From the IMG/VR virus record IMGVR_UViG_3300005518_000035, positions 1-28,536 of that record: a stretch of DNA of 28,536 nt. One strand, given 5' to 3'. Positions 1 through 28,536 of the stretch are shown here, piece by piece. A model generated the notes under the pieces. It worked only from the letters and a program-made list of their open reading frames with translations. It was not told the origin of the DNA and ran no database searches. The DNA comes from a virus. Both the position numbers and the translations under genes were made by a program. Position 1 is the stretch's first letter, and every line of letters begins with the position of its first letter.

Positions 1-234
1 GAACGGTACATCGACCTGATCACGTACGGCGCCTGCTGGCGCCTGCTTCCTGCGTACGAGTCTGCCCGGCTCCAGCAGCAGGCGATAGAAGCCACTGAGA
101 GGGCACCGCTGGTGCCTACAGGGGCCGGTAGCAACGCCTCCAAGTATTACATGGCCCTGTATCAGCAGAGGCTCGCAGAAGAGCGTACACGGCTTCAGCG
201 CCTGTTCGATTCTTACCAGACCTACAACGGGTGA
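1..234 (+). CDS. 3' end of a virion structural protein (partial)
   Basis: Frame 1 is open from the window edge to a TGA at 232-234, giving 77 residues of a C-terminus. The visible part is helical and charged, with a Tyr/Leu-rich stretch (YYMALYQQRLAEE) near the end, as in small neck, connector or tail-completion proteins of tailed phages. It is followed after 10 bases by the tail fibre gene, so it belongs to the late virion operon. The start lies outside the window, so family assignment is inference from position and composition only. Confidence 0.6.
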   Translation, partial: ERYIDLITYGACWRLLPAYESARLQQQAIEATERAPLVPTGAGSNASKYYMALYQQRLAEERTRLQRLFDSYQTYNG

Positions 235-244
235 TCGGAGTCCC

Positions 245-1486
245 ATGGCTAACTCTCGGTTCTATTCTTCCACCGCCGCTGTCACCGCCCTTCAGGTGAC
301 CGCCAACCCGAGCGACGTCAGTATCCAGGTAGCCAGCTCGTCCGGCTTCCCGGGTGCGTTCCCGTTCACGCTCTGCCTGGACTACGGTTCGGCGAACGAG
401 GAGCTGGTGGACGTCACCGCGGGCGGCCCTTCGGTGTTCACCATCACCCGAGGCAGGGACGGGACGTCCGCCTCTACCCACAACGCTGGCGCTGTGGTGC
501 GACACGTCTCCTCCGCCCGTGACTTCACCGACTCAAGAACGCACGAGTCGTCCACAACCGGAGTCCACGGTATCTCAGGTGCGTTCGTGGATACCACGTC
601 GGTCCAGACCATCACCAACAAGACCTTCACCAACCCGACGATCAACTCTACGACCATCACCGGCACCGCCACCCTGACCAGTGCGACCATCACCGGTGGT
701 ACGTACACCTCGTCCACGCTGAGCAACCCGACCGTCAATGGTGCCGCCTTGAGCGGCACCATCACCGGCAGTCCTACGCTGTCCGGTACGCCTACGTTCT
801 CGGGGGTTCCTGTGTTCTCTGCTGGTGTCACGATCACCGGAGACCTCGGCATCACCGGCAAGATCCAGGCCACGGAGTCGGCGGTAGGCAACGTGGTTGC
901 TGCCTCCATCGTCAGTGGCGACACCCTCGACCGGTACCGGCTGTACGCTGGTGGCAAGCAGGAGTTCGGCTCGGGCGCAGCGGTACGAGACGTCACCCTC
1001 CAGCGCTCGGGTGCTGGCGTCCTCGGGCTGACCGGCTCGCTCACCGCATCCGGTAACCTGAACGGCCTCGAGGTGGCCACCACGGCCACCACGTGGACTC
1101 CGTTCACCCCGACGTGGACCGGACTGGGTACGGGCACGTTCAACACCAACGTGGGCTGGTACTGGAAGCTCGGCAAGGTGGTGTTCTACGAGATCTACGC
1201 GGTGTGGGGCTCCAACGGTTCCGGCTCCACCGGCGTCGCGGTGCAGTTCCCGAGCACGCCCTTCCGGGACGGCAACGGAGCAGCCACGACTCGACAGCAC
1301 ATCGTGGGCGGTATCACCAACTCGAACGGCGGCGTCATCGACGGCGTATGTTCTATGTTCGCCTTCGCCTCGGACACCGGTCCGACCGGTGCCACGCTCC
1401 GCAGGTTCGACGGCATCCAATGCCAGGGCAGCAACTTCGTCACCGGCACGATCGTGACCATCGAGGGCTGGTACAGGGAGGCGTGA
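245..1486 (+). CDS. Tail fibre / minor tail protein with Thr-rich beta-repeat shaft
   Basis: 413 residues, ATG preceded by GGAG at 237-240. The N-terminal 110 residues look like a compact beta domain that would attach to the tail. Residues about 115-215 are a Thr/Ser/Gly-rich repeat region (repeating T-I-T-G, N-P-T and S-G-T-P units) typical of trimeric beta-helical fibre shafts. The C-terminal 130 residues are Trp/Gly-rich, as expected for a receptor-binding or carbohydrate-binding tip. The stop is one base from the next start, and an AGGGAGG ribosome site for that gene lies inside this one, so the two are translationally coupled. Host-recognition function is inferred from composition, repeat character and location; no catalytic motif is visible. 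Confidence 0.75.
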   Translation: MANSRFYSSTAAVTALQVTANPSDVSIQVASSSGFPGAFPFTLCLDYGSANEELVDVTAGGPSVFTITRGRDGTSASTHNAGAVVRHVSSARDFTDSRTHESSTTGVHGISGAFVDTTSVQTITNKTFTNPTINSTTITGTATLTSATITGGTYTSSTLSNPTVNGAALSGTITGSPTLSGTPTFSGVPVFSAGVTITGDLGITGKIQATESAVGNVVAASIVSGDTLDRYRLYAGGKQEFGSGAAVRDVTLQRSGAGVLGLTGSLTASGNLNGLEVATTATTWTPFTPTWTGLGTGTFNTNVGWYWKLGKVVFYEIYAVWGSNGSGSTGVAVQFPSTPFRDGNGAATTRQHIVGGITNSNGGVIDGVCSMFAFASDTGPTGATLRRFDGIQCQGSNFVTGTIVTIEGWYREA

Positions 1487-1487
1487 C

Positions 1488-3467
1488 ATGGTAGACCCGT
1501 CGCCCGATGTCGTCAAGCAGATACCTTGGCAACTCTCCAACTTCCTGCCCGGGACCTCCAACACCGGAGGGTACACCCTCCGTGACTACGGGTTCGACTA
1601 CGCTCTCGGTGGCATCCCGTTCCTGTCGGCCACGCGTGATGCGTGGCCGTACACCGAGGGCATGGCTGAGATCCGCAAGCAGCAGTTCGACTCCTCTGCC
1701 GAGCCTGGTGAGCAGTCCATCTACGGCTGGTGGCTGCGGTCCCAGAACTCGTGGACCTCGGGTGCAGGTCTGGTCTACCAGGACCCTGATGTGATCAACC
1801 CGTACACCAGGGCGTTCGACCTCCGCTTCGAGGATTCCCTTGGGGTGGACACATGGAGTCCCGGTGTGGCCACCCTGCTCAAGCAGGTGGATCTCAAGTA
1901 CAGCCTGGCCAGTAACACCACAGCGGTGCGTGGGTACGTCGACCCTTCGGGGGTCGACGCTGCATTCCTGCTCGAAGGCAACACCCTGTACAAGGTGACG
2001 GACTCTGCTCGCACCGCTATCACCACCGGCTCTGCTGGTACCGCGTTCGCTCTGGCCAACTTCGGCACGGCGTGGTTCATCGTGGCTACCGATGGGGTGT
2101 ATCGAGGCGTCGATACCGGAGCGGGGACGAAGATCTGGAACAACCCCGCAGGTGCCCTCACCTCGGGAACCATTGAGGTGGTCAAGCAGAGGCTCGTCGT
2201 CAGTTGGAACAACCTGCTGTACGTGCTGGTGCTTGACGGTACGGGCGGACCCGCGCTTCCGGGCGCGTGGTCCGGTGGCTTCGGCCTGGTGATCACCCAC
2301 CCCGACACGACGTGGCAGTGGACTTCGGCAACCGAGGGCCCTTCGGCCATCTATGTCAGCGGTAAGAACGCTACCAGCTCTGCTGTCTACAAGTTCGTGT
2401 CGGACCTGTCGTCCTCCACGGAAACGTTCGTTCCGATCCTCAACGCAGCGATGCCGAGAGGCGAACTGATCAACAGCATCTTCGTGTACGTCGGCTCGTT
2501 CATGGGGATCGCCACCAGTCGGGGCTTCAGGGTTGCCGAGCTGGACTCAGGTGGCGACATCAGCTACGGACCGCTCCTCTTCTCCCCCGCTGGTGGATGC
2601 CACGGCATCACAGGGGTGGACCGGTTCATGTACACAGGCTCTACGAACGCACACGACGGCGCTACAGGGCTTTTCAGGGTAGACCTGGGGACTCCCTACC
2701 AGGAGTCCTCCACGAACGTCCTGAGGTACGCCTACGCCCGCGACGTGTACGCTCCAGCCACGACCGGGGTGGTGCAGTCGGTGTCCACCTTCGGGTCCAC
2801 CGACCGGGTGATCTTCACCATCCAGAACAACTCGGTGTGGTTGCAGAACGCAACCGACCTGTATGCGTCCGGCTACATCCGGACCGCTCGGATCAGGTTC
2901 AACACCGAAGAGCCGAAGCTGTACAAGTTTATGTCGGTGTCCGCACCGAATCCACTGCTCGGCAACCTGTCGCTGTCGGTGCTCGATCCGGACGGCACCG
3001 AGTGGCCGTCCTTGACGTACGGTCCCACGCTGAACCCGGGCACGAGTGATGTCACCGTCTCTCAGCCTTCGGGTCCACGTAAGTGGATCAAGCTGAAGTT
3101 CACGCTGAATCGTGGTGCCAGCGATCATACGGTGGGGGCCGTGCTCGATGGCTGGCAGCTCAAGGCTTTGCCAGGATCTATCAGGCAGAGGATGATCAAC
3201 CACACGTTCCTGATGTTCGACGAGGAGATGGACAAGAGCGGCCAGCGGATGGGTACCGATGGCTACGCCCGCTCCAGGTTCGAGGCGTTCAAGGAACTCG
3301 CCAGAGCTGGCGACGTGGTGGTGTTCCAGGAGCTGTACGAGGATACCTCGGCACTCGTGGTGATCGACGACTGGAAGTTTACACAGCTCGCCCCGCCCGG
3401 CCCCGGTGGTGGAACCCTTGGCGGTTACCTGACCGTGGTCCTACGGACGGTGGCCGAGTCTATCTAA
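1488..3467 (+). CDS. Minor tail protein, beta-rich
   Basis: 659 residues, ATG at 1488 one base after the fibre stop, with AGGGAGG at 1475-1481. The N-terminus (PWQLSNF, YGFDYALGGIPFL, RKQQFD) is like actinophage minor tail proteins as I remember them. Residues about 150-430 consist of repeated short beta-strand blocks with Gly/Asp turns (TDGVYRG, LLYVLVLDG, FVYVGS, GLFRVDLG), resembling a beta-propeller such as those in tail hub or nozzle proteins. The C-terminal part has another beta domain and then a helical segment. It acts in the virion tail. The propeller is inferred by eye and needs structure prediction. Confidence 0.7.
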   Translation: MVDPSPDVVKQIPWQLSNFLPGTSNTGGYTLRDYGFDYALGGIPFLSATRDAWPYTEGMAEIRKQQFDSSAEPGEQSIYGWWLRSQNSWTSGAGLVYQDPDVINPYTRAFDLRFEDSLGVDTWSPGVATLLKQVDLKYSLASNTTAVRGYVDPSGVDAAFLLEGNTLYKVTDSARTAITTGSAGTAFALANFGTAWFIVATDGVYRGVDTGAGTKIWNNPAGALTSGTIEVVKQRLVVSWNNLLYVLVLDGTGGPALPGAWSGGFGLVITHPDTTWQWTSATEGPSAIYVSGKNATSSAVYKFVSDLSSSTETFVPILNAAMPRGELINSIFVYVGSFMGIATSRGFRVAELDSGGDISYGPLLFSPAGGCHGITGVDRFMYTGSTNAHDGATGLFRVDLGTPYQESSTNVLRYAYARDVYAPATTGVVQSVSTFGSTDRVIFTIQNNSVWLQNATDLYASGYIRTARIRFNTEEPKLYKFMSVSAPNPLLGNLSLSVLDPDGTEWPSLTYGPTLNPGTSDVTVSQPSGPRKWIKLKFTLNRGASDHTVGAVLDGWQLKALPGSIRQRMINHTFLMFDEEMDKSGQRMGTDGYARSRFEAFKELARAGDVVVFQELYEDTSALVVIDDWKFTQLAPPGPGGGTLGGYLTVVLRTVAESI

Positions 3468-3485
3468 CTAACCCAAGGGGTGGGG

Positions 3486-3800
3486 ATGATCGATCCAACC
3501 ATACTGTCAACAGCTATGGTATCCATAGGTACAGGCCTAGGCGGCTACTTCGGCGGCCGGATGACCGGCCGCAGTGCGGCTAGTCAGATAGCCAGCGATA
3601 CCGTCGACATGCTACAGACGCAAGTTGATCTGCTGAAGGGCGACAAGGAGCACCGAGACCTGGAGCTTCTCGACCTGCGAACCCGGGTGACTGTGCTCGA
3701 AGAGCTGGTCACGCAGAGGGCTGACGTCGAGGAGCTGACCGGCAAGATCAGCCTGGTGAAGGAGACGGTCGACAAGATCGCCGTGAAGGTAGGAGCATGA
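3486..3800 (+). CDS. Small membrane-anchored coiled-coil protein (possible lysis accessory)
   Basis: 104 residues from ATG 3486; an in-frame GTG at 3480 would add two residues, but the ATG sits better behind the AAGGGGTGGGG ribosome site. The N-terminal 25 residues are hydrophobic and glycine-rich (GTGLGGYFGG), suggesting one membrane segment. The rest is a heptad-like acidic/basic coiled coil (DMLQTQVDLLKGDKEHRDL, then EELVTQRADVEELTGKI). The stop overlaps the next start as ATGA. It is located in the lysis cluster, just before a peptidoglycan-binding-like gene and a holin, so a second holin, spanin-like or holin-regulating role is possible. This is inference; no diagnostic motif is present. 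Confidence 0.65.
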   Translation: MIDPTILSTAMVSIGTGLGGYFGGRMTGRSAASQIASDTVDMLQTQVDLLKGDKEHRDLELLDLRTRVTVLEELVTQRADVEELTGKISLVKETVDKIAVKVGA

Positions 3801-4051
3801 TGGGCAAGCCCTCCTGGTACAAGCCCCAGCCGCCGAGTCCGTACCAGGTGTACTCGGCTGATACGATCAAGGATATCCAGCGCACACTGTCGTGCGCCGA
3901 GACGGGGGAGATGGACGATACGACCATCAACCACATCAAGGGCCTGCAGTACGCGATGGGCCTACCCGGAACCGGGCGTATCGATGTCCGGACAGCAGAA
4001 GGGATCCAAGTCCTGAGATCCCGATTCGAAACCAAGGAGACAGATGAGTAA
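3797..4051 (+). CDS. Small peptidoglycan-binding-like protein
   Basis: 84 residues; ATG 3797 overlaps the previous stop, and a second ATG follows at 3800, with AGGAGC just upstream. The segment IKDIQRTLSCAETGEMDDTT to IDVRTAEGIQVLRSRF has the pattern of a PG_binding_1 domain: an initial helix with I-Q-R-x-L, a G-x-x-D turn, and a final helix after TAEGIQ. It probably binds cell-wall peptidoglycan and helps lysis or tail penetration. No catalytic domain is attached. The stop overlaps the holin start by eight bases. Domain call is by pattern, with moderate confidence. Confidence 0.6.
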   Translation: MMGKPSWYKPQPPSPYQVYSADTIKDIQRTLSCAETGEMDDTTINHIKGLQYAMGLPGTGRIDVRTAEGIQVLRSRFETKETDE

Positions 4052-4244
4052 GTACTTCGTGGATATCGCAGAGCGGACCGCAGCCACGTTCGGCTTCGCG
4101 TTCCTGTCGGCGTTCAGCTTCTCGGATCTGAGCACCTGGCATGACGCCGCGATCGGCGGTGCGGCTGCGGCTGCGACCGTGGTGAAGAGCCTGTTCGCAG
4201 GCTATCTCAGCGCGGGCGAGTCTGCTGGACTCGGCGGTAAGTGA
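4044..4244 (+). CDS. Holin, r1t-like family
   Basis: 66 residues, ATG 4044 with AAGGAGA upstream. The start KYFVDIAERTAATFGFAFLSAF matches the layout of r1t-type phage holins: a short hydrophilic lead, an A-E-R-x-x-x-T-F motif entering the first membrane segment, a short loop, then a second Ala/Gly-rich membrane segment (IGGAAAAATVVKSLFAGYL). Two membrane segments and small size fit a pore-forming holin that lets the endolysin (at 23849) reach the wall. It is the last gene of this rightward late block and is followed directly by a strong terminator. Confidence 0.75.
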   Translation: MSKYFVDIAERTAATFGFAFLSAFSFSDLSTWHDAAIGGAAAAATVVKSLFAGYLSAGESAGLGGK

Positions 4245-4253
4245 CAACAAAGA

Positions 4254-4287
4254 AGCGGCACCCCTTCGGGGGTGCCGCTCTTTTTTT
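4254..4287 (+). terminator. Strong Rho-independent terminator ending the late operon
   Basis: An 11-bp perfect stem (AGCGGCACCCC at 4254-4264 with GGGGTGCCGCT at 4269-4279) closed by a TTCG tetraloop, followed by C and seven T residues (4281-4287). It follows the holin stop by nine bases. On the other strand the stem is followed by a T-rich stretch (TTCTTTGTTGTC), so it may also stop the convergent leftward operon that ends at 4298. Confidence 0.95.
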
Positions 4288-4297
4288 GTGCCCTCAG

Positions 4298-4483
4298 TCA
4301 GCCCTCAGGGTCCTCGATGAACTCCTGCCAGGCAAGGTTGGAGTTCCGCTCCGCCTGGAGTGCGTTGTTCTTGGCCTCCTCGTAGGCGTCCTTGGTGCTT
4401 CCGCCCTGAACGTCGGACCAGTTGTTCTTGGCGATGCCCTCGGCCTGGGCTGCCTTGTTGTACGCGTCGTGCTTCCTGCCCAT
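4298..4483 (-). CDS. Small hypothetical protein, helical
   Basis: 61 residues starting MGRKHDAYNK from ATG 4483 with a GGAGGT ribosome site; a longer in-frame reading is Ser/Arg-rich and crosses a hairpin and this ribosome site, so I prefer the short form. The protein is polar, Asn/Ala/Glu-rich and probably all alpha-helical (AAQAEGIAKNNW, EEAKNNALQAERN). It is the last gene of the long leftward early operon, facing the holin across the shared terminator. No family recognised. Confidence 0.7.
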   Translation of the reverse strand: MGRKHDAYNKAAQAEGIAKNNWSDVQGGSTKDAYEEAKNNALQAERNSNLAWQEFIEDPEG

Positions 4484-4505
4484 GTGTACCTCCACTAGAA
4501 AGGAG

Positions 4506-4525
4506 AGGCGCCCATCGGGGCGCCT
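4506..4525 (-). other. GC-rich hairpin between two small genes
   Basis: AGGCGCCC at 4506-4513 pairs with GGGCGCCT at 4518-4525 around a 4-base loop. On the minus strand it lies between the stop at 4548 and the start at 4483. No U-tract follows, so it is more likely an mRNA stability or attenuation hairpin than a terminator. Confidence 0.5.
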
Positions 4526-4547
4526 GCTCACTCGTACGTGCCTGATG

Positions 4548-4763
4548 TCAGGCCTTGATCCCGTCGAGGAGCAGCCGCGCTGCCAGGTCGACGAACAGCG
4601 GGATGTCGAGGAAGTCCTTGGCGTTGTCGGAGAACTTGAACTCAAGTTCCAGCTTGACGGTATCGCCCTCGAACTCCAGCTCGTACTTGACGGACGGGTT
4701 CTCTTCAGCCACGTCGTTCTCCTCGCGGATAGCTACAGGGATGTAGATGTCGGAACTGCGCAT
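4548..4763 (-). CDS. Small acidic hypothetical protein
   Basis: 71 residues from ATG 4763, preceded by a weak GAGG. The composition is strongly acidic with alternating beta-strand pattern (VKYELEFEGDTVKLELEFKF), ending in a hydrophobic helix (DIPLFVDLAARLLLDGI). It is one of a run of small genes at the distal end of the leftward operon. No family recognised. The weak ribosome site suggests translation coupled to the tiny upstream reading frame whose stop is five bases before this ATG. Confidence 0.65.
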   Translation of the reverse strand: MRSSDIYIPVAIREENDVAEENPSVKYELEFEGDTVKLELEFKFSDNAKDFLDIPLFVDLAARLLLDGIKA

Positions 4764-4768
4764 CAGCC

Positions 4769-4834
4769 TCAGTCTCGCTCATCTTCATCCTTCCGGGGCG
4801 GAGGTTCGAGGATCGGGCCTTCAGGAGTGGTCAC
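4769..4834 (-). CDS. Possible 21-residue Pro/charged microprotein
   Basis: GTG at 4834 overlaps the previous gene's stop as GTGA, and the 21-codon frame (TTPEGPILEPPPRKDEDERD after the start) ends five bases before the next ATG. An AGGGC at modest distance could serve as ribosome site. Stop-start overlap on both sides is the pattern of real genes in this operon. It could equally be untranslated spacer. Confidence 0.35.
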   Translation of the reverse strand: MTTPEGPILEPPPRKDEDERD

Positions 4835-5025
4835 TTGGAGTGCTTGCCCTTCCGGCCATTCTTACCCTGGTTCTCGTTGGAGAAGTTGCGGGCGGCGTAG
4901 CCCCTCGGATTGCTGTGGGACGCGTCGAACTCCTTGCCCTTCTCCTCCCCGCTCATCTCTCCGAACGCCTTGCCCTGGTCGGTCTTCGGCTCCTTGGCCG
5001 CACCGCCACGATTGTGCTTACCCAT
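4831..5025 (-). CDS. Small basic, disordered hypothetical protein
   Basis: 64 residues from ATG 5025, overlapping the previous stop as TGATG. Extremely rich in Lys, Gly, Asn and Glu (KHNRGGAAKEPKTDQGK, ENQGKNGRKGKHSK) with few hydrophobic residues, so probably unstructured and possibly nucleic-acid binding. An upstream GAGGG serves as ribosome site. No family recognised. Confidence 0.65.
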   Translation of the reverse strand: MGKHNRGGAAKEPKTDQGKAFGEMSGEEKGKEFDASHSNPRGYAARNFSNENQGKNGRKGKHSK

Positions 5026-5264
5026 CAGCCCTCTCCCTTGGTCAGTTCCTGGATGTAGTATTCCTCGAATGAAACGTACGAGCCGGTGATCTCGTACGTC
5101 AGGCTGGTCGAGTCGTAGTCGAGATCGTCCTCATGTGCGTGGGCGATGTCCCGGAGCGCCTCCCAGGCGCTCTGCTCCGAGGTGAAGTACCTAGAACCCA
5201 CGATCTCCGAACTGACGGCGTCGTCGAACGTGGTCGACTCGTTGATGATGATGAACACGCTCAC
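5025..5264 (-). CDS. Hypothetical protein, mixed alpha/beta
   Basis: 79 residues from GTG 5264 (SVFIIINESTTF after the start), chosen because AGGAG lies about seven bases upstream and the GTG overlaps the previous stop as GTGA. A longer frame to an ATG at 5318 would run through the zinc-ribbon gene upstream. The sequence begins with a hydrophobic beta strand, has an amphipathic helix (SEQSAWEALRDIAHAHEDD), then beta strands and a Tyr/Glu-rich end. Small phage proteins of this pattern are common; function unknown. Confidence 0.7.
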   Translation of the reverse strand: MSVFIIINESTTFDDAVSSEIVGSRYFTSEQSAWEALRDIAHAHEDDLDYDSTSLTYEITGSYVSFEEYYIQELTKGEG

Positions 5265-5416
5265 TTGCCTTCTCCTATCTCGGTGACCAATTCGCAGGTC
5301 ACGCAGATGAGTTCCCACTGATCTTCGGTGATCTCATGCAGGGCGTAGCCTGGTCCGATCGGGTCACCGCACAGGTAGCACGGTGACCCTGTGACGCTGT
5401 CGATGACGTCGATCAC
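5261..5416 (-). CDS. 51-residue zinc-ribbon protein
   Basis: GTG at 5416 overlaps the primase stop (GTGA) and the frame ends by overlapping the next GTG. Two CxxC knuckles are visible: PCYLCG at residues 12-17 and ICVTCE at 37-42, separated by 22 residues, the spacing of a zinc ribbon. It follows the TOPRIM primase gene directly and may act as a nucleic-acid-binding accessory in replication. That role is inference. Confidence 0.7.
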   Translation of the reverse strand: MIDVIDSVTGSPCYLCGDPIGPGYALHEITEDQWELICVTCELVTEIGEGK

Positions 5417-6063
5417 TTCTTGATCCTTCCGATCAGGTAGTCTTTGCCCTGCTTGAGGTACATCGAGTTGCTGTCCTCGCCATCAGGCATCCGCATGCGG
5501 ACCACCATCGTGTTGGACTGGTCGATGTGCTCGGACATCGCGATCCACAGATCCTTGCCTGCGCTGTCACCGTCCTCTGCCAAGTATACGCGACTGAAGT
5601 CTTCGAGCAGGTTCGCCCAGTAGTCCTTCCAGTTCTCTGCTCCCGGCACCGCGAGTGCCGGTACACCGATCTGCTGCCAGATCAGAGCGTCGATCTCGCC
5701 TTCGCACACCACGATCCAGTCATCAGCCCAGGCCACGGACTGAACACCGTACAGGTTGACCGGGGAACCCTTCCGCTTTCCATATTTCGAATGGTTCGGC
5801 GTGGCCTTGCAGTCGTGATCCTGGATGCAGCGGAACGACATGTTCACCGGACCGCGATTAGTCAGATACGGCAGCGCAAGATATCCATTGTACTGCTCGT
5901 GCCCCGGAAGGGCGTCGCGGACGACGCCCAACCCTCGCGACTGGGCAAACTCGAAGTCGATACCCCGCCCTTCGAGATACTCGCGGGCGACCTCAAGGTG
6001 CGGGGAGTAGGTAGACCACGCTCGTTCGAGATACTGTCGCTGTTCCTTACTCAGCGAACCCAT
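5413..6063 (-). CDS. DNA primase, TOPRIM catalytic half
   Basis: 216 residues from ATG 6063 with TGGAG five bases upstream. The TOPRIM acidic residues are clear: VVCEGEIDAL (Glu121, Glu123) and YLAEDGDSAGK (Asp164, Asp166), with a third acidic cluster PDGEDSN near residue 195. The N-terminal 110 residues fit the domain preceding TOPRIM in DnaG-type primases. There is no zinc-binding domain here; it is in the separate gene ending at 6475. The reaction is synthesis of RNA primers at the phage fork. The HNH gene between the halves overlaps this start by 13 bases. The two products must associate, or the zinc half must work in trans, for normal priming; that is inference. Confidence 0.85.
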   Translation of the reverse strand: MGSLSKEQRQYLERAWSTYSPHLEVAREYLEGRGIDFEFAQSRGLGVVRDALPGHEQYNGYLALPYLTNRGPVNMSFRCIQDHDCKATPNHSKYGKRKGSPVNLYGVQSVAWADDWIVVCEGEIDALIWQQIGVPALAVPGAENWKDYWANLLEDFSRVYLAEDGDSAGKDLWIAMSEHIDQSNTMVVRMRMPDGEDSNSMYLKQGKDYLIGRIKK

Positions 6064-6620
6064 GAAACTCCATTCACGACTCGGCTGAGAGTTGCTGAGC
6101 TTATTCCGTACTGCGCCCGCAACTCAAACCCGTTGCCTCGATCGGTTCGTCCCGTTCCCCTGCGGTAACGGGATCGGATGTCCTTAACCTGACCGGCTGT
6201 CAACTTGGACAGATGGCAGCCTTCGCCGAAGTTGCTCGTTTCCCCCAGGCGGAACTGGTCCTCCACGTTCTCCAGCTGGGTGCCGTAGCGGATGTGGCAC
6301 AAGTTGATGCACTTCTTGTTGCCGCACGAGTGCAGAGCCTCTAGCTCGCTCTCCCCCTCGATGATCACCAACAGCGCCCGATGTGGATTAACTACCGTCC
6401 AGCGCCCAGCTTTCGACTTGACGTTCACGACCCCATATCCGTTGCCGCCAAATCCCGCACCCCACTCTACGCACTCATCTTCCGGGACGCTTCCAAGTCC
6501 GAGCTGATTCGCGAGCTCCGCCACGTCCGCCCCGGCTTCCCCCGCGCCTACGGTCGACGGGTGCCGTTCCCGAATCCACTTGGCCAGTGATAGCGATTGC
6601 TCTCTGGACTGCTTCGGCAT
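6051..6620 (-). CDS. HNH homing endonuclease interrupting the primase genes
   Basis: Up to 189 residues from ATG 6620. The core runs from PEDECVEW (46-53) to HSCGNKKCINLCHI (97-110), the HNH_3-type ββα-metal motif with His97 and His109, and then GTQLENVED. The C-terminus (RAQYGISSATLSRVVNGVSW) is a helix-turn-helix that would read the target DNA. The first 45 residues overlap the zinc-binding primase gene in another frame, and the conserved HNH part begins where that gene stops, so the true start may be a later GTG. It is a free-standing, probably mobile nuclease cutting primase alleles that lack it. Cleavage specificity is inference. Confidence 0.85.
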   Translation of the reverse strand: MPKQSREQSLSLAKWIRERHPSTVGAGEAGADVAELANQLGLGSVPEDECVEWGAGFGGNGYGVVNVKSKAGRWTVVNPHRALLVIIEGESELEALHSCGNKKCINLCHIRYGTQLENVEDQFRLGETSNFGEGCHLSKLTAGQVKDIRSRYRRGTGRTDRGNGFELRAQYGISSATLSRVVNGVSWVR

Positions 6621-6870
6621 ATGTTGTAGACTCCCATTGCATGATCACTTGGACCGCGTTGCCTTTGGGGCAGTCGGCTGCGTGACAGTTGAAGACTTGC
6701 TTCTCCGTGTTGACCGATCCGGAGGCGTCTCGGTCTGAGTGGAAGCAGCACTTGTAAGGTCGCCATCCGTAACCTTCGGTCGGCTCGGCGCCTCCATAGT
6801 GGACCAGGATAGGGCTGATCGGGAAGAGCGGAAAGTCAGGACTCGTTCCCCTCCCATATGATGCCCTCAT
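6475..6870 (-). CDS. DNA primase, zinc-binding half (CHC2 type)
   Basis: 131 residues from ATG 6870 with a strong GAGGAGG site. Residues 33-70 hold the DnaG zinc finger: CCFHSDRDAS (Cys41/42, His44) and FNCHAADCPKG (Cys62, Cys67), followed by the usual helix pair to residue 97. The last 35 residues (Arg/Gly-rich) resemble a linker and end by a stop exactly where the HNH core begins. The domain recognises template start sites for primer synthesis. Its catalytic partner is the TOPRIM gene 400 bases downstream. The start overlaps the previous gene by 35 bases. Confidence 0.85.
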   Translation of the reverse strand: MRASYGRGTSPDFPLFPISPILVHYGGAEPTEGYGWRPYKCCFHSDRDASGSVNTEKQVFNCHAADCPKGNAVQVIMQWESTTYAEAVQRAIAITGQVDSGTAPVDRRRGGSRGGRGGARESARTWKRPGR

Positions 6871-7102
6871 CGAATCCTCCTCGCTCGGCTAGCTTGACAA
6901 ACTTGCTGGTCAGCCTCGCCACCATCTCGAACCCGTCGTCCCGGGTGTACTCGGAGTAGCACCCACAGTACGGATCGACATCAGCCGAGAGGACTGTGAT
7001 CTGCTCGGGCGGACCGTACCGCAGGGAGTTGTTCTGGTACTGCACGGACTCCAGGAACTTCTTCTTGATCCACGCGTTGACCAGGTCGTCAGTCTTGCTC
7101 AT
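6836..7102 (-). CDS. Hypothetical protein
   Basis: 88 residues from ATG 7102, with AGAGGTGAA upstream. N-terminal helix (DDLVNAWIKKKFLESVQ), a central segment with CGC and aromatic residues (DPYCGCYSEYTRDDGF), and a C-terminal helix (MVARLTSKFVKLAERGGF). No recognised family. It lies immediately upstream of the primase zinc gene and overlaps it by 35 bases, so co-expression with replication genes is certain, but its role is unknown. Confidence 0.75.
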   Translation of the reverse strand: MSKTDDLVNAWIKKKFLESVQYQNNSLRYGPPEQITVLSADVDPYCGCYSEYTRDDGFEMVARLTSKFVKLAERGGFDEGIIWEGNES

Positions 7103-7115
7103 CGGGCTTCACCTC

Positions 7116-7589
7116 TCATGCTGTGTCGTCGTTCCAGCCCCACCGACCGGGGTCTAGCGACGCCTCCGGCTCGATGTGCTCGCCGGGCTTCACCTTTCCC
7201 ACGTATCGATACGCTGGAGGGTCACGGAGGTAATCCGCTCCTCGCTGAAACGCGTCAGGGTCATCTCGTAGCCTGCCAACTGTAGTGTTGCAAGGTCGGC
7301 ACAGTAGGCCCCGGACGTATCCCGTACTGTGATCGTGATCGACGGACAGTCTGCGGCTTGCACCAGTAGCCTTAGTGCAGATGTAACAACAGCCTCCCTG
7401 GGCATCGTAGAGAGCCCAGTATTGTACAGGGGTGAGTCCATACCTCTCCTTGATTCCTCGGGCCCAGGAGGCCTCCTTACGGGCCTTCTTGAGGGTGCGT
7501 AGACAGGTTGCGCAGCGAGGGCCGGGCGCCTTGAGCGCCCGACTCGTCGACCCGCAGTCCTTACAACTCCGCTTCAGTGCTTGAGGCAC
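7116..7589 (-). CDS. Recombination endonuclease VII (HNH)
   Basis: 157 residues from GTG 7589. N-terminal zinc-knuckle cysteines (CKDCGS, CATC) precede the endonuclease VII core: YGLTPVQYWALYDAQGGCCYIC (Cys68, Cys71), LSVDHDHSTG (84-90, catalytic DHDH) and LLCRPCNTTVGRL (Cys97, Cys100, Asn101). The family cleaves branched DNA such as Holliday junctions, or acts as a homing-type nuclease in phages. A second role in packaging or mobility cannot be excluded. The start overlaps the preceding small gene by 16 bases; no strong ribosome site is seen, so coupling is likely. Confidence 0.9.
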   Translation of the reverse strand: MPQALKRSCKDCGSTSRALKAPGPRCATCLRTLKKARKEASWARGIKERYGLTPVQYWALYDAQGGCCYICTKATGASRRLSVDHDHSTGYVRGLLCRPCNTTVGRLRDDPDAFQRGADYLRDPPAYRYVGKVKPGEHIEPEASLDPGRWGWNDDTA

Positions 7590-7693
7590 GGGTACGGATC
7601 ACCGCAGATGGGGCAGTTGCCGTTCAGCTGTGGACACCAGCACGGCTTGGGCTGACCGCACGCCGGACACTTCTTGGCCTTGAAGATTCCCAT
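7574..7693 (-). CDS. 39-residue double zinc-knuckle protein
   Basis: ATG 7693 overlaps the previous stop as TGATG. Cysteines form two tight clusters, CPACGQPKPCWC (9-20) and CPICGDPYPC (27-36), so the protein is nearly all zinc ribbon. It is one of four consecutive genes of 29-52 codons between the ATPase and endonuclease VII. A longer in-frame reading from 7765 is arginine-rich and overlaps its neighbour, so I reject it. Confidence 0.7.
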   Translation of the reverse strand: MGIFKAKKCPACGQPKPCWCPQLNGNCPICGDPYPCLKH

Positions 7694-7782
7694 CAGCCCA
7701 CCACCGCCTGACAGTTGATGCACTTGTTGACGTACTTGCCGTCGACCCAGACGGCGACGATGCACGGCTTGTCACAGCACAT
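7693..7782 (-). CDS. 29-residue Cys-rich microprotein
   Basis: ATG 7782, or GTG 7785 directly before it, overlapping the previous stop. MCCDKPCIVAVWVDGKYVNK is followed by CINC, giving five cysteines that could bind one zinc ion. The end overlaps the next ATG. The stop-start chaining supports translation; function unknown. Confidence 0.6.
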   Translation of the reverse strand: MCCDKPCIVAVWVDGKYVNKCINCQAVVG

Positions 7783-7880
7783 CACTTACCTGCCTTCCAG
7801 AACCAGTAGCCGTAGATCCAGCGGCTGCCGAACGTGAAGATAGCGGCATCCCACAAGACGTTGAAGATCCAGTCACTCAT
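7782..7880 (-). CDS. 32-residue aromatic-rich membrane-type peptide
   Basis: ATG 7880 overlaps the previous frame by eight bases. The peptide is dominated by Trp, Phe, Ile and Tyr (DWIFNVLWDAAIFTFGSRWI, then YGYWFW) with a basic end, and could lie in or on the membrane. Same chained start-stop layout as its neighbours. No family recognised. Confidence 0.55.
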   Translation of the reverse strand: MSDWIFNVLWDAAIFTFGSRWIYGYWFWKAGK

Positions 7881-8031
7881 TCGGGTCGCCTCCGAGGCCG
7901 TAGTGATAGCCATCCCAGTTGTCGACACCGGCAGCCCTCAGATTCTGAAGGAAGTTGAACTCTTCGACCAACTGGTCGTACTCCTTCTTGGTGATGACGA
8001 TCAAGTCATCAGGTACCGGAACTCCAGCCAT
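7873..8031 (-). CDS. 52-residue conserved-type phage protein
   Basis: ATG 8031 overlaps the ATPase stop as TGATG. Sequence shows a helix ITKKEYDQLVEEFNFLQNLR followed by AAGVDNWDGYHYGLGGDPNE, a form I have seen in other Streptomyces phage small proteins, always of unknown role. It is adjacent to the replication ATPase and probably soluble. Confidence 0.7.
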   Translation of the reverse strand: MAGVPVPDDLIVITKKEYDQLVEEFNFLQNLRAAGVDNWDGYHYGLGGDPNE

Positions 8032-8798
8032 CAGTCTTCCTCCCATACGTTGATAGCCTCGTCCCGGCTGAGGCCGGGACCGTCCTTGAACAGCAGGTCC
8101 ACTTGCTCCTTCTCCTCCACCAAGCAGATGGCGGGGGAAGCAGCCATCGTCAGGTACTTCTTGGCCATCGGATCCTGAGGACCAAATCGATTCTTGACGG
8201 TGGCTACGTCCAGGGTTCCAGCATAAGCGTCACCCCATAGTGTGAGGATGAGCGTTGGTAGTTGATTGGCCTTACCCATGATAGCCGAACGTGGAGGTGG
8301 ACTGCCAGCCTTAGCCCCCTCGCTCGTATGGTGAACGATAGTAACTGCTGTTTCCTGTTCACGTGCCATGTCCTTCAGCTCGGCCATCAGTGCCCAGTAG
8401 TTCTGTTCGCCCGCACCCTCGTAGTCGATGTCCATCATGATGTCGATCACGGTGTGGTGAGGGTACTCACCGTTCAGTTCACGGAAAGCCTCTGCTTCCC
8501 GCCACATGTGCTCCAGCGTAGGGCTGGAGCGGAAGCTCCAGCGGATGTGGTCGAAATCCTTGAGCGTCTCGTAGGCCAGGGCCTTCTGGCCCATCACCCA
8601 CAGCTCGGTCTCGTCGGTGGGCGTACCTGTCAGCATGCTCAGCGTTCGGCTGGCCATGGTGAAGTCATCCGAGTCCGAGGAATGGTAGAGCGTAGGAACC
8701 GTAGATCCCATCTGCTTTACGATGTTGAGTGCGAGCACCGTCTTCATGGAGCCGGGCGGACCGGCCACCATGCTGATCGATCCCCGCCGGAAGCTCAT
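8031..8798 (-). CDS. RecA/DnaB-like P-loop ATPase (probable replicative helicase or recombinase)
   Basis: 255 residues from ATG 8798. Walker A is GPPGSMKT (13-20), Walker B is HTVIDIMMDID (115-125), and VTIVHHTSE (152-160) is the sensor-like strand of DnaB/RecA folds. The usual DnaB motif 4 is short and the N-terminal helicase domain is absent, as in phage DnaB-like ATPases that work with a separate primase. The reading frame remains open upstream to 8885, encoding a plausible 29-residue lead (LARQVKRGVSAGEPLPAPWP before IFEEKK), with GGAGGTGAT placed for a CTG at 8885. The true start is therefore uncertain. Likely acts at the phage fork with the split primase. Confidence 0.85.
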   Translation of the reverse strand: MSFRRGSISMVAGPPGSMKTVLALNIVKQMGSTVPTLYHSSDSDDFTMASRTLSMLTGTPTDETELWVMGQKALAYETLKDFDHIRWSFRSSPTLEHMWREAEAFRELNGEYPHHTVIDIMMDIDYEGAGEQNYWALMAELKDMAREQETAVTIVHHTSEGAKAGSPPPRSAIMGKANQLPTLILTLWGDAYAGTLDVATVKNRFGPQDPMAKKYLTMAASPAICLVEEKEQVDLLFKDGPGLSRDEAINVWEED

Positions 8799-8881
8799 CT
8801 TCTTCTCTTCGAAGATGGGCCAGGGAGCCGGGAGCGGCTCCCCTGCACTGACTCCTCGCTTGACCTGTCGGGCTAGCGTCT

Positions 8882-9094
8882 TCAGATGATCACCTCCAAC
8901 TGTTCGATGAGGTGCTTGGTGCCAGCCTCATACTCGTACGTCCATCCCCGCTCCTCGAAGATCTGGTTACGGTAGAAGTGGATCTGCCTCCGCATCTCAA
9001 GCAGATCGAGGAGAACACCGCACCACTCGTCAGTAGTGGCGGCGATGGCTATCTCACCCCTACTATCCTCTTCGGCGGAGTACAGAACTCGCAT
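8882..9094 (-). CDS. Hypothetical protein
   Basis: 70 residues from ATG 9094, six bases after GGGAGG; a GTG at 9097 is the alternative. It begins MRVLYSAEEDSRGEIAIAAT, then has two amphipathic helices with aromatic residues (LLDLLEMRRQIHFYRNQIFE) and ends LIEQLEVII. Its last codons contain the GGAGGTGAT site of the downstream ATPase. No family recognised. Confidence 0.7.
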   Translation of the reverse strand: MRVLYSAEEDSRGEIAIAATTDEWCGVLLDLLEMRRQIHFYRNQIFEERGWTYEYEAGTKHLIEQLEVII

Positions 9095-9171
9095 CACTTG
9101 CCTCCCTTGGTCTGCTCGAATCGCTTGGCCATCTCATCGAGTTCCTTCTCTTGCTCTTCTGTGAGATTCAC
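9094..9171 (-). CDS. 25-residue microprotein starting at a tRNA-like 3' end
   Basis: GTG 9171 followed by NLTEEQEKELDEMAKRFEQT and GGK, ending by overlapping the next gene (GTGATG). The peptide is a single charged helix of a type common in phages. The start codon is one base from the discriminator of the tRNA-like element at 9173-9245, so there is no room for a ribosome site. If that RNA is processed at its 3' end, the mRNA would begin at or next to the GTG. Real or not is uncertain. Confidence 0.45.
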   Translation of the reverse strand: MNLTEEQEKELDEMAKRFEQTKGGK

Positions 9172-9172
9172 G

Positions 9173-9245
9173 TGGACCCGAGGGGATTCGAACCCCCATC
9201 TTCTACAAGCGAGCTGCTCTAGCCAGGCTTTTGAGCTACGGGCCC
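9173..9245 (-). tRNA. Degenerate tRNA (Thr-UGU-like), anticodon arm defective
   Basis: 73 bases. Acceptor GGGCCCG pairs with CGGGTCC (one G-U), followed by discriminator A and then C. T-arm is GGGGG, loop TTCGAAT, CCCCT. D-stem GCTC/GAGC encloses a 13-base loop with GG. The anticodon arm cannot be formed: after CTCGCTTGTA the 3' half of the stem is missing. The remaining bases resemble a tRNA-Thr (UGU) with about five bases deleted. No CCA is encoded. Probably not a decoding tRNA; elbow and acceptor are intact. Confidence 0.55.
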
Positions 9246-9251
9246 TTGGTG

Positions 9252-9279
9252 CTGGGGTTTCCGGGCACGTCCACCCCAG
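9252..9279 (-). other. Hairpin between ssDNA-binding-like gene and tRNA-like element
   Basis: CTGGGGT at 9252-9258 pairs with ACCCCAG at 9273-9279. An alternative stem uses GGGCAC and GTGCCC across the same bases. It lies 35 bases after the stop at 9315. No U-tract, so it may be a processing or attenuation structure rather than a terminator. Confidence 0.4.
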
Positions 9280-9314
9280 CGGTAGTCATCTTTGGTGCCC
9301 ACTACAGTCAAGGC

Positions 9315-9776
9315 TTACGCCTTGACGATCTTGATGGAGTGTTCCTTCTTGTTCCCGTTACGCTTGTCCAGCTTCTTACCGAACACGTCACCGACGTCGA
9401 TCGAGCCAGCCTCGTTGACCGCAGCCTTGAAGACTTCCCGCTCATTGGCCGAGCCGGTCGCGGTGACCCGCGCCTCGATCAGGTCGGCAGGCTTGCCTTC
9501 CCACTCGCCGACGACGTCCTTCAGATGGATCTCGATCTGGTGGACCGGACGCAGGCCAGCACGCTCAGCCTCGTCCTTCGGCACGCCCTTCGGCTTGCCG
9601 TCCACCCAGAACTTCTGGAGTCCGGGCCGGTTGTTGGTGGTGTCCCACTCGGAGACGGTGGCTTCGGTGTCGATCTTGGTGATCACACCCTTGATGAACT
9701 CACCGGCGTTCTTCAGGTTGACGAACTTCGGGCCGAAGTCCTTACCGCCGCTGAGCAGCTCTGCGAGAGTAGGCAC
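9315..9776 (-). CDS. Probable single-stranded DNA-binding protein
   Basis: 153 residues from GTG 9776 with AAGGAG seven bases upstream. The middle is beta-rich with patterns that fit an OB-fold (GEFIKGVITKIDTEATVSEW, VHQIEIHLKDVVGEWEG, LIEARVTATGS), and the end is basic (FGKKLDKRNGNKKEHSIKIV). It is positioned between a RecB/Cas4-type nuclease with its small partners and the DnaB-like ATPase, the usual place for a phage SSB. No acidic SSB tail is visible. Assignment rests on context and pattern, not on a diagnostic motif. Confidence 0.5.
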   Translation of the reverse strand: MPTLAELLSGGKDFGPKFVNLKNAGEFIKGVITKIDTEATVSEWDTTNNRPGLQKFWVDGKPKGVPKDEAERAGLRPVHQIEIHLKDVVGEWEGKPADLIEARVTATGSANEREVFKAAVNEAGSIDVGDVFGKKLDKRNGNKKEHSIKIVKA

Positions 9777-9823
9777 TTAGTTTCTCCTTGTGTTTGTTGT
9801 GATTTTTGGTACTGGCTGGTAAC

Positions 9824-10243
9824 TTACCAGCCGTCGCCGAGACCGGCGACGAGCTTGTCGGGAGTGTTGGTTCCAGTCTCCCACGGCTTGAGCTTGGCGT
9901 CAACACCCTGAGTCCAGGGAGCGCCCTTGGTGCGCTCCTGCGTCGCAGCCTGAGCCTCGGAGGCGCTGTCGTACTCATCCACCTCGGTAGCCCCGAGGCC
10001 CTCCTTGACAGCCTCTACGGCAGCCTTGTGAGGGTCTCCGATAGAATCCCTAGGGTCGACCCCTACGAGGCCGTCAGCGAGGCGCTTGAGCGTTGCCTGC
10101 TCCTCCTTCTGGAAGGCGTAGACGTAGTTCACGTAGGCTGCAGCGACCAGCTCGGGCGATGCTCCGTCCTGCATGCCTACCGGCATCTCAACGTAGCCGT
10201 ACTGCACTGCCTTGCTCGGGATCCGGAAGATCATCTCAGCCAT
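9824..10243 (-). CDS. Hypothetical protein in replication operon
   Basis: 139 residues from ATG 10243, with AAGGACGT upstream. N-terminal helical domain (PELVAAAYVNYVYAFQKEEQ, then ATLKRLADGLVG) and an acidic, low-complexity C-terminal half ending in a Trp-Glu-Thr-Gly segment (KPWETGTNTPDKLVAGLGDGW). The C-terminal sequence, rich in Asp, Ala, Thr and Gly, suggests a flexible tail. It sits immediately upstream of the probable SSB gene and may be a partner; no family recognised. Confidence 0.7.
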   Translation of the reverse strand: MAEMIFRIPSKAVQYGYVEMPVGMQDGASPELVAAAYVNYVYAFQKEEQATLKRLADGLVGVDPRDSIGDPHKAAVEAVKEGLGATEVDEYDSASEAQAATQERTKGAPWTQGVDAKLKPWETGTNTPDKLVAGLGDGW

Positions 10244-10397
10244 ACGTGTACGTCCTTGTCAACTCGTCGCCGTCTTCGCAGTCGAGGCAGAACCACTCTG
10301 CCTCTTCTTCATCCCAGGTCATCTCGCCGTGCTCGTAGCACGAGGCCTCGGCATACCTGGTGTTGAACCAGTCGTCGTCCTCGCGGCTGCCCATCAT
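10236..10397 (-). CDS. 53-residue Cys/His protein, acidic
   Basis: ATG 10397 overlaps the previous stop as TGATG; the ATG directly after it (10394) has better spacing from GGGAG. Sequence contains SCYEHGEMTWDEEEAEWFCL and DCEDGDEL, a Cys-x2-His plus CxxC arrangement that could bind zinc. Very acidic. The end overlaps the next start by eight bases. Confidence 0.65.
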   Translation of the reverse strand: MMGSREDDDWFNTRYAEASCYEHGEMTWDEEEAEWFCLDCEDGDELTRTYTYG

Positions 10398-10516
10398 CAC
10401 TCCCAGAATAGGCCACAGTTGAAGCACTCGTCAAAGGCTTCCTCATTCCAGCAGCCGCACTCGCACAACCAGAGTGGGCCGAAGTCCTCGTCGTCGTCCA
10501 CCTCGATGCACGCCAT
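10397..10516 (-). CDS. 39-residue zinc-ribbon protein
   Basis: ATG 10516 overlaps the nuclease stop as TGATG. It has LCECGCWNEEAFDECFNCGL: C18, C20, C22, then C31 and C34, resembling a RanBP2-like zinc ribbon with its W-N pair. An acidic N-terminus (VDDDEDFGP) precedes it. It and the next gene form two tiny coupled zinc proteins after the nuclease. Confidence 0.7.
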   Translation of the reverse strand: MACIEVDDDEDFGPLWLCECGCWNEEAFDECFNCGLFWE

Positions 10517-11334
10517 CAGAACGGGTACCCTTCCTCTTCGGACTTATCGTAGTACAGGGTTCGCTTGTTGATGCCCTTGTTGACCAGGCAGTTCTCTGCC
10601 TGGAAGCAGAACCGGCAGTTGAACCCAGCCTTCGCCTCGTAGTGCTTGCCTTCGATCCTGTCCACCACAGCCTGGTACTTCTTACCAACCTCAGTGGGGT
10701 CGACCTCCGAGAGGTCGACGTACCTGGTGCTGGGTGCACCTGGTGCCAGCATGACATACCTGCCATGGTTCGGCAACACCCTGGACCCCTCTTGCTCCAT
10801 GAGCAGGGCCTGGTACGTGATCAGTTGGAAGTTGTCGGGCTTGGTGCTGCCCGTCTTCCAGTCCCAGATCACCGGGCCCTTCTTCTTGTGCTCACCGATG
10901 ATGTCGACGAACGCCTTCACCGGAACCGAAAGCCCTGGGAGGCTGCCCGAGGCGTCGTACTCCACCTCCCATACCTCGATGTCGTCCAGCTCCTGAACGG
11001 CCTTCTCGAAGCAATCTGCGACCCTCTGGAGGGCCTTCTCGTGCGTGATAGGGGCGTCCTTCGGGCCGCCTGCCAGCCACTTGCTCAGGTCTGGCTCGAT
11101 CTCCATCTGCTTGGAGACCAGGGGGTAGAAGTAGGACTCCGCTTGAGGCGGAGTCAGTGAGCGGGGAGGAGTTCCGCCATGGCCAAGCAACCAGTCCTCA
11201 ACCATGTCGTGGACGGCACTGCCGATCGGGATGTACCAGGTCTGCAGCTCCTCGGCCTGACGGACCTTGCCTAGGTACCAGGACCGAGGGCACTTGGTGT
11301 ACGTGTTGAACTGTGAGAAGGAGATGTGTTCCAT
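10516..11334 (-). CDS. Cas4/RecB-like PD-(D/E)XK exonuclease
   Basis: 272 residues from ATG 11334. RecB-family motifs are in order: SFSQFNTYTKCPRSWY (5-20), GSAVHDMVE (38-46, His42), FVDII (Asp144), IWDWKTGS (Asp158, Lys160), YQALL (Gln175). Cys15 with Cys240, Cys243 and Cys249 (CRFCFQAENC) form the four-cysteine set that binds an Fe-S cluster in Cas4 and AddB nucleases. It probably degrades or resects DNA ends for phage recombination and replication. It is not linked to any CRISPR array here. A clear ribosome site is lacking; the start lies four bases after the WhiB gene stop, suggesting coupling. Confidence 0.88.
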   Translation of the reverse strand: MEHISFSQFNTYTKCPRSWYLGKVRQAEELQTWYIPIGSAVHDMVEDWLLGHGGTPPRSLTPPQAESYFYPLVSKQMEIEPDLSKWLAGGPKDAPITHEKALQRVADCFEKAVQELDDIEVWEVEYDASGSLPGLSVPVKAFVDIIGEHKKKGPVIWDWKTGSTKPDNFQLITYQALLMEQEGSRVLPNHGRYVMLAPGAPSTRYVDLSEVDPTEVGKKYQAVVDRIEGKHYEAKAGFNCRFCFQAENCLVNKGINKRTLYYDKSEEEGYPF

Positions 11335-11338
11335 CTTG

Positions 11339-11851
11339 TCATTCTACCACCTTGGGGTGTCGGTTCCGCTTGCGAGGCGGTCGCACCCTGGTGGCCTCTT
11401 CGGCCCGCTTGCAGGGTACGCAGTACACCCTACCGGTAGACCTCCTGGCCCAGATGTCGTGCCCTCTCTTGCATATCTTGCCTCGACTGTAGGGCACAGC
11501 CTTCACTCGCTTGCCATTCTCAGGGAACAGCCCCTCCGGGGGCTGTCCTCCACGGGTTGTCCACTTCCTGTCATCCTCGTTCGAGTTGACCAGGCAAGAC
11601 CTCTTCACGGGGCAGTCGTTGCAGACCTTCAACCCTAGTGATATCAGTCGGTGCTGCTCCTCCGGAGCTTCACCCGATGCATCCATCAGGTGATCAGAGA
11701 GTTCGAACCACTCGGCGGGGAGGGATTGGCAGGAAGCATCGTCTCTCCACTCCTCATACGGTACGGAACCCCCCCGAAGGGGGTTCCTGATCATAGCTAT
11801 CTGTGGCCCGTTATAGCTCATATCTACACCGGAGCCTTCGCTGCTTCTCAT
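11339..11851 (-). CDS. WhiB-family transcriptional regulator with C-terminal zinc-finger extension
   Basis: 170 residues from ATG 11851 (GGGGAG only two bases away; later ATGs at 11821 and 11794 have no better site). Cys41 (DDASCQSL) and CNDCPVKRSC (Cys77, Cys80, Cys86) are the four Fe-S ligands of WhiB proteins. The usual G-[VI]-W-G-G turn is replaced by WTTRGGQPPEGL. A C-terminal extension has C127, H131, C144 and C147 (CKRGHDIWARR, YCVPC), a zinc-finger pattern seen in some HNH-related proteins. WhiB proteins bind the sigma factor and change promoter choice. As first gene of the leftward operon it likely controls early gene expression. Confidence 0.85.
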   Translation of the reverse strand: MRSSEGSGVDMSYNGPQIAMIRNPLRGGSVPYEEWRDDASCQSLPAEWFELSDHLMDASGEAPEEQHRLISLGLKVCNDCPVKRSCLVNSNEDDRKWTTRGGQPPEGLFPENGKRVKAVPYSRGKICKRGHDIWARRSTGRVYCVPCKRAEEATRVRPPRKRNRHPKVVE

Positions 11852-11904
11852 TTCTCCCCGCTCCAGGGACGCCCTCAGGCGGACCCTTACAGTTAACCTA
11901 ACTG

Positions 11905-11926
11905 TAGTAGCCCTTAAGGGCTACTA
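11905..11926. promoter_or_regulatory. 22-bp perfect palindrome (operator candidate)
   Basis: Core AGTAGCCCTTAAGGGCTACT at 11906-11925, extended one base each side. It is 54 bases upstream of the WhiB start and followed at once by another inverted repeat, so it is well placed for a repressor or an attenuating hairpin. Confidence 0.55.
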
Positions 11927-11930
11927 AAGG

Positions 11931-11946
11931 GTAGCTACTTAGCTAC
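11931..11946. promoter_or_regulatory. Inverted repeat GTAGCTA-N2-TAGCTAC
   Basis: GTAGCTACTTAGCTAC, perfect 7-bp arms. A related GTAGCTACCTAG occurs at 21388-21399 upstream of the terminase operon, suggesting a shared regulator-binding module. Confidence 0.5.
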
Positions 11947-12080
11947 TCTCTAGTGAGCTAGTAGGAGTATTCTGAACGCCCGGCCTGGGGGCCGTTCGTT
12001 CGTTCTCCTATTTGCTCTAGAAGATAACTTCAGTTTAACGGTGGTTTCTGTAGCCTCGTGGGTGGTCCCGGTCCTAGGCG

Positions 12081-12096
12081 TGTGACTTGGGTCACG
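12081..12096. promoter_or_regulatory. CRP-like palindrome, near-perfect copy
   Basis: TGTGACTTGGGTCACG: TGTGA-N6-TCACG. It is one mismatch from the actinobacterial CRP/FNR-type site and similar to the perfect copy 114 bases away. Confidence 0.4.
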
Positions 12097-12194
12097 CTCC
12101 CTGGGGGTCGCCTGACCCTTCCGGAAGTTGCTTACATATATAAGACTCTTGAGCGACCTGAAAGGCTGTACTCCTCCCAAGATTTTTTGGGGTG

Positions 12195-12210
12195 TGTGAC
12201 CTACGTCACA
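12195..12210. promoter_or_regulatory. CRP-like palindrome, perfect copy
   Basis: TGTGACCTACGTCACA: exact TGTGA-N6-TCACA, the consensus known for CRP-family regulators. It spans the stop codon of the RHH gene. It could alternatively bind a phage repressor. Confidence 0.45.
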
Positions 12211-12415
12211 CCTCCTGTTGGGCAGCCTCTCGGGCTGCCACCTGTTCCCTTATGGCGTTGGCCTGTGCTGCTACCGACTGCTGGACCACGTATGACACGT
12301 TCTTCAGGTCATATGATGCCATGATCAGGTTCAGGTCCTTGGCGAACTGTGGTGTGATGTGCACTGTGATGCGTGTCTTATCCCTCATGTCAGGGTGACG
12401 TAGGGCATCGGACAT
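12206..12415 (-). CDS. Ribbon-helix-helix type DNA-binding protein
   Basis: 69 residues from ATG 12415, with AAAGGA seven bases upstream. The order fits the RHH fold: a strand TRITVHITP, helix QFAKDLNLIMASYDLK, turn NV, helix SYVVQQSVAAQANAIREQ, then a charged tail. RHH proteins dimerise and bind short repeated operators, often repressing their own promoter. It is divergent from the HNH/phosphoesterase operon and has palindromes on its downstream side, so it may control both. Family assignment is by secondary-structure pattern. Confidence 0.6.
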   Translation of the reverse strand: MSDALRHPDMRDKTRITVHITPQFAKDLNLIMASYDLKNVSYVVQQSVAAQANAIREQVAAREAAQQEV

Positions 12416-12432
12416 GATGTGATCCTTTCGTG

Positions 12433-12441
12433 TGCTATGAT
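12433..12441 (+). promoter_or_regulatory. Extended -10 promoter for a leaderless mRNA
   Basis: TGC-TATGAT at 12433-12441: TG extension plus a near-consensus -10. The next gene's ATG at 12448 is seven bases after the hexamer, exactly where transcription would start, and no ribosome site precedes it. No -35 consensus is visible at 17 bases. Confidence 0.55.
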
Positions 12442-12447
12442 TGCCTT

Positions 12448-12894
12448 ATGACAGTGACAGTAGAACACCTCAGCCGACTGATGTCGAACGTCGAGGTATC
12501 TGATGAGTGCTGGATGTGGACCGGAATCACCGATGAGCGGGGATATGGCAGGCACTACGACCCTCGCTCCAAGACTACGCGTAGGGCACATCAGCAGATG
12601 TTCGAAGCCGTGTATGGCAGTCTGCCTGCCGAGATCCTGCACTCTTGTGATACGCCGGGATGCGTGAAGCCTACTCATCTTCGAGCTGGTACGCATGTTG
12701 AGAACATGCGCGACATGGCGGCCAAGGGGCGTAGCGCAACCACCAGCCTTACGCCTGATGACGTGCGACACATTCGTAGTGCGTATGTCGCTGGTCGTGG
12801 TGGCACGTCGAACACGCTCCAGAAGATGTATGGCATCTCGCGACACACCGTAAGGCAGATCGCCCTACGTGAGACCTGGAAGGATGTCAAGTGA
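12448..12894 (+). CDS. HNH endonuclease with C-terminal HTH
   Basis: 148 residues from ATG 12448; a GTG at 12430 is upstream of the -10 transcript start and is disfavoured. HNH_3-type core: DECWMWTG (19-26) followed by a strand pair, then HSCDTPGCVKPTHL (65-78) with His65 and His77, and GTHVENMRDM. The C-terminal LQKMYGISRHTVRQI is a helix-turn-helix for DNA target reading. Same architecture as the HNH protein between the primase halves, though the sequences differ, so both belong to one mobile family. It opens the short rightward operon and its stop overlaps the next start. Confidence 0.85.
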   Translation: MTVTVEHLSRLMSNVEVSDECWMWTGITDERGYGRHYDPRSKTTRRAHQQMFEAVYGSLPAEILHSCDTPGCVKPTHLRAGTHVENMRDMAAKGRSATTSLTPDDVRHIRSAYVAGRGGTSNTLQKMYGISRHTVRQIALRETWKDVK

Positions 12895-13661
12895 GCAAGC
12901 GTCAGTCTGTGATGATCATCCCGGACGTGCAACTGCCCTTCCACGATCCGGTCATCCTCGACAAGCTCATCAAGATCGCCGAAAAGTACCAGCCGGATCG
13001 CATCCTCCAGGGTGGCGACCTGATCGACCTGCCTACCGTGTCACGCTGGACGAAAGGCTCTGCCGAAGAGTACGCACCCGTCCTTCAGGAGCACATCACG
13101 CAGACCAAGGATGAGTTCTTCTCCCCGCTCCGCAAGGCCGCCCCGAAGGCGGCCATGGAGTGGCTGTCCGGCAATCATGATGAGCGACTGTTCGACTACA
13201 TCACCAAGTATGCCTACCCTCTGCGCTCCCTCGACGCCCTCTCCATGGAGAACCTGTTCGAGCTGAAGAAGTTCGACGTGAACTACGTCAAGGGTCCTCA
13301 TCGGATCGCAACCAACACTCTGGCCATCCATGGGCACGAGTGCGGAGGCTACTCCTCCACGCCCTCAGCGTGGGACACCAAGCTGACCAAGAGGTACGGA
13401 AGTCACCAGAACTACGTGTTCTTTCACACTCACCAACCTTTCCTGATCACCCGGGCATACGGTTACGCCGGGAAGGTATCCCCCAGGTTCACCCTTAATG
13501 TCGGTTCGATCATGGACCCGGTCGCAGCCACCTATGTGAAAGATGGCAGCGTGAGTTGGCAGCAGTCGTTTGCTTGGCTCGAAGATGACGGCAAGCGTGT
13601 CTGGCCTGAACTCGTAACCCTGGTTGATCGCCTCGGGTACTTCAAGGGCGAAAGGATCTAG
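12891..13661 (+). CDS. Calcineurin-like metallophosphoesterase
   Basis: 256 residues from GTG 12891 (GTGA overlap with the HNH stop; AAGGAT upstream). Two-metal motifs: IIPDVQLPFHD (Asp12), QGGDLID (40-46, Asp43), SGNHDE (93-98), IHGHE (146-150) and FFHTHQP (177-183). These give the phosphodiesterase active site common to MPEs. In phages such enzymes may act on DNA, RNA ends or nucleotides; substrate unknown. The frame stops at TAG 13659-13661 but stays open for 18 more codons up to a TGA that overlaps the next start, so a C-terminal extension may have been lost. Confidence 0.88.
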   Translation: MSKRQSVMIIPDVQLPFHDPVILDKLIKIAEKYQPDRILQGGDLIDLPTVSRWTKGSAEEYAPVLQEHITQTKDEFFSPLRKAAPKAAMEWLSGNHDERLFDYITKYAYPLRSLDALSMENLFELKKFDVNYVKGPHRIATNTLAIHGHECGGYSSTPSAWDTKLTKRYGSHQNYVFFHTHQPFLITRAYGYAGKVSPRFTLNVGSIMDPVAATYVKDGSVSWQQSFAWLEDDGKRVWPELVTLVDRLGYFKGERI

Positions 13662-13717
13662 CATAAAGACTCTGTCGAGATACTGAAGAGCATGATCAAG
13701 TACTTGGAGGAACACTG

Positions 13718-14401
13718 ATGTTGGACTGGACCCGCTTGGCCCCGGCTGTAGAACGCGCAGCCGGGACCGCATCATCCAACTTCCCTGCACACCACGATAT
13801 CTCCGACGTGAAGCAGGAGTTGTGGGTGTGGATCATGGAGAACAAGAACACGATCACCAGAGTCCTGTCATCAGAAGACGCCACCGAGAACGCGGTGGTA
13901 CCGCTTCTCGTGAAGGCTGCCAACTCGTTCCTCAAGAAGGAGGACGCGCAAGCCTACGGCTATGACCAGGAGGACGTGTTCAACTACTCTCTCGACATGA
14001 TCCAGAGCATCCTTGAAGTCGTGTTCGAGCATGAGGACTGGCAGTCGTTCGCGACTGCCGCCACTCAGGGTATGCCCCGAGCCAAGGCTGAGCCTGCCAC
14101 TGGAGGCAACAACCTGGCTGGCTATGCCGACGTCTCCCGGGCGATCAGCTCACTCACGGATGACCAGTACAACACGCTGGTGTGGCGGTACAAGTACGGC
14201 TACACGTTCCAGCAGATCGGTGCCGAGTCTGGCATCACCAAGCAGGGCGCCGAGAACCGCCACAGGTCGGCCGTGAACGCTATCCAGCAGCACTTGGGCA
14301 AGGGGAGCCTGGCCGACATGCGCAGGGGCTACAGCGGGCGTACAGAGCCTCGCGGTAACGCTGCAGCCAACGCTCGTACCGAGCGTGACTATGAAGGCTG
14401 A
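13718..14401 (+). CDS. Sigma-factor-like HTH protein
   Basis: 227 residues from ATG 13718, six bases after GGAGGA and overlapping an in-frame TGA as TGATG. Residues about 145-195 (ISSLTDDQYNTLVWRYKYGY, then TFQQIGAESGITKQGAENRH) look like sigma region 4: the L-x-x-x-Q helix and the T-x-x-x-I-A helix-turn-helix. The N-terminal 140 residues are helical and may be a degenerate region 2. It could redirect host RNA polymerase to phage promoters or be a terminase-like HTH protein. Late-gene control is inference. It ends the rightward operon before a terminator at 14499. Confidence 0.7.
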   Translation: MLDWTRLAPAVERAAGTASSNFPAHHDISDVKQELWVWIMENKNTITRVLSSEDATENAVVPLLVKAANSFLKKEDAQAYGYDQEDVFNYSLDMIQSILEVVFEHEDWQSFATAATQGMPRAKAEPATGGNNLAGYADVSRAISSLTDDQYNTLVWRYKYGYTFQQIGAESGITKQGAENRHRSAVNAIQQHLGKGSLADMRRGYSGRTEPRGNAAANARTERDYEG

Positions 14402-14454
14402 CGTGCCAGCAAAGCTGGCCGTCCTGGCGCACGGCTTACGCCGTGACGCTGAGT

Positions 14455-14494
14455 GGGTGGGGAGGGCTCGCACCTCCCGGCCTGCTGGTCACCC
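14455..14494 (-). ncRNA. tRNA-elbow minihelix M9 (operon end)
   Basis: Read on the minus strand: acceptor GGGTG, linker ACCAGCAGGCC, T-stem GGGAGG, loop TGCGAGC, T-stem CCTCCC, acceptor CACCC, then ACT. It lies 33 bases after the last gene of the leftward operon with no gene beyond it on that strand. The loop has G instead of T at the second position and the linker has AG instead of GG, like M4. Confidence 0.7.
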
Positions 14495-14498
14495 TTGG

Positions 14499-14525
14499 GA
14501 CCTCGGCTACGGCCGGGGTCTTTCT
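14499..14525 (+). terminator. Terminator for the rightward HNH-phosphoesterase-sigma operon
   Basis: GACCTCGGC (14499-14507) pairs with GCCGGGGTC (14512-14520), 9 bp with one G-U and loop TACG, followed by TTTCT. About 100 bases after the sigma-like gene stop. Confidence 0.65.
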
Positions 14526-14527
14526 GC

Positions 14528-14590
14528 TTAGCTGAAGATGGCTCGGCCGATGAAGATGCCGATAGCGATACCTACGAGCAGCATGAACAT
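14528..14590 (-). CDS. 20-residue single-pass membrane peptide
   Basis: ATG 14590 with AGGAG five bases upstream, two bases after the previous stop. The whole product, MFMLLVGIAIGIFIGRAIFS, is one hydrophobic helix with a single Arg. It is the last gene of the second leftward operon. The strong ribosome site and tight spacing argue that it is translated; a role as membrane regulator or toxin-like peptide is only speculation. Confidence 0.6.
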   Translation of the reverse strand: MFMLLVGIAIGIFIGRAIFS

Positions 14591-14592
14591 AC

Positions 14593-14763
14593 TTACTCCT
14601 CTCCGGACCACGCCTTGAGGGCGTCGTCCGCATCGATCTCGTCCTCCACCATGTACATGATGGCGTCCTGCGCTCGCTTGGCCTTGTCGTACCAGTGCAC
14701 TGCGGTACCCACCGCGCTGGCCAGCAGGAGGCCGCTCACGAACTGGAGCGTGTTACTCCTCAC
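14593..14763 (-). CDS. 56-residue membrane-anchored protein
   Basis: GTG 14763 overlaps the previous stop (GTGA) with GGGAG seven bases upstream. Residues 6-24 (LQFVSGLLLASAVGTAVHW) form one membrane segment; a charged, acidic helical tail follows (AKRAQDAIMYMVEDEIDADD). It is coupled to the 20-residue membrane peptide that follows. No family recognised. Confidence 0.7.
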   Translation of the reverse strand: MRSNTLQFVSGLLLASAVGTAVHWYDKAKRAQDAIMYMVEDEIDADDALKAWSGEE

Positions 14764-15332
14764 CAGTCACTCCCTAGGTTGCTCTCTCGCCTGTAGTACT
14801 GCTCAAGGCTTTTGTTTGAGTCGGCGCAGAGAGCGCCGGTCTTGACGTTGCGCATGAGCACGCACTGCGGTGCGGTAGCGATGACCTCGAAGATGAACTC
14901 TCTCTGATGCTGAGAAAGTCGATCTCCGATCGCCCAGTCCGGGTTCTTCCAGGCATCCTCGATCATCTCGTCCGTCATCTCGACCATCTTGCCGTCGAGC
15001 CTCTTCTTCGGACGGAACTCCTCGCAGTACTCCCACGTCGGCGGGGAGGAAGGACCGAGCCAGCCGTACGACGACGTCTCGGACACGATCCACACCCTCC
15101 CCGCCTCGTCGTCCAGCCACGCTACCCGCCTCACCTTCGCGTCGTACGGTGACTTGAGGAGCATGCCCGACCGCAAGGGAGTGGCAGGCTTCATGATCGG
15201 AGAGAGAAGCATCTCATGGAAGCCTTCCACGATCTCCTTGGCGATCTCGTCAAGAGATCGCCCCTCGTTCCGGTCGGCGTCCAGAAACCTCGCCACCTGC
15301 TCGATCTGTTGCTTCTTACTCGGTAGTGGCAA
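14760..15332 (-). CDS. Hypothetical protein
   Basis: 190 residues starting at TTG 15332, chosen because AAGGAGG lies eight bases upstream; the open frame continues further upstream only through the preceding gene. N-terminal helices (KKQQIEQVARFLDADRNEGR, SLDEIAKEIVEGFHEML), then a beta-rich middle (AKVRRVAWLDDEAGRVWIVS, EYCEEFRPKKRLDG) and a C-terminal segment with two Cys (PQCVLMRN, ALCADSN). No recognised family. It overlaps its upstream neighbour by 17 bases and its downstream neighbour by four. Confidence 0.75.
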   Translation of the reverse strand: MPLPSKKQQIEQVARFLDADRNEGRSLDEIAKEIVEGFHEMLLSPIMKPATPLRSGMLLKSPYDAKVRRVAWLDDEAGRVWIVSETSSYGWLGPSSPPTWEYCEEFRPKKRLDGKMVEMTDEMIEDAWKNPDWAIGDRLSQHQREFIFEVIATAPQCVLMRNVKTGALCADSNKSLEQYYRRESNLGSDW

Positions 15333-15546
15333 ACGCAACAACCTCCTTCTGCATCCTGTAGCCGACCACCTTTTCGATGGTGACACGGTACACGTAGGCG
15401 TTCTCTTCGGTCGCCTTAACGTGATCGGTGGCGTACGACTCGGCGTCCAGCCTGAGGCCGACTCCGGACACCGCGATGATGTTTTTCGTTTCGAGGGCGT
15501 AGAAGCGGTTGCCGGACTTGCTCGCCACGTATGCTACCTGCGGCAC
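15316..15546 (-). CDS. Small beta-rich hypothetical protein
   Basis: 76 residues from GTG 15546 with AGGAGG seven bases upstream. The sequence alternates hydrophobic and polar residues (VAYVASKSGNRFYAL, ENAYVYRVTIEKVVGYRM) as in a small beta barrel. It is the first gene after minihelix M8, whose 3' end is 24 bases before this start. No family recognised. Confidence 0.75.
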   Translation of the reverse strand: MPQVAYVASKSGNRFYALETKNIIAVSGVGLRLDAESYATDHVKATEENAYVYRVTIEKVVGYRMQKEVVAFATTE

Positions 15547-15570
15547 GTCGTTCCTCCTATTGTAGCCAGT

Positions 15571-15610
15571 GGGTGCCGGGGTCTCGAACCCCGGTGACTG
15601 CCGGTCACCC
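15571..15610 (-). ncRNA. tRNA-elbow minihelix M8
   Basis: Minus strand: acceptor GGGTG, linker ACCGGCAGTCA, T-stem CCGGGG, loop TTCGAGA, T-stem CCCCGG, acceptor CACCC, then ACT. All 11 pairs are Watson-Crick except one G-T-free check: stem bases match exactly. It begins six bases after the stop of the gene at 15617 and ends 24 bases before the next GTG. Confidence 0.8.
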
Positions 15611-15616
15611 TACCTA

Positions 15617-15970
15617 TCAGAAGTTCTGCTCGATCAAGTCTGCGATCTCGGCGAACGTCGCACCGTTGTCGTTCTTGTAGGACAGGCAGTCCACACCTTC
15701 CCCGCCAACCGCAGGATCGTCGCTAGTGATGTTCGCCCACTCCTGCACCCTGCTCGGCAGGAAGCTGCTGTTGGTGTAGCCACCGCTAAGGCGGTAGCCG
15801 TCTTCCTCCCACTCGCCCAGCCCGGAGATCTCGCACAGAACCCCCAGGCAGCAGTAGCTGACCTCTCCGCTAGAGTCCTTGCTCCTTAGGGCGAGGTGGC
15901 TCTGCTCGTACTCCCCGGAGCGGAGTGCGGCGACCCACTGGGCCTTGATTTCGGGATTCATCTTCTCCAT
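15617..15970 (-). CDS. Conserved phage/bacterial hypothetical protein
   Basis: 117 residues from ATG 15970 with AGGAGG four bases away; the frame opens further upstream but into an RNA structure. Features: NPEIKAQWVAALRSGEYEQS, then YCCLGVLCEISGLGEW, LPSRVQEWANI and GATFAEIADLIEQNF. This matches a widespread family of unknown function that I recognise by its CCLGVLC and TFAEIADLIE blocks. It is probably soluble. It is flanked by the 16010-16082 structure upstream and minihelix M8 downstream. Confidence 0.8.
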   Translation of the reverse strand: MEKMNPEIKAQWVAALRSGEYEQSHLALRSKDSSGEVSYCCLGVLCEISGLGEWEEDGYRLSGGYTNSSFLPSRVQEWANITSDDPAVGGEGVDCLSYKNDNGATFAEIADLIEQNF

Positions 15971-16009
15971 GATTCCTCCTGCTGTAGCCTTCCGCTTCTG
16001 CGGACAGGC

Positions 16010-16082
16010 CAGCACGATGCGAACATCCGCCTAGGGTGTGAGAAAGGCGGGCGCCTACTTATGTTTCGGCAACATCGTGCTG
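16010..16082 (-). ncRNA. 73-nt cloverleaf-like structured RNA (candidate)
   Basis: Minus strand: outer stem CAGCACGATG (16082-16073) with CATCGTGCTG (16019-16010), 10 perfect pairs. Inside, ATGTT-GCCGA-AACAT, then CCGCC with a 14-base loop and GGCGG, and possibly GATG-TTCG-CATC. It occupies the same intercistronic position as the minihelices (35 bases after a stop, 39 before a start) but lacks their T-loop. Confidence 0.5.
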
Positions 16083-16091
16083 ACTTGACCG

Positions 16092-16111
16092 CCCAGGCCT
16101 TCGGGCCTGGG
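16092..16111. other. UUCG/CGAA hairpin after the 16118 gene
   Basis: CCCAGGCC pairs with GGCCTGGG around TTCG, 8 bp. It directly follows the stop of the small gene at 16118 on the minus strand, without a U-tract. Confidence 0.5.
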
Positions 16112-16117
16112 ACGGGA

Positions 16118-16303
16118 TTAGACTTCTTCTACGATGACCGTGACCTTGAAGACCGGGCCGTACGGGTCGTACGGCTCCTCTTCCTCAAGACGGGTCATGT
16201 CGCTGGACACGTAACCGAGAACGTCGGAAGCATCCGAGCCGTACGACGTCACATAGTAGCCCACGCCCTCGGCTCGCTTGAGTTCCTCTCGCTTGAGTCC
16301 CAT
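16118..16303 (-). CDS. 61-residue hypothetical protein
   Basis: ATG 16303, AGGGA about four bases upstream. Starts GLKREELKRAEGVGYYVTSY, then acidic middle (TRLEEEEPYDPYG) and a final hydrophobic strand (VFKVTVIVEEV). Follows the 16305 gene stop by one base, so the two are coupled. No family recognised. Confidence 0.7.
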   Translation of the reverse strand: MGLKREELKRAEGVGYYVTSYGSDASDVLGYVSSDMTRLEEEEPYDPYGPVFKVTVIVEEV

Positions 16304-16304
16304 G

Positions 16305-16772
16305 TCATCCCTTCGGTTCTGACAGGTCGATCACGCCGCCCTGGACCATGCCCACAATAAACGCATGGCGGTCCTGGAGGGCCTCCCACTCGTCGTGGGT
16401 CTCCTCGTGCCGACCGCGTGCCGACAGGACCTCTGCGGACCACTCAGGGACGTCGCCGATAGCGCCGTCGCCTACGTAGACCACGGAGGTCAGCCAGCGG
16501 TCGACCCTTGAGCCTTCGCCGAGGATAAGTCCCAGGATGTTCGTGGCGGTGAACAGCTCGGGGTTGTCCCCGGTGACCACGGCGTAGTCGCCGACGTACG
16601 TGATGAACCGGGCGTACAGGCTCTCCGGTTCGATGTCCGCCTCATCCACCCGGAAGTGGACGGGACACTCATCGCCCTGAGGGCACCACTCGGCTCGCAC
16701 CTCGGCGTAAGCGTCCTTCAGGATCTCCTCGGCCTGCTGCTCCGTCGAGTTGATCTCATCGTTGCCCATCAT
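16305..16772 (-). CDS. Acidic hypothetical protein
   Basis: 155 residues from ATG 16772 (ATG 16769 is better spaced from AGGGAG). Very acidic, with helical N-terminus (QQAEEILKDAYAEVRAEW), a Cys pair in WCPQGDECPVHF (29-40) and a hydrophobic C-terminal helix (RHAFIVGMVQGGVIDL). No recognised domain. Operon member between a zinc-ribbon gene and a small gene. Confidence 0.75.
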   Translation of the reverse strand: MMGNDEINSTEQQAEEILKDAYAEVRAEWCPQGDECPVHFRVDEADIEPESLYARFITYVGDYAVVTGDNPELFTATNILGLILGEGSRVDRWLTSVVYVGDGAIGDVPEWSAEVLSARGRHEETHDEWEALQDRHAFIVGMVQGGVIDLSEPKG

Positions 16773-16777
16773 GCTCC

Positions 16778-16936
16778 CTAAGCGTAGCAGTCGTACTCGA
16801 TGTCTACTGACGTGCTCTGGCCGTATGTGAAGATGTCTTCACACGTGGCTGAACAGATCAGCTCTGATGACTTGCCCATGTCGCCCTTGCATACCAGGCA
16901 CTTGGAGTCATCAGCCCAATCCGGTTCCCCAAACAT
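16778..16936 (-). CDS. 52-residue zinc-ribbon protein
   Basis: Start at ATG 16936 (MFGEPDWADDSKCLVCKGDM), because AAAGG and GGAAG lie just upstream and the longer frame would run through minihelix M7 and a hairpin. Cysteines CLVC (13-16) and CSATC (28-32) form a zinc-ribbon set. The minihelix ends 44 bases before this start. Nucleic-acid or protein binding is possible; function unknown. Confidence 0.7.
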   Translation of the reverse strand: MFGEPDWADDSKCLVCKGDMGKSSELICSATCEDIFTYGQSTSVDIEYDCYA

Positions 16937-16954
16937 CTTCCAGCCTTTCGTTCC

Positions 16955-16976
16955 GGTTTCAGCAGGAGCTGAAACC
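16955..16976 (-). other. Hairpin between M7 and ribosome site
   Basis: GGTTTCAGC (16955-16963) with GCTGAAACC (16968-16976), 9 bp, 4-base loop. It begins four bases after M7 on the minus strand. Confidence 0.65.
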
Positions 16977-16980
16977 TTGC

Positions 16981-17020
16981 GCCAGCCCAGGACTCGAACC
17001 TGGGTGTATGCCGTTCTGGC
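16981..17020 (-). ncRNA. tRNA-elbow minihelix M7
   Basis: Minus strand: acceptor GCCAG, linker AACGGCATACA, T-stem CCCAGG, loop TTCGAGT, T-stem CCTGGG, acceptor CTGGC, then GCA. It starts 10 bases after the phosphoribosyltransferase-like gene stop. The base after the acceptor is G instead of the usual A. Confidence 0.8.
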
Positions 17021-17030
17021 CACCTGTGCG

Positions 17031-17465
17031 TCACTTGAACGAATATCCGACTTCCGAGCTCGCAGAGAGCTCGAGCTGCGGACCCCCATCGGAGTAGTTG
17101 CAGTACATGTACTGTCCGACGAACGTCGTCTTCACGTCGTAATCCCGGGCGACGTCATCGACCTTCTCGATGACCCGCATGCGGGTCCTTCCGGACGACA
17201 CGAAATCGTCCACGAAGATCCACCGCTCACCCAGGTCGCCGAGCATCCGGCCCCTGCCATGGTGGGAGTCGTCCGTCTCCTTGCGGATCAGGACGAACTT
17301 CTTGCCCATGGCGAGTGCGAGGGCGGGGATGACGATCCCACCCGAGAAGCCTGCGCCGACCATCGTGTCGAAATCGACGTCGGCCAGCCGCTTCTGAGCG
17401 GTTTCGATCACCTCTGCGAGGTCGAAGACGGCGGCGTCCATGTAGTACGTCTGGAACCTGGTCAC
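17031..17465 (-). CDS. Type I phosphoribosyltransferase-like protein
   Basis: 144 residues from GTG 17465 with GAGGAGG five bases upstream; a longer frame would run through minihelix M6. The PRPP-binding motif is RWIFVDDFVSSGRTRMRV (81-98): hydrophobic strand, two Asp (86, 87), then S-S-G-R-T. An N-terminal helical region and GAGFSGGIVIPALALAMGKKF give the core Rossmann-like fold. Such enzymes join a base or similar nucleophile with PRPP, often in nucleotide salvage; the hood that would show the substrate is not recognisable. It may help phage nucleotide supply. It lies between M6 and M7. Confidence 0.8.
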   Translation of the reverse strand: MTRFQTYYMDAAVFDLAEVIETAQKRLADVDFDTMVGAGFSGGIVIPALALAMGKKFVLIRKETDDSHHGRGRMLGDLGERWIFVDDFVSSGRTRMRVIEKVDDVARDYDVKTTFVGQYMYCNYSDGGPQLELSASSEVGYSFK

Positions 17466-17479
17466 GATGTCCTCCTCAA

Positions 17480-17496
17480 GGGCACCCTGCGCGCCC
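17480..17496 (-). other. Hairpin between M6 and ribosome site
   Basis: GGGCAC (17480-17485) with GCGCCC (17491-17496); six pairs, one mismatch-tolerant as RNA (G-U). Directly 3' of M6 and before the GTG of the phosphoribosyltransferase-like gene. Confidence 0.5.
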
Positions 17497-17501
17497 TCAG
17501 T

Positions 17502-17541
17502 GCCTGCCTGAGACTCGAACTCAGGTGTATGCCATTCAGGC
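17502..17541 (-). ncRNA. tRNA-elbow minihelix M6
   Basis: Minus strand: acceptor GCCTG, linker AATGGCATACA, T-stem CCTGAG, loop TTCGAGT, T-stem CTCAGG, acceptor CAGGC, then ACT. Six bases after the Cys-rich gene stop and 36 bases before the next GTG. Confidence 0.8.
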
Positions 17542-17547
17542 CACCCT

Positions 17548-17721
17548 TCACCCTCCGTATGCATGTTCGCGCTGGCACTCGAACATGCTCAGCACGCCCG
17601 GGAACGGGCGGAGCGGGAGGGGCTCGCAGTCGACCTCTTCACACTCCAGACAAAGCGCCCCGACCTCGCCTATCGCGATATCCGGGCAGTCGCGGCAGGC
17701 GCAGGGCACGTATCCGCTCAT
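17548..17721 (-). CDS. 57-residue Cys-rich protein
   Basis: Start at ATG 17721 with AAGGGAG seven bases upstream. Sequence opens MSGYVPCACRDCPDIAIG, then GALCLECEEVDCE, so it has three plus three cysteines in short clusters (CACRDC and CLECEEVDC), the arrangement of a small zinc protein. It ends with SMFECQREHAYGG. I remember similar actinophage proteins, but no known function. Confidence 0.75.
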   Translation of the reverse strand: MSGYVPCACRDCPDIAIGEVGALCLECEEVDCEPLPLRPFPGVLSMFECQREHAYGG

Positions 17722-17742
17722 GATGTCACTCCCTTGACTCAA

Positions 17743-17760
17743 GACCCCCTCAAGGGGGTC
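17743..17760 (-). other. Hairpin between M5 and ribosome site
   Basis: GACCCCCT (17743-17750) with AGGGGGTC (17753-17760), a stem of eight pairs with a two-base formal loop, so in practice about six to seven pairs. Placed between M5 and the Cys-rich gene start. Confidence 0.6.
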
Positions 17761-17765
17761 TCAGT

Positions 17766-17805
17766 GCCCGTCTACGGCTCGAACGTAGATGCCTGCCCGT
17801 CGGGC
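17766..17805 (-). ncRNA. tRNA-elbow minihelix M5
   Basis: Minus strand: acceptor GCCCG, linker ACGGGCAGGCA, T-stem TCTACG, loop TTCGAGC, T-stem CGTAGA, acceptor CGGGC, then ACT. Thirteen bases after the membrane protein stop. Confidence 0.8.
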
Positions 17806-17818
17806 TACCCTTGCTACC

Positions 17819-18100
17819 TCAGCGGCGCTTAGAGCCGCCGCTGAAGCTCTTGCTCTTGCTGAGGCCGCCGAACCCCTTGGACTTCGGCTTGGAGGGCACC
17901 ACATAGTACTTGTTACCCTTGGTGTACCTCGGGAAGTAGTGGAACTTCCCGTCATGGTCGTAGTGGCCGTACGAGGAAGTGTGCGGGTACTGGTAGGTAC
18001 CACCACCACTCGTGGTGTTGTGCGCCACTACGGCGATGAGCATGAAGAGGACCACGAAGGCCCCCACGATCAGAGTGAGTGCCTTGTTGTCGTCGCTCAT
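17819..18100 (-). CDS. Single-pass membrane protein with Gly/Ser/Lys-rich tail
   Basis: 93 residues from ATG 18100 with GAGGACGAT upstream. Residues 7-26 (ALTLIVGAFVVLFMLIAVVA) are a clear membrane segment near the N-terminus. The remainder is Tyr/His/Gly-rich (YQYPHTSSYGHYDHDGKFHY) and then basic with Ser-Lys repeats (KSKGFGGLSKSKSFSGGSKR). The topology, small size and basic tail suggest a surface or membrane-modifying role. No family recognised. It lies between M4 and M5. Confidence 0.75.
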   Translation of the reverse strand: MSDDNKALTLIVGAFVVLFMLIAVVAHNTTSGGGTYQYPHTSSYGHYDHDGKFHYFPRYTKGNKYYVVPSKPKSKGFGGLSKSKSFSGGSKRR

Positions 18101-18140
18101 ATCGTCCTCATTTCCCGGTTCAGTCGCTTGCCGAACCCGT

Positions 18141-18180
18141 GGGTGTCAAGGCCTTGCACCCTGATGGCTGCTGGTCACCC
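18141..18180 (-). ncRNA. tRNA-elbow minihelix M4, variant loop
   Basis: Minus strand: acceptor GGGTG, linker ACCAGCAGCCA, T-stem TCAGGG, loop TGCAAGG, T-stem CCTTGA (one G-U), acceptor CACCC, then ACG. It has the same 5-11-6-7-6-5 layout as the others. Loop position 2 is G and linker position 4 is A, matching M9. Its 3' end is 40 bases before the membrane gene ATG. Confidence 0.7.
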
Positions 18181-18245
18181 GATGGGGCTAGTTTATGCCC
18201 CCGTCTCTCCCTGCCAGGACAGAACTCCGGCGGGGAGAAGCTGTG

Positions 18246-18620
18246 TCAGAGTCGCATGAACACCACGTCCGGACCGCCTTCGGTCCGGTTGGCCTCACGC
18301 ATGTACTCGCGGAACCCGAACTGCTCGTAGTACTTCGGCAGGAACCCGTCGAAACAGTCGAGCCACGCCGCGCCGTCGAGCTGGATAGCATCAAGGACCA
18401 GGCCTTCTCCTCGTCCCCGGACGAGAGAATAGAGGCCGATCAGTTCATCTGTCGTCGTCACGCCGTAGCCGGACGCCTTGTCCTCGGTCAGGAAGTACTC
18501 TGCCGAGTCCGGCATCTCTTCCGGGGGCGGGGTGGCGTTCTTGATGCGATCCGATTCGGCACGTGCCGCCTTCAGGGCGGTCACGTACTCTTCTCGGCTC
18601 ACGGCCCACGTTGTCGCCAT
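18246..18620 (-). CDS. GNAT-like acetyltransferase fold protein (probable)
   Basis: 124 residues from ATG 18620 with AGGAGG six bases upstream. After a helical N-terminus (REEYVTALKAARAESDRIKN) the order GYGVTTTDELIGLYSLVRGR, then GLVLDAIQLDGAAWLDCFDG, FLPKYYEQFGFREY and PDVVFMRL fits GNAT proteins: a strand-turn with R-G-x-G, the central strand, and the final Y-x-x-x-G-F motif. If active it would transfer an acetyl group from acetyl-CoA to an unknown target. It lies after tandem minihelices M2 and M3. Confidence 0.55.
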   Translation of the reverse strand: MATTWAVSREEYVTALKAARAESDRIKNATPPPEEMPDSAEYFLTEDKASGYGVTTTDELIGLYSLVRGRGEGLVLDAIQLDGAAWLDCFDGFLPKYYEQFGFREYMREANRTEGGPDVVFMRL

Positions 18621-18648
18621 ACTGTCCTCCTGTAAGTGGATCTTGCGT

Positions 18649-18689
18649 GCCCCGGACAGGAATCGAACCTGCCTGCAACCACTCGGGAC
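18649..18689 (-). ncRNA. tRNA-elbow minihelix M3
   Basis: Minus strand: acceptor GTCCCG, linker AGTGGTTGCA, T-stem GGCAGG, loop TTCGATT, T-stem CCTGTC (one G-U), acceptor CGGGGC (one U-G), then ACG. Six-base-pair acceptor and ten-base linker. The linker resembles the D-loop of class II tRNAs. It follows M2 with a two-base gap. Confidence 0.78.
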
Positions 18690-18691
18690 GT

Positions 18692-18731
18692 GCCCTGGGC
18701 GGGAGTCGAACCCGCCTTACACCATCAGGGC
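18692..18731 (-). ncRNA. tRNA-elbow minihelix M2
   Basis: Minus strand: acceptor GCCCTG, linker ATGGTGTAA, T-stem GGCGGG, loop TTCGACT, T-stem CCCGCC, acceptor CAGGGC, then ACG. Perfect 12-bp stack. The linker matches the D-loop part of tRNA-Gln as I remember it (TATGGTGTAA). Eight bases after the 18740 gene stop. Confidence 0.8.
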
Positions 18732-18739
18732 TGTGTTTC

Positions 18740-19120
18740 TCAGAGTTCCATCAGGGCGAATGTGGCGGCGTCGCCCCACGTCCTCCCTCGGTCTTGCACG
18801 GACTGAGCGGCCTGGAGGGCGTTCATGCCCTTCCAGGAGATCGTGATCACGCCCTCCTCACGCAGACAATCGAGGAGGTCGAAAGCAGACTGACCGAGGG
18901 ATGTGGTGGTGTCGCCCTGCTTCAGGCGTTCTACCGGCACGCCCTTCCCAGCGAGGAACTGACCGATGATGCAGTCAGGCTTGCCCTGGTGGACGTAGAC
19001 GCACCCGCCCTCGGAGTCCTCCGTGACGTTGCGCTTGGAGTAGACGAAGTCCTCACCCTGCTTGATGACCAGGGCCGAAAGCCCGTTCTTGATGTCATCG
19101 TCAGAGATGTTGATCGTCAT
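18740..19120 (-). CDS. Hypothetical protein
   Basis: 126 residues from ATG 19120; GGGAGAGG lies somewhat far upstream. Short N-terminal acidic helix (ISDDDIKNGLSALVIKQGED), then a beta segment with two Cys (SEGGCVYVHQGKPDCIIGQF) and a C-terminal helical part (SAFDLLDCLREEGVITISWK, ALQAAQSVQDRGRTW). Related small proteins occur in other actinophages as far as I recall, without known role. It is bracketed by M1 upstream and M2/M3 downstream. Confidence 0.75.
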   Translation of the reverse strand: MTINISDDDIKNGLSALVIKQGEDFVYSKRNVTEDSEGGCVYVHQGKPDCIIGQFLAGKGVPVERLKQGDTTTSLGQSAFDLLDCLREEGVITISWKGMNALQAAQSVQDRGRTWGDAATFALMEL

Positions 19121-19141
19121 GTGCTGTGTCCTCTCCCTAGA

Positions 19142-19159
19142 GGGCGCCCCAAGGCGCCC
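19142..19159 (-). other. Hairpin between M1 and ribosome site
   Basis: GGGCGCC (19142-19148) with GGCGCCC (19153-19159), 7 bp, 4-base loop, four bases from M1. Confidence 0.65.
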
Positions 19160-19163
19160 CAGT

Positions 19164-19203
19164 GCCCTCTCACGACTCGAACGTGAGTGTATGCCGTCAG
19201 GGC
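19164..19203 (-). ncRNA. tRNA-elbow minihelix M1
   Basis: Minus strand: acceptor GCCCT, linker GACGGCATACA, T-stem CTCACG, loop TTCGAGT, T-stem CGTGAG, acceptor AGGGC, then ACT. Seven bases after the stop of the gene at 19211 and 43 bases before the next ATG. Confidence 0.8.
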
Positions 19204-19210
19204 TACCTAC

Positions 19211-19393
19211 CTAGACAGACTCACCCTCCAGCATGAGCGCCAAGCGCTCAGCCATAGCGGGGGTGATGTGGAAACGGATGTTGCGAAGGTCGAGCGTGCC
19301 CATACTGACACACCGACCTTCACGCCACAGCGAGTAGCCCCACTCGCCCTTACGGGCGTCGAGGATGCCAAGCTCGCAGACGGCCTTGCCCAT
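19211..19393 (-). CDS. 60-residue hypothetical protein
   Basis: ATG 19393 with AGAGGT seven bases upstream, two bases after the previous stop. Sequence: GKAVCELGILDARKGEWGYS with aromatic strands, then LDLRNIRFHITPAMAERLAL, ending MLEGESV. Mixed beta then helix. Coupled to its upstream neighbours, followed by minihelix M1. No family recognised. Confidence 0.7.
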   Translation of the reverse strand: MGKAVCELGILDARKGEWGYSLWREGRCVSMGTLDLRNIRFHITPAMAERLALMLEGESV

Positions 19394-19395
19394 GT

Positions 19396-19554
19396 TCAGA
19401 CCTCTTCCGAGTTGCCGATAACTTCACCACACCAGCACTCGCGAGCAGGATCTACGTCGTAGATCTCGTCGCGGTAGCTGGACACCGTGGTTGCGTGGTC
19501 CAGGCAGTGCGCCTGGCCGTTGAAGTCGGCTATGCCGACGAGCTTCAGCGTCAT
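19396..19554 (-). CDS. 52-residue hypothetical protein with C-terminal Cys pair
   Basis: ATG 19554, with GAGGTG six bases upstream; two bases after the previous stop and two before the next ATG. Begins MTLKLVGIADFNGQAHCLDH, with RECWCGEVIG near the end, so C17, C41 and C43 might bind a metal. The spacing and ribosome site support translation. Second gene of the operon. Confidence 0.68.
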   Translation of the reverse strand: MTLKLVGIADFNGQAHCLDHATTVSSYRDEIYDVDPARECWCGEVIGNSEEV

Positions 19555-19556
19555 GG

Positions 19557-19751
19557 TCACACCTCATCCAGGCCGGTGACACGTTTGATGCGGTAGGGCT
19601 CACCAGGGCTGAAGTAGCCCGAAGCGTAAGCCTCCGCCTGCTCGCAAGTGTCAAAGTCCTCGACGAACGCTGAGCGTTGGAACACGTGCTGCGCCTCGGG
19701 ATAGAGTGCGTACAGCTCGTACCACACGCTCTGGTCCTGATACTCGTTCAT
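19557..19751 (-). CDS. 64-residue hypothetical protein, first gene of the second leftward operon
   Basis: ATG 19751 with GAGAGG six bases upstream. Sequence: DQSVWYELYALYPEAQHVFQ, RSAFVEDFDTCEQAEAYASG, then YFSPGEPYRIKRV. Tyr- and acidic-rich, mixed helix and strand. Its upstream leader is the structured region up to the boxA mimic. No recognised family. Confidence 0.7.
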   Translation of the reverse strand: MNEYQDQSVWYELYALYPEAQHVFQRSAFVEDFDTCEQAEAYASGYFSPGEPYRIKRVTGLDEV

Positions 19752-19784
19752 GGTGTACCTCTCTCTCTAGCCTTGCGACAAGGT

Positions 19785-19822
19785 CGCAGGCCCCGAGACA
19801 CGGCTTGCGCCGTGTCCCTGCG
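19785..19822. other. Bulged hairpin with a competing fold
   Basis: CGCAGG (19785-19790) pairs with CCTGCG (19817-19822), enclosing GACACGGC-TTGC-GCCGTGTC (19797-19816). TGCGAC-AAG-GTCGCA just to the left shares the CGCAGG bases, so the two folds exclude each other. Confidence 0.5.
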
Positions 19823-19831
19823 GAGCCAAGA

Positions 19832-19923
19832 GGGCCCAGGGTGCCACGTGCATGGCTGAGCCAGCTATAGCAATCATCGCTGGCATGGCTGAGCACGTGT
19901 GTTGCTGTTTGCACCCTGGGCCC
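19832..19923. ncRNA. 92-base imperfect hairpin (candidate structured RNA)
   Basis: Three nested perfect stems: GGGCCCAGGGTG/CACCCTGGGCCC (12 bp), CACGTGC/GCACGTG (7 bp), GCCAGC/GCTGGC (6 bp), with a 13-base loop. Between the last two lies a symmetric internal loop with the same 8-mer ATGGCTGA on both sides. On the plus strand this loop can close by G-C and G-U pairs, on the minus strand it cannot, so plus-strand transcription is favoured. Confidence 0.6.
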
Positions 19924-19993
19924 GATGGCTCTTACAGGGAAATTGGACTGCGACGCTCTAGCGTCGATGCGTGTGAACCACCAGGTAGCCATC
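19924..19993. other. Bracketed structure GATGGCT ... AGCCATC
   Basis: A 7-bp outer stem (19924-19930 with 19987-19993) encloses the hairpin CGACGC-TCTA-GCGTCG (19951-19966). AGCCAT could also pair with the ATGGCT copies in the adjacent 92-base hairpin. Confidence 0.4.
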
Positions 19994-20071
19994 CGGCTCG
20001 GCCGTGCGTCCTCGGGCTTTGGGGCCTCCGTTCGCACGACGTCCTCGCTACGTCGGTACCAGCCTGGTCCC

Positions 20072-20092
20072 GGGCGGGCCCTCGGCCCGCCC
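20072..20092. other. Very GC-rich hairpin downstream of boxA
   Basis: GGGCGGGCC (20072-20080) with GGCCCGCCC (20084-20092), 9 bp, three-base loop, no U-tract. On the minus strand it follows the boxA mimic by about 30 bases. Confidence 0.55.
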
Positions 20093-20120
20093 TAGCGGGC
20101 ATCAAGCTCACACGCTGCGT

Positions 20121-20139
20121 ATTCAGTTCTCAAGGAACA
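20121..20139 (-). promoter_or_regulatory. rRNA-leader-type boxA (antitermination) mimic
   Basis: Minus strand TGTTCCTTGAGAACTGAAT, then ACGCAGCGTG. The 14-mer GTTCCTTGAGAACT is, as I recall it, identical to the Streptomyces 16S rRNA leader just before mature 16S. There the TGTTCTTTGA-like boxA recruits NusB/NusE. It lies 370 bases upstream of the first gene of the second leftward operon, in its sense. Confidence 0.6.
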
Positions 20140-20325
20140 GCCCTGGTGTTCTCGACTCCTCTGGATACTGTCCCGTGCGACCGTTATGACCGGCCGTCAC
20201 GTTCACCAGAGGCCTCCAGGCCCGTTACAAGCCCTTCGAAGGTCCCACCTGTCACCTGTAGCCCCTAACCTCCCGAGAGGGGCTGTACCGGCTGCCTGTG
20301 ACCCTTGCTTGCCTTGCTGGGGGAG

Positions 20326-20354
20326 ACTCTGCCCTGTGCGAGCGGCTGTGTCAA
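20326..20354 (-). promoter_or_regulatory. Candidate promoter for the second leftward operon
   Basis: TTGACA at 20354-20349 and CAGAGT at 20331-20326 on the minus strand with 17 bases between. -35 is consensus; the -10 fits the actinobacterial TAGRRT form except its first base. The transcript would pass the boxA mimic. Confidence 0.5.
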
Positions 20355-20504
20355 CCCCTTGCGGTTGGCCGATCCTGCTGGCCTTCCCGTCATCCGTGTT
20401 GGCCTGACAACGAGAACTAAGCCAGTTTGCAGCCACTGTTGTCTAGCTTCCCAGGTCAGAGGGCTTGTGGCAGGCCTCTCTTTGCTAGTGCGTGCCCCTA
20501 GGTA

Positions 20505-20542
20505 AACCCTTTGGATCATGGAAAAACCCTAAAGAATCATGG
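20505..20542. repeat. Imperfect direct repeats ACCCT-N8-ATCATGG type
   Basis: Two copies 21 bases apart: ACCCTTTGGATCATGG and ACCCTAAAGAATCATGG, each ending ATCATGG (20515-20521, 20536-20542). A third ATCATGG lies at 20660-20666. Possible iteron or operator. Confidence 0.4.
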
Positions 20543-20552
20543 GATGTGCAGG

Positions 20553-20570
20553 CCAGCGCTTGTGCGCTGG
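20553..20570. other. Perfect hairpin CCAGCGC-TTGT-GCGCTGG
   Basis: Seven pairs, four-base loop; its right end touches the first GGACAT copy. Confidence 0.5.
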
Positions 20571-21069
20571 ACATCGGCGGGGGAGGCAGGGCAGAACGGA
20601 CACCTCGGACATCGATCTTGGTGGTTGGTACAAAACTTGGTACAGAGCTGGGATAGAACATCATGGAATGTCCGCTTCTAGAGCAACCGTTGCTGTTGCA
20701 ATCCCTCGCGTCCTATGCCGTGCGCGTGCGCGTATGCATGCACCTCATGGCTCGTCCACACCGCGTGTCACGCGTGCGTACACATAGGCCCATACCGTCA
20801 GAGTGACGACAACTCATGCTTATGCGATGGTGTGCATAGGAATGCAGCTATGCGCTGAATGTATAGCCACTGCACACTGGTGTGCATGTCAGGACATAGT
20901 CCCCCTCCATAAACGCAGGCAATCGCCCTCATCTGTATCACAATGTGGACACATCATCTCATATCATGGACTATCCTGCTCAATCTGGACATCCTCGGCG
21001 CAGCTCGTGTCGTGACATGTCCTACCGTGTCCTGGTAGCTCCCTGCGTCCGGTTCGTCACTGTGTGTCC
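20569..21069. repeat. Cluster of GGACA(T/C) motifs
   Basis: Ten GGACA/TGTCC copies in 500 bases: starting 20569, 20598, 20607, 20668 (reverse), 20892, 20947, 20987, 21017 (reverse), 21027 (reverse), 21064 (reverse). About one would be expected by chance. Candidate binding array. Confidence 0.45.
20871..20886. promoter_or_regulatory. 16-bp perfect palindrome TGCACACTGGTGTGCA
   Basis: Perfect dyad in the GGACA-rich region; GTGTGCAT also occurs nearby at 20831. Operator candidate. Confidence 0.45.
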
Positions 21070-21276
21070 GGTTTGGCCTGGTTCGACCCGGGGGTTTTAA
21101 CCTCGCGCGCACACCTACGGTGTGAGACCTCCTAGAAATTTGCCATAAAACTTGCACCTCCTACCATCACCCTGTGTGACCATAGTAGCCTACCCTGCTC
21201 ACCCTCCGTAGAACTTTGGTAAAGGTTTGGTAACATCCCAGGTTGCTACTGGTCCCAGAGCCCAAACTTCACCCCT

Positions 21277-21299
21277 CTCTATAGATAGAACCTATAGAG
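21277..21299. promoter_or_regulatory. Inverted repeat CTCTATAG-N7-CTATAGAG
   Basis: Perfect 8-bp arms with a 7-base spacer (ATAGAAC), 267 bases upstream of the terminase start. Spacing suits a dimeric repressor. Confidence 0.5.
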
Positions 21300-21565
21300 C
21301 CTAGGGGCAGCAGCTAGTGAGGTCACTGCCCCAGCAGGGACCTTGACTAGTACTACTACTAAGGGCAGCCCTCAGGGGCTGCCTACAGTAGCTACCTAGT
21401 GACTCTCCGTTCCCGGAATCTCTCCCCGCCTAGTACCTCCACCGCCCTGCGGCGGTGGAGCTGAAGCCTACAAGTCCCGAGGGTAAGCAGAGCAAAGTGG
21501 TCCTAGATGATCCGCTTCGCGGGATCAAGATGGACATAGTTGCTATACACCCCCAGGAGGCTAAG

Positions 21566-23443
21566 ATGGCTAGACCGGTCAACAGGACCACGAGGGAGAA
21601 GAAGGATACGATCCTGACCTACCTCAGGAACGGCATCCCGGTCTCTAAGGCTTGCGCAGATCTCGGTATCACCACACAGGCTGTTCAGTACTACAAGTCT
21701 TCCGACAAAGAGTTCCGTGCTGACTATGCTCGATACTCCAAGATGGAGAACGCCTCCGGGGCGTTCGACAAGGTAGAAGTCCCTGACTTCCCTACCTTCT
21801 GTGAGGACTATCTCGACACTCGGCTGTTTGGTCATCAGCTCCAGTGGTACGACGTCCTTGAGGGTCGCGCTCCACGCGACCTGCACGAGAACCAGATCTA
21901 CAAGCCGGGTGATCCTGGTATGATCATCATCAACACTCCACCCGAGCACGCGAAGTCCACGACCATCACGGTGAACTACACGACGTGGCGCATCTGCCAG
22001 GACCCGAACATCCGGATCATCGTAGTGTCCCAGACCCAGGAGATGGCGAAGCGGTTCTTGCGTGCGATCAAGGATCGCCTGGCGGGGGCGAACCACGCCT
22101 ACAAGAAGCTCCAGCACGACTTCGCTCCTGACGGTGGGTTCGACGCGAACTCTGCGTCATGGACAGCCGACTCGATCTACGTGAACGCCGAAGCTCGTGA
22201 CTCGGGTGAAGCCACCCCGACCGTCCAGGCTCTCGGCATGACCGGTCAGATCTACGGCAACCGTGCCGACCTGATCATCCTCGACGACACAGTGACAGGT
22301 AAGAACGCCCATGAGTTCGAGAAGCAGATCGACTGGATCCAGCGAGAGGTCATCAACCGACTCAGCTACCCTGGAGGCACGCTTCTCCTGGTGGGAACGC
22401 GCCTTGCTCCTGTTGAGCTCTACTCCGAGATCCAGAAGCCAGAGTGGTACGGTCAGGATGAAGAGTCTCCGTGGACGTACCTCACTCAGCCCGCTGTACT
22501 TGAGTTTGCAGACTCACCCGACGACTGGGTTGTTCTCGCACCCTTCACCAACCGACCCCCAGTGTCGCTCGGATCAAGAAAGCTGGTGGAGGCAGGGCCG
22601 GACGGACTCTTCCCCTGGCACTCGGGCAAGGCACTAGCACGACGACGGGCAACGTCGTCGGCCCAGAACTGGAAGATGGTCTACCAGCAGGAGCAGGTGG
22701 TCGAGGATGCGATCTTCCCAGCCAACAAGGTTGCAGCAAGTATTGACGGAATGCGAGCTGCCGGACTCATGTCCCCAGGAGCACCTGGCCATCGACCTCA
22801 CGGCATGGACGGACTGTACGTTGTCGGAGGCTTCGACCCAGCGATCACCGGCCATGCAGCAGCAGTGGTACTCGGCGTGGATCGTATGTCCGGTATGCGC
22901 TTTGTCCTCGATGTATGGACTGCTCCAAACCAGAAGCCAGACGACCTCTTCGACAAGCTGAAGGACTGGACCGTCAAGTACCACATGCACGAGTGGGTCA
23001 TCGAGAAGAACGCGATGAACCTGATGGTCACCCAGAACCGTGACCTCAGGAACTTCCTCGGCTCCAGGGGTACGATCCTCAAGGAGCACTTCACCGGAGC
23101 CAACAAGAACGACGCCGACTTCGGCGTCGCCTCGATGTCCATGCTCTTCGATGGGGCACTGGAGGACCGGGGCCTGATTCGCCTGCCGAGCCGCAGCCAG
23201 CAAGAGGGCGTCAAAGCCCTGGTAGAACAACTCACAACCTGGTTCCCGCAGAGCAAGGCGAAGCAGGACACGGTGATGGCGCTGTGGTTCGCAGAGACGC
23301 GAGCACGTGAGCTGGTGAACGACATCGAGACGGTGTTCCACCTGGGCAATAGCTACCAGTCGGAACGCGACAAGCATAAGCAAGTAACTGTTGATCTTGA
23401 CTACCTGAGCGGTACAGCGATAGCGGAAGGAGGGTTCTGGTGA
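21566..23443 (+). CDS. Terminase large subunit with N-terminal HTH
   Basis: 625 residues from ATG 21566, five bases after AGGAGG; a GTG at 21455 would add 37 residues but starts inside a hairpin. Residues 10-60 (EKKDTILTYLRNGIPVSKAC, then LGITTQAVQYY) are a helix-turn-helix usually found in small terminase subunits. Walker A is TPPEHAKSTT (124-133), Walker B is ADLIILDDTV (234-243), LLVGTRLAP follows. The RNase H-like nuclease begins VGGFDPAITGHAAAV (Asp424) with HEWVIEKN (Glu480). It cuts and packages DNA through the portal. It starts the rightward late operon. Confidence 0.93.
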   Translation: MARPVNRTTREKKDTILTYLRNGIPVSKACADLGITTQAVQYYKSSDKEFRADYARYSKMENASGAFDKVEVPDFPTFCEDYLDTRLFGHQLQWYDVLEGRAPRDLHENQIYKPGDPGMIIINTPPEHAKSTTITVNYTTWRICQDPNIRIIVVSQTQEMAKRFLRAIKDRLAGANHAYKKLQHDFAPDGGFDANSASWTADSIYVNAEARDSGEATPTVQALGMTGQIYGNRADLIILDDTVTGKNAHEFEKQIDWIQREVINRLSYPGGTLLLVGTRLAPVELYSEIQKPEWYGQDEESPWTYLTQPAVLEFADSPDDWVVLAPFTNRPPVSLGSRKLVEAGPDGLFPWHSGKALARRRATSSAQNWKMVYQQEQVVEDAIFPANKVAASIDGMRAAGLMSPGAPGHRPHGMDGLYVVGGFDPAITGHAAAVVLGVDRMSGMRFVLDVWTAPNQKPDDLFDKLKDWTVKYHMHEWVIEKNAMNLMVTQNRDLRNFLGSRGTILKEHFTGANKNDADFGVASMSMLFDGALEDRGLIRLPSRSQQEGVKALVEQLTTWFPQSKAKQDTVMALWFAETRARELVNDIETVFHLGNSYQSERDKHKQVTVDLDYLSGTAIAEGGFW

Positions 23444-23838
23444 CAGCAACGAAGAGAGGCCCCGGTGGGGCCCGGAAGCAGGGCGTGAAGCCCTGTAGTT
23501 GGTGTGGTGCCGACTTCCTTGGGTTCGCGTCGGCTAAGCGGTGCGAACAGTGCGTAGGCGTGGGGACCGAGCGTATGCGCTGGAACCAGTCCATCGCCCT
23601 CTATGGCGTGGACAAGTTCATGTACGAGGCCATGTACTTCGAGCAGGATGGCACGTGCCTGATCTGCCAGGAGCGAGAAGCGAAGTGCCTCGATCATGAT
23701 CACGAGACCGGCAGGCCGAGAGGCCTGCTATGCCTGGGCTGCAACACGCTGCTTGGGTTCATCGAAACACCTGGCCGACTGGATTCGGCCCTTGACTACC
23801 TGAGCCAGGCCGGGGACTTCGGCGGTGGCTGGTCATAA
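23440..23838 (+). CDS. Endonuclease VII-type HNH nuclease
   Basis: 132 residues from GTG 23440, overlapping the terminase stop, with AAGGAGGG five bases upstream. Two N-terminal CxxC pairs (CSWC, CEQC), then GTCLICQ (Cys73, Cys76), KCLDHDHETG (Asp85 to His88), LLCLGCNTLLGF (Cys98, Cys101, Asn102). Same family as the 7116 and 24705 genes. In this location it could resolve branched DNA during packaging, or be a mobile nuclease inserted next to terminase. Confidence 0.9.
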   Translation: MTATKRGPGGARKQGVKPCSWCGADFLGFASAKRCEQCVGVGTERMRWNQSIALYGVDKFMYEAMYFEQDGTCLICQEREAKCLDHDHETGRPRGLLCLGCNTLLGFIETPGRLDSALDYLSQAGDFGGGWS

Positions 23839-23848
23839 GGAGACCACG

Positions 23849-24688
23849 ATGACTGACCTTTGGCTGCCTGGGGCTGCTAAGCATTCTCTGGGCAACACTG
23901 GGGCCATGGATGGTGGCCCTGCACGAGCAACCCACCACATCACCGCCAACTCGAACGATCACACGTTCACCAACGAGCTGGGCTGGTTCACCGGTGGAGG
24001 CGCCGGCATGGCGCCTCACATCCTGGCCGATCCATTCACGGGACAGATCGCCCAGTTCTTCCCCGCCGACTCCCGCTCTCTGAGCCTCAAGAACGATGGC
24101 ACGGTCCGGACCAACCGGACCGGCAAGTACAACATCCAGATCGAGTGGGTGTTCACCGAAGGGGAGACCGTCAATGGCAAGGTCTACCACTCTCTCGCCG
24201 AGACACCGCTCAAGCCGTGGCCCACTCTCCTTGCCTGGCTCCGCAGTCTTGGCATCGTGGATGGTTGGCCTGGTGGAGTTCCCATGGCTTTCGCTCGTGA
24301 CACCGTCTCACTGGCAACGTGGACCGGAGTGGGTGGTCACTACGGGCACAACCAGGTACCGGGCAATGATCACGTCGACCCCGGCCCCATGCCCGACCTG
24401 TTCGGCGTGAAGCCGACGACCCCCAAGCCTTCCCCGCTCTACGCTCCGTTCCCGGGCGACAAGTACTTCTTCTACGGCCGGACGAGCAAGCTGGTGACCG
24501 AGGTCGGCAAGGCTCTGGTCCGAGCTGGCTACAAGGGCTATAAGGTGGGTCCCGGCCCGGTCTTCGGACCGGCCGACCGTAAGGGCGTTACGTGGTTCCA
24601 GAAGAACCACGCACAGCTGGCTGGTGACGCTGATGGGCACTTCGGTCCTCTGACCTGGAAGCTGCTCAAGGTAGCCCAGCCTCGATGA
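23849..24688 (+). CDS. Endolysin: amidase with peptidoglycan-binding domain
   Basis: 279 residues from ATG 23849, six bases after AAGGAG. N-terminal amidase-type zinc domain: ARATHHITANSNDHTF (His pair), GWFTGGGAGMAPHILAD, and VGGHYGHNQVPGNDHVDPG, where the H-x-x-x-x-x-x-x-H-x-D pattern closes the zinc site. After a Pro-rich linker, residues 205-279 (FYGRTSKLVTEVGKALVRAG, VTWFQKNHAQLAGDADGHFG) form a peptidoglycan-binding domain. It should cleave the N-acetylmuramoyl-L-alanine bond. No signal peptide is visible, so the holin at 4044 probably releases it. It is placed unusually between terminase and portal, between two endonuclease VII genes. Confidence 0.88.
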   Translation: MTDLWLPGAAKHSLGNTGAMDGGPARATHHITANSNDHTFTNELGWFTGGGAGMAPHILADPFTGQIAQFFPADSRSLSLKNDGTVRTNRTGKYNIQIEWVFTEGETVNGKVYHSLAETPLKPWPTLLAWLRSLGIVDGWPGGVPMAFARDTVSLATWTGVGGHYGHNQVPGNDHVDPGPMPDLFGVKPTTPKPSPLYAPFPGDKYFFYGRTSKLVTEVGKALVRAGYKGYKVGPGPVFGPADRKGVTWFQKNHAQLAGDADGHFGPLTWKLLKVAQPR

Positions 24689-24704
24689 AGTAAGGAGGCG
24701 GCCC

Positions 24705-25169
24705 ATGGCCGATCCCACAAAGACCTGTACAGCGTGTGGTGAGACAAGGCCAGTCACCGACTTCTCGTTGAAGCGGGAGAAGGGTCGCAATCCGTACTAC
24801 AGGGGTAAGTGTAAGCCCTGTGAAGCGCGGTACTATCGCGACAGAGTGGCGGGCAAGCGCGAAGACCCGGCCTGGCGGCATCACAGGTGGATCACCAACC
24901 TGAAAAGCAAGTATGGACTCACCAAGGCTCAGTACATTGACAAGATGCTAGAGCAGGATTTCTGCTGCGAGCTGTGCCGCAAGCCGCAGGCAACCTTCTA
25001 CGTCGATCACGACCATGCGTGCTGTGATCACGAGAGAAGCTGTGGCGCCTGCGTGCGCTCGCTTTTGTGCGACAACTGTAACAAGATGCTGGGTCACGCT
25101 AGAGATGACGCAGAGACCCTCAAGAGGGCCGTAGCTTACCTGGAGGTGACTCATGGCTCTATCGTATGA
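24705..25169 (+). CDS. Endonuclease VII-type HNH nuclease, second copy
   Basis: 154 residues from ATG 24705 with AAGGAGG six bases upstream. N-terminal zinc knuckles (CTACGE, CKPC), then KYGLTKAQYIDKMLEQDFCC with CELC (88-91), FYVDHDHACC (Asp101 to His104) and LLCDNCNKMLG (Cys122, Cys125, Asn126). Eleven or more residues rich in Cys and His are inserted between the DHDH and final CxxC blocks (DHERSCGAC), which the other two copies lack. The stop overlaps the portal start by 17 bases. Confidence 0.9.
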   Translation: MADPTKTCTACGETRPVTDFSLKREKGRNPYYRGKCKPCEARYYRDRVAGKREDPAWRHHRWITNLKSKYGLTKAQYIDKMLEQDFCCELCRKPQATFYVDHDHACCDHERSCGACVRSLLCDNCNKMLGHARDDAETLKRAVAYLEVTHGSIV

Positions 25170-26994
25170 GCAGATCACTAGCAAGGTAGAGAGTCTCCGG
25201 AGAGCCGCATCCGATAGGGATCAGCGGCACCGCGACGTCCACGACGTCCGGTCCGGGGACATCGACACGGTGATCCCCGGGTCCATGCCTGACGCATGGC
25301 CCAAGCCCATCGTGGCCAACCTGGTCGACACCTCAGCCCGAGACATGGCTGAGGTTATGGGCGTCATGCCTTCGGTCAACTGCACGACCGCCATCTCAAG
25401 CTCGTACAAGTCGAAGCAGTTCAACTCGAAGAAGACAAAGATCGCCAACTGGTATCTCATCGAGTCTCGGCTGTACGCTGGCAAGCAGATCACGGTCTCC
25501 GACCACTACCTCACGTACGGCATGGCGATCTACTGCGTCGAGCCGGACTTCACCACCAAGCGTCCCCATATCCGGGTCGAGAACCCGATGGGCGTCTATC
25601 CTGAGTGGGACGCCTTCGGGCGTCTCAAGTCGTACACCAAGGTGTGGCGGGAAGAGGCTGTCCATCTGGTCGCCAAGTTCCCCGGCCTTCTCCGTATCCT
25701 CCAGGCCAACCAGGGCCCGAGAGATGACGGCTCGTGGGCCGAGCGTGAGATCGAGCTGATCAAGTACGTCGACAACGACCAGATCCTGATCTACCTGCCG
25801 CAGCATGGCAACCAGCTGGTTGACCGTATGGACAACCCGCTGGGGAAGATCTACGTCTCCATCGGCAAGCGCCCCGGCTACGACAACGAAGTCCGTGGTG
25901 CGTTCGATGACGCCATCTGGGTTCAGCTCGCCAAGAGCCGAATGGCTCTCCTCGGCCTTGAGGCTGTGGAGAAGAACGTCCGCGCTCCCCTGGCCGTCCC
26001 CCGCGACGTCCAGAAGATGACGTTCGGCGATGACGCGATCATCCGTACCGACAACCCGCAGCACGTGGTGCGTGTCGGCCTGGCCAACAACGTAGCCCCG
26101 ATGCAGGAAGCCCAGCTTCTTGAGCAGGAGCTGCGTACAGGCACTCGCACGCCTGAGGCGCGCTCGGGCCAGATGGATGCCTCGATCATCACCGGCAAGG
26201 GCGTACAGGCCCTTATGGGCGGCTTCAACACGGTCATCACCACGGGGCAGCAAGTCATCGGCGAGGCGCTCCGCATCGCTATCAACCTGGCCTTCGAGAT
26301 GGACGAGAAGCTCTGGGGCCAAGAGAAGAAGACGATCCGTGGAACAGTCCAAGGCAGCCCCTTCGAAGAGTCCTATCAGCCTGCGAAGGACATCGCGGGC
26401 GACTACACGGTGGACGTCAGTTATGGTTTTGCTGCTGGACAAGATCCTGCCCGTGCCATCGTGGGGCTCCTTCAGCTTCGAGGAGACCAGCTCATCTCCC
26501 GCGACTTCTTCCAGCGCCAGCTCCCGATGAACATAGACGTTGTCCAGATGCAGCAGCAGATCGACAACGAGCAGTTCACGGACGCCCTCAAGCAGGGCGT
26601 CATGGGTTACATGCAGGCCATCCCGACGATGGCCCTTCAGTCTCAGGGCCAGTTCGACCCGGTCCCTGAACTCCAGAAGGTGGCCAAGCTCATCGAGCTG
26701 CGAGAGAAGGGAAAGCCGGTTCACGACGCAGTCCTCGAAGTGTTCAAGCCCAAGGCTCAGCCTGGCGTGGATGCTACTCAGAGCCCTCTGGGCGCCCCTC
26801 TGGGCGCCGAACAGGGGCCTGCTGGACCTGGAGGACCCGGCGGGCCTGGAGGGGCCGCAGGAGCCAACATGGCGGGTGTCACACCCCAAGCTGGCGAATC
26901 GACTGGGCGCGACCTGATGTCGCTCCTATCTGGCCTGAACGGCAAGGGCCAGCCAACCATGGCGGCGCAGACGCGACGCCAGCAACCTGTGTGA
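25153..26994 (+). CDS. Portal protein
   Basis: 613 residues from ATG 25153, six bases after GGAGG. Recognised by place (after terminase), length and pattern: an N-terminal helical lead (SYEQITSKVESLRRAASDRD), WPKPIVANLVDTSARDMAEV, a beta-rich wing domain, a long stem/clip region with KSRMALLGLEAVEKNVRAPL, GKGVQALMGGFNTVITTGQQ, and a Gly/Pro-rich C-terminus (GPAGPGGPGGPGGAAGA). Twelve copies would form the portal ring through which DNA is packaged. It is followed by two small assembly-type genes. Confidence 0.85.
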   Translation: MALSYEQITSKVESLRRAASDRDQRHRDVHDVRSGDIDTVIPGSMPDAWPKPIVANLVDTSARDMAEVMGVMPSVNCTTAISSSYKSKQFNSKKTKIANWYLIESRLYAGKQITVSDHYLTYGMAIYCVEPDFTTKRPHIRVENPMGVYPEWDAFGRLKSYTKVWREEAVHLVAKFPGLLRILQANQGPRDDGSWAEREIELIKYVDNDQILIYLPQHGNQLVDRMDNPLGKIYVSIGKRPGYDNEVRGAFDDAIWVQLAKSRMALLGLEAVEKNVRAPLAVPRDVQKMTFGDDAIIRTDNPQHVVRVGLANNVAPMQEAQLLEQELRTGTRTPEARSGQMDASIITGKGVQALMGGFNTVITTGQQVIGEALRIAINLAFEMDEKLWGQEKKTIRGTVQGSPFEESYQPAKDIAGDYTVDVSYGFAAGQDPARAIVGLLQLRGDQLISRDFFQRQLPMNIDVVQMQQQIDNEQFTDALKQGVMGYMQAIPTMALQSQGQFDPVPELQKVAKLIELREKGKPVHDAVLEVFKPKAQPGVDATQSPLGAPLGAEQGPAGPGGPGGPGGAAGANMAGVTPQAGESTGRDLMSLLSGLNGKGQPTMAAQTRRQQPV

Positions 26995-27009
26995 TAACAA
27001 GGAGGAAAC

Positions 27010-27285
27010 ATGGGCCTGTCTCAGGTTCACAGTGGCTCCGGCCACGAAGGTAATCTCTCTGGTGGCATCGACGGGCACTCGCCTGACGGTGTCTTCGGAT
27101 CTCTGAAGGGTATGGCGCTTGAGGCGCCCGAGCTGAGCTTCTATGACCAGGACGGCAATATCGGTCCCGACCGGCTCAACCAGGAGCAGGCCACGACCAA
27201 CTGGCTTGCCACTGGTCCGATCATGAACGGCTCGTTCGATCCGGACAGCCTCACCCGTGGTACCGACAAGCACATGCCGAAGTGA
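27010..27285 (+). CDS. Small virion or assembly protein
   Basis: 91 residues from ATG 27010, with AAGGAGG six bases upstream. Gly/Ser/Asp-rich and mostly polar (VHSGSGHEGNLSGGIDGHSP, DQDGNIGPDRLNQEQATTNW), so probably flexible. It directly follows the portal gene, and a role in head assembly or as a minor virion component is inferred only from position. Confidence 0.7.
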   Translation: MGLSQVHSGSGHEGNLSGGIDGHSPDGVFGSLKGMALEAPELSFYDQDGNIGPDRLNQEQATTNWLATGPIMNGSFDPDSLTRGTDKHMPK

Positions 27286-27299
27286 GCGGAGGGTAGGCT

Positions 27300-27719
27300 A
27301 TGGGAACACCGACTCCCGGCCCTGGCAAGTTCAGCAAGCGGACCGACAAGGCTGTGGCCGACGCGAACCGTAGCCTGCCCAACGCCGACTACGGCGAGCA
27401 GGCGCAGTACCAGGCGGCCCAGCAGGGCATGCAGAAGCCCCAAGAGGTCAACGTCTCTGGGATGAACTTCAACGACCTGTTCGGCAACCCCGCGCAGAAC
27501 GTGGTGGGGCTCGGTGAGCCGAGCCAGATGCCGAACACCCCAGTCACTGATGGCGCCGACCTCGGCCCCGGCGGTGACAGCAGCATCCTGTCGAGCAGCC
27601 AGAAGGTGAGCGACACCACGATGGTCGCCTACCTCCCGGCGCTGGAGTTCATGGCCAACCAGCCGGGCAGCTCTGACGCTGCCCGCAACCTGGTACGCAA
27701 CCTCAAGGCGAATATGTAA
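27300..27719 (+). CDS. Small virion or assembly protein, low-complexity
   Basis: 139 residues from ATG 27300 with GGAGGG upstream. Polar, Gln/Asn/Gly-rich first half (GEQAQYQAAQQGMQKPQEVN), a Gly/Pro middle (GADLGPGGDSS) and a helical end (MVAYLPALEFMANQPGSSDA, RNLVRNLKANM). It could be a scaffold-like or internal protein. Neighbour of the portal and the large structural gene; no family recognised. Confidence 0.7.
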   Translation: MGTPTPGPGKFSKRTDKAVADANRSLPNADYGEQAQYQAAQQGMQKPQEVNVSGMNFNDLFGNPAQNVVGLGEPSQMPNTPVTDGADLGPGGDSSILSSSQKVSDTTMVAYLPALEFMANQPGSSDAARNLVRNLKANM

Positions 27720-27730
27720 GGAGTGAGATC

Positions 27731-28536
27731 ATGGCTGGCAACGGATATCAGGGGTCTCTCGGGTTCTGGGGCATCGACGACTACGGGCAGCCCAAGGATT
27801 CGTACTGGAACCAGGATATGGCTGATGCTGGCCAGGCGCTCTTCACGCAGCCTTCTACCGGGGTGACGGCAGGCTCCTTGCCTGCCGGTATCTTCGGCTC
27901 TCAGGAGGAGATACAGGCCTACGCACGGCAGGTCCGTGGCGGGTTCCTGAACTCTATCACCCAGGCCCTTGGGGCTGCCGACAAGGCCATCTCGAACATC
28001 CCGGTGATCGGCCAGGGCTACGAGGCTGTGAAGTGGCCGATCGACAAGGCTGCCAGCGGCCTGTACTGGGCCTACTCGAACATCATCTCTCGGCCCATGT
28101 CCACCCTTCTACTGGAGGCCGGGCGGGCGGAACTGGCGAAGGGCGGCATCGGCGACGCTGCTGATACTCTCACCTCCGGCAAGGAGTGGTCTGACGCCTG
28201 GAAGGACGCCAAGCACACTTCCCCCGCTCAGGCTGCCGTTAACTTCGCCAACACCGCTGGAGCTTCCGGCGACTACGTCGCTGGCGCACTGAACCCTCTG
28301 ACCGCCCTTACGGGCGGCCCTGCTGTTGGCGCCCTCGCTACTGGCGTCAGTGCGATCGGTGGCGGCTTCGATGAGAAGTCCGACCCCGAGAAGCGGATGG
28401 TTCAGCAGAACGTCAATCGGTTCACCACGGATACCGAGTACTGGCGGAACAAGCAGGGCTGGACCTACACGGTGGGCACTGGAGCCCTGGATGGGATGAT
28501 CTCCCTCGGGGCAGACCCTGCGGCACCCGCTATTGG
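27731..28536 (+). CDS. 5' part of a large virion structural or internal protein (partial)
   Basis: ATG 27731 seven bases after AAGGAG; the frame stays open for all 268 codons to the window edge. The start is Gly/Tyr/Asp-rich (GNGYQGSLGFWGIDDYGQ), followed by helices (DKAASGLYWAYSNIISRPMS, then LLLEAGRAELAKGG) and a Gly-rich hydrophobic region (LTGGPAVGALATGVSAIGGG). Large size, place after portal, and amphipathic/hydrophobic character fit an internal (ejection) virion protein or tape-measure-like structural protein. Function cannot be fixed from the visible part. Confidence 0.7.
   Translation, partial: MAGNGYQGSLGFWGIDDYGQPKDSYWNQDMADAGQALFTQPSTGVTAGSLPAGIFGSQEEIQAYARQVRGGFLNSITQALGAADKAISNIPVIGQGYEAVKWPIDKAASGLYWAYSNIISRPMSTLLLEAGRAELAKGGIGDAADTLTSGKEWSDAWKDAKHTSPAQAAVNFANTAGASGDYVAGALNPLTALTGGPAVGALATGVSAIGGGFDEKSDPEKRMVQQNVNRFTTDTEYWRNKQGWTYTVGTGALDGMISLGADPAAPAI

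Follow-up and report, generated by a model that had tools for sequence, protein, structure and literature searches.

Half-tRNA-like minihelices between the genes of a phage operon as candidate marks for mRNA cutting by host tRNA-processing enzymes

Nine minihelices in the operon

A structural-rule search of the window (the whole stretch of viral DNA analysed, 28,536 nt) revealed nine minihelices of about 40 nt each, all on the minus strand (Table 1). The stack formed by the T-stem (6 bp) and the acceptor (5 bp) amounts to 11 bp in seven of them and to 12 bp (6+6) in the other two, and the linker on the 5' side has 11 nt in seven and 9 and 10 nt in the remaining two. Every acceptor begins with G (G1 in 9/9) and every 3' flank is a purine followed by C, AC in eight copies and GC in one (16981); on these points, and on the stack of 11-12 bp, the first-pass annotation proved correct. 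It had also placed nine elements within positions 15571-19203. The number holds, but the ninth copy lies outside that interval, at the end of the operon, where it is convergent with a sigma-like gene and has no downstream gene on the same strand. The earlier view of the operon as a set of capped-like mRNAs, each starting at an element, is not borne out by this copy.

Table 1. Positions of the minihelices and associated features in the window
Feature	Position	Strand	Description
Minihelix 1	19203-19164	-	Acceptor GCCCT/AGGGC (5 bp), linker 11 nt, T-stem 6 bp, loop TTCGAGT, flank AC; 7 nt past the gene C stop codon (19211)
Minihelix 2	18731-18692	-	12 bp (6+6), linker 9 nt; 8 nt past the stop codon at 18740; in tandem with minihelix 3, AC alone separating them
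Minihelix 3	18689-18649	-	12 bp (6+6), linker 10 nt, flank AC
Minihelix 4	18180-18141	-	Variant loop TGCAAGG with matching linker AG
Minihelix 5	17805-17766	-	Upstream of gene G
Second hairpin (example)	17740..17762	-	GACCCCC-UUGA-GGGGGUC; begins about 4 nt past minihelix 5
Gene G	17548..17721	-	57 aa
Minihelix 6	17541-17502	-	6 nt past the gene G stop codon; upstream of gene H
Gene H	17031..17465	-	Phosphoribosyltransferase-like (phrog_2068); minihelix on either side
Minihelix 7	17020-16981	-	Downstream of gene H; sole GC flank among the nine
Minihelix 8	15610-15571	-	6 nt past a stop codon; loop TTCGAGA, matching T at linker position 9
Minihelix 9	14494-14455	-	Operon end, about 4 nt past a hairpin
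Sigma-like gene	13718-14401	+	
Degenerate full-size tRNA-like RNA	9173..9245	-	End includes R73; C74 at 9172; GTG start at 9171

A covariance model of the family (R1) matches all nine window copies, with scores from 61.9 to 16.5 bits. None of the nine, which are devoid of a full cloverleaf or anticodon, was called by ARAGORN on the window, and Rfam gave no match at their positions even at E<=5, including tRNA (RF00005), tmRNA and Pistol. A second hairpin generally begins about 4 nt beyond the acceptor of the element; no U-run was seen past it on inspection by eye, and the intrinsic terminator was rejected as a reading.

Element family, ends and elbow

The elements belong to a family of 504 distinct members in about 240 loci from phages of Actinobacteria and Bacteroidota, with about ten copies per phage genome. 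The minihelix matches are not due to chance: the structural rule gave 614 matches across 238 loci (2.1 Mb), whereas reversing the sequence left 5 and permuting the loop motifs left 6-8. Parts of the operon region of the window are matched by 171 Streptomyces phage records, and more than 100 IMG/VR contigs carry the element. Neither Rfam nor tRNA finders recognise the family, and the elements are therefore unannotated in the phage records examined. A literature search with little reach into subscription papers found no account of such elements.

The stack is 11 bp long in 431/504 members and 12 bp in 65/504. Two window copies reach the 12 bp of minimal RNase P substrates with which the stack was earlier compared, but the family rule is one base pair short. 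G1, previously taken as a tRNA hallmark, is present in 414/429 elements of high-GC phages (96%), in which G and C are similarly frequent at position 2, but in only 2/38 of low-GC phages, where T1 is commonest. The C at flank position +2 (C74) is found in 420/429 high-GC (98%) and 33/38 low-GC elements. R73-C74 occurs in 95% of the family, but C75 is depleted, being present in about 5%, so that the flank is R-C and not R-C-C; of the R73-C-C motif, the first-pass annotation had named the first two bases. Nor is an encoded CCA 3' end, as in viral tRNA-like structures, a feature of the family. R73-C74 without C75 is also the pattern of many real tRNA genes (two host genomes, one phage): C74 is encoded in 28/28 actinobacterial host tRNA genes, in 37/38 of phage WhereRU and in 27/27 of Tenacibaculum, even in those without C75; the genes of WhereRU and Tenacibaculum share the pattern of the elements. 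On the other side of the acceptor, Watson-Crick pairing between positions -1 and 73 is avoided, and C-1/G73 pairs are depleted (1 observed, about 11 expected, p=1e-4).

A closer comparison of linker and loop was made with the 292 of the 504 distinct elements that fit none of the fetch patterns used to retrieve relatives, which comprised linker and loop and left out the acceptor stem and flank. In this independent set the linker, which carries a D-loop-like GG, covaries internally and with the T-loop. L2:L8 is Watson-Crick in 223/231 counted and L9:T60 in 217/231, L4:T55 alternates between G-T and A-G, and L5:T56, the equivalent of G19-C56, is G-C in 227. This covariation identifies the minihelices as tRNA-elbow mimics, in which, as judged from the sequences, the D-loop-like GG is set for docking on the T-loop and the G19-C56 equivalent is invariant. 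The mimicry extends beyond the earlier annotation in the D-loop-like GG, the G19-C56 equivalent and the covarying linker/T-loop contacts. The elements were rejected as degenerate tRNA genes: they have no anticodon arm, form a discrete covariance model and cross-match real tRNAs weakly and partially. They were also rejected as DNA-level recombination sites, as the stem sequences differ among the copies, their changes being compensatory, and the tertiary contacts covary, which indicates that the element acts as RNA.

The elements rarely start less than 6 nt from the upstream stop codon (8/426), the commonest spacing being 6-8 nt, and lie at a larger distance from the start codon (34-52 nt). A spacer of 6-8 nt after a stop codon resembles that of retroviral readthrough pseudoknots. 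A role as readthrough or frameshift stimulator was rejected, given that all three stop codons are used, at distances of up to 150 nt, and that a further in-frame stop lies ahead of the element in 105/426. From the established geometry of the ribosome, which places the helicase centre relative to the stop codon, the 6-nt floor would lie about where a terminating ribosome stops unwinding. The elements might be insulators that stay uncut, very stable compact folds that stop post-termination ribosomes, 5'-3' exonuclease or Rho access, a reading that we regard as improbable. It would suit the compact tertiary fold with its strong covariation and the many gaps of at least 65 nt that carry an element in relevant regions (10/11 in Indigo), but a roadblock need not retain R73-C74, G1 and an unpaired -1/73, and a self-cleaving ribozyme found in an orthologous slot (see below) points to cutting.

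Slot swaps and candidate cut sites

In the orthologous operon L018, the slot upstream of gene G, which minihelix 5 fills in the window, is taken by a self-cleaving ribozyme of the Pistol class. Gene H and its L018 ortholog share 74% identity over 131 aa, and gene G has its homologue in the C-terminal portion of the gene that comes after the second Pistol ribozyme in L018. The ribozymes in the orthologous-operon slots have an intact consensus; the Pistol consensus core had no match in the window and was found only in slots of relatives. In this exchange, cleavage is plausibly what the slot provides. The Pistol ribozyme cuts near its own 3' end, and the swap is therefore silent on which side of the minihelix would be cut. 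Pistol occupies intergenic slots of four contigs (L018, L006, L047 and L113) from one phage lineage. Its co-occurrence with minihelices in other phages was rejected, since the extra matches in L328, L336 and L353 resembled ordinary tRNAs, which limits the swap to that lineage.

Two more slots hold either a minihelix or a larger RNA that resembles a tRNA or a tmRNA domain. The operon-end slot, with minihelix 9 in the window, contains larger tRNA-like RNAs in 11 relatives. The slot at 9245-9173 is occupied across operons by a tRNA-like RNA, by a tmRNA-domain-like RNA (81 nt, without the mRNA domain) or, in L174, by a minihelix. R-C directly abuts the GTG start in this minihelix and in the tRNA-like or tmRNA-like RNAs of the window, L042, L034 and L011, which hints at an additional 3' cut in this slot and, like the operon-end copy, does not bear out capped-like mRNAs.

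Comparison with relatives, in which a self-cutting RNA fills one of these gaps, suggests that the minihelices mark the points at which the long message is divided by tRNA-processing enzymes of the host into messages of one gene each. With a probability of roughly 0.6, the elements are cis-acting mimics of the acceptor/T-half of pre-tRNA through which the tRNA-processing enzymes of the host, above all RNase P, are brought to the polycistronic mRNA and cut it. In this scenario the mimic, located between cistrons of an early operon, would be bound by host RNase P through its elbow and R73-C74, and a cut 5' of G1 would detach the upstream message from the one that follows. The downstream start codon may, in one slot or more, be released by another cut on the 3' side, after R73/C74, as happens in tRNA maturation. 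One polycistronic transcript would thereby yield messages that decay and are translated separately.

Features of RNase P substrates that the elements display are the tRNA elbow, the lack of pairing between -1 and 73 and a leader that measures some 6 nt or more. In tRNA, the distance from elbow to cleavage site is 12 bp. RNase P gauges the span between elbow and cleavage site, which does not vary (PMC4919913), its protein contacts the leader at -8 to -3 and a pseudoknot model substrate requires a 3' R-C-C motif (PMC12710915). The 6-nt floor after the stop codon leaves most of this leader for contact with the protein. The points against RNase P are the 11-bp stack compared with the 12-bp ruler, the depletion of C75, the loss of G1 in low-GC phages and the residue at -1, mostly A, versus the U common in WhereRU tRNAs.

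In another reading, the element is used mainly from its 3' side, where an RNase Z-type enzyme would cut after R73/C74. The upstream message would then keep the minihelix as a 3' end that protects it and may be extended by CCA, and the downstream message would begin either directly ahead of the second hairpin or at a start codon. The position of the elements nearer the upstream stop codon than the start, the onset of the second hairpin just beyond the acceptor, the R-C abutting GTG starts and the operon-end copy without a downstream gene all agree with this reading. The depletion of C75 would also fit it if CC acts as an antideterminant. We nevertheless consider this reading unlikely, as the bias for G1 in high-GC phages, with no such preference between G and C at position 2, and the -1/73 rule are features of the 5' side. 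In addition, a strong hairpin precedes the tRNA-like RNA by 4-5 nt in operon-end slots, and there would be no need for this hairpin if no 5' cut were made.

Processed minihelices could also be released and act in trans as small RNAs, for instance by diverting host nucleases that target tRNA or by occupying RNase P. The copy number per genome would favour this, and a tRNA-like elbow with such ends would bind several tRNA enzymes, but the fixed intercistronic placement, the stop-codon spacing and the Pistol swap are left unexplained, and this role is very improbable.

Extending the reading of cis-acting pre-tRNA mimics, we tentatively propose, at slightly less than even odds, that early operons of Actinobacteria and Bacteroidota phages are punctuated by interchangeable RNA-cutting modules, that each gene moves as a cassette together with its cut mark, and that 3' cuts in some slots yield leaderless messages. 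The modules would be RNase P-recruiting half-tRNAs, larger tRNA-like and tmRNA-domain-like RNAs, and self-cleaving Pistol ribozymes. If true, bacterial viruses would possess a tRNA-punctuation system whose RNase P-directed elements rank among the smallest in nature. The viruses would turn the machinery of host tRNA maturation into a scissor for mRNA in general, and the content of many intergenic gaps in a widespread phage group would be explained. The elements would also offer a tiny natural substrate (stack fixed at 11 bp, R-C lacking C75) with which to probe the RNase P ruler.

Comparison with known systems

Cutting by RNase P is known for a phage RNA that is not a tRNA, the C4 RNA of P1/P7, but this is a single antisense RNA, whereas the minihelices are repeated operon punctuation. 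The CR3/CR4 repeats of cluster M mycobacteriophages, with upstream stem-loops (PMC7953290), are likewise repeated elements between many small right-arm genes of an actinophage. Identity with them was rejected, as the Estes intergenic repeats are plain hairpins without the T-loop element and gave no model match. The tRNA-like domain of tmRNA (RF00023) shares the acceptor and T-arm with a stemless D-like loop; true tmRNA differs in its 12-bp stack (7+5 bp) and its mRNA domain. Pistol (RF02679) occupies the same kind of intergenic slot, one of them orthologous, and often lies right after stop codons in phages, but it cuts itself and is unrelated in sequence and fold to the minihelix, which has no known catalytic core.

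In mascRNA and menRNA, at the 3' ends of MALAT1 and MENbeta, a tRNA-like elbow formed by the acceptor stem, the T-arm and two D-loop guanines recruits RNase P and gives rise to the 3' end of the upstream RNA, anticodon function being irrelevant (PMC11693755). Each of these occurs once in its human RNA and possesses a D arm and an anticodon-like arm, whereas the minihelices, for which we infer the cutting, are about 40 nt long, have neither D-stem nor anticodon arm and number about ten per phage operon. In mitochondrial polycistronic transcripts, tRNAs between the genes mark the cut sites (tRNA punctuation); there the marks are functional tRNAs, and in the operons of these bacterial viruses they would be half-tRNA mimics without an anticodon.

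The minihelix family and its placement between genes

In the window (28,536 bases) the plus strand encodes terminase and portal proteins, and the minus strand an early-type operon of small genes. A structural scan recovered there the nine minus-strand minihelices (half-tRNA look-alikes of about 40 nt) with the features described in the first-pass annotation: all nine begin with G1, and eight have AC as their 3' flank, the remaining one GC. The acceptor/T-stem stack measures 11 bp in seven of them and 12 bp in two. None of the nine was reported by ARAGORN on the window, and Rfam gave no match at the minihelices even at E<=5. An initial exact pattern from linker and loop reached 113 stretches of viral DNA; more patterns and phage records raised the total to 504 distinct elements from about 240 loci. 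The structural rule yields 614 matches on real sequence, whereas reversed sequence gives 5 and permuting the loops 6-8. A common plan (T-stem 6, acceptor 5, linker 11) is seen in 408/504 elements; of the 504, 431 have a total stack of 11 bp and 65 one of 12 bp. The covariance model of the family matches 9/9 window copies. Elsewhere it picks out ten elements in Streptomyces phage Indigo, seven in BroPlease, as many as fifteen in Mycobacterium phage Send513, and eleven in Fowlmouth, the weakest being short partial matches; most copies lie in the early-gene part of each phage genome. Genomes with matches include Microbacterium, Jiangella, Amycolatopsis, Corynebacterium, Tenacibaculum, Proteiniphilum and a Flavobacteriales MAG; the scarcity among sampled genomes (4/198 and 2/295) is what phage elements predict. 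The minihelices are a real, widespread family without Rfam recognition, apparently undescribed so far.

Nearly all elements in annotated phages are intergenic, and in Indigo 10 of the 11 same-strand gaps of at least 65 nt hold one. Upstream stop codons are of all three kinds, with a floor of 6 nt to the element (8/426 closer) and a commonest distance of 6-8 nt. A second hairpin begins about 4 nt 3' of the element, ribosome-binding sites about 24 nt downstream, and start codons lie at 34-52 nt. Since RNase P protein touches leader positions -8 to -3 (PMC12710915), the stop-to-element spacing would leave most of these positions free for it.

Slots shared with other RNAs

The operon of the related locus L018 is, judged by sequence, an ortholog of the window operon (first gene 68% identical, phosphoribosyltransferase 74%); the homology of gene G (57 aa) is to the C-terminal portion of its L018 counterpart. 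Pistol ribozymes with an intact consensus core (56.6 and 65.8 bits, cut-off 34.5) lie between genes in L018 and in loci L006, L047 and L113. The slot 5' of gene G holds a minihelix in the window vs a Pistol in L018, placed 1 nt past a stop codon and with a ribosome-binding site behind it; the L018 operon has minihelices alternating with Pistols along its length. From the known activity of Pistol, this swap, known from one phage lineage, suggests that the slot supplies an RNA cutting between cistrons. Among the Pistols of phage genomes, both those of L018, L006, L047 and L113 and those of other phages (loci L314-L365), a place directly 3' of a stop codon is frequent; where an upstream ORF is clear (41 cases), most lie at -2 to +12 nt.

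The operon-end slot, convergent with a sigma-like gene, holds a minihelix in the window and larger tRNA-like RNAs in eleven relatives; where read, the latter end in R-C and have a strong hairpin immediately 5'. Those of L218 and L011 apparently carry two or three TTCGA T-arm hairpins inside one acceptor stem. In a further slot the window and L042 have a degenerate tRNA-like RNA, L034, L011, L012 and L086 an 81-nt tmRNA-domain-like RNA, and L174 a minihelix (GGGTGG..CCACCC). The tmRNA-domain-like RNAs of phage intergenic slots (81-82 nt) align to the Rfam tmRNA model at its two ends but have no mRNA domain. A GTG start codon abuts R73-C74 in the window, L042, L034, L011 and L174; in the window, L042 and L174 it opens a conserved 25-aa peptide gene. 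These junctions suggest an extra 3' cut as in tRNA maturation, which would yield leaderless messages; the peptide gene is possibly read from one of these.

Two structured RNAs of the window have no Rfam match: a very strong one with nested long stems before the first operon gene (z = -8.5 vs shuffles), and one in an operon gap without a minihelix (z = -4.4, 11-bp closing stem), which could be an undescribed cutting module. A GOLLD RNA (180 bits) lies downstream of the minihelix-bearing region of Send513.

Coordinates of minihelices and other RNAs in the window and related loci
Feature	Locus	Position
Minihelix, operon end	window	14494-14455 (-)
Minihelix, 5' of gene G	window	17805-17766 (-)
Degenerate tRNA-like RNA	window	9245-9173 (-)
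Degenerate tRNA-like RNA	L042	4785-4710
Structured RNA, before first operon gene	window	19945-19760 (-)
Structured RNA, operon gap	window	16117-15972 (-)
Pistol	L018	7195-7130; 6324-6259
Pistol	L006	4305-4240
Pistol	L113	
Pistol	L047	
tmRNA-domain-like RNA	L086	12170-12250
tmRNA-domain-like RNA	L096	3343-3424
tmRNA-domain-like RNA	L070	8228-8309
tmRNA-domain-like RNA	L034	9494-9574
tmRNA-domain-like RNA	L011	7989-8069
GOLLD RNA	Send513 (L238)	14305-14765

Element ends and the putative enzyme

The slot swaps support the view that the minihelices are probably an RNA-processing punctuation mark. Those with tRNA-like RNAs would make the minihelix equivalent to larger tRNA mimics, the common part being the acceptor/T half and the R-C end. 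The enzyme that recognises this half together with the elbow and R73-C74 is RNase P, which occurs widely enough to serve hosts of two phyla; it is the most likely enzyme here. After a 5' cut at the operon-end element, the hairpin just upstream would turn into a protected 3' end.

In high-GC phages G1 is present in 414/429 elements, though at position 2 G and C are about equally frequent, with C at +2 in 420, C at +3 in only 21 and A at -1 in 311. Low-GC phages keep C74 (33/38) and have G1 in only 2/38. Real tRNA genes carry C74 in 28/28 (actinobacterial genome), 37/38 (phage WhereRU) and 27/27 (Tenacibaculum) cases and C75 in 15/28, 1/38 and 2/27, so that R-C without a second C is a tRNA-gene signature. 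In genomes G064 and G003 and in WhereRU, C74 is encoded almost always, even without an encoded CCA, and C75 is often absent. By these counts positions -1 and 73 avoid pairing, both as C-1/G73 (1/80 vs 67/424) and as T-1/A73 (p=0.014). Elements of the L139 phage begin with C1 (CCCTG..CAGGG) on an otherwise unchanged plan, some with a hairpin directly upstream.

Several points count against this view. RNase P gauges a fixed elbow-to-site distance (PMC4919913), and the stack usual in the family falls one base pair short of the 12 of tRNA; a pseudoknot model substrate lacking the 3' R-C-C motif is uncut by RNase P RNA (PMC12710915), and C75 is depleted in minihelices; G1 is not family-wide. A further point is that the Pistol swap is confined to one lineage. 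For these reasons the set of capped-like messages proposed in the first-pass annotation stays a prediction, and at the operon-end minihelix its simple form cannot hold.

A probable mimic of the tRNA elbow

Linker positions L4-L5 are GG (or AG), resembling G18-G19 of the D-loop. L5 forms an invariant G-C with T56, L4:T55 is G-T, swapped for A-G, and Watson-Crick covariation links L2 with L8 and L9 with T60. These last two pairs played no part in selecting elements in the structural scan, and their pairing is kept in >90% of the 292 elements outside every fetch pattern. Such covariation indicates that the minihelix very likely mimics the tRNA elbow, with neither D-stem nor anticodon arm. A similar arrangement is found in mascRNA, an RNase P substrate that needs its T-arm and two D-loop guanines (PMC11693755).
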